A DNA stretch of 64,000 nt from assembly GCA_023078555.1 (NCBI GenBank), contig CM041199.1, positions 4,531,315 to 4,595,314 of the forward strand, written 5' to 3'. Position 1 is the first letter of the stretch. Each line of letters opens with the position of its first letter. The notes under the pieces were generated by a model. It was given only the letters and a program-made list of their open reading frames with translations. It was not told the origin of the DNA and did not search any database. Both the position numbers and the translations under genes were made by a program. The DNA is from Ulva prolifera. Taxonomy: Eukaryota; Chlorophyta; Ulvophyceae; Ulvales; Ulvaceae. Below are positions 1-64,000 of this stretch, in pieces.

Positions 1-140
1 TTGTGACGAATACTTTGCGCCGGTTGAGTGTGGCGTTGTGCAAAGGGAATGCGTATGTGCTCCGTACGGGGCTTCAATCTTTGGCTGGAATCACCCAGGG
101 CTGTGCTGCGCACTCGTGCCCGGCCTAGTGCCATGAATGA

Positions 141-212
141 GTGAGTGGGTTTGCAAGTGGATTCCGAGAATCGGCTTCATGCCAGGCCTCTATCCTTTGT
201 AAATACATACGT
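141..212 (+). repeat. Dispersed ~70-base repeat, copy 1
   Basis: This matches three other places in the window (820-882 inverted, 49231-49308, 49314-49386). Shared features in order are GGATTCC, a core like GGCTCGATNCC, then GGCCTCTGTCCTTTGTAA. The core resembles a pol III B box, so a tRNA- or SINE-derived origin is possible. It lies 3' of the minus-strand C2-like gene. Confidence 0.6.
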
Positions 213-345
213 ATACACATACAATGGGGCTGCTCCTGGATTGTAGGCTGACGCTTTGCACGCCTCCATGACACCTGAGGGCGGTCCGGACTTGCCTGCG
301 AGCATGCCAGATTTTCGTTTCACACCCGATCAACACACGCCACCA

Positions 346-3300
346 CTACGAGCAGCGGAGCCTCTCCAGCGGAATCTCTCCTACCTCGCCACTCCAGCAA
401 CTCTCACGACCATCGTAGTACGACACTTCGCGCACTGCTCGGCTTGTGGTATGTAGGGGACAGTCCGACAAGATAGCCGCAGACAAATGCGCTGCGTGCG
501 GAGTGCTGGGGGAGAGGGCGCACTTCTGGCTGCGCAGATCCGCGGCGGGCGCCACGCGCACGAGCACTGACGCGCACGGCAGCCGCGGCCGCGCGTGCAG
601 CGCCCCTGCGCACAGCGGCCCCGACAGCGGCGGGTGCGCTGGCCACAGCGGCAGCTGAAAGGCCCCCTCGTTTGCGGCGATGGCGCGCTCCGCGCGGTCC
701 TCTGGCTGCGAGCCGTCCGTCGCGCGCGCGAACAGCGCCAGCGCGGAGTACCCCACCACCCGCAGCTGCAGCGAGTAGCGGTCGACGGTCGTCACCTGTA
801 GCCATTAAGGTACTGTGTGTATGTAGTTACAAAAGATGGAGGCCGGGTATCGAGCCGTTCCTAGGAATCCATCCAACTGTGTGTATGTATTCATGATCAT
901 ATACCCGTGTCCATTTGAGCTGTGCTTGACTGTTCGGTGGCGTGATGCCCCGGTCACCCTTTTTGCTCACATTCGCTTTGCATAAAGTGGCAGATGGAGC
1001 ACTGGTGCATCACACGATCACGCTCAAGGATTCGAGCAATCCTCGGAGTACACATGGCTAATGCGTGGGTGCGGTCTCTGGCTCCGGACGACGCTGCGCC
1101 ACCAGTTGGCACGTACACCCAATGCACAAACTGCCACGTACAGTCATCTGTACAAGCACAGAGCTATCGGCGCACCTCGAGCACGAGCGTGGCTGTGGCG
1201 TCCTGCAGCGCAGCCTCTGGGGGCGCGCCGATGACGTGCGACTGGAAGAACGCCGGGCTGAGGGCGTCGCTGCCAGGCTGCGGCGCCATGTGGAAGCCCG
1301 TCGCGACGCTCTCCCGCTGAGCATTCCAGAACGTCCCCGCAACGGACGTCACTGTCACGTTCCCCGGCAGGTACCGCAGCGCATCTGCACGCATCCGCCC
1401 TCGGATGGCGTCCTGCTTTGGAGACCCATGTGTTGTCTGGGCATGCAAGCGCGTGGGCGCATACCAGTCAGTCCTGTTCCAAACGGACATATGAGCTCGC
1501 AGCTGCGCACTGTATCGCTTGAACTCTTGTATGCACCGGCATCTGGTGCTGCCTTCCTATCAATTTACAAAAGCTTGGGCCATTGTATGGCAGAACACCA
1601 GGCAAACAACATATCAGCATCCACACGAGAAGAAGGCACAGTGTGCGGACAGCTACTTCGATGAGGGCAGACCATCCACCTCGCACACGCACGCATGTGC
1701 GCATGGAAACGAGTTCGTGCACAAACGCCCGCATGGGCGGCAGAAGCCCGCTACAACCTCCGACATCCTATGCCGTGTAGCAAGCACCGGTATCGCCCTG
1801 CGCCTCATTCTCGACGCTGATGGCGGGCCAACTCGCAAGCAAGATTGCCACCGTGCCATGGTGAACGGCGCAGCACAGCCGCTTTGCACTCCAAAGCCGG
1901 GAAGGTCCCATCCCACAAACAAATTCGCGCAGCTCCCGCAGCACAGCACAGAGAACAGCGTGAGGAATGCTTGGTGGCAGTGATGCCTGGGCGGGATTAT
2001 CGCAATGCCACGGGCGGGGCGCACCAATCATGACGGCGATCCCCATGCCCTGCTGGTACGGCTCCAGCGGCGGCTTGAATTCATGCGCGAGGCTGATGTA
2101 CTGCTCCGGGGGCAGGTGGTCTGGGGCGCCGGAAAGCGGGCCGTCACCGCCGCCGCCGGCCGCGGCATCGGCCGCTGCTGAGTCCAGCCCGGAGGCCCCT
2201 CCCATACCTGTCGGCCCACCCACCCCGGCACCCGCGCCCACGCGCTGCACTGGCGCAAGGTCCCCTGCAGCAACAGGTTCAGATGCACTCAATCGCAAGT
2301 GCACCTGATCGCCCATGTGGCGTGGCGGCTCTGCTACAGGTACTGGCCAGCACTGCAGTAAAAGTAAAGTAAATCTAAATTTACTGAGCCGTATCCTATT
2401 GGACATTGACAACTCCGAATTAACGGGACCACATATGCCGAAGGGGTAAACCACCTGGAAACCCCCCTCAGACGACCGTACGCAACTCACAGGGCCTCCT
2501 CCTGTGCTAAGCGAGGTGGTCACGTGCGGCCATTTCGATTCCCCAAAGTGCATGCAGAATCGAACCCACGACCTCCTGAAACGGAGGGGGTAGCTTTTAA
2601 TCCGTCCTCAATCCATAGGACGCAGTGACCAGGATCACCAGAGTTGCATTAATACGCGTATCTTTCGATTTCGGTACGTTTAATACGCGTATTTTATGCT
2701 TACGTACTATATCAGCGTACAGTACGCGCGTACGTTTCGGACTTAACCGATTTCGGAGAGCCTGGAGCTCCATGGAGCTCTGCACTGTGGTGCACCTCTA
2801 GCTACAAGGCCAAAGAACGTTTTGAACATCCTTTGCATTGCATGATGAACCTGAGTAACCTGATCACCTGATTGACTACTAGTTCATTGTACTATTCTCT
2901 GCAGTAGTGTGCCTAAGCACAGATGACAGTGACCGTGGCACCACGTCTGGCCATCACGGGCTTGGCGCCTCCGGCGCCAAGCCAGCAATGTAGCCTATAC
3001 AGCGTACTTTTCAACCCCCCCTGATAATAGCCAACGTACCATACGCGTATTTTTGCCTAACGTACTTTATCACGAAACGTACTAATGCAACTCTGAGGAT
3101 CACACACGGGTCCAGAGCAAGCAACGTCCCAACGGGCCATCTACTTTCAGCAGTGATGTTGCAGACAGAGTGGTACTGGAAGCATTAATGCAGCTCTCAT
3201 TGTCGTGTTTTGGTTGGATGATGATAGTGACAAACCAAAACAAGCGCATGTGACCACAGGCGGCACACCTGGGCGGCACTGCGTCTCGTAGACGTGGAAC

Positions 3301-6300
3301 TGCAGCGACGCGGCCCCGGCGACGGGGAAGCGCGGAGCCCCCGGCGTTGCGGTCACGGGCGGATTGTATAGCGGTAGGGAGCGGAGGCTGCCGGCGGCGG
3401 CGGCGGCCGGGTCGCGCAGCTGCACCGCGGTCCACGCGATGACCTCATCTGGCTGAGCCACACCTGCACCGTGCTGCGTGCTGTGTAGGAACGCCAGGCG
3501 CGCCAGAGCTTGCCCTATAGCCGGTCAAGCAGCATGGTCAACTTCAAGCCACACCCTGCCCAGCTGAGGGCACGAGAGGGTACCTATGAACACACAGCAT
3601 TCCTGCTAGCGCCTCGCCAGCCACGCAATCCATCAGTCAGGGGTCCGGTGGCACATGGTACTCCCGCTGCTCAGAGCATCATCGCGCGTGGTCTGTCTCC
3701 GTATGCGCATTTGCCGCAGCAGGACTGCTGTCATGTGCGGCGGGAACCGCACGCACCAAGGACACTCCGCTTCTGCCGGTACACCTCCAGCACCACCTGT
3801 GAGCACTCATCCACGTGCGCTCCCGCGAGCGTCAGCCCCGCGTGCCAAGACACACTGCTGCCGGCCACGCCAGAGCCCAGCGCCGCGGCGCCGGCATGCG
3901 GCACTGCGGCGGTTGACGACGTCGTCACGCCGCTCGCCACGCCCGCACTGCTGTCGCCGCCTCTGCCGTCCACCGGCGCCGGCACGGCCGCGGCGGCGGT
4001 GTACAGGGTTGCCGTCACGCGGTACGTGCCGGCGGCGGCAAAGGGGCCCCCTCGTACGACCTCCACCGACACCACCTGCTCCCTTCACCACTGCACATCA
4101 GTGGCTTACAGTGTCAGGCGGCGGCAACGCAATCTCTACCCGGTGTCTATTTGATGGACGCATCGTCATTTGATGGACACACGGGAACGCAGAAGTAGCA
4201 TATGGAGTGTCAGAGCACTGTTTCCAGTCATTGAGAGTCCGATACACAAGCCAAGATCAGAGTGCACAATGCCGAGTGCTCCCATCAACTCTACCTCGGA
4301 TCACCGGTCCCCTCGGAAGTTGGCCCCAAGAACTGTTCAACAAACGGCCGGTACGAAGAGACATCACTGAAGGTGTGTTCAGAGTGTATTTTGATCTTCA
4401 TGCATACACCAGCCCTGTGCAGGGACAGCAAGCCGGTCAATATTCAACTCTGGTCTAGTTCTGAGATGGACTCTCAAACACATGCCCGATGTCATAAACC
4501 AGAGGTTCAACAATACTTATGCGTAAATGTCGCCACTTTGCCAAATTGCACAAACAAGCGTACGAGCAACCATGCATGAGCAGCGAGCTGACCTTCAGCG
4601 GCTCATCGAACGCCTCGTCGGCGCCGATTGACAGGCTGCCGTCGGAGCTGGTCCCAAGGCCCAGCCTCTCCTCGTCCGCCACGCCCGCGCCTGCGGCTGC
4701 ACCCTTTGTGGCCGCATCTGCTGTGCGTGCTGCGTGCTCCGGAGAGTCCCCGGCGTCGGCCGCACTGCGGTACTTGGCCCGGAATTTCTCCAGCTCAAAC
4801 TCCTGCCGCAGCCGCAGTGCTTCGCTCTTGGCCTTGATCGTGGCGAGCTGCATGGCACCAGGGATGCGACTGTGTACGCACCGGTGTCCACGGCACCGTG
4901 TGCAGCAGTTCGTGCAACGCTGCCAACACCATTGCTTGCGCACATTGTGATGTACATGACATTTTATGCAGCACAGAACTAGTCGCCAACACTTATAGGA
5001 CCAGGTCAGGCTCGACTACGCAGGGGTGCACGTGTGGGGCGCCAACACAGCTCAGTGCCCTGCTAGAGTTGCCAGCCTTTGCCACCAGCCCCGGCCGGGC
5101 AACCATGCTGCAATTACTCTGCACATAGCTCATACGTCTGCATGTAGCTGCTGCAATCACATTAAGCAGTCGAGTCATCCCATCGAGGAGGTGAATCACC
5201 AGCTGTCACACCTGAGCGACCTTCTTTTGTCGTGCGATCTGGCGCTCTAGGTCACGAAGTTCATCCTCCGGCGGCGCGGCCGCGGTGCCCCCGCTGCGTC
5301 CCTTTTCTGCCAGAGCAGTGCGCAGCAGCTCCAGCATCTCCCGCAGCTCTTTCATCTGCGGCGCCTCAACAGTTGGCGAGTCCTGCAGCGCTCGTCAGCA
5401 ATGGAGAACATTGAACACACACAATCATGTCAACCAAAGTAATTGTTGGGCATGGCCATCAGTCACAGCAGGTGTCTGCAAGACAGACTCTGACAATTGG
5501 GCTGACTGACGTGTTCAGGTCTTTGATTCGCCTGAGTGCTGCTGTGACATTGCTGGAGGTCACATTTATGTCCTAACACTTCATGTTGTGCCTTGACGAT
5601 CGCCCAGGGCAGTACAACAAAGCAGCCAACAACCACAATGCAACAAACAACAGGTGGACCGCTCCAGCACACCCTGGCGTCGCCATCACTGTCGCCAACG
5701 ATCGACATTGCGCAGAGCCGCTTAGCTGTCATATGTTGCTTGGAGGTCTGTGAGCCATCCAGGGACTGTGGTGAAGGCTGTGGAGGGAGGAAGGTGTCTG
5801 GAGGATGGCCATCGTGCATGGGGTGAGCGGAAGAATACGTGGAGGCTTGCACTTGAGCTGTCGGGTGTGGGCCACGCGGATGTGGGCTATGCCATGCCTG
5901 GATACCTCCTTGGTCCCAAGGTGCATAGCCTGGGTGCTGTGGCAGATGCATCCCTGGCTGTTGTTCAGCTGCATAGTGTCCGCCAGGTTGTGGGCCTGAG
6001 TATGGGCTGTAGGCAACGTAGGGGCTGGCATGCCACGGTGGGACTGGTGGGCCTGGAGGTACAGCAGTGGTTGGTGGCTGTGGTACGAATGAATGCGTGC
6101 CCTGTGGAGCTTGGCGTGGGATGCCACATTCCTGCGGATGGTTCGACCTTGACTGTGCCTCTCTTCCGGGTTGGACTGGACGGCTCGCCTCTGCCGTTTG
6201 GGTCCCGGGTCTGCTATGCTGATTTGAGGGCAGACGTGTGCTTGGCTGGGCCCGTATGAAGTGCGCATGCTTACTTGCCTCTGGTGTGTCAGGAGTTGGA

Positions 6301-7238
6301 GGGTGGTTGCCGGTGAGCCCTGCTGCTTTCTCGGCCTCCACAAGAGTGCGACCCTGTTTCAGTGCCCTGAGCCTGCTGGTGGTGAATGCCTGAGAGTCTT
6401 GAAACGTCTTCAACACACGCTCACGTGTACCTGGGCTAGATGGTCGTGGCAGCTGAGACCTAGGATTCTTTGCTGACAGGACTAGGTCAGAGAAGCGGGC
6501 GTTGATGTTGTCTCGTTCAACAACAAGTTGATTGATGTGCGCTTTATGTGCAGCAGCCAGATCTGCCTGCTTGCTGTTGATAGCTCGCTGTATGATCAAC
6601 ATTTCAGAGAGGACATCACCAGAGGGCGTATCCTTAGAGCTTGGCGCCGACGGTCTAGTGTCGGAGTTTGACGAGCCAGAAGTTGAAGAAGATTCAGTTT
6701 TGTCGCTGCCGGACCCAGACGAGCTGTTGCTGGACCCGGATGTGCTGTTGCCAGTGGACGATGAAGAATGGGTTGTCCCCGAGCTTGCGGAGGGTCGGGC
6801 AATGCCAACCTTCCTGACTCTCGACATTGGCAGTGGCAGACAGTTAATATTCTTGACTGCCCGCTGAGTTCCTGGGTCATCCAGGCATCGCTTCGTTGTC
6901 GGACATGCGTGCCGTTGGAGCTCCTGAGCAGATAGCGACTTAAGTTCGAGGGCTGTGAACAGAAAGCTACAGCTAAACACGCTTGTCAGTCATCACATTG
7001 CAGCTGGCACAGCCCCCGCGATGGCTTGGCTGTACTGTTGCATGTCCGAACAGTCGGTGAACGGCACCTCGCCACACCGATCATATCGCGACAGGGGAGT
7101 GTGCCACCTAGGTAGCAGGGCCCAGAAGGGCTAACCGCGCCAACAGTGAGACAAGGCTCAGACCGCAGACAATCCACCTACTGGGATAGGTGAGAAGCCC
7201 TTTACCATCGAAGCCATGTTGTGGAAGCGATGTCGCAT
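346..7238 (-). CDS. Coiled-coil, C2-like domain protein (CCDC17-like, tentative), 9 exons
   Basis: Exons, 5' to 3' on the minus strand: 7238-7178, 6952-5673, 5382-5212, 4847-4593, 4075-3757, 3463-3269, 2330-2025, 1384-1176, 795-346. All splice phases agree, giving 1081 residues. An in-frame TGA lies just upstream of the ATG at 7238. Residues about 62-110 are Ser-rich and 270-430 are Pro/Gln/His/Gly-rich. Exons 3-4 (about 448-550) look coiled-coil. Exons 5-9 (about 590-1020) are beta-rich, with phrases such as DEVIAWTAVQL, LPLYNPP, IDALRYLPGNVTVT (formed across the exon 7/8 junction) and RLPCASVLVRV. The order coiled coil then C2-like module recalls CCDC17, a family I associate with ciliated organisms; this is from memory of the family, not a search. 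The last exon could instead end by splicing near base 495. Intron 6 carries two mobile elements. Confidence 0.68.
820..882 (-). repeat. Dispersed ~70-base repeat, copy 2
   Basis: Inverted copy of the repeat at 141-212. Read on the minus strand it runs GGATTCCTAGGAACGG, then GCTCGATACCCGGCC, then TTTTGTAACTACAT. It sits in the last intron (1175-796) of the C2-like gene. Confidence 0.6.
1553..1605 (-). repeat. Dispersed ~50-base repeat, copy 1
   Basis: The minus strand carries TCTGCCATACAATGGCCC followed by an AGCTTTTGTAAATTGA-like tail. A second copy lies at 37886-37934 on the plus strand. By chance both read LPYNGPS in one frame. This copy lies in intron 7 of the C2-like gene. Confidence 0.5.
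2357..2630 (-). mobile_element. tRNA-headed SINE-like retroelement, copy 1
   Basis: On the minus strand the element opens with a tRNA-like head. A possible A box sits around CCTATGGATTGAGGACGG and a near-perfect B box around GTGGGTTCGATTCTG (about 2563-2577). A unique body follows, ending in an AT-rich tail made of TAAA-type units near 2357-2385. A second copy at 52388-52626 shares the body and tail base for base over long stretches. The tail ends about 25 bases from the splice acceptor of exon 7 of the host gene, in the same orientation. No autonomous partner is in the window. Confidence 0.72.
2639..3095. mobile_element. hAT-type MITE with 8-base target duplication
   Basis: The 457-base element has terminal inverted repeats of 18 bases: CAGAGTTGCATTAATACG at 2639-2656, and its complement with one mismatch at 3078-3095. 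It is flanked on both sides by AGGATCAC (2631-2638 and 3096-3103). An 8-base duplication plus CAGAG-type ends are hallmarks of hAT transposons. No transposase frame is inside, so it is non-autonomous. Subterminal ACGCGTAT and CGTAC words recur near both ends. A perfect GC-rich hairpin (TTGGCGCC/GGCGCCAA) lies near 2961-2981. It is inserted at the 5' edge of the SINE-like repeat, inside an intron. Confidence 0.85.
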
Positions 7239-7328
7239 GAAGTATTTTCACACGCGACACAAAATTAGATCAAGACATAAACTGCTCTGTGACATGGTTT
7301 TACGTAGACAGTAACATAGGTCTCAGGC
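7239..7328. promoter_or_regulatory. Very short divergent intergenic region
   Basis: Only 90 bases separate the two start codons (7238 minus, 7329 plus). Both starts are supported by good splice models, and the minus one also by an upstream in-frame stop. Both promoters and both 5' leaders must therefore share this stretch or overlap coding DNA. It is AT-richer than its surroundings. I see no clear TATA box. Confidence 0.5.
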
Positions 7329-10300
7329 ATGACAAAGTCACATGTCAAGGGTCACAAGCGTGCTCCACGCTTGCCTGGCCACTTGCTCAGCAAAGACAGT
7401 TTCACATCTCCAGGCTCGCCCGAGCATGTGTCTGAAAGGCCATGCTCGCCCACTTCAAGCGTGGAGACATCTTCAGTGCTTGATTTTGATGATCGACTTT
7501 CAGATGTCTCTCATATGGGGGCAAGAACTGGATTCACTCGGCTCACCCAGTCACCTTTGATGCACAGCGCGATCGTTCAAGGCACTGCGCCCAAGGCCCG
7601 CGTGAAGAGCTCGGCTCTAAACCCGGTGATGCCAACTATTAAGTCTGTTTTGGGACTGGGCGGGCCCGCGGCTGCGACGCAGCAAGAAGATTCAAACCTC
7701 CGGACAAGCCTGTCCAGCGCCTCAGGTGAGAGTGCATCGATTGACGGATCGTTAGAACAGCTGACCAAATCTGAAAAAAAGGTCTCAGATTCCCCTGTCG
7801 AGCACACATGCCAAAAGCGGCGTGCACGGGGAATATCTGCATATTCTTCGGAACACTGCAGGCACCAGCTGAAACTAAGACTTGCATGCAGGTGTCAGGC
7901 ATAGCAGTCCTTCTTGCCCCATCCGGGAGAGTGGATGCCAGGATCACAAAGGATACAAAAACTGCATGAGTGCGCTAGAAGCGGCACATCGCGGAACAAG
8001 GTTCTCGAAGGGTGACTTGGTTTGGTATCACCACCCGTCTGGTCCGTGGATTCCAGGTAGGTTGACGAATGTGATGCGGGGCTGCTGCCAAGTCAGGTAT
8101 GGCGTCACAACGGATCAAGACGGTGTCAAGCGCCTTGCATGGAAGGAAGATGTTCGGTTGCGTACAACAACAGTGGCGCCCCCGCCATCAGGTATGCTCT
8201 GTAATCCGCAACAGCATAACGCTCTCACAATGCATAATTTAACGTCTCATGACAGTGGTATTTTGACGACATTTGTATCTGCTCAGGCGCAAGTGACTTT
8301 TGCATTGCACTCATGGGGTATGCTTAGCATAGGCTTGTCAACTCACTGACAGTGTTTGCTGTTCACCCCAAACACATCGCTACCTCATGTTGCCTGATGT
8401 AATACAGATGCATAATAGAACTCTTATGCAATGTGTCTCTGCTGATACTTACATTTCCACAAAATACACGCCAATAACTCATTTTCATGTGCACATGTTG
8501 TCGAGCACCTAGCTCAGTCAGATGTTGAACACCATGGTGCACAATGAACGTGTCAAAGCAAGCAAATGCAAGCTCTGTGCGTGCAGCTCCTTTGAAACGA
8601 ACCCGATGCTGTGCAGCAAGGCCGCCTGACGGACCATGTACAAAGTGCATTGCTCGAGCCCAAGAGGCTGAACATCTGGAGCGCACCAACCGGGATGTCC
8701 CATCGATCCATCGAAATTCCAGCGGCTCCGGGCACCACGTCCGGGCACAGGCCCGCCCTCATGAGGTGGCAGGCACTGAGGCCAGCCGCCATGAGAAGCC
8801 GACACACGATGCACAGTTTGAGCCAGGCCAAAGCGCACCGTTTGCAGCAGATGCCGACAGCGTGGGAGCAACGGATGATGCAGCAGCTACAGATGCCACA
8901 AGAGCCACTGACGCTCCAGAGAAGCAGCAGCCTGTTGGTGTGGGCCTCTGCATCACCGAGTTGAACTTGCATTGAACGAGGCAGATGCGTTTGTGCCGGC
9001 CGGCTGGCGCAGTGTTCCTGAACTGATGGTCACCCGCATTTTCTGGGGAAGATGCGGGGAAGAATGCTTTTTGGCACTGGCCGATGTTTTGATGACTGCC
9101 CATGATGATTGTGGCAGCTTGTGTGTCTGTCATTGTGATCAAGCCTTGTCTATGCCCAGCAAGACCCACTGAATACAGTGGTCGGCAATTTCAGGCTCAG
9201 CTGCTGCAGGTGGTTTCTTGCTGCAATGTGTTGCTGGCGCGATAGGCAGTGCTCCTGTGCGATCGTTGATCATCAGCGCTGCATGGTTGCTCGGGTTGTG
9301 GGGATTGTTGACCAAGTGCAGCCAGACAGCAGGCATCCGGATATGTCTTGAGCACCGGTGAGTGCTATGTGTAACTGTCCAGGGCATGCCATGCCGGAGC
9401 ACGCAGGTTCAACTCGTGCTCCAAAGCTCATCAGAGGTGGTCTGCACTGTCTGACCCCCACATGACGATGCGCACGGATGAGTTCTGACATCATGCAGTG
9501 TGGTGTAGATCCTCTGTCTATTCCAGTCTGGCAAAACACATCCGTTCCAGCGCAGAGCCAGCGGGCCTCCTGCAGACCCTTCATCCCTCCTGACTTCTCT
9601 GACACTCACGGCGCTGCCCACACGACAGACTCAGCCCCAAACTCGTCTTTCACTCTGACTGCTAAGCACTCACTGCCCCACGAGCCAGTTCGCCCGCCGC
9701 TGTGCCCGTCACGAGATCACTCCTCAACCTCCTCCAATTTGTTCAGTGCTGCCGGGTCGGGCCACCCCATTCTCTCCGGCTGCGGCGAGCCGCGCCCTTT
9801 TCCCGTCCTCACACCCCCCTCCGAAACCCCCCTAGAAGCCGCGCGCACGCTGCTGGAGGGCACTGACACGTTTGGATTTGGTGCTGTGGAGCGTGGGGGA
9901 GCGCTGTTCGCACCAGACATGACTCCCCCAGCACCCTCGACATGGCCCGGAGCGGACCCCCCCCTGGCAGTGGCAGCCAGCGCAGGCACCGAAGCGATGT
10001 TTACGCCATCACTGGACACACCGCTCGATGGCGGGCATATGGGTGGTGCAGGAAGGGGCCCGGTGGCTGCGGCCACAAAGGTCCCCACAATTCACTCGCG
10101 GTCCTTGTCAGGCCTCCTCCGTGCGTGCGTGGTTGACACGTTTGGTCTGGGTGGTGGAGCAGCGGTGAGTGTCCTGCCTGCTGCACATCTATGTTGCCCG
10201 GCACACAAGCGTATGAAAGGCAACGCTGCAGGCTGGGCGTTGGGCCAGAAACGCCCTTCTGTGTTCATGCACATGTTGTGTTTATGTGTTTGTGTTTACT

Positions 10301-10975
10301 TCTAGTGCTCATGTGTACACGTCCCAGGGCTGCAAGGCCCCTGCCACCTTTGGGGCTGCTTGGTGATGGCCTTGGCATGTGACGTGCTCCTGATCGTTCC
10401 TCCGGATGATGAGCGTCCTCCGCATTCGTTTTCGGTCTCGAATCCGTGGTGTGCACATGGGATGGCGGCAGTGGTGTCCAAGTCCTGTTAAGGATATGGC
10501 TAAGTAGATCCAGAAATACTTTACTTGTCCAAGGCTGATGCTGGGGTGCAGGATCGCAGCAGAGTGCAGACTGCAGCTGGATCTGGTTCTGCCATGCCAG
10601 AGCAGGCAGATACACTCACCGTTGGAGCAGCGGACCGGCTTGGCGCTGAGAGTCCTGACCTGTTCATGCCTCTGCCAACATCTGGCATGATGCAAGGCTC
10701 TGTTGCTGGGATGGCCACATCTACCAGCATCCCACAGCAGATGCTTCCCTTCAGTGCAGCACAGCAGGTATGGTCCCACAGCCTCTGCGCAACGGGGACG
10801 TGCCCCATTTGTGGCTCCTGCAGTCAGCCACATAGCTCAGCTGCTGCAGACATACCAGCCTGATCGGGTTGCAGGTTGCTATCAGTGTGCAATCATGTGT
10901 TGGGCACTCGCCAAATTGCATACATCGCCTGTGGTGGATTTGTTTCTTGAACTGGAACAAAGTGTGATGTCATGA
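7329..10975 (+). CDS. Protein with Tudor/SH3-like segment, 6 exons, function unknown
   Basis: Exons 7329-7781, 7942-8191, 8587-8937, 9527-10164, 10534-10767 and 10850-10975 join in phase to give 683 residues. The N-terminus is basic and Ser-rich. Exon 2 (residues about 168-225) has the pattern RFSKGDLVWYHHPSGPWIPG, then a short loop, then CQVRYG and KRLAWKEDVRLR. That is the strand-turn-strand layout of Tudor or other SH3-like folds that bind methylated or proline-rich partners. Exon 3 starts with a Cys-containing basic patch (TRCCAARPPDGPCTKC) and ends acidic. Exon 4 is low-complexity Ser/Pro/Gly. The last intron is only 82 bases, and without it the protein would end at 10863. The domain call rests on pattern only. 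Confidence 0.55.
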
Positions 10976-11986
10976 GATGGCTGTGCAATAAACATGACGA
11001 CTTCGACTGCGAATGGGCTGTAGCTATGGTCATGTCCGCATCTGCTCATGGCTACAGCATTTGCCGTGGTAAAGGGTGTGCTGGCATATGCCACAAGATT
11101 TTTCAGCCCATGCAGGATCCGCTTGCTCGCCCTGTCAGATTCTGAGGCCTGAAGCATCGAGAAAGCATACATGCATTCCTGTCTGGAAGTTGTCAAAGGT
11201 TGTCAAAGGAGCAGCATAGGTATCTGGGATCATCGGCAGATTCACACACTGAGAGAGAAAGTATGTGGCATGTGACATGGCATGCAAATGGATGTACAGT
11301 CTTTTGCAGCTAATGGGCGATGGTTTGTATTTAGCATTAGGTATACTTGCGCTGCTGTCAGCCCTACTGAGTTCCTGGTTGGCTAGAGATGTCCTGTGAT
11401 GATCAAACACGCCTTACACTTGTGAATCACGCAGCGTAGATATGAGCATGCGAAGACGAGACCATACGTTTAGACTCGCAAGATTACACTGATTAACATG
11501 CATAACCCATGGCGACTTTCAAGCTGCCAAGTTCGATCGCGCGACATCCTTTTTGCTGCGCACACAACTTGAGCGTGAAATACCGAAAGTGGAAAAATTT
11601 AATTTACTCCACTCAGTTGGTCGTGGTCTTGTTTGGAGTAGGGGACCTGTTGTTGTCCTGGGGTTCGTCTGTGCACCCACACCACCGGGGTGGTGCCGGG
11701 CACGCGGGCCTCGCTCAATGAAACTGCGCATGCACTAGCTCATGAACGCGCAGCCCAAGCTTTCACCTACGTCCGTCACTAAGTCTAGGCGCTGTCGCCT
11801 CCCGCTCACGTATCTGAGGTGTGTGCTATCTGTCCCGAAAGGCGTAGCTGCTGGGCTTGGATGCCCGATGCAAACACCATGCCGCTGCTTGCGTTTTTGT
11901 CAACGCACCCATACCATGAACATTGAAAGATTCCTTTCCCGGGAACTCTTTATAGCTGCTTGTGCGTTCAGCATCTTGCGGAATGA
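10976..11986. other. Intergenic: 3' flank and upstream region of the coiled-coil gene
   Basis: I found no convincing exon in these 1.0 kb. A CAATAAAC word at about 10984 could act as a polyadenylation signal for the upstream gene. The region before 11986 should hold the promoter of the downstream gene; no specific element is recognisable. Confidence 0.4.
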
Positions 11987-14900
11987 ATGGACGTAGCCAA
12001 GTCGATGAGAGGAACATGTGACGACGACTGGGACGCCAGCATACAGCTGCAAGACATGTCGAACTCCATGATGGAGCTGCAGGTGTGATATTTATGCGCT
12101 TGCTGGCTTCTGAATTGCGCCTGCAGCGCTGGGAATTAACAATTGGCTTGAGAAAGGACGAGAGTGCGGATCTAGGTCGGGTAGGTGTCAGATATCTTTC
12201 TAATTGCTACTTAGATTGTTCAGATGCTTCTGAGATCTGAGCTTAGCAGTGTTTGGTGCAATTGCGCACATGCTACTCAGTATGTCACTCGTTTGTGCAC
12301 AACTGAGTTCTTGCGTTGTGTGTGCTGACCATCTCGTGTATTTGCTGCATGATGAAATGAGCTGAATCGCTGCTGCCACAGGAACTGCTGCAGAGCGAAA
12401 TGGGCTTGTTCAATTCGCCTACCTGCTTGTCGCCCACGCCTCGTTTAGATCCAGATGCATCCGTCTCCAGTGATTCACAAAATCACTCAAAATACGCTTC
12501 TGTGTCTATGAAGAAACCTGGTTCGGGCTCTCGTCCTGTAGAATTCAAAGGCACGAAGCGATCGCGTTCGTCTCCTCGCAAGACCAAGCAGCCTCGGGTA
12601 GTAGGGGGGCAGCAAGTGAAAACGACCAATTCCAAAAGCTCTTCTGCTGCCAGTCAAGCAGTGGTTCCAAGGCCGCTGTCGTTCAATCCACGTGCATCAT
12701 CTTCAAACAGCAGAGAGAGGGAAGCCAAGCGAACACTGCCTCGAGGAGCTCGTCAGCCAGCTTCATCACACCATCTTCATGCACTAGGACCAGCTCCACT
12801 AGACTTCGATCCCGGAACTGCATGTGATGGGCTTCTACCTGATGTCAATGCCCGCCTCGACCCATCTCCTGACCTCCTTGCACGACTGCGATCGATGGAA
12901 TTGAAGCTTGAACGAGAATGTGGTGAATCTCTGTCGGCAGATGCTTGGGGAGCTAGCAATGATGTTCGTGGGGTGAGTTCATTCAAAACTTAGATTCATG
13001 GTGGCATCCAAGACTGGCTGTGACGATGCTGAGGTCTGCTGCGGTCTGCTGCATCTGATTGAGGCACAGGCCTAGTGCTGTTGCTGCGTTGAGCAACAAT
13101 GCGCAGCTGGTGTGTTGAATTGTCCCTGAACTTGCACGATGAAGCACCAACGCCTGTGCGCCACGTGAGTTCAGACAGAAGACATCGAGAAGCAGCGATC
13201 TGTGGAGGCAGGCTATGATGTCATATCCAGAGAGAAAGACAACTTCCGAGCTGTCAAGGCCAACCTGAAAAGCCTCATGCACCAGGAGCTTACCAGCCAG
13301 CCCATACCTGATGCATCCACTCCTCAGCGGCTATCAGCTCCAGCGCTCCAGAAGCCTCCCTGGCCACGTGCATCCACCTGCAGCACGAGCCGGTTCTCTG
13401 ACACCTGCATCATCGGCACCGAGACGACGCCGCAGGCAGCCACAGGCCTGTCATCTAGGCATGAGCCTGAGCCAGGGCAGCCTCTACAACCTCTGCATGG
13501 CAACATTGGCAAGTCCGGATTCCATGGCGAGGCAGCAGAGCTACGTGCACAGGTCTGGTCCACCACCAACGATTCAACCTGTGGGCACTACGTCAAGTCG
13601 CAATGGATTGACATGACCTCCCATGTCCCACAGGTTGTGACGGCATGCCAGTGTGTGTGAAGGAAATTCCTTGTCAGAGGTGCCTGGAATGAGGGTTGGG
13701 GAACGTGCGTGTGATGTTTGCCCATCTGTGTGAACAGCGGGATGTGGAGGCTCATGAAGGCGCCACTGCTCTCAGTTCCTCGCCTCAGATGGATCTGCCT
13801 GTGCAGGTTCACTCACTGCAGTCTGAGCTGGAGAACCTGAGACAGCGTGAGGACGCCTCGTGTCAAGGGAAATGCAGCACGCGTGATGCCAGCACCGGTG
13901 CTGCTGGCTATCTCACGGGCGCCAAGATGGAATCTGCCAGCGCAGAGGCTGCGGCACTGCGACGTGAGAATCAGGACCTGCAAATGCAGCTGCAGCGCTC
14001 ACAGCGGCGAGCTGCAGAGCCAGAGCCGGTGGAAGGCCTGGTGCGAACCTACATGCATCTGCATGCATTGCAACACATGCACTGGGGAAACATGGGTAGC
14101 CCTGAGCTTAGGTGGGCATCAAGCCATGCCGCATCTCCACTCACCCTGCACTGGATCACGCTGATTCCTATGCCAGCTGATCGCATCGACTGATTGACTG
14201 GTGGCATGCGTTGAGCTGTATGGTGCTGTAAGGCGTCTGTCAATACAATGTTTGAATCGTACCGCCTCTGAACCTCCGCTCGATTCAACGCCTCCATCCC
14301 CATGGGCACCAGAGGCCACACGACCCGGGAACGCGATCAGCAACAACACCGGCATGCTCTCTGCCTCGCTCGTTGGGTCAATCTCTGCCTCCCGGAGCGC
14401 AGGTGGACCTCGGCACCGCGACCGCAGCCCTCCGTGGCATCACGCTCGAGGCGCTGCGGGTCGTTCGCTGGGCCCCTTCTACAAAGCGCACGGCGTCAAA
14501 GATCGCGAAGCGAGTTGCCGCCGACCGCGCCGCCCCCGCGGCAGCCCTCACCGGCACGCACAATGGCACGGCGCTGGTAAGGTCAGCTAACAGCCTCGCT
14601 GCGGCCGGGGCTGCAGCAGAGGGGCCGGCGAGGACGGTGGCGCAGGCCCGAGCTGCGGCGAGCCGTGCACGAGAGGTTGTGGCGGTGCTTCTGGAGCACG
14701 TTGACGCGATGCACCCCCGGCCGAGTGATGCAGGAGTGACTGGGGCGGTCACGCCGGCAGGGGTCTGCCGCCATGACGGCATGCTGCCGGCAGAGATGCG
14801 GGTGCGTCCCTCACTTGCTCACTGTGTGCAGCGCCGGACCATGCGTGTGTGAAAGCACATGGCCCATGTGGTCGATGATGAATTACGCACACACACTGCG

Positions 14901-17900
14901 CAGTACGGTTTAGGAGGGTTTTGGCTTTACGGGATGTCCGTGAAGCCTATCGCCACGCAGCGTACGAATCGTCTGTTTCATGGGGTGTCACTGGGATTGG
15001 GGCTATGGGCCATGGATCCGTGCTGGTGTGCCCGACCGGTGTGGGACCTGGTTGAGGCCTTGCTGCAGGGAGAGCTTGAGCGGCTCACACAGGAGCGCGA
15101 GATGCTGCGGCAGGACCTCGAGCAGGAGCGTGCGTCCCGGCGGGATGCGGTGCGCGCCCTCGCGGACCTGAGTAGCGGCGGCCCCGGCGGCGACGCGGCC
15201 CCAGTGCAGGGCCTGCTCGACGCACTGCATGCTGCTCGCGCCTCGGCGACGGCGGCCCAGCGTGAGAATGCAGAGCTCCGCCGAGATGCCGCTGCCGCGG
15301 CGGGGTGGGGCAGCCGGGCGGGGACGCCGGCGAGCCAGGGCGGGCCGACCCCAGGGAGCCAGGGGGGGCGGGCACGGACGCCGTCGCCGGCCCCGGTGTG
15401 GTCCGAGGACGGCCTCGGACGGGGCCGAGAGGAGAGCGAGCGGGAGATGGCGGAGCTTCGCCGGGACGCATCGTCCGCGGCGCGCTCGCGCGCTGAGATC
15501 CGGTGCCTGGAGCGGGAGGTGTCGGAGCTGACGCGGCAGGCGGAGCGGGGCGCAGAGGCGCGGCGCGAGGTTGAGCGGCTGGAGCGTGAGGTCGGGGACC
15601 TGCGCTGGGAAGTGGAGAAGGGCCTGGAGGGCACGCGGGAGGCAGAACGGCTGCGCGATGAGCTGGCCGCGGCGGAGGAGGGCGTGGCGAGGGCGGCAGC
15701 ACTGGAACGGGAGGTAAGGGACCTCCGCGGGGAGGTTGAGGATGCGTCTGAAGCCAAGGAGAAGGCGCGGCGGCTGGAGGAGGAGCTCGAGACGGTCGAG
15801 GCGGCACGGGATGCCGCGACAGTGGCTCTGCGGCGGCAGGAGCGGAGGTGCGCTGCGTGTTCGAGTTGTCTGTGCACATCGTCGGCATGGCAGGCATGTG
15901 GTGATATTACACCGCGCCAGGCAGAATGCTGGAAAGTTTCACATGGCGCCACCAAATCTCATGCATGCGATTGCATCAGAACATGACTTTTTCTGTTGCC
16001 TCCGATGGGCGCCCTATCACAGTTGTTCGCATGTCAATGCAGCCGCGGGTACAGAAATGCAGGTCGCGCACGGTTTGCAGGATGATCGAGACTGACGAGC
16101 AGCTGGAGGAGCGGCGTAAGGAGGTGAGCGCCGCGACTGCAGCACAGGCGAAGGCAGAGGCGGACCTCGAGGAGGCGCACGATGAGGTGCAGCAGCTGCA
16201 GCAGCGGCTGCAGACTCTTGAGGGCGACGGCGGCTCGGACGCGCTGCGTGAGGCCCGCTCCATCGCTGAGGCGCTGCGTCGCGAACTGCGAACGGTCGCA
16301 TCGGAGCGAGATGCGGCAGCTCGCAGCGCACGGGCCGCAGAGGACGTGGCCGCAGCCGCTGCGGACGATGCCGCGAGAGCGCTGCGGCGTGCGGACGAGA
16401 AGGCGGGGGCGGCGCAGGCGGAGGTGGAGGCCGAGATGGCTGCGCGGCAGTCGCTGCAGCGGCGGGTCGAGGCGGCGGAGCATGCGGCGACGCAGGCACA
16501 GGTCCATGTGGCCGAGGCGGCTGCATCTCGGCAGTCACTACAGCGGCGGCTGGAGGCTGCAGAGCGTGTCGCTGCAGAGGCGCAAGACGAGGCCACTCGT
16601 GCACGAGCGGCAGCTGCGGCCGCGGAGCGGAATGCACTGGATGCCGGGCCGGCACTGCACGCGTCGCCGCCAACGCCTCCTCGGCGCCGTGCGGGGGCGG
16701 TGCATGCGGCGGCGATGGAAGTGCGTCGCGCCGATGAGCGGCTGTCGCTGGCGTTCGCGGACGTGGAGAGGCTGCGGGAGACAGCCGGCGCGGACAGGGA
16801 GGCGGGTAGCCGTGACTGCGGCAGCGGGCTGAACGACGAGGCCCGTGACGCAATGGCACGGCTAGAGCAGCGTGTGTCTGCGCTTGAGCAGGAGCGGCGT
16901 GATGCTGCTGCGAGACTGGAGGCCGTTCGTGCATCTGAGCAACCGGGCCGCGAGAGCGACGATAGGGTGGGCGCTATCGGAGAAAGTGGACGTGAGCAGG
17001 ATCCGGAGGAGGCGGAGGGGAGTGATGGGAGTGAAGGGGAAGTATGGGAGGGGGGCCGGGGTGTTGACAAGCTGGTATCGGCGATCGAGGCTGAGGTGTC
17101 CTCGGCCGGGGGGCGGATGCCTGCGCAAGGCCCTGAGGCGCGGCGGTGGCTCCGTCACGTCGCGGTCGCTGTGCAGCGGCGGCTGCTGGCTGCCGGCGGA
17201 GTCGCACGCGACGCCCGCGCGGCTGCAGCGGCCGCGCGGGCGCGGGCCGATGCACTCGCGCTGCGGCTGAGGGCGGCTGGGTTCCCATCGGACACTGCGG
17301 AGATGTGCCTGGAGGCCGAGGACGCCACCGCACCCCTGGTCGAGGGTGGCCACGGCAGCGGTGTGGTGGAGCGGGCCGAGGCCGCGGCAGCATGGGCTGA
17401 AGTGGCGCGGCTGCAGGCGGCACTGCGTGATGCTGAACAGCGGCTCAAGGTGCAAGGGGAGGAGCTTCTGCGGCTGCGCGGCGACTCCACTGCGCGGCCG
17501 GCTGATGCGGCCATGGACTCCGGTGTCCATGGTATCGGTACCTTGGCCAGTGCCAGTGCGGCTGCGGTGGCCGAGGGAGCTGGCTCCACCGCCGAGCCTA
17601 CGAGTCAGAAGGCGGAGCTGCCTCCGATGCTCGCCTGGAATCCAGGCCCGGGTGGACTGGCGGTCCTGCGGTCGCCAGAGAGCGTCGGTGAGGCCGCCAT
17701 GGCAACGCCGGGCACGAGTTTGGAGTTCGACGGTCGCTCGTGTGCGGCAACATCGGCACTGTTTGCGGAGGAGCTGCGCCGGCACAGCGCGGCGCTGCAG
17801 CGCGGCGGTGGCGGTCACGGCGGTGTTCCGAGCTCCTTGCCGGCACTCCGTGAGGGCAGCGTCACCGCCGAGAGCGGGGAGGAGGTGCAGGGCATGCTGC

Positions 17901-20900
17901 GGTCCGCTGGTGCAGGCGTTGCTGCAGGGGCCTCCCAGCATGCCGGCGCCGAGCAGAGAGAGCCTGGAGGCTTTGCTCAAGGTGGCGGTGCGGGCGACAG
18001 GCTGGTGCATCCAGGGGAGGGTGGAGTGGCAGGAGACACTGCACTCCCCAACTCTGCCATGGGCCGCCGCAGCAGCACTGGCTCGTGGTCAGGGGATGAC
18101 GGGCAGAGTGCTGCGGAGGCTACAGGTAGGCCCACCGCACGCATGCACGCTGGCCCGGGAGGCCACGAGTCCCCAGCTTCGCCTGCAGCAGTCCGGGGTG
18201 ACGCTGGTGATGCGGCGCATGTGTCGGCCCGGCCCGACAGCGTGTCCCGGAATCCGCTCCTGGATGGTGATGTGGACTCGGCAGCGCAGCAGTTTCTGGG
18301 GCGGTTGTCGGCGAGCGGTGAAGCAGGGGAGCTGCGGGAGATGTCGTCCCCGCCCGTTCCTCCGCGCGGCGCGAGCGTCGACCGATACGGTCCGGAGATC
18401 GAGAGTCCGCTGCTGCATGGCGGCCCGCAGGCACAGGCCGATGCAGATGGTCGACCGTTGACGCCGCCTGCTGTGAGTGGCGGCCTTGGTGGCTCCATGG
18501 AAGGTCGGGCAGGATGGGGTGCTGAAGCTGCAGCGGGCAGTGCTGTGGGCTTTGATGGTGTTTCTTCTAATGCTGTACGGCCTGGAGGGGGGAGGTCGTC
18601 CGAGGGTTCCGGTGGTCGCTCATCTCCGGAGTTTGATGCGAGCCTGTCCGAGCTGGCGCGGGAGACGCATGCGCGGCTGCAGCAGATCGCCGCGAGCGGC
18701 GACTGCGCTGCGGATTCCGGGACGCCACGGGAGAGCGACGGCGGCGGTGTGCCTGCGGGCGAGCTACAGGCCGGGGAGGTACAGTCAGCCTTGGCAGCTG
18801 TGGTAAGAGGCCGCACTGACAGTGCCGGCAGCGCTATGCCGCGTGTTGCTGGCGAGGACGGTGCAGGGGCTTGTGATACTGACCGGGATGCTTGTGGGGG
18901 AGCAGCAACTGGGAATAATCCGCAGGTGAGGTCAACCTTATCTTTGCACATGTTTCATAGGTGTGGTGTGGCTGGAACTCGCCCGTGTGTATGCATGAGT
19001 CTGCGTTCACCTCTGTGAATTGCCCGGGAACAATCGAACATCACGCCGATGTGGATGTTCACGTAGGTACCGCTACGCTGCCTGCTGCTTCAATGTGGCT
19101 GTGTTTTGCTGACCTATCACATGTAGAATCAAAGAGATCGTATCATCGGTGTCTCCAGTTCTGCGGACCACTGCCAAAGAGGATGTCAACACTGCGGGGC
19201 GACGTGCAGGGCGTCATTTCTCGAGCCGATGTCCGCTCCAGCTTCTCCAGTTCTGCATCTGATACAGCCAGCAGCGGCACAGGCAGCGCACATGCACCAA
19301 CACCGGACACGAGGCACGGTGCCCCTCAGGGCCCCCAGGCCTTGCGCGTGCCAGCTGCTGAAGCCCACAGCTCGGGCCCCCCGTCGCCGATCGACGCACT
19401 GACGCCGGTACAGATTCTGCCAGAGGAGGACACGGATGAGTCGGACGCGGATGTAGAAGCGCTCGCGACGGCAGTGAGCATGCGGGAGGTGATGCGGCGG
19501 CATGATAGCCTGACGCCTCGCGCACCGGGCCGGCCGGGGGCAGTGCTAGACCCTGCAGGCCATGAAGCTGACGTCGTGCCACCACAGGGGTCTGCGGCGG
19601 TGCCGTCCCGGCACTTGGGCAGTGCCCACGATGCCTCGTCAGGTGACGATGGAAGGTGTGTCCCTCTAGCGTGTGGTCTGTGGTTTTCTGGCTGCCATGT
19701 ATGCTGCTGTGAGGGATGCCGCGTCTGCTGGGCCGGCCCTCAGATCTCGGCAGCAGCACGATCATGGCCGGGGTTCTCAACCAGGGCTACCGAACAACCT
19801 CTCACGGAACGTCATGGAAGAATGTGACCTGTTCTACGGATTGTGAAAATGGGTGATGTATCTGAGATGTTGTTGGACCCGCGCCTAGCAACCAGGGTTG
19901 TGCCACGTTGCAAGTACTCGCTATATGCTGCAGCTCGAGCGGTGGCTCGGACAGTGGCAGCGCCATCTCAGCGGAAACGCCAGCTTGCCGCGAACACCAG
20001 CCCACGCACCTCAGCTCCCATGCGATGACTGCTCCGGCGGCACACCGCATCCCCTCTGAGCCTGGTGCCCTCCGGGACAGTTCCCCTCCCCCGACTGCCC
20101 CGCCAATACGACGGCGGCGCGGGCCGGCCTCCGCCTACACCCCCGCTTCCAGTGGCGGCGCGATCTCCGCCGTCAGCAGCGTAGCAGACGTGCCTGCGGA
20201 CCCGGCTCCGCTGACCGCGCCCCCCGCCGCCGCCGTCTACCGCAACCCGGCGTTTGTGCCGTTCCCGAATGCGGATGTGCCGACACACATGAGCCCACCC
20301 GCGAGTGGCGAGCGGGATCGATCAGCCTCCGGCTCGCGCCGCTCTGCGGACGGCGGCCTGGCCGCGCTGGAGGCGCTACGTGACCGCCTCGAGGTCTGGC
20401 GCACCTCACCGATCCCGCCCATTCCTGACCCGAGCCTGCACGCAGCCCCAACGCGTCCCGCGAGGGCTGCAGCCGCTCGACCCAGCCACAGCATGCCACC
20501 TGCCCCTGGCAGCGGCAGTGATGGGCACATGTCGCTGCCGAGCTCACGGACGGTGTCGTTTCTCGACAGCCCGCAGCAGTGGCAGGGTGGGTTATCCCCG
20601 ATCGGCAGCGGCACGGAGACGGTGCATGGAGGCGGTGGCGCTGTGCCGCATGGCAGCAAATCGGAGGCGGCGATCCTGGAGCGGCTGAAGGGGCCCATGT
20701 CTGCGTGGCATGCGGCGCATGCGCAAGACGGCCGAGCTGGCTCGGCGTGGCAGAAGATCCCGGATCTGCTGATCAAGTACGGGGGCCCGGGGCAGCTGAT
20801 GGGGCACCAGGATGTGTGGTCGGATGACGGAGAGCCGGAGGAGATGGACGCTCCGCCGCTGCGGCCTGGGGCGCACTCACCGACGGGCCGCATACAGCAC

Positions 20901-21122
20901 GTGTCACAGGCGGTGTACCAGGCGCAGGAGTCCAGGGTGGCTCGGCAGAGCGCGGGGGCGGCCGGCAGCGTGGTCGGTGGGATGAGCTCGCTCGGGGGGG
21001 ACGGGGGTGGCGGGAGCGACGATGATGAGCGGTGGCTGAAGGTGCAGCAGAAGTCGGAGGCGTCGACGCCAGTCGCGGACCTGGCGAAGCGGCTGGCGCA
21101 TCTTCGGAGCCGCCGTGGATGA
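11987..21122 (+). CDS. Large coiled-coil protein, 9 exons, 2357 residues
   Basis: Exons 11987-12082, 12382-12972, 13175-13552, 13738-14040, 14403-14801, 15069-15847, 16081-18922, 19159-19655 and 19934-21122 keep one frame throughout, including two phase-2 junctions that each complete a sensible codon. An in-frame TGA (11984) sits directly before the ATG. Residues 33-230 are basic and Ser-rich. Heptad-rich Glu/Arg/Leu/Ala helices run from about 370 to 450 and strongly from 590 to 1140 (for example LEREVSELTRQAERG, SLQRRVEAAEHAA), with another stretch around 1170-1320. The remainder is Gly/Ser/Ala-rich with short helical islands, and the C-terminus (DLAKRLAHLRSRRG) is basic. Length and layout suit a cytoskeletal, basal-body or tethering scaffold, but no family is recognisable. 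Exon 5 could start at 14313 instead. Confidence 0.75.
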
Positions 21123-24100
21123 TCTGAATGCCTGATGGTGGGTCGAGTCTGTGTGAGAGTGGTCAGTGTGGGGGTCTGGCGCCTGAGGTGGCAGTGAGGG
21201 CAGGGGGAGATTTGACAATGTGTGAGTGGCAGTTTTTTATGTGATACTACACATGTGACGCCATGTGATGTCTGGTGCTATGGGCGACAGACAGGTGCTA
21301 TGCAGACAGGTGCTGTTGGTGACAGCTCGCTGTTCACTTCTGCCAACTGGTGCAATGCACAGCAACAAGGAGCATCAGGGATGCAGCCGCTGCATGGTGG
21401 CAAATATGCTGGCAAATACGACGTGTTGAGAAGGATAGGCTGAAAAGGGTAGGTGATCATGTTCATATGCAGGATGTCCAGGTGATATTCTTTATTGGCT
21501 GGCTCTACATACAGCTGCTGTGATCCACAAGGCTATCCTGCGACCTGCTGAGCACCTGAGCGCACAGTAATCGATTCATCTGGGTGTCATTCATCGTTCA
21601 TCTGCACCGCACCATGTGTGACTGTTGCATTTAAAACAGCAGATGTCTATCGCAGGCAGACAATCGATGCCCGTTGCATGGGCTTGGCCAGATCGAAATG
21701 TTCGAACGGCGCGCATTCTATCACCTTGGACTGAGAGCACGTGAGCCCACGCGGCGGCTTGAATTTGATTTGTTACGCTTTCTTTATTCAGATTTGTGTA
21801 GCCGTGAACGTGCACGCTTCTGCTCACTATCGCTGCAGCGTGGGTACGCCTACTCCAGAGATGCTGTACTGCACGTACATATCAGATATGTGCAGCTGTC
21901 GTTCATGAAGAAGCAAATTCATCTCACCGGCAGTGCGAGCCACACACACACGAACAGGTCTGCCCACGAGCTTGCGGGTGCCTGCTAGGTGCCTAGGCAC
22001 TGCCTGGTGCCGACCAGTTTTGGACGTGCGGTGCGGGCTGCATATTGGAGTTGCAATTGTCAACATTATCATGTCTGTGGCCAGGCCTCATGCAAGAAGT
22101 TAGAAGTTCATACAATGGAAGGCTGCAGTTCCACGTGTCGTTCGCTATGCCGTTTTGCCCCATCTCCATGGAGCCCCACAGCTTGTGATGCAGGGCTCTA
22201 CATGCCAATCGATTTCCCGACAAATTGCGAAGCGAGCCGTCGGTATTCCCGACGACGCGAGGGGTCTTGCGGTGCAAACCGATCGTATTCCCGCCAGAAT
22301 TCTGAAACTTTGGCAAAACCCCGTCGGTTTTCCCGCCAGAAAAAAATCAGCTGTAGATCACTGGTGTGATGGGGGGCATGTACACCCACCACCTGAACTC
22401 TGGTTGAAGACATCTCTGATGTTCTCAAGCAATAAAAACTGGAGGAGTTCGCCCCAGACATGCGCGTCTCTGTTTTCTTGACTCTCAGGCAGGTGTGACA
22501 TGCACGTCTCTCGACATGCGCATGCGCGCGGCGAGATGACGTGCCGCTGCATGCCGCAGCCGCAGCTGGTCCAAGACCACGTGAACACGCACGGGCCTTG
22601 CGTATCATGATTGGGCAGATTCGGTCATGTATCTGGCGGCCCGACCCTGCAGGGGTCCCCGCGAGGGCGACAAGGAATGCACTCGGCCCTCCACGCGGGA
22701 CTGCTGAAGCCCATAACGTTGCAATACGATAGATTAGTGATGCAAGCGGTCATACGTGTGATGAAGCAGCGACGAAGAGCGCCGTGTGGTCAGCATTTCG
22801 CAACCTTGGGTGCACGCTACGGCAGTATTTGACGAGCGCGAGATTGCGACATGTGAATACTAATGTGCTTGGTCGACCTTGCAATTGCATATAGACCAAG
22901 TTGGAGAGGCGGGTAGCACCGCAGTCACAGAAACAAATCACGACCAAGCCATGTGATGAGTGAGCAGCGCTGCAGCTAATCTGAGGCATGTTTCAGCCGA
23001 GCTCGAGCACCGCACTGGCGTATGCGTAGCGCTGTGGTTTTGCTACGGGGGCCACGATGTGAGACCTAGCGCACCGCATTGTAGAGCGAAGTAATCGAAA
23101 CGCTCAGCGTAAGTATATTGACGGATGTGTGTGGATGGATTCGTAATTGCGACAGGTGGCAGATACCAAGGTGTCAAGAATCGGTGTGAAATGCTGGATG
23201 GCATCTGCGCGGCGCACCGGGCACTGGCTGTTCTCGTGGAGCGAATGATTGTCTGCGGGTGAGGTCCATGCGTGGGCCTTCCGATGAAAGATATACGAAG
23301 TCTATCTTGTACAGGAGGATCGAAGCGGCCATGGGCCCTGGCCTGTAGCCGCGCATGCATGATCGTTCACGGGAGCACCTTTTTGTCCCGCGTGATCGCT
23401 GCAGGCCGCATTCAGCATGCCATGCGATGCTTGGCATTCCCAGTCGCAGCGGTCACACATGTAGATTGCCACATGACAAATTGGAATCACTAGCTCGGTA
23501 CCTGGTTGAATATGTCACAGGTGGAACGCCTGCAGTGTGGATGCTGTCACTCGCTGCGGCAGATGGTGTCACTTGTTGCAGACGCGAGTTGACAGCCGTA
23601 TTCACCTGTATTGACTTGCTTCATTGCTGCCATGGGTCCAGTATCCTAGCTGCTGCTAGTCTCGGTGGCATGTACTTCTCATCGCTGTGAATACGTTCAT
23701 CAAGCTCTGCACAAACAGGTATACATGCCCGCTTCTCCTACAGCCATCGACATTGCTTGCACAAATATTGTCATCATGTGGAGGAAGTAGTGTGTCATCT
23801 TTCTGAAAATGGCAGTGCTTGGCAGTCATTCCTCCCCCGTGTGAGTCCCCCGGCTGTTGCGAGTCGGCCATGCATCGAGTGGGAGCCAGCCATCGTAGAC
23901 CACACTTTCTCGTGACATCTGACGACTTTGGTATTGTGCACGTTCGTGCCCGATAGTCTTGGTCCGCTGCACGTTCGGCTAAACTGCGAATCTGCACATA
24001 TCATTGTACGGCCGACGATGCACACACATGAATAGTCTCCTTTTGGTACTGAAGAATCATCCAAGTAGCGTGCACTGTAAGAATCTGAGTGATTGCGTTG

Positions 24101-24611
24101 CGTTGACTTGTTGCAGGTTGCCGCTTCAATCATTGTCCAATGAAAGCCTGTCGGCATATCATGGTTGTACTGAAGCAGGCTGCCAACAGCATGAACTATA
24201 CACTCTCAGGAGTGCACCTGCTATTTTTTACAATGTGCGTGGGACAGTTCTCTGACATGACGCTAGTTGTGACTTCCGCGCGGCCATGCTCTCTGATGTC
24301 GCTCCCGTGTTCACGCCATGGGTGCAGCTCCGATCAGCAGTTTGCATGACCCTGTGCCCTTGCAGGTGTTTCTTCTTCGTGCCGCTACGGGTCCTTCGTC
24401 CTATCTAGTCAGACGAGAGAGTGTACTGATAGCACCAACACACATCGCCAGGCGGTGAAAGCAGCATCCCGGCTTCGTCCAGGCAATTGATCTGCAGCTA
24501 GTTTCTGCATTTGCTGAACGCCGCTGCATCGCCGCGATCTCATCCTTGCCTCCACTTCGTAGCTAGCTGCTACAAAGGTCTGTGCCAAGCAGTTCCAGCA
24601 CCGACGGTGCA
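21123..24611. other. 3.5 kb without a convincing gene
   Basis: Codon use and frames look random compared with the neighbours, and local GC is lower. A minus-strand frame of 113 residues from the ATG at 24133 to 23795 is the only one that looks remotely protein-like, and it has no supporting exon structure. A cluster of TTCCCGMC motifs lies at 22207-22340. The 3' untranslated region of the coiled-coil gene and the promoter of the next gene should be at the two edges. Confidence 0.35.
22207..22340. promoter_or_regulatory. Four spaced TTCCCGMC motifs (E2F-site-like cluster)
   Basis: The words ATCGATTTCCCGACAAA, GTCGGTATTCCCGACGAC, GATCGTATTCCCGCCAGA and GTCGGTTTTCCCGCCAGA start at 22207, 22239, 22281 and 22323, spaced 32, 42 and 42 bases. 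The last two contain TTCCCGCC, which fits the E2F/DP consensus. They could equally be a decayed minisatellite with a 42-base period. Confidence 0.35.
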
Positions 24612-26079
24612 ATGATGCCTCAATCACAGTCAGGGCCATCAGCATTCGATTGCACTGTTCCAGGCAAGGTCCTGTCCTGGCCCTTGCGCTTCTCACCTCC
24701 ACCATCGCCAACAGCCCTGCCAACATCAGCCCTGACCGATGCAAGCTTCAGCCCAGAGCTCAGCCAGACTACCCTCTCCAGCATCTGCTGCCAAAGCTCG
24801 ACCACTAGGCCAAGGCAGCCCGACCGCAGTCCATGGGGCCCAACAGCCATCGATTCACAGCCCAATCCCACCATGGCCTCCACACCCCCTCACCACCCCC
24901 AACCCCCCATGGCCAGCCGCTCAGAGCCGCTGACCAACCAGGGCAGGGACGCCACATGGTCGTCAGGCGGCAGCCACGCTCCTGCATCACCGCGTGGCGG
25001 AAGCTGCGGTGGCCCTGTCGCGGGCCGCCGCCCGACCGTCGTCCGCCAGAGTGAGGACCTCCGCCTGTTGCAGCGCGGGGAACGCATCTCCCTCGGGCTG
25101 AGCACAAACGCGCCCGACGCGGCCGCGTGCGCCGACGGGCGCATGTCGTTTGACACCCGCGACGAGGACCCGGAGATCCTGCAGGCGCTGCTGGGGAACC
25201 TGGCGCTCGGACAGGCGAGGGACGCGCCATCGCCGGCGGCGGCGCGGCGGTCGCTCGGCGGCCCGCGGATCGCGTACGTGCCGCAGTACTGCGGCATCCC
25301 CGAGCGCAGCACCGGGAGCAGCCTCGAGGAGGAGCTGGAGGACGCGGTGAACGCGCGGCTCGGCGGGCGGGGGGGGGTGGCTGCCCCGAGCGGCAGCGCC
25401 GCGCTGGTGCTTGAGGCGCAGTCGTTGCTTGGCGGGCGGGCCATCGGCGCGTCCGCCGTCGCTGCGCCTGTGGCCGGTGTGCCGCGGATGAAGCGCTCGT
25501 TCGAGGAGCCGCCGGAGGCGGCAGTGGCGGCGCAGCCGCCGCCGCCGCGGCTGGCGGCCGCCCGGCTGCTCTCCGGCGGCATGGTGCCGGCGGAGGCGCC
25601 TGTGAACGCCGCGGCTGTGGCGGCACTGAAGGACACATCGGCGATGGTGCTGGGCAGCGCTCTGTTTGCACCGGCTCCCTTAATGTCAACTGCTGCCGAA
25701 CCACCGGTGGCTACTGCAAAGCTGCCTGCGCCCGGGGACCGGCGATCTTTCGGGTCGGACGAAGACACCACGACGATGTTTGAAACCTGGAAGGTATGTA
25801 CCTGCAGTACGAGTGCGGCCCGCTGTGGTGACCGCTTTGAATTGCTCTGGAGTTTCACAGACAGGTGTCTCCTGTGGTATCGCTGAGGAGTGGGCGGAGC
25901 AGCCCCAAGCGCTGCAGCTATTTGCATGTGCTTGCCCCTTTGCTCACCGGTACACCGCCATGCGTGGGTGGCCTCTGCAGTGGGACGGAAACTGTCACAT
26001 AGCCCATGGCCTATGTAGTTTGGAGTCGTGCCGGCTGCATGTCACGATCGTTGTCGTTTTTTGGTGCTGTAGCGCTTAG
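24612..26079 (+). CDS. Low-complexity Pro/Ala/Ser-rich protein, unknown function
   Basis: The main exon 24612-25793 (394 codons) starts with ATGATG and ends at a good donor, GTATGT. The following exon begins at 25861 (running to a TAG at 26079) or at 25865 in another frame (stop near 26000); both acceptors fit the phase. The first 130 residues are Ser/Pro/Thr-rich. Residues about 145-245 are less disordered, with charged and hydrophobic stretches (RLLQRGERISLGL, FDTRDEDPEILQALLGN, ELEDAVNARLG). The rest is Ala/Pro-rich. I do not recognise it. An upstream exon is possible because the frame stays open to 24582. Confidence 0.5.
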
Positions 26080-27265
26080 CTGCGGCGACCACAATCAGCA
26101 CGGCTGTGTGTGGTCTGCAGGCGCGACAGCGTCCTGTGGCGATTGTGTTTTCGTCGCTGGCGTTGCTGACGACATCCGTTACATCCATAGAGAGCATTGA
26201 CCAGCTCTATAGTTTGTGTCCTTAGCAACTGCATTCTGACGCTGGTTCGCTGAGCTGCGTTGCGGGCAGGTTGTCGCTTGGCTGCACGGAAGACAGCTCT
26301 GTGCCGGAGCGTACCTGGCGTACTGTTCTCGCCCTTTCGGCGAGAATGCTGTTATGTGTATCCACAAGTGAGTTCCTTGATGCGGATGGCCACACACGGA
26401 TGATGCGCGAGTGATGGCCAGGCACACTGAATCTGTACCGATACGACGTGCCTAGGCGCAGACGGCAGTCTCGAAGGGCACGATCTTAATTAAGCACGTA
26501 GTCACGCTCAGGGGCACGCACAAGCGCGATCGTCCAGATGGAATCCACATTTGTTGTTATTGTGGTGACAAGGTGGTGGTTCCATCTGGGCTCTTTGATT
26601 CTCATGGTACCAAGAAACTTAACATGGCTGAGCCCGAGGTCAATCTGCAAGTCGATCCAACGGTTCCGGTAAAAACATTCACACGTGCCATTGTAAAAAC
26701 TTGTATTTTTCTGCAGCCTTCAGTCGATCGCTTTGTCGCCATGTGCCCAGTGTCTTCGGCGCGTGGTCAACCTCCGATACATACCACAACTATCGTACAG
26801 CGCCGATAGTATCTTGTGCGGCAATACCATGGCGAGGTGTTCACGTCGCGCATACGAAGTACCTATTTGTACATCTGCCATCCCTCAAATGGTACAAGTC
26901 TTCATCTAATAAATTTCTACGAATCTGTGGCAGTGCGATATTGTTGGCTCGTATTGTTGTTGCAAGTTGTACCAGTTGCCTCTGTCGACCTAGGGCACCG
27001 TTGAATCAACGCCAGGCATTGGATAGTCAGTTCCTGTTTAGCGGCGACATCAGGAAGGCTGGACGGGCGTTCCAACCTGCGGTCTCGGGCGACTGTCACT
27101 GGCAGTCGTCCTGTGTGTTCAGCGCCCACAGTGGCCTCCCCAGCACAGCCAGCTAACACAGAGGCATCAGAATGTGTATGTTTATCTATTTGTGAGGAGA
27201 ACTCCGCGCACGCGCCCGGAAGGCTGGAGTGCCGACAGTCACCGACTTCCCGCAGCGGATGTGAT
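26080..27265. other. 1.2 kb without an assigned gene
   Basis: The plus-strand frame 26701-27156 is open but does not look like protein and lacks clear splice partners. A short inverted word pair (CCAGATGGAATCC and GGTTCCATCTGG) lies near 26533-26590. An upstream exon of the phosphatase gene could be here: the frame leading into its first exon is open from about 27113. Confidence 0.3.
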
Positions 27266-30200
27266 ATGCACGATTTTCTGGAGCAACACGCAACGGTAAG
27301 AATTTCTCGTTGGCCAGCATTTATCATTATTGGTAGTCCCACTGTTGTCATTTACACCTGGTGATTTCCTGTCTGTTCTGGTTTTCTTCGTCCTGAGCCA
27401 CTGCTGTAGACATGCCCACCACAACGGCAGCGGACGCAGCTGCTTTCAGTTGATCCATCGCTGCAACTTTACGTGTCAGGCATGTTGTTGGACGCATCAC
27501 CATGTTCTGCCCAACCCAAGTTTGTGCGTCTTGGAGTTTCGGCGCGACAGGGCTTCAAATGCCATCCCCAGAAATGCTGACGTCCGCACTGCGGCTGAGC
27601 CACTCCCTGCATTCTGCTGAATCGCGCTGTGACGGTCTTGAGATCGGAAGTAGGTGTGTAACGTTACAGTACGCGCGCTTGTCTCGGTCGGAGTCGGTTG
27701 TGTGGGCGTCTGCAACTACCCAGGAGCTGGCCTCCAGTCGCACGAGGATCTCGTGGCGTATCTCAGCTTGACAGCTTGAAGGCCGCTGAGGATCCGACAC
27801 GACTGCACTGTGTTCAATAAAAAAAATACACTGTCAACATCCAGAATTTGGTGCATGCAGGCGTCGCATCCTTGCATGCTGAACTCCTTCGATAGATTTT
27901 TAGAAAAAGTCTCCGGCAAGCGAGTGGTCGTATTCCTAGACTATGACGGGACGCTGACACCGATCGTGTCCAACCCGGACCACGCTTTCATGTCGCCTTC
28001 TATGCGAGGGATCGTGAAGGAGGTGGGCAGGCTGTTCCCCACTGCAATCATCTCTGGCCGCGGGCGATTGAAGGTCGAAGACTTCGTCCAACTGGACGAG
28101 CTATTTTACGCGGGCAGTCATGGTCTAGACATCAAGGGCCCGGTGGTGCGCGCCCAGCTCTTGTGGCGCACGCGTGAATGCCATGTTCACAGCGTGGTGT
28201 CGCCATCAGGCGCGCCTGAACCTGGTGCCCTGCTTGACCACGCAGGCGGCACGGCAGCGCTCTTGGTACACGTGTGCCTTGGTCACAGTGCCTCAGCATG
28301 GTCAGTGGTTGTGCAGGTTCAGTCCGTGACTGGAGAGGAGCGTGAGGTCCTTCCGCTCACGTTGGAAGGCGGGCTGCTGGCAATGATGGCCGAGGTAAAG
28401 GCAGAGGCTGAAGCTGCTGTCGCGTCGATTCCAGGCGCTACAGTTGAAGACAACAAGTACTCGGTGTCGGTGCATTTCCGTAACTGTCATCTGGACGACT
28501 GGCCGAAGGTGCGGGACTTCGAGCCTCGCAGCTGTGCGTCGGGCCGGCCCAGGGCCCTGTTTCTGCCTGAACATCACATGGTGTCTAGTTTGTGCGTCAG
28601 TGCGGTGCAAAATCGCGTCCAGCAGCAGTGTTGGGAGATGACGGAGCGGCTGCCTTCCTAGAGGTCTTGCGCTCTGCATCATTGCCAGTAAGCCCTCCTG
28701 CTTCGTCAGGAGCGCAGTCATCATTTGTCAGACACGAGGCGCAGGCCTACCTGCCACGGAGCGTCCATGTAGCAATCGAGATAGCGTGCCTCCAGTTGTC
28801 TTGAGTGCAATCTTGCTGGAGCATGCCTGTGTTGCTGAAGGTCGTGCAATTTCGAGCATGTGGCCCCTCTCTTGCTGCCATGCTACCCTCTTGACAACTC
28901 ATCACCTTGACGTACTCCGGCACACTGCACACTCCGTGGTGCACACCTGCATCCTCCTTCTCACTCCCCCAGCCCACTCAAGCACTGAGCACCACCGCAC
29001 CTCGTGTGCGAAGTCTGCATGGCGCCACCACGGCAGCGCCTCTGCTCTGCCAAGGACAACAGCCCAGATGTAGCCAGCCGCTTTTCCAGACAGCGTCTCA
29101 CGTGCGCCCGGCGCAGGTGTTCACCGCGGCAGACGAAATCGTGCAGCGGAGGGCCGCGGTGCACATGACGCGCGGCCGCAAGGTCCTCGAGATCCGGCCG
29201 CGCGTCAACTGGGACAAGGGCCGCGCGCTGCTGCACCTGCTGCGCGCGCTCGGCCTCGCCGACGCCCCGGACGTGCTGCCTCTGTACATCGGCGACGACC
29301 GCACCGACGAGGACGCGTTCCGCGTGCTGCGCGCCTCCGGCGTCGGCGTCCTCGTGTCGAGCATCTCGAAGGCCACGGCCGCGAGCTTCACGCTCAACAG
29401 CCCCGCTGAGGTGTGCCTCCTCCCGCCCTGGGCACCCCCCAGCCGCTCCCCTTCGCCTCTTTTTCTTGTCTTCGTCCCCTCTCCTCTCTCCGCTACCTGG
29501 TGGGGTCTCCGCAGGAGGATGGTGCCTGCGAGCGGCGGTCGGGCCCGGCGATGCCCGCGGTGATTCGGCTGCTGTGACTTCTGCCTGCTGTGTCCGGCCC
29601 CCTTGCCAGAGGCCATTTGGTACTTCCAGCATATCTGGCGGGACTGGCTTGTCAGGACCAGCAAGGCTTGGGGATGGGGGCATGAGCTTGTGTGGAGGCA
29701 GGACGCCCCGGGCCGATCGCTCCCAGTGTCCCTCATCATCGCATCTGTCTGGCTGGAGCTGGCAGGTCAGTGAGCTCGTGGTTAGTGAGTGCTAGTGGAT
29801 GGTGGTGCAGTGAGTAAAAGGATCAATTACTAAACCTCTGGGCAATGGGTTACTACATCACTGGCCCAATGAAGTTGGGACCACATGGCATGTGATGTCC
29901 CATGCTGTTTGATATACGTGGTTTAGTTTTGAAGGATCTTTCCTGTGCCAGTGGTCATCACTGCCTGGCACCCAGAGGCCACCAGTTGATGGTCACTGCA
30001 ATCACCACTTTGTATGTGTAGCTGTCTACAGGCCACCAGTAGATGGTCACTTCAATCATCACTTTTTGTATGTAGCTGTCTAGATTCTGTCAGATACCTT
30101 CACATGCATGGCTGTTGTGCAATCGGCCATGGTCTTGCACTGAGTTCCATACACGTATGGATGGTCTGGCATCGGCCAGGATCTGACAGTGCCACCAGCA

Positions 30201-30803
30201 GGTATTGCACAGACACATGCCTCAGAGCAGTGTGTGGCAGTCCAGTGATATGACCGCTATACCAGTGGTGTCACCGGATTGCTACAGGTCGTCCTCAGAT
30301 CATCATCACCTGAGTAGATTCTCCACTGCCCTGTCAGCGCATGCCTCTTTCTTGCCAGCGCTGTGACGAGGGAGCGGTCGCTGCAGGTGGGGGAGTTCCT
30401 CTCTCGGCTCGTGGACTGGGGGCAGCAGAGCGTGGAGAACGCGTGGCGCCACGCCCCAACCTGCGTTGGCTGGGCGGCGACCCCGCCCGTCGCCGCGGCG
30501 AACAGCGGCGACACGCCGTCGCTCGACGCCGCCGCGGCCGCGGCGATGCCGCACCAGGCGAGCGACGAGAGCGTGAGCTCGCAGTCGTGGGGCGAGAAGC
30601 TCCGGTTCGGGGACACGTCGGAGGGGGGCAGCGCGGAGTCGCTACCGCCCGCGGGGGCCGCCGGCGCGCCGCAGCCGCCGCTCGGCAGCATGAAGGGCAG
30701 CGGGCACGACTGCCTCTCGGCGGTGAGCTCGGACTGCAGCACAGGCATGGAGACGGCGCACGGGGGCAAGGGGGGGTGGCTGCGCAGCTGCGAGCCGGCG
30801 TGA
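27266..30803 (+). CDS. TPP: Trehalose-6-phosphate phosphatase (plant-type HAD)
   Basis: This enzyme removes phosphate from trehalose 6-phosphate to give trehalose, the second step of trehalose synthesis. Exons 27266-27295, 27861-28145, 28317-28508, 29117-29410 and 30387-30803 are all in phase 0 and encode 405 residues. HAD motif I is LDYDGTLTP (nucleophile Asp37 and acid/base Asp39). Motif II is the ISGR around Ser75. The motif III region is GRKVLEIRP...WDKGRAL with Lys203. Motif IV is IGDDRTDEDAF (Asp229/Asp230). YAGSHGLDIKGP is the substrate-cap signature of plant TPPs. The catalytic part ends at VGEFLSRLVDW; a Ser/Gly/Ala-rich tail of about 125 residues follows. No synthase domain is attached, so trehalose 6-phosphate must come from another gene. 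The tiny first exon (MHDFLEQHAT) is the least certain; its donor GTAAGA is strong. Confidence 0.9.
29977..30084 (+). repeat. Tandem duplication, two 54-base units
   Basis: Units 29977-30030 and 30031-30084 both begin GGCCACCAGT and end with GTAGCTGTCTA, with a few mismatches. They lie in the fourth intron of the phosphatase gene. Confidence 0.75.
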
Positions 30804-33600
30804 TGGCGGCGCATGCGTGTGCATGCTGCGTGGCCGTGCGGTCACGGCCCCGTTGCCGGAGGCGGGCAGATGTTTATTCGTGTGCGAACCAGGCCTCCAC
30901 GTGGCAGGCTGTGCCGTGTCTGGTTGTGAGATGCCTGCCAGCAGACACCGGGATTCATGTCGCGCGGCTGAGGTCATGAGTGCGGCAGGCTCATGGGCGT
31001 GATCCTGGTGCAGAGCCGATTGGAGGGAACGTGGACGCAGTGCATGCGATGTGATGCGTTGAGTCCAAGACGGGTGGGGCTGCGTGCCGAGTGGCTGGCA
31101 GTGCAGAGAAAATTTTGCGACGGTGCATCACGTGCGTGCGCTCGAGCTGGCGTGCGAGTGTGAGGTTGCGCTGCTGAGCCGGGGGCGTTTGCGCCTGTGG
31201 CCGCCTGTGCGTGGGAGCTACTGTGGTGGCGCTGTCAGGTCGTGTATGACCGCATATGCGGTGCATCTGCAGTGCATCTGCAGGGCCCTGCTCGGAGGCT
31301 TAGGTCAAGCGAAGCTCTGTGGCCCCTGCCCAGGGGTCCTGGGCATCGGTTTGAGCGGCGTCTCCCAACCTGTCATTCTCCGGCCGCATGAGCAGCCCAG
31401 GCCATCGCACCAGGTCTGAATGGTGAGCATGCGCTGCTGCGTCTGGCGGCGTACGACTTGAGAGGTGTCGCGTGCCGTGCCGGAGGCCGCCCGCCGTGGA
31501 TGCTGGCGTCTGCAATCAGCAGTCGCGGCTTGTTCCACCTGATGCGCTGCAAAGGGGCATGCCCGGCTGCAGCAAGGGCACCAGGCGTGATGTGGCGCGG
31601 GCCGGTAGTCCACTCAATTGCGATTCCGCAGTGTAGTGGAGTTGCGGCGTGTCTGCGTGGCGTGCAAGAATGAGAGAGAAATGCTGGGCGTTCCAGCGCG
31701 AGACCTGCTGCGTGTGTAGGGCCTGTGGGGCGCACCCCCGCCCTGGCAGAGATCATGAGCACTGGCCTAGACACTGCCGGGTGGCTCGTGTGCTGTTGAC
31801 AATAATGAGACCATTGGTCCTGGGGTTGGTGGTGGTGTTTTGGGTGAGCCGGTCCGGCGAGTCCATGCGGTGCGCAGGATCGGGCTGTGGCCGAGCGATG
31901 TCGATGCGGTCCATCGCTGGACTAGATGCCGTGTCTGAAGGGGTCGGTCTGTGGGTGTGTGTGCTGTGTACGAGCAGCTCACGCACCGCGAATGGCGGCG
32001 TGGATGCAGGATTTGGTGCCGGCCTTGGGTCAGGGGGTGGGTCAGGGTGGGTGGTAGGAGGTGGGCGGGACGCCCTGTCGCAGGAGGCGTGAGCTGCGTG
32101 GCTGGCTTATGCGTAGCATAGAGTCGTGGGGACAATGTCCAGCCCGCCTGGTGCCCACTCAGCATTTGTTGCTGTGTGATGTGACTGTTTCAGCGTCGGG
32201 GGTCGCCGTGCACCGACACGGCTGCCATCCATGCTGTGATGCGTGGCCTGCATGCTGCTCTTCATGCACGGCTGTACTTGCTCGCTGTTTCACTTGGGTG
32301 TGGATGCATCTGCCCGGCCCGCATCAGAGCTTGGAAATCTTGCATGCGGATTACGGATGGCGATGGCTGATCCCGATCAGCAGTCAGGATGCAGTGGCCA
32401 CTGCATGCATGCTGCTCTTGTGCTGACTGTCGGCATGCTGCCTGTGATTGCGAGGCAGGCAGGCGAGTTATGCTGTGCAGGCTAGATCGCAGTTGATGTT
32501 GTTTCGAGGCAGTTTCTGTGGTCTCAGGCCTGCTTGGTACTTTGTAACACTGACCAACGAGGGGCGATTTGTCATCGATGGCGTGCCTGCAGGGCCGATG
32601 CATTCACACGGGCAGCATCTAGCGACTAGGGCATGTGCAGCTGTGGCAATCTGAGCGTGGCACGGTCGCCTTTCATACGTGCACAGTCCGCTATGCAGGA
32701 CAGCTTGAGCATACACGGCTGACACCTCCATTCATGTGTTGCCAAATGCCAACTCGACAGTGCAGCTTGCTTTTCCGCGGCAAGGCACCGAGGCGCATTC
32801 GGTTTGCCAGTGTGACAGCTACCCCAGCCCTGCCAGTGTGAGCAGTGGGGCGCCTGACCACCGACCACAATCACTGACCACACAGGCTCTGCGCGGGGGG
32901 GGGCCTTGTCCAACGGCAATGGCCACGCTCTGAATGTGTCGCGCCTTACTGCATGCCCCCGTGTTGCATGCAGGGCACGTGTAACAGTGGCCTGAAGTGC
33001 ACGCCGCCTCTCTGCGCAGTGTGGCTGAGGTGCACACACATGCATGCAGGGCACAATGCACCACGTGCTGCGGTATGCACCATAGGGGACGCTGTGTGCT
33101 GGCCACAGCGGATCACAGGCGCTGGCCTGCGTGGGGTTGCCACAGGTGGTCTACCCCGTCGGCATGAGGTCCCGTGCATTCGGAGTCCTCAATGTCCTCT
33201 ATAGGATACGCCTCAGTCCAGGCTTACTGGACTTCACAGCGCAGGAGCCTCATATGCCTCACGGCTCGTTGCGGAGACACCACGGCGTTGTGGCGAACCA
33301 GCCCTCCTCGCAGCGCCGCAATGTCGCAGCACTCGAAGCATAGGGGTGTCTCGGCAGGTGCATCTACATATGTGTGATCCCCGGCGCTGCTAGCTTTGAA
33401 GCTCATACGTACGCTGGTCCCGCCCCGCCACACCAAATTTGTTGAACCAGATGCAAAGCCGTCTGCTTGAAACACAGTTTTTTTTCGTTTGTTGGAATGC
33501 GGGCTCCCGCGAGAGCACTCCTGGCCACGAGGCTGTGTGATCATTGGTTACGCTCATGAACATCGTGCGAGCATTGGACTGGAATGAAGTAACGCCGCCG
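30804..33600. other. 2.8 kb of TG-rich, apparently non-coding DNA
   Basis: The region holds many TGCATGC, TGTG and CTGCAG words and short frames on both strands, none with a consistent splice model. It includes the 3' flank of the phosphatase gene. Nothing specific can be assigned. Confidence 0.35.
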
Positions 33601-33628
33601 CGCAGCCGCCCCCCACAAGAGCAGATCA

Positions 33629-33907
33629 GATGCCGCCAGGCCTCGTGGAAGCAGAGCGCTCGCTCAGTCAACTCCTCTTGAATGTTGCAACATGCGTCAC
33701 TGCGATCATCCCCAGGTCCTAGAGGCGCTGCCCCATGCAGCTCTAATCACCGTTGCAGGCTGGATGCACAATGCCTGGAATGTGTGCAGGATCTGCACGC
33801 AGAGTCTGTGCTGGCGCAGTTCCGTTGACGAGCTCCTGGCAGACCAGACAGCAAGACGATACGATGATGAATTAGCTCGCATTGTTCATGATCTAGAGCA
33901 GCCCTGA
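33629..33907 (+). CDS. Possible fragment or terminal exons of an unrecognised gene
   Basis: Two helix-like stretches are encoded in different frames: GLVEAERSLSQLLLN from an ATG near 33629, and DELLADQTARRYDDEL ending at a stop near 33907. I could not join them with a convincing intron. They could be the end of a gene whose 5' exons lie in 33130-33400, a decayed gene, or chance. Confidence 0.2.
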   Translation, partial: DAARPRGSRALAQSTPLECCNMRHCDHPQVLEALPHAALITVAGWMHNAWNVCRICTQSLCWRSSVDELLADQTARRYDDELARIVHDLEQP

Positions 33908-34248
33908 GTGTACGCAGCTATCAATACAATTGCAGCATCAGCTAGCGGCCTTCACAACACACACTGTACACACCTGATCAAAAATCAAATTCAAAGTGTG
34001 AGGTAACTCTGGCACCTGCCCTGTAGGCACATGCATGCTCGGCATGTCTCTGCCATGATGCAGCGGCACCGTGTTGATGCGGCGGCACCGTGTTGCATTG
34101 CAGCATGCTCGCAGGGCCGAGCCCTGGCCAGTGGCCACCGGTGACACAGACTCTGGAGCGTGTGGCGGTTGGAGCCGCACTGCAGCAGTCGTGCGGCCGT
34201 GCTTGCGGTTGGAACTGTAGCCGAGTGATGAGTACAATGTGCCGTGCT

Positions 34249-34368
34249 TGTGCGCACCAGTGTTGGGTCGCTTTGCAGCATTTTCCAGAGCTGCCATCCA
34301 ACAATTAGATATGAATATTCGGAATTATTACATATGATCGTGCCCGACGAACCAGCACTGGTGCACAA
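34249..34368. mobile_element. Short inverted-repeat element (MITE-like), copy 1
   Basis: The left end GCACCAGTGTTGGGTCG (34254-34270) is the inverse, with small gaps, of the right end CGACGAACCAGCACTGGTGC (34345-34364). The interior, containing GCTGCCATCCA and GATTCGGAATT-like words, recurs in two further copies at 55991-56110 and 57275-57385. No clear target duplication is visible, and it has no coding capacity. Confidence 0.65.
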
Positions 34369-35130
34369 CATGGTAGGAACTGATGGTGTCGGTGAGGCCT
34401 TTGGGGATGGGGGGGTGTTGATGTTTGCCCCCCGCCCATCTTTCAGTTTCGGCTTATGTTGTGGATTTCCCCGTACGTGCAAGTGCACGGAATGGCTCTC
34501 GAGGTCCATGGCGACAGCCAGAGTTTGCGGCAGCTGCTAGCTAGCACTAGTGCGTGGCTCGTATGCCTCGGTCAGGCCGGAACGCAGAGATGGCTACATC
34601 CCTATGGCTATGACTATGTAATCAGGCTGCTATACATAATTGTACCGACTGACATAAGTACACGCGCTGAAACCCGGCCTATGCATGGCGGGGGATGCGT
34701 TTGAAAAAGTGGCGACGGGGAGTACCCGATTTGTGTCAACTCGAACTTGCTGCATAGTCAACTCTGTTGGATCTGGGCCTGCAGGAGGACCAAGGCTACC
34801 CATGCTTGCCTGCGTCCGTCATGCCGTGTTGAGCGCCATCGTAGTTGACTACTCGCACAGATGTACAGCTGCAGGCTGCATCAAGACGACTAGGCTTCAA
34901 AACATTTCTGTCGCAGTCGACGAGCTGCCCAAGGGCTTCAGATTTGTTCGAAGAATTGATATTCAACGTGCCTCCTGGTAGCGTGACACGGCGTTCGGGA
35001 CGCCTTGCCCAGTTGTTTCAGGTAGGCCATCCTCCCGTCTCTGCGCGTTGGAGCAGCCAAGCAGCAGCGGGACATGCTGCGATGCTCATTTGATTTTCGT
35101 TCAGGTTTCGTAGGTTACACAATATTGAGC
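34365..35130. other. Upstream region and possible 5' leader of the H1-tail protein gene
   Basis: A possible leader exon, 34917-35021, is bounded by a good acceptor (TTTCTGTCGCAG) and donor (CAG then GTAGGC). It could join an acceptor at 35104. Its frame does not carry into the coding start at 35131, so it would be untranslated. The stretch from 34365 to 34916 shows nothing clear. Confidence 0.35.
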
Positions 35131-36459
35131 ATGGCCGACGAAGCTGTTTCTAAGGACGTATTGCTTTACGTCGCCGACTTCCTGGTGGATGAGCTGTCTC
35201 AGAACGCAGCTACAGCATCGGATACGAAACAGCGAGTGCGATCCACGTCGTCTGTGTGTCTCATTGTATTGATCATGATCATGAGACGGCCTGGATTAGA
35301 GTGGAGGCACAGGGCTTGTTACCGCCTTTGATGCAAGACAGCAATCGGCTTCACCCCGTTCTGTGACATGCAGCTGCGGTCATATGTTGATAACTTGACT
35401 GCTTTCATAGCGGCTAGAACGCCGAATGGTGATGTCAGTCAAGCGAAAGGCGCCAAGCGGAAAGACGCCGGCAGAGCCGATGCGGAAATGCCGGACGCGA
35501 AGGTGCCAGCCACAGGTATGCGATCAAGTTGAATCATCCCAGATCATTCCGCGGCTTTGGGTCTGCTCTGCGGCCAAGTGCGGGTGGAACCAGTCCGCTG
35601 CGAAGGCTTTCGGGAACACTCGTTCCAATGTGATAGCAGTCGTGAAGCCTGCAGGAAAGAAACCGCGCCAGAGGACCATGCAACAATTATTTTTGTCGTA
35701 TGGGGCGCACAGTCTTCCAGACAGGGTCCGCGAACACAAGGAGAAGCTCCTTCCCAACACCAACATCATTGCACTCATGAACAAGTACTCCAAAAGTCTG
35801 GCCAGACACGAGCTGCAACAGTTTGAAGACGACTACAAACACTTCCTGGACGAATTCAATGAACAGCTTGCTGACGGGAAGATCGACATGAAGGTCCTTG
35901 CAAAGCGCCTGACGGCGTATGATCACGAGCAAGGAATTGAAATGCATCCCGCTTTCAATGGATTCATGGTGAACATCTGCTACACTCTCCTGATATGTGC
36001 CTGTGTGAATCAGATGCAGGTGGGCTGCATGCTGCCTGCACCGCCAGCACCCGCTTGATCATCGTATCTCTCCACATTGCCCTGCCAATGCAGAAATTCG
36101 TAGACAAGGAGGCTGGTGTGGCGCACGACTCAGATGACCTCAAGGACGCCGACGCCGAGCCCGCCGAGGACGAGACCTCTGCAGGCGAGGACGAAAAACC
36201 TGCCGCCAAGACGCCTCCGGTAGCGAAGCCTACAAGCCGGGCGGGCAAGTCCCCGCCGTCCCGCGCCGCCCCCAAGCCCGCTGCCAAGGCGGCCGCAGCC
36301 AAGAAGGGCCCGGCCGCACGGGCCGCGGCCAAGCCGGCTCCGGCCAAGGCGAAGGCCGGCAAGGCCGCGAAGAAGCCGGAGCCGGAGGTCCAAGCCGAGA
36401 GCTCCTCAGGCGAGTCGACCTCAGAGGACGACGACGACGAGGAGGAAGACGACGAGTAG
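35131..36459 (+). CDS. Small protein with histone-H1-like Lys/Ala tail, 4 exons, function unknown
   Basis: Exons 35131-35235, 35374-35515, 35655-35968 and 36094-36459 join in phase to give 308 residues starting MADEAVSKDVLLYVADFL. Residues 1-52 are helical. Residues 53-90 are basic (AKGAKRKDAGRADAEMPDAK). Residues 90-187 form an alpha-helical, well-structured segment (for example LARHELQQFEDDYKHFLDEF). The last 120 residues pass from acidic to a Lys/Ala/Pro-rich stretch built of AKAAAAKKG- and KPAPAKAKAG-like units, then end in SEDDDDEEEDDE. Such tails bind DNA or nucleosomes in H1, DEK and HMG-type proteins, so a chromatin role in the nucleus is likely but inferred. The structured middle matches no family I know. 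Confidence 0.7.
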
Positions 36460-38304
36460 CTGCCTCCACGCATCGGAGCGGTGAGGCCGTGGGAAACAAG
36501 CCAAGGTGCCTGCGCCACTGCGGTGCGGTGGTGCCTCGTGTGCTCCACGAGACGCGAGTGCGCGGCCGGCGGGGCAGTCGTGTGCGACAGGGCAGGGCAG
36601 TGGGTCAGCTGTGGAAGGCCTGCGCCACGCGAACCACAGCTGATGTCTGCACCGCGAAAGAAGCCCGCGAGCCAGGGAGACAGGAGTGTGCGTGGTGGTG
36701 GTAACAGGCAACGGATGGGTGGAGCCCACGCAGCCAGGAGGGGAGGGGGTGGCGCGATCTGCACCAGAGCAACAACCTGCACCGATGTGCCCTGTGTGGG
36801 CTGTGGTCTGCGTGCGGTGCCCAGCTGTGTGCATGGTGCATTCTGTTCTGTGGCAAAAGTTGTTTTGTTGCAAATGGGGGCGTGGCGATGAGGTGGGATG
36901 GCTGGTGACTGTGGGCCTGCGCAGCTGCGATGCCGCCCTCTGAGTCTACCAGAGATGTGGTATCATACCACATCTTTATGCACATACCACTGGCATGAGG
37001 GCGCCACGTGCAGCAGTCTATGTACCGCATGAAGGGCTTTTGAGGCGTGGCTGTTCTGGCTCGTGGCCAGCAAGAAATATGCTCATGCAGCATGCTGAGG
37101 TTGCTATGCCATGCATGTTTAGCAGTTGCTGGCCTGTACGTCGCAACTTGTGTGTGAGTGAGCTTCCTCGTGAATGCACAACACTTGCATTGCAGGCTTC
37201 GGCCTGTCATGGGGCCGCATGCCCCTGCTGGAGGTACTGCCGGAACAAATGCCATGTCTGAGAATGTCAGGAGGAAATACTTACACATGTACGATTCCGG
37301 TGATGTATAACACCACTGCCATCTGATGAACGTCACTGACAAAGTATGAGTGGCACATGTCAACCCACCATGCCAACAGCCTGCATTCCCACGCCTCAGA
37401 AAAGTGATTCAGTATCACTGCCTTGCAGACCGACTAGCCGATCTGATCTAAATACAAATTCCCAAAGTCAATGCATTGGTGCAAGTGCCATCCGCTGCTT
37501 TGCCAGGTGACGAGGCTTCTGCGATGCTGTCACTAAGGCAATGGTGACGGCAGCCCACGGACCGAGCCGTGTCATTCAATCAATGCCTCCACACCGCCTG
37601 CTATACACCCGCCACTACTGTCAACAGCATTGCCTAGTGGCACCAGAACTGGCTACATTCTCAGATATCATCCTGGAATCATGTGGCGAGGGGGGCCAAA
37701 GGCACCTCGCATCTCTCCACCGCATGCATAGCTGCTGCAGCAGAGGAAAATAGAGATAGGTTCCTTGGGCTCGGGCCATCGTAATGCGGAGCATCAACAC
37801 ACACTACCAAGCATCGCATCCAAAGTAGGTATACGACGATTTCTCCACCCATTCAGCACTACATCAAGGCCAAGACATTGGTTGATTTGGGTAGGTGCTC
37901 TGCCATACAATGGCCCGAGTTCTTGTTTATTGACGTACAATAAAGACGAAGGCAAGGCCAAGGCAAAGCCAGCTGGTCAAAATGACAACTCATATGTGAC
38001 TCTACCAGCACTTTCCCATCACAGCACTCACAGCTCATCCATACCCAAAAATTAAAGACACGCAGCCCTGTGAGCCACCGGCCCTTCAGTCGCTGCCGCA
38101 TCATCCATATCATTGTTTTTTTGGTTCCACAATCGATCCTGCTCGAGCTGACTGCTCAGGCTGACTGTGGAAGGACACGGTGGCCACTTGCTCGACCTTG
38201 CCGTCGAGCGTTTCGCCTCCAGCAGCGTCAGCTCCACACACCCCCCTTCCCTCACAGATGACCGCCAGAGATGAGCGCGTCCGCTTTTATCCATCAGAAT
38301 CATG
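36460..38304. other. Intergenic between convergent genes
   Basis: This holds the 3' flanks of the H1-tail gene and of the first membrane-protein paralog, plus a second copy of the ~50-base dispersed repeat at 37886-37934. A minus-strand frame ending at a stop at 38052, with acidic text (NQKNNDMDDAAATEGP), might be an extra terminal exon of the paralog, joined by a 70-base intron (38315-38246). That splice is weak, so I left it out. Confidence 0.35.
37886..37934 (+). repeat. Dispersed ~50-base repeat, copy 2
   Basis: It shares GGTGCTCTGCCATACAATGG and a TTCTTGT-type tail with the minus strand at 1553-1605. Confidence 0.5.
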
Positions 38305-41105
38305 TCACACACCACCTGGCGCTGGTGCTGGCGCGTGGAGCGGCCGGGCCGGCAGCGTGCCTGCAAAGTCAGCCACGCACAGCGTCTTGCGGAAAAAGTA
38401 GTACGGCACCACCCCCTCCTCATCACCGTCCCGCAGACCAGCTGTCCCCGTGCCCCCCGCGGCACCGCCGCCCACCCCCGGCTGCCCCCCCGCACGCACC
38501 GGCCAAGCAGCATCTGCAGCAGCACCTGCTGCGGCACCCCCAGCGCGCAGCGCGTCGGCGCCGCGGCTGCTGTGCCGCTGCAGGGAGACATGTTCCGGGC
38601 TAAGCGGCATGAGAGAAAGAGCCCCGTTCATGTGGACCACATGGTCAGCGTCCGGCATCGCCCCGGCGACCTGCGCTTCGGGAAGCCCACCCTGTGTTTG
38701 TGGGCATGGGTGCCGTTCAGCCACCCCCGGCGCGGGGGCCGGTGGCCCTGCGGAAGGCCCCCACAGGTACATCGGAGAATCGGCACCCTGACTTCCCGAT
38801 ATCAGGCAGGATCCCCTGGCTCCCGCAAGTTCCAACGCGCCCCCCCACACGACAGCACGGCACATCCCTTCGTCTGCATCAGCGCCACCACAGGGTTCTC
38901 CTGGCAGCTTCACGCCCTCAGGCTCTCGCTGGTCTTCTCGTATGCAGCACGCAGCGCACACGCCGCCCGAGTCCCGGCCGTAGCATTCTGGTTGATCCGC
39001 ATCAAGTGCTACGCCGCACATGCTGTGCCGCCCAGGCGGTGGACCTGGGCGACATTCGGCAGAGAGGGCGTCGATGGGTTCAGGACGGGGGACCGCTGGG
39101 TGATCAGGGTTCGGTTGCGGCCATGGCAGCGGCCCGCCGTCTCCCTCGGCCATCGGAACATCAACGCATTCGACGTGAAGCGCGGCCCCTGGTCCCACGG
39201 CTGCGATGTCGGTGTGATGACAGTCGGTGCCAGGTGGCGGCGCGAGCCGTGGCGCCGCACTCGGCGGCCCCCTGACGCCACTCCCGCCAGCGCCAGTGCA
39301 AGCCGAGCTTGCCGCGTGCGCAGCATGCGCAGCGTCAGTGGGCGTGGCAGCATCCACGGCGGCCCCAGCGGGCGCCGCCGCGGCTCCTTCCGGCAGGCCC
39401 CCGGCGGAGGCGGCGGAAGACGTGCGGGTGCAGAGGCCCAGCATGCCGTCGGGCAGCACAGCGACCACCGGCGCGGCGCGGAACGGCAACGCATCGAACC
39501 ATGCGCGCGCAGCATGCAGTTCCGCCGCACATTGCGGCGCCCCAGCCACTGCCGGTGCCCACAACCCCGATGCATACGCACCGTGCGCACTTCCATTGCC
39601 ACTCCCGCCCCCGCCAGATGCCGGGAGGGGCCTGCGATCGGCGCATACTTGTGAGGCCAAGCTGGGACTGCTCAACTCCCCCGACAGCCAGGCGGAGAAA
39701 GGGGAGACAAGCCTGGGGGCGCTGCACTCCCCGCCCCGTCCCAGATGAAGGGCATTGCCTGAGGCATAGATCTGTCGTCGGTGATAGGGTTCGGGAATGA
39801 AGGAGGTGGAGGGGTCGGGGTGGCTGGGGGCGGAAGTCGCGGGGCCAGAGGGTGCGCGGGCGTGCGCGCACGGCGGCACCGCGGTGCCGCCTCCTGCCGT
39901 AGCCATGGGGGAGCATCCGTCCTCATCACCGGAGGGCGTCGCGGGGGGCACCGAAACATCGCCTGCGGCGGTGTCGGCATGCATCGCGGCATCTGTGCTG
40001 TGCTGCGCTGGGCTGCGCGGATCCACCGCGGGACCCTGGAGCTGACGCGGTGACACAGAAGCAGAGGCGGGCCGAGTGGGGCTGCGAAGGGGGGGGTTGT
40101 GGTGGGGTGGCGTGTTTGGCGGGGGTGCCATGGCGCGTCTTGTGGCTGCTGTGTTGTCGGTGGATGGGGGCAGACCAGGAGGCTGCGTGGGGGGGTGAGG
40201 AGGGTTCTGAGCCGGGGTGGACTGTGCTGAGGCAGCGGCTTGGGGTTCCGGTTCGGTTGTTGGAGGTGGGAGGGGGTATGCCAGTTTGTTGTCGAGGTCA
40301 ACAAACACAATGAATGCTGACCATGGCTCGATGGAGGTGTCAGTGGGCTGGAACCTGGCACCTGCATCAACTCTGGAGATCATTCTGCTGCCCCTCCTGC
40401 CCAGGTGGACGAAACCAGTTGATGTGGCGCTGATGCGGCGGGTCTGGTCACTGCAGAGAGTCGTGCATGGGTCATAGCTGCTGCTGAGCCTCATGAGTGG
40501 CAGCAGTGTCGGCCTCGACGAAGGTCGGTGTGCATGTCTCAAGACGCCGTCATGAGATTCAATGTGAGCTTTGGGTAGGCGTGCACGGAGGCGCTGTTCG
40601 ACACAGGCATGTTGCGTAGACCTGGCTTACCACACCGCCAGTCTCCACGCTCAGACAAGGGTTGTTTTTTCTTATATACGCTAGCTTGTCCGGACAGGAG
40701 TATTCTCTAGCGAAGTCCAGGATGTCGGTAGCGCACCGTTTCGACGCCGTGAGGAGGTGCCCCTGCAAAGTTGCCATCCGCATACTGCGACCACGACGAG
40801 CATAGACATCGCGAAGCCCGCAAGCGCAAGAACCGGACCTGCACACGCTCGCAGCTCGCTTTAACTCACACACTAATGCCAAGGAATGAATCTTTAACTC
40901 GAAGTCCGGCCGCATTGAGTGCGCTGCGTTCGGGTGTGTCGGTGTTCGTGGCGCAAGGCTGGGCGGTCGCAGGTCACAAGTCAAACACGCGGCTGCGGAT
41001 GCAGATAGCCATACCAACCCATCCCTGATCAGAAAGGAATCCTCTGGCTCCCTCATCTTCGGCAGCCTCGTCACCGCCGTGCTGGGATGGTCCTGCGAAA
41101 GACAT
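38305..41105 (-). CDS. Single-pass membrane protein, tandem family member 1 (unrecognised family)
   Basis: Exons 41105-41015, 40838-40737 and 40361-38305 give 749 residues. Exon 1 starts MSFAGPSQHGGDEAAEDEG (acidic). Exon 2 encodes one transmembrane helix, about residues 33-52 (VLALAGFAMSMLVVVAVCGW), followed by basic SSRRRNG. Exon 3 is mostly Pro/Ala/Ser low complexity around three islands: FIVFVDLDNKLAYP near its start, ALPFRAAPVVAVLPDGMLGL in the middle and YYFFRKTLCVADF near the end. The same islands, in the same order, occur in the genes at 42784-44905 and 47497-50500, and both introns are phase 1 in all three. Topology should be a short acidic N-tail, membrane helix, then the large C-part. 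Family and function are unknown. A further 3' exon is possible. Confidence 0.72.
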
Positions 41106-42783
41106 TGGCTGTGTAGTGCTGATGAGCGCAGAGCTCGCGGGATGCAGCTGTGACGACGGTTTATGTATACAGTGACTCAGCCTCGGCAAGATGCGATCAG
41201 GAAGTGTGATGCAGTGTGGTTGCACGGCCGCTGGGTAGCGCTAGCCTTATCCCGGCCGTAGTCGCCGTGGACCTGCAGAGCACAACAGAAATCCAAAGAG
41301 CGCAATCGGATTTGGGGTATTGGAGGATGTGAAGCAGCCTTATCTCGAGCTTGTCGACCTAGAAGCACCCGCAAGGCTGGACTCGGGGCAGGAGTGTCGG
41401 CCTTGATGATGTGATCATGAACACCGGTTTGACGATGCACAAGACGCCGTACCGTCAGTCCAAGTAACACCTGCCACTAGTGATCTTCAATGTTGAGGTC
41501 TGTAGATGCGCCGCGGCGCTGTATGTGCGGTGTCGCCATGGCTGCGTTCCTGCATGCAGTGTAGCGTCGAGACTGGGCAAGACCGGACCGTGATAACGCG
41601 ACAGGACGTGGTGCTGGTGATGCATACGCGCGAGCAGAATACAGCACCCCTCCTCAGCGAGGCACGTCTCTGGCGTCCGCCTGACTTTGACCCGCCATCG
41701 GCGTTGTGATTCAACGTTACATGAGGCAGGTGCAGATGCTTGAAAACATCATATGATGCATGTGCGTACGCGTGCATGTGTTAGGCGAACGGCGCCGGGA
41801 GGACTGATCACGGGAGGGCGGCCGGCGTTGAGATGTGTACGCTATCGCCGCAGCCGGACGGCTTGGGTTCGCTTACATCGCCTGGCACTTGCGGCTGATG
41901 CTCTGCCCTGAAAATTTTCCGAGCTGTTAACGTTGTAATTTGTTTACTTTGTGACCTGGCAAAGCTAGCTAGGCGCAATGTCGAGGCGTCCCTGTGGCCA
42001 CGGGCGGCGAGGTGCATCATAAGAAGCGTTTTCAGATCTAGATGTGCCTTGCCATGTATCACGCAAACGCTGGTACATTTGCATAGCCCCGCGGACAACT
42101 TTCCCGGCCTCTGGAAAGTACGTGCGGGCGCACCAGCCTGAAAATGGAAGTGCGAAATTTGACCACAGGGGCGGGTGTGGGGATATGGGCCGGGATTAGT
42201 GGTAGCCACTTATGTCACGGTGCATTCATGGGCCTACCCCGTGCACGCAACACTTGTTGCACATTGGACCAGTCAGTTTGAATTTTCGACGGTCCTTCTG
42301 CTATCTGGATGTGGCCATAGCGACCTCGGCAATGCGGGCCTCATCAAGTGCCACACGCCGTCCATATGGCCACAGGCTGGAGCAGCAAGGGAGCTGATGC
42401 GTGGCGGCGATGGCAGGGCGCATGAAGTGTGATACTCAGCCGGCGACATGCACTATGACTGCATCCATGATACATGTGAAATAAATTGGAATTGGCAAGA
42501 AGCACGCATATTGCAGCTGGCATTCACCAGGCCACAGCCCACACACCGCGGCGGCTCACGCAGCCGGCGGCCAGGTCCATCAGCGCAAACCAGTGGTTTG
42601 AATATTGAAACCACAATAACAGCACAAATTCGTTTTGAAGTCGCAATCCGCAGGCAATGCTCTAGCAGGCTCAGCGGTAGGAGCACGCGCCGCCGACGAT
42701 CCCCCGACGCCGCTGCGGAGGCGGCACCCGGACAGATGCCGCTGCGATTGCCGCCGCGACTACTGCCACAGAGCGCAAAAGGA
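41106..42783. other. 1.7 kb between tandem paralogs
   Basis: A minus-strand frame at 42209-41808 (133 codons) lacks an ATG near its start and has no splice partner. Nothing else is convincing. The promoter of paralog 1 should lie just above 41105. Confidence 0.35.
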
Positions 42784-44905
42784 TCACTTCCACATCCCTT
42801 GCCAACAAAAATGTTCATCAGGGGTACCACTTCTACGCGCGCCCGCGGCCGCGCCGCCTTCTGTCAGTCTGCTGTAGAGGCAGCGCCCGCGCCACACACC
42901 ACGGCGGGCACCGGCTGCATCCATCACCTGCTACACAACTTGAACTGACAGGTGGGTAAAAGAAATATGCCGCAATCCGTTGGGGTCCAAACCAGACCCG
43001 GCTCGCCCCCACGCGGCACGGAACCACCCCCACGCTGCAACGCTGCCCAGCATTCACCGTAGCACGTGCTGAAAATCACTCACCTCCAGATCAATCCTAT
43101 AGCACAAGCACGGCTGCGCGTCGGCGTCCGCGTCGGTGAACCCAGGCACCTGTACCCCTTCGTCTCCCGGCCCTTGCGCGGCCCCGGACTCATGCGGTCC
43201 TGCGCCCGCGGCGACCGCATCAGCATCAGTCTCGCGGGCGCCCGGCTCCGCTGGACCTGCAGAAACCTGATCACCCTCGCTGCGCGTGGCATCGCCGCCG
43301 GGACCCTGTACAGCCCCGGCTCCCGCCGCTCTGCCGCCGCTGCCAGGCGTGCCTTGCTGCGAACGTGATATCGGTTCGACAGCACGATGCTGGCGATCAT
43401 CGCCGGGATCCGCTACATCGGAAGACGAACGGTCAACTTCGCACAGGCACAGCGCGGCGTCCGGCTGGACCACGATCGTCGGCATGGCCATCGCGCCGGC
43501 GGTGAGCGCCTCGAACCGGCGGCGCGCACGCGCCAGCTCAGACTCTGCCGTTGGGTGTGAGGCCTCGGCCGCGTCTGACTCCTCCTCCGCTGCTTCCGTC
43601 GTGGCCGCAGCCCCGCACGCGCAGAGCCCGTACCGCCGCGCGCGCGCTAGTTTCAGCGCCCGCGCCGGGCCGGACGGCCCCCGTTGCCGGCCGCGCCGCG
43701 CCGCGGCCTCGGCCGCGCCAGCGGCCTCCTCGCGCCTCCACGCCTCCTGCTGCGCCGCTCGTTCGTCTTCCTCGGAGATCCGCACCGCGTCAGAGGGGGG
43801 CGGGGGTAAAGTGGCGCCAGGGGCGCCCGTGGACGTGGACGCCGCGGCGTCCGGGCCGGCGCCGGGCGCGGGCGCCGCGGCCGCTTCGGCGGGCTCGCCA
43901 GTGAGGCTGCAGTATGCGCGGATGAGAGCGGCGCGGATGTAGGAGGGGCCGTCGGGGAAGGCAAGCTGCTTGCGGAGGTCGACATCGACGATGGCCTGGT
44001 TGTCCGGGGTGCTGTGACGCGGGCTGCTCGTATCGGCGGCCTCTGCATGTTGGCTTCGGTGAAGCATAGCGCGCGCACTACTGATGCCGCCTTTAATAGC
44101 TGTTGTTTGTTTTTTTTTTCAGTTTTCGTCAAGCGGTGGATGAAATGACGAGGGGGCTTGAAGAGCGACCGTGTGCGCTGCTGGTGGGGCCTCGTATCAT
44201 GATATCGCTGGTCTGATTATCTGCCGAGACTGACAAAGCATTTGAATTCAGAGCCACCAGACCGCTGCGATGTAATTGCGCACGCATGGAGGCCACATTT
44301 TGAGACCGCGACAGCTAGCAAGCTCGGACCAGAGCAGTCACAGGAGTCCGTCCTCTGCTCCAGTTGGACTTGGGATGTGGAAGCCACTGTGATGTGGCCA
44401 TGCTGTTGCTACAGTTATACATCAGCTCGCAAGGAGCTGGCATGGCAGAGCGAGCTAGGTATGGAAGGAGACTGCTCCGACAGCTGCGGTGGTGGCTCCA
44501 TGGGATTGTGTGCACTTGATGTGGGCAGTCCGAGACGTGCCGCGGGGCGCACCGTTGTCAGCAGGTTGTTGATGGCGCCTGCGCCTGTGGCCACAGCAAC
44601 CGAAGGTCCTGTGCACGCATAGCAGAAGCACCGCCACCCAGAACGCCAAGAAGATTATGACGATGAAGGTGCCATCTGCATGCAGCTAGCTCCGATGAGA
44701 CACAGAATTTTAATTTTCACTGGCATGCACTATCTTGCTCGAAAGCATATGACGTTGGAAGCGTTGTGCTCGGGCTTGAATGCGGCCTGGCTACGGCGAG
44801 ACCGTCCGTATAGTCAAGCATGTCCGCAGAATTGCCAAAATCACAATCAATGATGACATCACTGTTACGTAGATTCGCCCAGTTGCGTGGGACTTCCCGA
44901 GACAT
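42784..44905 (-). CDS. Single-pass membrane protein, tandem family member 2
   Basis: Exons 44905-44803, 44675-44553, 44042-43058 and 42868-42784 give 431 residues. Exon 1 starts MSREVPRNWANLRNS and is acidic. Exon 2 gives the membrane helix (FIVIIFLAFWVAVLLLCV, about residues 37-55) followed by basic CCGHRRRRHQQ. Exon 3 holds the family islands AIVDVDLRKQLAFP, MPTIVVQPDAALCLCEVD and CLCYRIDLEVSDFQHVL, separated by Ala/Gly/Glu-rich stretches; one of these (RISEEDERAAQQEAWRREEA) is helical. The first two introns are phase 1, like its paralogs. The last intron (phase 2, donor GTGAAT) has no match in them; without it the protein would stop four bases later. An alternative start is the ATG at 44067, which would drop the membrane helix. 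Confidence 0.72.
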
Positions 44906-47496
44906 CGGTCAACGTAGTGCCAGTGGTGGTCGCGCACGCACTTGCACTCCTGCACAGTTTACATGGGTGCGAGTGTCACTTGAGACTCGCAACACAACAT
45001 TAAGGTTACACATGTGAGCTCTTGGACGATTTCATACGCCAGGATTGCAGTTCCGGGTCCTTAAGCTGTTCAAACGCCTGCCTGTTCCGCAGCACTGAAC
45101 TGTTGTTGGGATCGAGTTTCCGTTCGGACGACCGCTTAGAGGGATACGCTCAGCCATGTGGCTATGTTACATGGTCCTTTGTGTAAGCCCGGCGTGTTGC
45201 TTCCTAGCGGGACGTTGGTGAGACGAACGAGGCGACAGACTATCCTTTACGCAGACAGGGATAACCAGGATCGCGCGATACCGGTGACAGCGCCTGAGAA
45301 GACAGCAACGCCATGCAAAGAGAGGACATCTGATGGAAGCATGTGGCTGTTGTCTTCCAACATCATGCGGCCAGATGACGTGGAATCGGTCGATGGATCC
45401 AGGGCATCCAGGGCTCTGCAGCGACTAGTTCGCGCAGTTCTGAGCGAATTCGTGTCTAGCCCAGTGCGGCGGCCGTGCATGATAACATAAATCGCACAAT
45501 TATAAGCATCTGTTGCAGTGTGGCTCCTGCGGGCCGGAAGGCGAGAGTTGCAGTCTCAAAGCTTGGTTCCGCATTCTTCCGGAGTTTTGCGGAGTTCATT
45601 GCGAGAGGCAGTGCCTCCACACGTCGACTTGAAGGCGCACCGAGCCACTCCATGGGCTGTTGTGTCCTTGAATCATTTTGAGGCGTCGTTGAGCAGCAGA
45701 TGGGATCGTTCGGGCTTCTCGCGCAGATGCAGCGCCCTGCCGGATCGAGGCCTGCAGCTGGAGCTGCAGCAGCTTCATCCGGGCTCGTCGCATTATGCAC
45801 CAGCATGCGAATAGAGAAACTTGACATGATGACCACTAAGGATTGACCTGATTTCACTGAAGTGTCGAGAGTGTGATTTTCTGCGTCTGTCTGGAAAAGC
45901 TAGGTGCCAGCAAGGAGGCACACATGGCAGCGCTGCCTAGTCGACGATATCGATGATATGCACACTGCGGTAAAGATGTACGGCCCAACACGGAATAAGT
46001 TTGACTGTAACGTGTACTTTCCATACAGTGTATGAGCATCTGGCTGTGTGCTTTTCAGTGGACAAGCGCCGCAACCTCAACGCGTCAAAAGTTGAGGTGA
46101 GCGAATCTTTGCAATACCAGGTGTGATCATCACGCACGCGGTGGCGCGTGGCGTAGGTGTGCCACTGACGGACTGACGGTATCTTGCGATGGTGGTCAAG
46201 GCCACCATATCCCGTACGCGCACGACGCATCAGCATTCTAAAGCTCCAGTCACAAGGCTTCTGGTAGGTGGTGCTATGGGTCAACAGGTTGACACCGTAG
46301 CGCTCTGAGGCGCCACACACGTCCGAAGGCGCTCAGACGGTACCAGCGCATGCATGCGCTCGGCAGACAAATTTGGCACCACGTCACGTGGTGACGTGAG
46401 CGTGTTCACATCATGGCGTGCATAAATGCCCGCGCGCCATGATCACAGCTGCAGCCAGATGGCCGTCATCGGCCATTCCTGCTGGTTGTTAACGTGCGAT
46501 TCGAATGTGATGAAATCGCTGCATCGTTGGGCATCGAGCTGCTGCCAGGCTGTGGACTGTCGCAGCCACGGTCAGCAACAGTGGAGGCCAGCCCATTCCA
46601 TGCAAGGCAGAGCTCAAGAACACTTGCATCCAGGTGTGACAGGATGGCTGCACGCTCTGCCTACTGTACATAAAGTAGATACAGTATGCATGCAGCCGTC
46701 CCTGGATCGACTTGCTCGCCACCGATGATGCACATGGTCAAGACAGCTCGTGTCCGGGCAGCCCACGCTCAGGCAAGGCTTCAGCTGCTGCCGAGCCGAA
46801 GCGGATACTATCAATACCAGCACATTTCTGGCGCATGCGGTCGCGAGCCCCGCTGCAGCGTGGTGCCCGGCTCACCACACGAAAACGCCCATATAATGCG
46901 ACATCTTCTTGGTAAGTAGATGAGAGTACGCGAGCAGCGGAGGTGCGACTTATTTACACAAAAGGCCGCTGAATTCAACAGTATACCTGTATGTAGTATG
47001 GTGTATGCATGGGCCATGCGTACACCCACTCCCGCCCGGCTGAGAGCCACCCCAGGAGGTGTCCGCAGCCTCCTCCACCCGCCGGCCAACATCTCAGCAG
47101 CCGGCGGAGCGCCATGGCTAGGAGCGCACGACCCAAACGCTCATAGTTTATTGGCCATAATCAAAATCTGATAGCAAACGCAGCGCGGCCAAGCGCGGCC
47201 AAGCGCAACACATCCCCTGCATGCATATGTGTGTGTGCCGTTTAGATCTCGAGCAGTACATACGCCGAGTCGCCATCCGACACGCCCCTTCGAAATGCCT
47301 CTCATGCATTCGAAGCCCTCTCCAAGAATTTTGCCGAAACAACAGATGCTCTGACGGTGTTTCAGTCCACCGCCTGTACAACCTACCCCTATGGGTTCCT
47401 TCCATCCCCCTCCCTGCCCTCCCTATGCCAGCGATTCGGGGGGGGGGGGGGGGGGGGGGGGGGGGATGGGGGGTGTATGCGCAAACATGCTCACCC
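44906..47496. other. 2.6 kb between paralogs 2 and 3, with weak open frames
   Basis: The best candidate is a plus-strand frame at 45158-45490 (text such as SSNIMRPDDVESVDGSRAS), ending in a stop at 45490. The opposite strand at 45857-45456 is equally open, so strand is undecided. A minus-strand frame at 46320-45937 (SFRMLMRRARTGYGGLDHH) also looks partly protein-like. None has a supported start or introns. A run of 28 G lies at 47438-47465. Confidence 0.25.
47438..47465 (+). repeat. Run of 28 consecutive G
   Basis: A pure G homopolymer sits 32 bases past the stop codon of the minus-strand paralog 3, so its transcript would carry 28 C in the 3' untranslated region. The exact length may be a sequencing artefact. 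Confidence 0.8.
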
Positions 47497-50400
47497 TCAC
47501 ACAGCATCTACCGAAACGGCGGCGCCCGGCGACCCCCCCGCGGGCCCCCACGCCGGCGGCAGCCCCTCTGACCCTCTTGACGCGTTCTCCCCCCCGTCAA
47601 GCTGCCGGGACCCGCCCCGGCCCGCTATCGCCAGCCACACGCCCTCCAGCACCCTGCTGCTCCCCCTCCCCTTCCGGCTGTTGTCCCCATCGCCGCCGTC
47701 ACAGGCCCCCTCGCCGAGAGAGGCAGCCCCATCTGCCTTGCTGTTTAGCAGCCCCTTCAACGACCGCTCCGCTGCGGCCTCTCGGTCCGCGGCGCCGCCG
47801 CTGGATCCCCACGCAGCCTTCCGGTGCGCACCGCCGAGGCTCCCCGGCCCCGGGGCCAGCCAGTCTGAAAGCCCCTGCAGCAGTCCGCCGGTCCAGGACC
47901 GCGGCGGTGCCGGCTCTGGGTGTGTCACGTGCGCGAAATCGCTCTGCAGCACCTCCGCTTTGAAGAAGTATAGGACACTGGGGGTGTCAGGGTTTGCGTC
48001 AGGGTCCTCCCCCTGGCGTGCGGCCGCGGCCGCGTCGATTGTGGCCCCAGCAGTGGCAGCGCCCGGTTCCCCCGCTGCCTGTGCTGCATGGTTGCTGCTG
48101 CTGCTTGCGCCTGCGGCGTGGGCCGCCCCCGGCTGCCCCCCCGACTCCAACAGCGGCGCCGACCCCTCGGAACCGAACATGGACAAGTTTACTGGAGCTC
48201 TGCCGTCCGCCGGGCCCTCGGAATCTGTATGCATCGGTATATCCCTGCCAGCGGCCAGGGCAGATGCAGTCACAGGGTGAAGTGCTGCCGCAGGGCGCGG
48301 GCTGTCCAGCGGCTCAGATTCGGAGTCCATGCGGCACAAGCACAGCTGCGCGTCGGGCTGGACTGCGACCAGCGGCAGCGCCGTCGCCGGGATGTTGTCA
48401 AACCACTGCTTGCGATCCCGCTGCGTGTGCTCTGGGACGGTGTCCGGCGCCATGGCACTGGCCTCGCCGCCCAGCGCCACCTCCACGCTGCCCGAGCTGG
48501 CAGCCGCCGCCCCGTCGGCGGCCGCCGCCGCCTCCTGCGCTGGCGTGGCCGCCTGCGCGTCGGTAGCCGCGCCGTCGCCGCTATGGCGCAGCCGCTGCGC
48601 CGTCCGGAGCGGCAGCTCACACACCGCGCCCGCTGCGCGGCGCAGCGCGGCAGCGCCGTGCTGCGCGTCGCGCGCAGGGGCGGCGCCGAAGGCGCCCCCG
48701 CTGGGCTGCGCGGCTTCGCCGCTGTCCACGGGACCGGCCGTGGGCGCGGTGCCACCCTGCGGCGGCGGCGGCTCAGCAGCCGGGCCAAGCGGGTCATCAG
48801 GGCTGTCTGGTAGCTCACTGATGGGGAAGGCTTGTTTGCCTTTGAGGTCGACGTAGACGATGAGCGTGCCATCTGCGTCCTCATCACTGGCCGCTCCGCC
48901 GAACACTCCACGGCGACCTGCACATTCCCCCACAGCCTCACGCCAGCAATCCTGGTCCGCAATATGAATATGGACATGCCTACGTACACACACATACATG
49001 CACCCCGCTCTCTGAGCATTTGCGGTGCGTGAGGAGATGGTTTCCTGCTGGCTGTACGCCAGCGCTGTTTGCTGCAACGGCTTTGACGATCATGCGACAA
49101 TGGGCCGCGTGTTTGATGAGTAGCTGCTTCCTTGTCAAGCTGGATGCCTGTGTTTTTTCTAATTGTGAAGACGCTTTTGTAGTTTCTCATGTGCAGTGCA
49201 CTTGCCCGTAGTGGGCGTGCACTGAACTGGTGAATGAGTAGATTTGCGTGTGAATTCCTAGCAATGGCTCGATGCCAGGCCTCTGTCCTGTGTAACCACA
49301 TACATGCAGCCTGACTGAGTGGATTTGCGGATGGATTCCTAGGAACGGCCCGATCCCCGGCCTCTGTCCTTTGTAACTACATGCAGCCTGGGAGCGCAGC
49401 GCGGCTGGCCGCTGTCTGGGTGTGTGCGTTGCATGGCCTCCGGGTGCCTGAGCCGCTGAGGGAAGTCAAACTGTCACGCGGTGTCAGGCTGATGCGCGTT
49501 AGATGCGGCAGCAGAGCCAACGAGTTGGTGTACTATGATCTTGCAGGCCACGGCCGCGTGTGGTGTGTGCGGGCGAGTGTGCCACGTGTGCGTCGCCACA
49601 TGCCCAGCACGTCAACCAGCGGGGCCCCGTTCAATCGCTGTACTGGTGCCAACAACTGTACACTGCACATCTCCGCGTTTTGCTACCATGCATGTGCCTG
49701 GCCAGCCTGCCATGTGTTTGATCTAAGCCTTGTGCTGCAGTATCTGGAATATCGGCTTTGCTTGGAAGCTGTTGAACAGCAGGCCAGCCTGCGCTGCGCT
49801 GACTGGCGAATGGCTGTGAATCTGGCAGGGACAGGGGGAGGGCCAGAGGGGGAGTCCGTACCTGCTCGGGGCCTGCGGAAGGGTTGCTGCCTGAACTGGT
49901 GGACGCAGCAGATGATGATAATGATGATGACTGCCGCGAATCCTCCAACCAGCGTCAAGGCATCTGCACGGGCACCCCTTGTCATGCGCTACGTGGCCAG
50001 GAGTTGTTCAATGCAATCATCGAGTTTGCATGCATGAATCCTTGCGGCTCGGATGTGGTCTGAGCTGTATGCTGAATGTGCTGCCAGCACCGCGCATGCA
50101 CACGCACTGGCGCTGTTGTACGTTATGGTGGTTCTGCTCGCTGTGGCGCGCAGCAGGTTGATCCGAATTTCAAGATGAGGTTGGGCCAAGATCACGGCTG
50201 CGAGGTTGCGTGGCTGGTGTTGTTCCAGATACGCCACCCCGCCCACGCACGTAAACAGTTCGCAACGCAGGCCACTGGAACCTGGCGAGCACAGTGTGGA
50301 CGACGATGCGCACCGAACCAGGATGGAGGCTGTCGTGTAGCATTCAAGAAGGTTACCCGTTCGCAGCATCCCTGGGGATCGGAGTCGACATTGCACCGAT

Positions 50401-50500
50401 AGCACAGCGATCCACGCTCGAACACTTCGGATGTTCTGAGGCCAGAACCAGGAGAAACCGCCTCGGGATTGTCATCAAATGTCGAATTTTGAAAGCTCAT
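47497..50500 (-). CDS. Single-pass membrane protein, tandem family member 3
   Basis: Exons 50500-50449 (least certain), 49963-49862 and 48917-47497 give 524 residues. Exon 1 starts MSFQNSTFDDNPEAVSP. Exon 2 gives the membrane helix (LTLVGGFAAVIIIIIICCV, about residues 20-38) then basic RQQPFRRPRAG; it is 102 bases, exactly the length in paralog 1. Exon 3 carries the islands LIVYVDLKGKQAFPI, WFDNIPATALPLVAVQPDA followed by QLCLCRMD, and VLYFFKAEVLQSDFAHV. A C-tail of about 130 Gly/Ser/Ala-rich residues is not shared. Both introns are phase 1, as in the other two. The Ile run is coded by an ATC/ATT trinucleotide repeat. The donor of exon 1 (GTTCTG) is weak, so the first 17 residues may be wrong. 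Confidence 0.68.
49231..49308 (+). repeat. Dispersed ~70-base repeat, copy 3
   Basis: It has GAATTCCTAGCAATGG, then CTCGATGCCAGGCCTCTGTC, then TGTAACCACATAC. It lies in the second intron of paralog 3, directly before copy 4. Confidence 0.65.
49314..49386 (+). repeat. Dispersed ~70-base repeat, copy 4
   Basis: It has GGATTCCTAGGAACGG, then CCCGATCCCCGGCCTCTGTC, then TTTGTAACTACATGCAG. It is in tandem with copy 3, five bases apart, in the same orientation. Confidence 0.65.
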
Positions 50501-50905
50501 CCTGCACATGCCCGCCGTTACAGGTTGCGCGCGTCACTCCGTTCCGCAAACTCTGTCAAGCAGCTGAACTCGGTCAAGCTCCAGTTGCTGCGTAAAAGGG
50601 CACACATTGCAACGCCACAACGGTGACCTGGCGGCGATAAAGTTACTACAAATGCATAACAACCTGCAGTTCAAACGCAGTTTCCACGGTCTTGCACGCG
50701 CAGAGTGAGCCGCGTGTAGCAGTCGCTTTGATGGGAGCGACACTTGATGAGCAAATGTGCACAGCCGCTAACGAGCGCCGCACCGCTCAAGTCTAAACCA
50801 CGTCAATTATGTAACACACCTTGAAGCTGATGCAGAAGTCGACGCGTGCAGTAGTTGCGGCCCTTAGCCGCGGTTGCGTTCAGTGCTGGTGTATGTTGAA
50901 CCTGA

Positions 50906-51595
50906 ATGTCACCCTTTGCTCGCGACTCCAACGCCAGTGCTAAGAAAATGCTTGTATCCACCACTCCTCACTGGCTTTTGATGGCAATTCGAGAGGTAGC
51001 TGTATCAATCGAAGCGATGAAGTCATGCGTGATGATCACCTCATGCAACCACATGTGTGAACCTCAGCCGTGGTCGGGAGACGGAGGCGCACAACCTGGA
51101 CACGAAGAAGACGCTTCATCCAAGGTAGGCAGTGCAATTATAGCAGCTATGTATGCGAGCTTCGTGAAATATGTCCACAATTGCCCTGGTTTATCACCAG
51201 CGCCCGAACATCGAACATGTCCGCATGCTTCCATGTGTTGGATAACTCCGCGGGGCGCCACCCCCTCGCCATCCAACGATTGACCCCGAGCGCGTCCCTT
51301 GACTGGCCTTGTTCTGTAACAGCTGCGTCACGTGACGATGGCCTCTTTCACAGTCTACACCTTCAACATGTTCAGACTGATCCGATACCACCGCCAACAC
51401 TGCGCTGGACTGATAGCGATCACCGCCGCGACGACTGATACCACCTCTTCGGGGCTGCCTGATGCACGGTCTATGTCATGGTGTGCATGCCCATTACGAC
51501 GGACCAGCAGTAATGCACACGATGCTTGCTTCAGACTGGACCCGGTGGCTCCAGGCGAGCTCGAGTGGCTCTCTGATCAACTCATGAAAGACTGA
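50906..51595 (+). CDS. Small unrecognised protein, 2 exons (tentative)
   Basis: Exon 50906-51124 (start MSPFARDSNASAKKMLVS, acidic end GHEEDASSK, donor GTAGGC) joins in phase 0 to 51323-51595 (acceptor TGTAACAG), giving 163 residues ending PGELEWLSDQLMKD. A different frame in the second exon, with text such as QTDPIPPPTLRWTDSDHRRD, is equally protein-like but does not fit the phase. No domain is recognisable. The gene is divergent from paralog 3, about 400 bases from its start. Confidence 0.4.
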
Positions 51596-54201
51596 CTCAA
51601 TGACTTTCCCTTGGTGATCACCAGCTCCATTGATGCTGTTCAGCAGCGTGCTGCAGAGGTGCTCTATATATGCTGTTGGCAGCCTTGTTTGTCTGAAGCA
51701 TATTCTTCAGACAAATGACAGTGACACATTGCCACTGCTGTGACACATGCATGCCCTGAGCACTGTCAACTGCGTGCTGGCCTGCAACCTGACACCACTG
51801 CTGTACTAATTAATAATAAGACGTTCACTTCCAGCCTGGGTGCAGACATCATTTGCAGAGGGCCTCTGCCACATGCACCACCACCTGCAACCAGCAATGT
51901 GCATGCATATGCAATGCAGAAATCTGTTCATGTGACAGTTCCAACATATCCCTAGAGAGATATATCTGCACTGCATGTGCCTTGCAGCTGCATGCGTGTG
52001 TCAGCACCCACTGTTGCATCCACTGTCGCTGCTGATGACAGCGGCATTGCTGTGGCATTGTGTGCTTGTGTGTTGCCCGGCTTGCGGTGCTATAGCCGAC
52101 TCCCCGACTTGTCCTTGTAGCACATGCAGCAGGTCCTTCTTGATGTGTGGAGTGTGCCTCTTGAGGCCAAATTTGGCCTCTGCGTTTCGCACACCTGGCA
52201 ACCTAGAGGCAAAAAGTCATGATCACAAAACCATTTCATGTGAGCGCAGCCGCACGGCCAGCTCGCATATGCCAGTCCAATCATGTGCCGTAAAGGTCGC
52301 TGGCGCCAGGTCGTCGTGGCCTGCATCCATGCAGCGTGGCCTGCCCTGCAGCAGATCATGGTAAGCGCCATGCACATAGCACTGCTCATAGTAAAGTGAA
52401 GTAAAGTAAATTTAAATTTACCGAGCCGTATCCTATTGGACATTGACAACTCCGAGTTAAGGGGACCACATATGCCGAAAGGGTAAACCACCTGGAAACC
52501 CCCCTCAGACGACCGTACGCAACTCACAGGGCCTCCTCCTGTGCTAAGCGAGGTGGTCACGTACGGCCGTTTCGATTCCCCAAAGCGCACGCAGAATCGC
52601 ACCCACGACCTCCTGAAACGCCGGGGGCCCCTCCGGGGGCCCCTCCAGGCGAGGCATCGCCACGGCAGCGTATCTCGCGATCGGCGATTGTTCGCCACGC
52701 CGCTTGCGCCATATACATAGCCTCCCGCAAGAACGCGGTCAGCATATGCCGGCCTTGAGTTCGATCGTGGTTGTGAGCGTCTGCTTGTGAACCGGGTTGG
52801 GGTCGTGGCTGTGGTTCCTACGGCATAGCTACAGCGCGCGTGGCTCTGGTCCCACCTCGGTAGGGTCGATCATATAGGGTCTGTCATATAGCTACAGCAT
52901 GCGTGGCTCTTTGTATGTAGCTGCAGCGGACTGCAGAGAAGTGGCTGGGGGTGCTAGCCTGTTGCAAGGCACCAGCCGCATGCATCCACGGTGCGCCCGC
53001 ACCAACCGCGGTGACCGTAGCTAGCTACAGCTGCTTCGGTGATCCTAGCTAGCTATATAGGTCAGCATGCTGCAGCTCTACCTGCACACAGCTACAGATC
53101 CAGAAGCGCTTGCCTCTATATATCTGTACTGTAGTAGAGTCTAGATCTGCGTGCGGAAGACGCCTCCTAAGCACCGGCATGCATTTAGATGCCGGGATGT
53201 TGCTCACTCGAACGGTGCGTTAGACATACCCACTTGTCGCCACCAACTGCCCTGAGCTTTTGTTGTAGGAGGTCGTATATGCATGGAATTAGCTGACATG
53301 TCGAGGTATTCGATGTGTACACATCCACGAACGCGTGCCACCTGTTCACGTTTTGAGGCGAGCTTGAGTAGGACTGCCGGCGATCCCTGGAGTGCAGGTG
53401 GCCTACACAAAGCCGCTACATCTTCAATGCTTCAGCAGAAGATATGCTTTCACAGGACGAGATCGGAGTGAAGTGTTGCTGATAAAGTGCGTGCGACAGC
53501 GCTCGTCGGATTCTGATCAGCTTGCCGCGTCTATCAGCCTCAGCTGCGAAAGCAGTTTCCAATCGCAGTGTAATATTCCGTACAGCGACGAGTCCATTCA
53601 AGGCTCCAGTATTGCATTGTCCATCCGACTATCAAGCGATGGAGAACCACGTGCCGGTGCGAACACCTCTCGATGCCCGCTTGAGTTTGCTACGTTCATA
53701 AAAGCCGTACACTGCCTTGGGGACTGTGTGCTTTGCATTCTGTGATGCTCGGTACAGCCGCTCCCGCGGGCTCAGAGGGAAGAAACTCGATGAGTGCTCA
53801 AACGTGAAATACGCTGCGCGCTGACGCAACAAACCGATAATAGTCGCACATTGATGATTATCGTGTTTTATGGGGCCAATACGTTGCTTCGATGAGCTAC
53901 TATCGATGCGCTGCCAAAGTGAATCACGCAAGCGAAGCGATGAGTGCTTGCCGGTTCTGGGTTGCCCTCTTTCACACGCACATGTCTTGAACACAGCAGA
54001 TGTACACAGTGACGACATATATGGCCTTTCTTCTGCATCCGCGGTCGTTCATGTATTCCCCATGGCCAACCTGGCAGTGAAGCATGTTTTGCCGCAGCAA
54101 GGTACAGCAGCGCTACCTGACATGTGGTACATACAACACTCAACACATTGTCCCATATCTGCTGCGTGGCTACATTGCGTGTGAAGACACGCGTTAGTTG
54201 T
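51596..54201. other. 2.6 kb mostly non-coding, with a SINE copy
   Basis: It contains the second SINE-like copy (52388-52626) and, at 52820-53100, several TAGCTACAG-type words in loose repetition. A plus-strand frame at 53392-53745 and one at 53870-54184 have some protein-like text (SDQLAASISLSCESSFQ) but no clear start or splice partners. They could be upstream exons of the gene at 54202. Confidence 0.3.
52388..52626 (-). mobile_element. SINE-like retroelement, copy 2 (5'-truncated)
   Basis: The body and AT-rich tail match the copy at 2357-2630 almost throughout, in the same orientation. The B box is damaged (GGGTGCGATTC instead of GGGTTCGATTC) and the tRNA-like head upstream of it is replaced by unrelated GC-rich sequence. 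Truncation at the 5' end is typical of retroposed copies. Confidence 0.75.
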
Positions 54202-54603
54202 ATGGCGTGTCGCACAGTGAGTGCTGCTACGTTAATGGGCGCATAACCAGCGTTGCCGCGCAGCCGTCAGCACCGTTACTCAGCACATTCACACATAACT
54301 GTGCTCCAATCACCCGGAACGTTGCAGGGTGTATTCAATGGCAAGGCTGTACAAAGCTTCACTGCGTTTCTCAGCCGAGCATCCATGCTCAAAGGCGCAT
54401 TGAGATCGTCGACATATCCAATAGACATGAAGCACTTAAAAACTTCCATCACGCTGACAGAAGAGCGCAGCTCAGTGACAGATGACGGAGAATGGGTGCT
54501 CGTGCCACATGTCGCAGGCGTTGCCAAGGGCGAGCCGCGATTCCTGCCATCGAACAAGAGCGGTATGATTGCCCCACAGTTCGCTGTTGCGCATATTCGG
54601 TGA
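54202..54603 (+). CDS. Short unrecognised protein, or 5' part of the next gene
   Basis: A 15-base exon 54202-54216 (MACRT, donor GTGAGT) joins in phase 0 to 54328-54603, giving 96 residues with text such as SFTAFLSRASMLKGAL, TDDGEWVLVPHVAG and a stop after FAVAHIR. The stop overlaps a good donor (CG then GTGAGG, phase 2). Splicing there to an acceptor at 54808 or 54817 would read through in frame into the next gene. The two may therefore be one gene. No family is recognised. Confidence 0.4.
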
Positions 54604-54779
54604 GGTGCCTTGCTGCGAAGCTTCGCCATCTTGCTCGCGTTGCACAGCCACGATGGCGAGGCCTCGCGAGGCCACGACGAATAGCAGATGTTTGACCATT
54701 CCCGCATGCAGGCGAAGTCAGATATGCACAAGATAATGTTGACGGTTGGGAGCTTTTGCAGCGACCAGCACAAACGCAG

Positions 54780-57165
54780 ATGCCGCACGTCGGTGTTTCG
54801 ATCGGCAGCGGTTGCAGCGCTAGCACGATGGGTTGCAGCACCACGCGCTCTGCTGCATCCGAGGCAGCGCACACAATCCAGGCAGCTCTCGCCGCCATGG
54901 ACCCCACATACAAGGTCGACATCCCGCGCATCGTGCGCTGGCTGTTCCGGTCACAGACGACGTACGAAGTGCACCCTCACCTAATTCGCTTCAACGTCGG
55001 CATGCCGGAAGACCCCCGTAGCCACTCCAGGCTGCCGCCCGCGCTGCTCGACGCCGCCCCAGCCGCCGCCGCCGACTCCGTCAATACGACCGCAGACCCA
55101 TTTACCAGCTGTGTTATCGAGGCTGTTCTCGAAGCTCCTCCAATCGAACCAGGGCGCCACCTTCTGCTGCCACGGCCACCATCAATCACATCAACTGCCA
55201 GTGCCGATCTATCAAAGGACGCAATGCCTGACGCAGACACTACGGCAGCTGTGCGCGACGCCGGCACCGCCGCCGTCCAGGCTCTCCTGGATTCCACACA
55301 GGCATGCACAGACGCTGCGGTCGGCGAAGCTGCATTCGATGCGCCCGCGCATGCTGCTCCGGATGCTGAAGGAGCCGTCGTGGAGGCGCCGCAGCGCAGC
55401 GTGGCGTGGGCGGCGGACGTGATGCGGCGTGCTGGCGCCTCGGCTGCACCTACCACTGGTGCGCTCCGCCGCCTCATCCTACACATGATCCCCGATATTG
55501 ACCTATGTATGTTTTGCGGTGGTGGTACGAGTGGTGTCAGGGGCCCCCACAAGGCGCCCGCGTACGCTCCGTGCTGTCCGGTCTCCGCACTGTTGCCGTG
55601 TTGGTGTGCCGCGAGGTGCATGTGCATGCTGCTTTATGTAATGCATAGTATGCATGCATGTGGAGTTGAATGCGGTACCACCGCCGCCCTCCGACATGCA
55701 TGCCGTCGCTGCGCCACCCCGCCGCACCGCCCCGTGTCTGCCCATCCCTTGTTGTTCTCAGCAGTCAGATGTGTGTGAAGTCTGTGCTTGTCTGTGAGTG
55801 TTCGTGTGGGGCAACGCCCGCACCGGCTTCGTCGCGCACCGCTGCAATGTCAGGTGGCGGCGGCCGTGCTTCGGTTGGTGACGTGAGCGCTCTTGGCCGA
55901 TTCACCACCCGCACGCGCGCACACGCCTCCACGCCTGCGTTCATGCTCAGTGCATGGCACCGACGGATTTGCGGCTGGCCACCGTCCCGTGCACAGCAAC
56001 GTCAGGTCGCCGCGCGGGATTTTTGGGGCTGCCGTCCAGAATTTAGACCTGATCATCCTTAAATACCCCATGTGATACGGTACCGGCCCGACAAACCAAC
56101 ACTTGTGCAGAGGCGGGAGAGCTGGGGGAGGGAGCGGCCGCCGATGCATGCGCAGACCCCGCGTCTGCCGCGGGGCCCGCACGGTCGGCCACCGAGGACA
56201 TCGCCGCCCTGCGCCACCACCTCGCACACACCCTGTCGCATGCCCCTCTCGGCCAAGCCGACGGCGCCGGCCCCCACCCGGCCGCCACCCACGGCTGCGC
56301 GAGCGCACGCACCACGCGGGACACCTACGCCACAGCGCGCAGCACGCGCTCGGCGCGCGGGACGGATGAGTCGTTCGTGACGGCGCAGGACAGCATACGC
56401 AGCACGCGCAGCACGGGGGCGTCGTTCGCGACGGCGAGATCGGCCGGCCGCCGGGACTCGACGCGTGATTCGTTTGTGTCTGCGGTGGACAGCCTCTCGG
56501 GCGTGTGGGGCGGGGGCCGTGCGACCGGGGACTCGGCCTGTGGCGCCGACGCAAGGAGCACGAGTTACAGCGTCTTCAGCCGTGCTGGCCGATCGACGGC
56601 GTGGACGCTGGAGCAGGGGTCGCGGGGGGGTTCGTGCTTCGGCATGGGTGTGTCGTTAGAGGACCACCCCAGCGGGGACGGCGAGGAGTCGGAGGATGAC
56701 GGCTCCTCGAAACCTGACGCATGGTGGGCGGAAGATGACGACGCGCACGCGAAGATCATGCATGTGCGTGACGGTGATGGCCGAGGGGGCGCGGGCATGC
56801 GGTGGGTGCGGCAGGAGGCGCAGTGGGTGACGGCCGCCGCGGAGGCCACCGCCGCGGCGGCGAGCCCCCGCACGAGCGCGTGCAGCCTGTTCACAGTGCG
56901 CGGGGGGCCGTCGCGGCGCGGCACCGACGCGTCGCTGTGGGAGCTGCAGTGGCCACCGGCGCGCGTGACGCGGTGGCTGGAGGAGGGGCCGCCGGACTGG
57001 GAGGCGGAGGACGCGGCGGTGGCCGCGGTGGCGACGCGGGCTGGAGGTGGCTGGGCGCAGCAGGAGAGTCTGCGGCGGCGCAAGGAGGTGATTGATGACG
57101 CGGCGGCGCTCGGCAGCCTGCGGCGCCGCATGGAGGCTGTGGAGGATGCGGTCGCGGTGGCGTAG
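54780..57165 (+). CDS. Low-complexity protein, possible distant relative of the membrane family
   Basis: Exons 54780-55518 and 56111-57165 give 597 residues. The first exon has MDPTYKVDIPRIVRWLFRSQ about 40 residues in and ends with RRLILHMIPDIDLCMFC. This last phrase resembles the PDAxLCLC island of the three minus-strand paralogs, and KVDIPRIV their VDL island, but the membrane exon is missing. The second exon is Ser/Arg/Thr-rich (repeats like RSTRSTGASFATARS and RDSTRDSF), then acidic, then has a helical C-terminus (LRRRMEAVEDAVAVA). The donor could be 55519 or 55534. The acceptor at 56110 is the end of a MITE-like repeat. The first 40 residues may belong to a different exon. Confidence 0.5.
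55991..56110. mobile_element. MITE-like element, copy 2
   Basis: It aligns with 34254-34364 through GGTCGC near the left, GGGCTGCCGTCCAG in the middle and CCCGACAAACCAACACTTGTGC at the right. Its right end supplies the TTGTGCAG acceptor used by the gene at 54780-57165. Confidence 0.55.
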
Positions 57166-59120
57166 GGGCCGCCGGGCCATCGTCCGGGGCTTCTGTAGAG
57201 GGCAGCGCATGCAGCGGCCTGCTGCGCCCGCACATGCACCACATGCAGATGTGCAGGCTTGCCTGGGTGAGTAGCAGCATTTGGTCGCGTCGCAGCTTTT
57301 TCCGGGCTGCCATCCAGGTAATAGGCGTAGATTCGGAATTCTTCCATGTGATCAGGCCCGGCGGCCCAACACCGGCGGGTCATCGTGATTTAGGATCTAG
57401 GCACGGACACCCGAGTGAGCTTGTGCGGGGGCCGCATGACTCCGTGCGTCGTTCGGGCGGCGGCGTGCATTCTCTGAGCTACTGTGAAGGCCTGTCCCGG
57501 TGAAGGGCAGCCTTGCAGCTCTGAGCCGCGGCCGGAGCCGCCCGCTCGGCAGTAGTTGAAAATTAGTTGCAGTAGGGTTTGCGGGCGATGCTGCCGCTGT
57601 GTGCTGCGCCGTTTCGCCTTCCGCCAGTGCGGAGCGGCCGCACTTTCACAGCTGCTGCGGCCCGCCCGCGCGTGGCACTGCTGGCAGCGGAGCTGCAGGA
57701 CAGGATGCTATAGCCTTTCTAGAAGTATGGTTTCTATGGACCATGCACGTGAATGCGGCCTGTGCAGCAGCTGCGCGTGGAGAGTTCTTTTCTTTGTTCT
57801 GGGATGTAGGTGATCCGCTACCGGTGACGTAGGCGCACACATGGTACATGCATGTGCGACTGGCGTGGGGCTGGAGGGTGGATGGTGTAATGTTTGTCAT
57901 GTTTGCTGCTGCACCGGAGCATGTCCCTGCTGCCCGCCTGCAGGATAGCCTGTATTGTCTGGCTTGTGTTGAGGTAGGGATAGACGATGAAGTGCACAAG
58001 AGCACATGGAAATCGATTGTGCATGAACAGCGTGGAGTGGTACATTTGTATTCACTGCGAACCAAGATGGGGCCTTGTCCTGGCAGCGCAGTGGCAGTGT
58101 GCCACTTGACAAACACCACTTTTTTATGAATGTTCACCGGTGGATTTGTTCGCTAGTACATTTTGGAACGAATGCTTTCCACCTCTCGAGGTTGCTGGTT
58201 GTGTTGTTGAACACATAGGCATAACAACAGTGCTTTATCAGAAAGGATCTGCAACGGTCCTGACAGTATGCCTCGTGATGACTGTAGGCAGTGATTATAT
58301 TATACCTATTGGTAGTGATGGCAGCAGAGAGGGGATCACCCAGCAACACTCAGGTGTGGCAGGGAGCAGATGAAACAGTGCATGAGATTTACAACAATAC
58401 ATGTTCAGCATTACACACATAAGGGCGAACGTTGAGGATGTGCATCCTTTTCCTGAATGTACACATGAACAATGAGAAGGTGTGCCGTGCAGCAAGTGCA
58501 TGGAGAAACTGACAGTGGTAGTGGGACACTTATTGTTACAGGCTCTGACAACATTCCACCAGTTGCCAAAGGCATTGCTGATCAGCCACACCTTCAGCCT
58601 TAGCCAGCACACTGCAACTGCACCTGTGTACAGGTCACAGCCACACTGCCGACTGAGCCACCCTCCGGGACATTATGAATATGTGCAAACATTCCTGCCA
58701 ATCACCTCTCCTGCAACGCGCGGGAGAACAACCACTTTCACCACCTACGACTACACCTACGCCAGATCTGCTCCTGACAAGCTGTGCACCACAGCAGCAG
58801 ATCACACTGACTGCAACACCTTCCACCAACACAGAACCACAGCGGACCAGCAAAATCTGCCGCTGAAAAAATTGGGGAACATTGCGGCAACCCCAGGCCA
58901 CTTATATGGCCCTCTGCAGACAGCTCTATTTCACACCTCCACCCCGCCGCAGCACCGCAAGATGGACCTGCACTGCTGACACCCCCCTCACCACTTCTCT
59001 GCTCCATGTCGAGTACACTCATCTTCATCATCCTTCCTCTGCGCTGCGCGCCATCACTCACACAACAGAATGCATATGATTCCTCCGCATCAATTGTACA
59101 CTTCTCATACTGAGAAGTAA
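57166..59120. other. 2.0 kb without an assigned gene
   Basis: It contains the 3' flank of the plus-strand gene with MITE-like copy 3 (57275-57385). A plus-strand frame at 58482-58979 is Thr/His/Pro-rich and open for 166 codons but has no splice partners. The minus strand here is the 3' flank of the Pro-Glu repeat gene. Confidence 0.3.
57275..57385. mobile_element. MITE-like element, copy 3
   Basis: It aligns with copies 1 and 2 through TTTTTCCGGGCTGCCATCCA, GATTCGGAATTCTTCC and GGCGGCCCAACACCGG. Its ends are more diverged than in copy 1. Confidence 0.55.
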
Positions 59121-61174
59121 TTAGCATTGCTGCACACTGATCATCTCCGTGCAGGCCTCTGATGCCTTGTTGATGTTCTCCTCACGCTTACCGTTGTTCG
59201 CCAGCTCATAGTCATCTGGGAGGTCCATGTTCAGCGGGTCGGCCTTGTCGCGCAGGTCTTTCATGAACTTGTTCACCTCTGCGTTGACCGGGTTGTTCTT
59301 GCCAGCCTTCTTCCCGACGATGGCATCGTCATCTCGCAGCATATCCCTCACAGAGCGCGCAAACTTCTTCTCGTGAGAGGTGCCGGCGTCAACGTTCCAG
59401 AAGCCATCAAAGCCCCCAGCCCATTCGCCGATGGTGCAGGTACCATCGGCGGACACGGTGATCTCTGCGGAGCGCCATGCGGGGTTGCCGAACTTCGTCT
59501 GCTCACCATCAACGCACACGATGTACTTACCATCGGCAGTCTTTGCAGCAGCGGGGGGTGGTCCGGAAGGCGCAGGGGTCGGCTCGGGCGCAGGGGTCGG
59601 CTCGGGCGCAGGGGTCGGCTCGGGCTCAGGGGCCGGCTCGGGCTCAGGGGTCGGCTCGGGCTCAGGGGTCGGCTCGGGCGCAGGGGTCGGCTCGGGCGCA
59701 GGGATCGGCTCAGGCTCAGGGGTCGGCTCGAGCGCAGGGGTCGGCTCGGGCTCGAGCATTGGCTCGGGCTCAGGGGTGGGTTCAAGCATGGGCTCCGGCG
59801 CAGGCGTCGGCTCGGGCATCGGCTCCGGCGCAGGTGTCGGCTCGGGCATCGGCTCCGGCTCAGGCATTGGCCCGGACATCGGCTCCGGCGCAGGCATCGG
59901 CTGCGGCTCCGGCTCCGGCATTGGCTTCGGCTCAGGCATGGGCTCCGGCTCCGGCATTGGCTCGGGCATCGGCCCCGGCTCAGGCATCGGCTCCGGCTCC
60001 GGCAATGGCTCGGGCATCGGCTCCGGCGCAGGCATCGCCTCAGACATCGGCCCTGGCATTGGCTCGGGCATCGGCTCCGGCGCAGGCGTCGGCTCGGGCA
60101 TCGGCTCCGGCGCAGGTGTCGGCTCGGGCATCGGCTCCGGCGCAGGTGTCGGCTCGGGCATCGGCTCCGGCTCAGGCATTGGCTCAGGCATCGGCTCCGG
60201 CATCGGCTCCGGCATCGGCTCCGGCATTGGCTCGGGCATCGGCTCCGGCTCAGGCAGTGGCTGAGGCATCGGCTCCGGCATCGGCTCCGGCTCAGGGGTC
60301 GGCTCCGGCTCCGGCAATGGCTCGGGCATCGGCTCCGGCGCAGGCGTCGGCTCGGGCATCGACTCCGGCGCAGGCATTGGTTCAGGCATCGGCTCCGGCA
60401 TCGGCTCCGGCATCGGCTCCGGCTCCGGCATTGGCTCGGGCATCGGCTCCGGCATCGGCTCCGGCATCGGCTCCGGCATCGGCTCCGGCTCAGGGGTCGG
60501 CTCCGGCTCAGGGGTGGGCTCTGGCTCGGGCATTGGCTCGGGCGTCGCTTCCTCACCACTGTCGCCGTAGGATCCAGGCATATCCTCAGCATCCAGCACT
60601 GCAGCACGAGCATGGGTGAAACCGTGCTGCAGCAGCGCCACAGTGCTGACCACACTAAATGTGACATTTTAAATGTTGGATCAGGCACATCACACCACGG
60701 CAGGAGACACCATGGCCATGTCCGCGCAGCACAGCACATTGCCGACATCTGCCCGCAGCCAATGCCAGTCATGCCAGCACGAAGCAAACGGTTGCACAGA
60801 AGCTGCCGGCAGTGATAGGTGGATTCTACTGGTTTCCAGAAGCTTGGCATAACGGCAGGCTGATTGTCCCATGGAAAAATAAAATAAAAAATCTGGCCAC
60901 ATCTATAGAGGGATGCAGCAGGACCAGGCAGCGGGGGCGCACAGGCACGGGCGTGGGCAGCCGTGGCAGAGCCGGAGATGAGGCGGCGGAAAGGATAGGC
61001 CGCGAACTCACGCACGCGGTCGACTGTGCTCATGGCCTCCACCACATCTGTGCCGAACACGTCTGCAGCTTCTCCAGAGTCCTGCATCCTCCAGGTGGTC
61101 ACCCCCGGCCGAAGGCTGTGTACCGGCCAGGGGGCTAGCGCCGCCATCAGGCATAGGAGACCTGTCGTCCTCAT
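59121..61174 (-). CDS. Secreted Pro-Glu-Met repeat protein with compact C-terminal domain
   Basis: Exons 61174-61012 and 60598-59121 (phase 1, donor GTGAGT) give 546 residues. Residues 1-20 ([20 protein letters not shown]) are a classic signal peptide. After an acidic linker ([15 protein letters not shown]), residues about 72-400 are almost only Pro, Glu, Met, Thr and Ala in PEPM and PEPTPA units, an extended polyproline-like rod. The last 140 residues form a different, folded-looking domain: KYIVCVDG, then [17 protein letters not shown], then a charged helical part ending [10 protein letters not shown]. Its four Cys could make two disulfides. Such layouts occur in cell-wall or extracellular-matrix proteins of algae; the domain itself I do not recognise. 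Confidence 0.75.
59573..60545 (-). repeat. Coding minisatellite of the Pro-Glu-Met repeat
   Basis: Nearly 1 kb of hexamer-based repetition (GGCTCG, GGCATC, GGCTCC, GGCGCA on the plus strand) with higher-order units of 42 bases coding [10 protein letters not shown]-like text. The opposite strand reads as GSGIGSG or ASARASA, which explains several long false frames. Confidence 0.9.
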
Positions 61175-61745
61175 CCTTGCAACGGTGGCGTGTGGTCGCT
61201 TTGCGTCAGCTCTGCATGCATGTGGATGGTTACGTTATGATTACGCTCACGCATGTCACGCTGATGCACGCTCTGTTGCGCGGTGCGATGACATTCTGGC
61301 GCTGGCGATAGCACCGTGCATTTACAGGTCGACTACATGCTTACGTATACACTAGCAGGCGACTTAAGAATTCTGCAGACAGGCGTGCGCTGGACCGCAG
61401 TCGACATATGTCTGATGCTGCAGAAAAGGGCCGATCAGTCGCGTGGCGGGTCTCGACGTCGCGAGGGTTGCCACGAATTTAAGTGTGCAGCAGCAAAGGC
61501 ACCTGACACGTGTCGGCCGTGCGCGAAGGCCAACACACGAGCAGAACGACATAGGAGTAGGAGGAGGTATGGGCAGCTCATGCTATCATATGAGGACTGT
61601 ACGCAACACGCATCTGCCCGTGCAGCCGTTGTGTGACGTCATAACATGTACAACAACAGAGACAGCCAAAACAACGGCACTGCAGAGACGCGTCCACAGT
61701 GCTGCGCGTAAAGCAACTGCACACCCACCGCAAGAGTGGGCATCG

Positions 61746-61818
61746 CTGTGGCATTGTACATGTACGGCTATACTGTAAATGTGCAGCTATATAAAGCTGC
61801 ACATGTACAATGCCACAG
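61746..61818. repeat. Nested inverted repeat
   Basis: The outer arms CTGTGGCATTGTACATGT (61746-61763) and ACATGTACAATGCCACAG (61801-61818) are perfect complements. Inside, ATGTGCAGCT (61779-61788) pairs with AGCTGCACAT (61795-61804), so the right outer arm and the inner stem compete for the same bases. It could fold into either of two hairpins. Confidence 0.85.
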
Positions 61819-62196
61819 AGGTGCTATAGCGTGGGCTAGCTTGTGGGGGGGGAGGGGGGGGAGGGAATATACTGAGCACGTTATCGCTATCACCAGCAAT
61901 TGATGAAGCGCTTGCAATTGCAAGTGCTCTGCTGTGCACCTCGCCCCGTGCGCAGACTGGAACGTGCAACGAGGTCAACGGCAAGGATCCTTGAGGTATC
62001 TCTTTAAATTTGAGGTGCACGCCGGTGCTGCAGTGCTCGAGGGCGTACCGGCAACAACCAGCGAGACGAGCCAGCAGACATGTATCAGAGCGGTTCAAGC
62101 AGCCAAGAGGGAATGCGTGCGGGGATTTCCCGCGCTGGCGTGTTTATAAACACTTATGAGTCGCCGAATTGCGATGCTTATAGCTAGCTGTCGCAC

Positions 62197-62724
62197 ATGC
62201 GACACCTCCGCTACCTGCAGCTGGACCAGGGCGCGCCCTTGGTCAAACAATGTCAGCGCTATCTTTCTGAGGACTGCGCGTATGCATGGTCAGAGCAGCA
62301 TGCGCCCTCCATGCGGGCTCATGCAGCCACGCTGCGCTGGATGCGTGCAGCTTGGCAGGCAATCTTGCGGAGACCGCGCCGCGTGTGGGACCGTCTCGAG
62401 GCGTGCGACACCGCGAGCAACGTCGATGCCACCGAGCCTATGCCGCCCGTGCACTCGAGGGGCTGCTGCGGCGCCACGTTCTGTGGTGGCGCGAGCTGCC
62501 AGGTGGCGACACGTGTCGCTGCGGGCGGCTGCAGCATGCACCGTCCATGCCGCGCCACAACAATGCGAGGCGGACGCGACTGCTCCGGTGAGGCCTCGGG
62601 GTCCACCTGCGCTGCACTCACCAGCAAGTTCTCTCGAGAATTTGCCGTCCTGCGACATGGACGGCGTGTGAACGGCCGGCGCGTTCGGTGTTCCAGTCAA
62701 CTCGCACGGTTGGCTTTGACCTAG
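62197..62724 (+). CDS. Possible coding frame, unrecognised
   Basis: An ATG-started frame of 175 codons begins MRHLRYLQLDQGAPLVKQ, with Trp/Arg-rich helical text (TLRWMRAAWQAILRRPRRVW) up to about residue 75. After that, the neighbouring frame (ALEGLLRRHVLWWRELPGG) looks better, which suggests an intron or a frameshift near 62400. No domain is recognised. Confidence 0.25.
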   Translation: MRHLRYLQLDQGAPLVKQCQRYLSEDCAYAWSEQHAPSMRAHAATLRWMRAAWQAILRRPRRVWDRLEACDTASNVDATEPMPPVHSRGCCGATFCGGASCQVATRVAAGGCSMHRPCRATTMRGGRDCSGEASGSTCAALTSKFSREFAVLRHGRRVNGRRVRCSSQLARLALT

Positions 62725-64000
62725 CTAGGCCTAGTTGCCTCGGCGACGTGTGGCATGTTCATTGGCTCGGTAATCGACACAGTTCAGTCATAGCAATGTA
62801 CTGCAGGTTCCCCATGACATCAGGATGTCCAGAAGCACGCTGTCGGATAATTACATTCTTTTTTTTAAAATATTGTAAATAAATTAGATATCATCTCCAT
62901 CGCGAGTGAGTGCGTCGTCGCGGAGCTGCATCATGCCCATGGATGAGCCCAGCTTACAGACGGTGCTCCTGTCCACAGGATGCCTACCAGTGCGCATCTC
63001 AATGTTATGATTGGCAGCTAGGATGCCATTCGTGAGGACATGACCCAGTGGCCAGCTGGCAGCTTCGGTGCTGGCCTCTACTACTGATCACTACTCCTTA
63101 GTCACAGCTGGGCTCTGCCACATGGTTGTGTATGGAGATGTCGTTACATGCTCTGTCACACAGTCATAACATGTGGCAGCACGGTGTAGGGGGACCTGCA
63201 GTCAAAGCACCTGCAGATGATGTGGCTGTGTGTGCAGTGATGAGCCTTGTTGCAGTTGGGGCCATGCAGGGGCCTTCACATGCCTTCACATATGTGATCT
63301 TGTCCAATGGCCGGGCATGCAGGTGTCTCCACATGTCCAATGCCTCTGTGGATTCCCGGTGGCCAGTGGGTCTTCTCTTCTGCGAACAGCAAGAAGCCGC
63401 AGTGTTGGCATTGCAGTGCTCTGTCACACAAGGTGCCATTGCAAGCCTTTACATCCAGACACACACGGAAGCAGCACAGGTGTGGGTGCGTGGCCATCCA
63501 GGTATGCGCTCGGCGGTCTGCGGATCTGTGTCGTTTGCTGAGAGCATGATGGCTCATCTGCGCGTGATGGGTGTGGCGTGCGTGGGTGTCTGGGTGTGTG
63601 CTTGGTCTGCTTGCTTCTTTCGCGGTGCTGCCCGGTCTGCCTGCTTCTTTCGCGGTGCTGCCCGCCTTGCCACCTTTATCCTTGTAACAAACTGAAGCAG
63701 CACAGGCGGCGCAACAGTGAGGCCCCAGCTACCACCCCTGTCAGCTGCACCTGCACTGTGGATGCTCAAAGTGCAGCAGTGGCAAGCTGCTTCAGAGTCG
63801 GGGAGGCTTGCATGGCCAGAGATCAAACAGTCCTGCGCACATGGCCTCCACACAAACTCCCAGCCTATGGGCTCCACAAGTATGATGAAATGTCTGTGAT
63901 CTCGGATCTGATTGCATCCCGATCTGATTGCGTCCCCAATGTTGCCTCGCTTCACCCCCAACCAAAACCTGCTGACGGGGAAGGGGGAATTCTTAAGGAA

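Follow-up and report, generated by a model that had tools for sequence, protein, structure and literature searches.

Two described classes of membrane protein come closest to the genes reported here. The outside-N/inside-C (type III, or reverse signal-anchor) single-pass proteins carry disordered cytosolic tails, and transmembrane adaptors, for example those of the LAT type, combine juxtamembrane cysteines with short conserved tail motifs. We analysed a window of 64,000 nucleotides from the green seaweed Ulva prolifera (contig CM041199.1, positions 4,531,315 to 4,595,314), in which three neighbouring genes, all on the minus strand, were modelled as g3 (50500-47497), g2 (45827-43054) and g1 (41105-38305). 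The best reading of the predicted products is that g1 to g3 are diverged tandem paralogues, forming one real family that has no name.

The three genes have a common layout, consisting of a short exon 1, an exon 2 that encodes a membrane helix (102, 123 and 102 nt in g1, g2 and g3) and a single long exon 3, in which three islands lie within Ala/Pro/Gly-rich sequence (Table 1). Phase-1 introns are predicted on both sides of every membrane-helix exon, and the spliced models, of 749 (g1), 432 (g2) and 569 (g3) amino acids, contain no internal stop. The original prediction, whose limits (38305-50500) match the stop codon of g1 and the start codon of g3, had claimed a common exon-intron layout, which is borne out by the open spliced models, the exon lengths and the intron phases. 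We hold with good confidence that the architecture is as modelled in all three genes.

Table 1. Exons and conserved islands of g1, g2 and g3 as modelled (positions within the window).
Feature	Position	Strand	Details
g1 exon 1, acidic, MSFAGPSQHGGDEAAEDEGARGFLSDQGWV	41015..41105	-	30 codons + 1 nt; donor GTATGG, phase 1
g1 exon 2, membrane helix then basic patch SSRRRN	40737..40838	-	102 nt; acceptor TGCAG, donor GTGCGC
g1 exon 3, low complexity and three islands	38305..40361	-	684 codons + stop
g1 island 1	40261..40332	-	IVFVDLDNKLAYP
g1 island 2	39415..39531	-	AWFDALPFRAAPVVAVLPDGMLGLC
g1 island 3	38350..38421	-	YYFFRKTLCVADFAGTL
g2 exon 1, four Cys CICARSPNDPICC, sequons N12 and N51	45641..45827	-	62 codons + 1 nt; donor GTGCGC
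g2 exon 2, membrane helix then basic patch GCCGHRRRRH	44553..44675	-	123 nt; acceptor TGCAG, donor GTGCGC
g2 exon 3	43054..44042	-	328 codons + stop
g2 island 1	43894..44010	-	IVDVDLRKQLAFP, then PSYIRAALIRAYCSL stretch
g2 island 2	43423..43542	-	AMPTIVVQPDAALCLC
g2 island 3, at very C terminus; weakest island	43057..43122	-	CLCYRIDLEVSDFQHV
g3 exon 1, four Cys CYRCNVDSDPQGCC, sequons N5 and N53	50314..50500	-	62 codons + 1 nt; donor GTGCGC
g3 exon 2, membrane helix then basic patch RQQPFRRPRA	49862..49963	-	102 nt; acceptor TGCAG, donor GTACGG
g3 exon 3	47497..48917	-	472 codons + stop
g3 island 1	48805..48882	-	IVYVDLKGKQAFP
g3 island 2	48316..48429	-	KQWFDNIPATALPLVAVQPDAQLCLC
g3 island 3	47914..47988	-	LYFFKAEVLQSDFAHV

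The splice sites follow a consistent pattern. TGCAG closes all six introns of the models, against a background in which, of all AG dinucleotides across the window, 6% belong to a TGCAG. The control introns from plastocyanin (n=1) and RbcS (n=2) end in TGCAG in 3/3 cases, and their donors read GTAAGT, GTACGC and, apparently, GTGCGC. The product of the plastocyanin control gene equals PDB 7pcy at 98/98 residues, which assigns the genome to Ulva.

Exon 1 was added in this analysis and is likely to read MS(S)F...W(V/L/F)G up to a phase-1 donor; a start at the helix-adjacent ATG was dropped for these candidates, which match in start, end and phase. For g2 and g3 the placement is probable. Their first exons are equal in length, both end in W(L/F)-G^GTGCGC, are net acidic and hold the same number of cysteines and sequons; they align locally at P = 0.0006 and globally with 0/5000 shuffles scoring as well, values that are uncorrected for a pair picked beforehand by eye. 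A tblastn search of the window with g2 exon 1 found that of g3 at E 0.89, no better, and in genome searches neither exon retrieved the other. For g1, placement is an evenly balanced call: the exon was selected on an MSF start and W-V-G end, as in g2 and g3, its alignment with theirs is not significant and its donor differs. It is the least certain exon, because the alignment score did not recover it. A g2 exon 1 at 44905 (MSREVPRN..., donor GTCTCG) was replaced by the one starting at 45827, which resembles that of g3. Two candidate relatives of g2 exon 1 were read as chance: L025 (E 0.004) lies opposite an apparent coding exon, as judged by eye, and L026 (E 0.09) has an internal TGA and was not reproduced at full length by tblastn.

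When each island was compared with 1000 shuffles of the target ORF, in all six directions between members, island 1 scored above every shuffle in 6/6 directions and island 2 reached P <= 0.004 in 6/6. Island 3 reached P <= 0.001 from g1 to g3, g3 to g1 and g3 to g2; it was not significant between g1 and g2 (P = 0.14 and, in reverse, 0.27), and the g2 query against g3 landed on island 2 instead. The sequence between islands appears unconserved in the alignments, and the length of these spacers (100 to 331 residues) varies greatly among members. Conserved island residues are encoded by differing synonymous codons, for example ATT/ATC, GTG/GTC, GTT/GTC and GCA/GCC in island 1 of g1 and g2. Against the proposed models, differences across the islands are spread nearly evenly over the codon positions (58, 52 and 60).

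BLASTP among the long ORFs placed the best HSP over island 2, with E = 3e-7 for g2/g3, 7e-6 for g1/g3 and 1e-3 for g1/g2. Searched against the whole 88.9-Mb genome at E <= 10, a 42-residue query from island 2 of g3 matched, apart from its own locus, only g2 (E 0.0018) and g1 (E 0.0020). The corresponding island of g2, like that of g1, found only itself and g3. Similarity of the membrane exons exceeds that expected from composition significantly for g1/g3 only (P 0.003; 0.09 for g2/g3 and 0.59 for g1/g2). Three islands in fixed order and common descent had both been proposed beforehand; the shuffle tests uphold the former except for island 3 between g1 and g2, and these tests together with BLASTP, the exon layout and the genome-wide specificity of island 2 support the latter. 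Homologues are to be expected in other Ulva species. Within the present data, a match of g2 to L010 (E 0.017) was rejected as a sign of kinship, since by eye the matching ORF has no island. The many genome copies of residues 1-50 of the g3 ORF (46/47 matches) were also set aside, as this part falls within intron 2 and represents a dispersed repeat.

Several frames of high-GC stretches carry long ORFs, and it could be argued that the trio consists of long chance ORFs in GC-rich DNA, or of genes on the opposite strand, and is no real family. Codon usage does not single out the proposed coding frame of g1 to g3, an antisense frame scores above it in g2 and g3, and the antisense ORFs across island 2 of these two are also similar (E 0.009). 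However, BLOSUM62 scores summed over blocks are highest in the proposed frame (351, next 245), although this frame also served to select the blocks, and ordered islands, a common exon layout, a common splice consensus and genome-wide specificity speak against chance or antisense ORFs. We regard this explanation as very improbable.

A Kyte-Doolittle scan (19-residue mean > 2.0) calls one segment per model, within exon 2, and the remaining minus-strand hits fall outside the modelled exons. The helix starts at about residue 32 in g1 and 64 in g2 and g3, the N side has a net charge of -5 (g1), -3 (g2) and -4 (g3), and the 25 residues past the helix carry +3, +1 and +3, in agreement with the positive-inside bias. 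The hydropathy scan and charge counts support the membrane anchor and following basic patch of the original prediction. As the N segment is acidic, with cysteines and sequons in g2 and g3, and the side after the helix basic, the sequence suggests an outside-N/inside-C anchor.

The same models could represent type I receptor-like proteins, in which a cleaved signal peptide lies in an unplaced extra 5′ exon and the ectodomain, helix and cytosolic tail are unchanged. TGCAG ends one base upstream of the g3 ATG, and signal-peptide-like starts (an ATG with a hydrophobic stretch, at a loose threshold) number nine upstream of g2 (best-looking 46596) and five upstream of g3 (best-looking 51852), so that a further 5′ exon is possible and, if it encoded a signal peptide, the products would be type I. 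Phase-1 introns and an exon 1 with cysteines and sequons also fit an extracellular module. Upstream of g1, however, no ATG passes the same threshold, MS(S)F opens exon 1 in 3/3 models, and a search that was not systematic turned up no junction of matching phase for any candidate. A type I arrangement seems rather unlikely to us.

The family was claimed to be unrecognised, and this holds within Pfam, NCBIfam, PHROGs and the PDB, where the g1 to g3 products have no significant match. NCBIfam gave none at E <= 1 for the three tails and the first exons of g2 and g3 (g1 exon 1 was left out), and in PHROGs two families, both unnamed, were hit by 1/3 members each (E 0.17 and 0.34). Island 2 patterns occurred in 104 stretches of viral contigs and 42 of prokaryote genomes, with none confirmed in either; the g3 tail had no match among phages at E <= 0.1. 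In the part of the literature available to us nothing was found on such a family, which has no name to search by. PDB profile matches to depolymerases (E 0.03-0.04) come from Ala-rich sequence and a short 'QPD' match, and matches to a desaturase in the PDB (E 2.2), a DMSP lyase (E 2.8) and BRCA1 ('VVVQPDA', E 0.99) were read as chance. The pyrenoid Rubisco-binding motif was considered for the WFD of island 2 and does not seem to fit it.

It had also been claimed that the three islands form a single folded core, which is not supported so far. AlphaFold2 returned low-confidence models (pLDDT 42.8 with an alignment of three rows from the window, 41.0 with five), and island 1 appeared as a beta-hairpin weakly and in the five-row model only. 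Because of this low confidence a single core is neither shown nor excluded, and with only three and five alignment rows a missed fold is expected. It is quite possible, at somewhat less than an even chance, that each island is a linear binding motif in its own right and that the three sit on a disordered scaffold without folding jointly, as the widely variable inserts and the lack of a joint fold from AlphaFold2 would suggest; their fixed order and their hydrophobic, strand-like sequence in 3/3 members speak against this. Another proposal is that they represent some known small domain that has diverged very far, with PH-like or EVH1-like folds as the lead, since the three segments presumably resemble these in running from a hairpin through a second hairpin to a strand plus helix. 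This is improbable, as neither the joined islands of g1, g2 and g3 searched against Pfam nor the joined-island profile searched against the PDB gave any family or chain at E <= 10. A new membrane-anchored domain of the Ulva lineage, with a small beta-rich cytosolic core assembled from three segments split by the disordered inserts, below a glycosylated, disulphide-bonded head, is doubtful.

Overall, the best explanation is that the trio are single-pass membrane adaptors with disordered tails, a reading to which we would give about an even chance; the specific role of membrane-tethered adaptor is put forward tentatively. The N side would lie in the lumen or outside the cell, where the exon 1 cysteines may form disulphides and the sequons may be glycosylated. 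The tail would be cytosolic, kept at the membrane by the basic patch and juxtamembrane cysteine. The islands, presumably under selection, would bind a partner, either as one small beta-rich module or as separate motifs, and the inserts would act as flexible spacers, making the protein a membrane-tethered adaptor. The neighbourhood offered no functional association: among 10 neighbouring ORFs scanned, two match Pfam, both as trehalose-phosphatase. Scanning the window for Rfam families and tRNAs returned nothing.

The trio appears to be a genuine, if modest, family of orphan genes with no relative in the searched libraries, and on the best reading it is mechanistically not extraordinary. Its value lies in precise gene models for a family to which those libraries give neither name nor domain. 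The host seaweed matters ecologically through its green tides, and CRISPR is reported to function in it (PMC10955705). Surface or endomembrane proteins of such a type would be candidates for roles in Ulva cell-wall, adhesion or microbe interactions. If the islands do co-fold, they would clearly exemplify a core that is maintained despite large disordered insertions and that escapes sequence-profile methods.

Among known systems, two Pfam families give weak matches around the helix: TMIE (PF16038) matches g3 only, over the helix (E 0.04; 14.2 bits against a curated cut-off of 27), and DUF4834 (PF16118) matches g2 over the helix and basic patch (E 0.29; 12.5 against 27.8). Compared with type III proteins, g1 to g3 showed no relationship in sequence with any member that has a name, and their topology is predicted from sequence, but they have the same single helix near the N terminus, acidic before and basic after, and a long low-complexity tail. 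LAT-type adaptors belong to another lineage, with no homology found to the trio, and differ in relying on tyrosine-phosphorylation motifs where the trio has strand-like hydrophobic islands; in common are a cysteine where the helix ends on the inner side, a low-complexity tail and a few short conserved segments.

The tandem minus-strand genes g1, g2 and g3 are a real family of single-pass membrane proteins, unnamed and possibly lineage-restricted, and their architecture is probably as modelled in the table below. Each has a short first exon, a second exon encoding the membrane helix and a long third exon (the tail, or long ORF), in which three short conserved stretches, islands 1 to 3, lie amid Ala/Pro/Gly-rich sequence.

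Predicted exons of the three paralogues (window positions)
Gene	Strand	Exon 1	Exon 2	Exon 3	Protein
g1	-	41105-41015	40838-40737	40361-38305	749 aa
g2	-	45827-45641	44675-44553	44042-43054	432 aa
g3	-	50500-50314	49963-49862	48917-47497	569 aa

The long ORFs match one another by BLASTP, with E values of 3e-7 (g2/g3), 7e-6 (g1/g3) and 1e-3 (g1/g2). Shuffle tests supported islands 1 and 2 in every direction and island 3 for g1/g3 in both directions and from g3 to g2; island 3 of g1 against g2 was not significant alone, and the first match of g2 island 3 in g3 is island 2 of g3. Across the genome (88,887,114 bases in 44 contigs), every island 2 match was a cluster member (3/3 with the g3 query, 2/2 with g2 and 2/2 with g1), with paralogues at E ~0.001-0.002 and neither g1 nor g2 retrieving the other. 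The whole long ORFs retrieved no paralogue from the genome; because this search scores only its best candidates, it is of limited sensitivity and may miss a fourth copy that has diverged strongly. Genome matches of the g3 ORF, spread across many contigs, fell in 46/47 cases on residues 1-50 of its frame. These residues lie in intron 2 of g3, in a piece of a dispersed repeat (about 48940-49089).

Lengths and phases of exons 2 and 3 were taken from the original prediction and set before any control intron was examined. At the predicted junctions, all six introns (176 to 965 nt) are phase 1 and all six acceptors end in TGCAG, an ending shared by 3/3 introns of the control genes, plastocyanin and RbcS of the same genome; the background rate is 6% of AG dinucleotides across the window. 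Donors are GTGCGC in four cases and GTACGG and GTATGG in the remaining two, and the control donors are GTAAGT, GTACGC and an apparent GTGCGC; the g2 and g3 exon 1 donors were picked with GTGCGC in mind and so do not count as independent evidence. Both the shared layout with phase-1 introns and the common descent put forward in the original prediction are supported, the former at predicted junctions and the latter by BLASTP, the shuffle tests and the genome-wide specificity of island 2.

The first exons are less secure than the overall architecture. Among 2160 pairs of g2 and g3 candidates, the best alignments joined ORF starts 45827/45806 with 50509/50500, the highest-ranked pairs extending slightly beyond the chosen donors. 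When cut at W(L/F)-G^GTGCGC donors, each exon comprises exactly 62 codons plus one base, and the two share GRCIC/GSLCYRC, DPxxCC, a similarly placed sequon and QPxxW(L/F)G. Against shuffles, this pair gave P = 0.0006 locally and 0/5000 globally, uncorrected values for a pair first picked by eye, and a window-wide tblastn with g2 exon 1 as query found its g3 counterpart no better than E 0.89. Genome-wide, g3 exon 1 found only itself, and g2 exon 1 found itself and two weak places judged to be chance. We consider these two exons reasonably likely to be correct. The g1 candidate (MSF start, W-V-G end) is short, lacks Cys and showed no significant similarity to the other two first exons; its chances are about even.

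Codon usage, trained on 526 codons from the control genes, did not separate the frames: g1 scored -0.016 in the proposed frame vs 0.051 in another, and the proposed and antisense frames scored 0.018 vs 0.171 (g2) and 0.040 vs 0.176 (g3). Differences by codon position in the islands numbered 58, 52 and 60 across 139 codon comparisons. Since these tests are indecisive, the minus-strand case rests on protein similarity, splice signals and exon layout. Plus-strand ORFs antisense to island 2 of g2 and g3 (43271-43939 and 48281-48853) likewise resemble each other (E 0.009), which conservation of the sense frame would be expected to produce.

Each gene model has one segment with hydropathy above 2.0, with net negative charge on its N side and basic residues following the helix, and in g2 and g3 four Cys and sequons precede the helix. 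From this charge pattern and these residues, the N side is predicted to be outside or lumenal and the tail cytosolic. A further 5′ exon encoding a signal peptide may lie upstream of the modelled exon 1: at a loose threshold, nine ATGs upstream of g2 and five upstream of g3 open a hydrophobic stretch, but none does so upstream of g1. AlphaFold2 gave mean pLDDT 42.8 for the g2 tail (3 rows; three helices, no strand) and 41.0 for the g3 tail (5 rows), where residues 20-31 of island 1 form a short hairpin with block pLDDT of about 50-67, and a helix with two short bridges lies at island 2; such modelled features are hints only.

Elsewhere in the window, a trehalose-phosphatase gene (PF02358) with at least two exons occupies 27780-29560 (+), and a repeat has two copies in the same orientation, about 1771-2607 and 52093-52869 (-), with 90% identity over 70 translated residues. 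The ORF at 59124-61234 (-) has a signal-peptide-like start (20 residues) in a frame without a Pfam match, and PEPTPEPEP repeats in an overlapping frame. A long plus-strand G run (C on the g3 strand) lies at about 47438-47465, ~30 nt past the stop codon of g3. In the wider genome, the two plastocyanin exons are identical to 7pcy at 48/48 and 50/50 residues, with 1iuz second; we take these to be from Enteromorpha (now Ulva) prolifera and Ulva pertusa. The PDB chains closest to one RbcS exon of the genome are 1ir2, 7jfo, 9hvm and 1gk8, all but 9hvm presumably from Chlamydomonas. The DNA is thus almost certainly from an Ulva, most likely U. prolifera or a near relation with an identical plastocyanin.

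At E <= 10, none of the three long ORFs matched a Pfam family, nor did Pfam match any gene's island 2 or the joined islands (inserts left out); over the helix, with exons 1 and 2 of g2 and g3 as queries, it gave only sub-threshold TMIE (g3) and DUF4834 (g2). NCBIfam gave no match at E <= 1 for any of the three tails or for exon 1 of g2 or g3, and PHROGs none below E 0.17; the PDB yielded nothing persuasive, its best match (E 0.027) falling on Ala-rich sequence. Island 2 had no confirmed relative among viral contigs and prokaryote genomes, and the g3 tail no match in phage records. The family's proposed status as unrecognised therefore holds within Pfam, NCBIfam, PHROGs and the PDB. As the preferred but tentative reading of their mechanism, the proteins may serve as adaptors, tethered to the membrane and binding partners. 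The islands raise a clear question: whether they form a fold or act as motifs.
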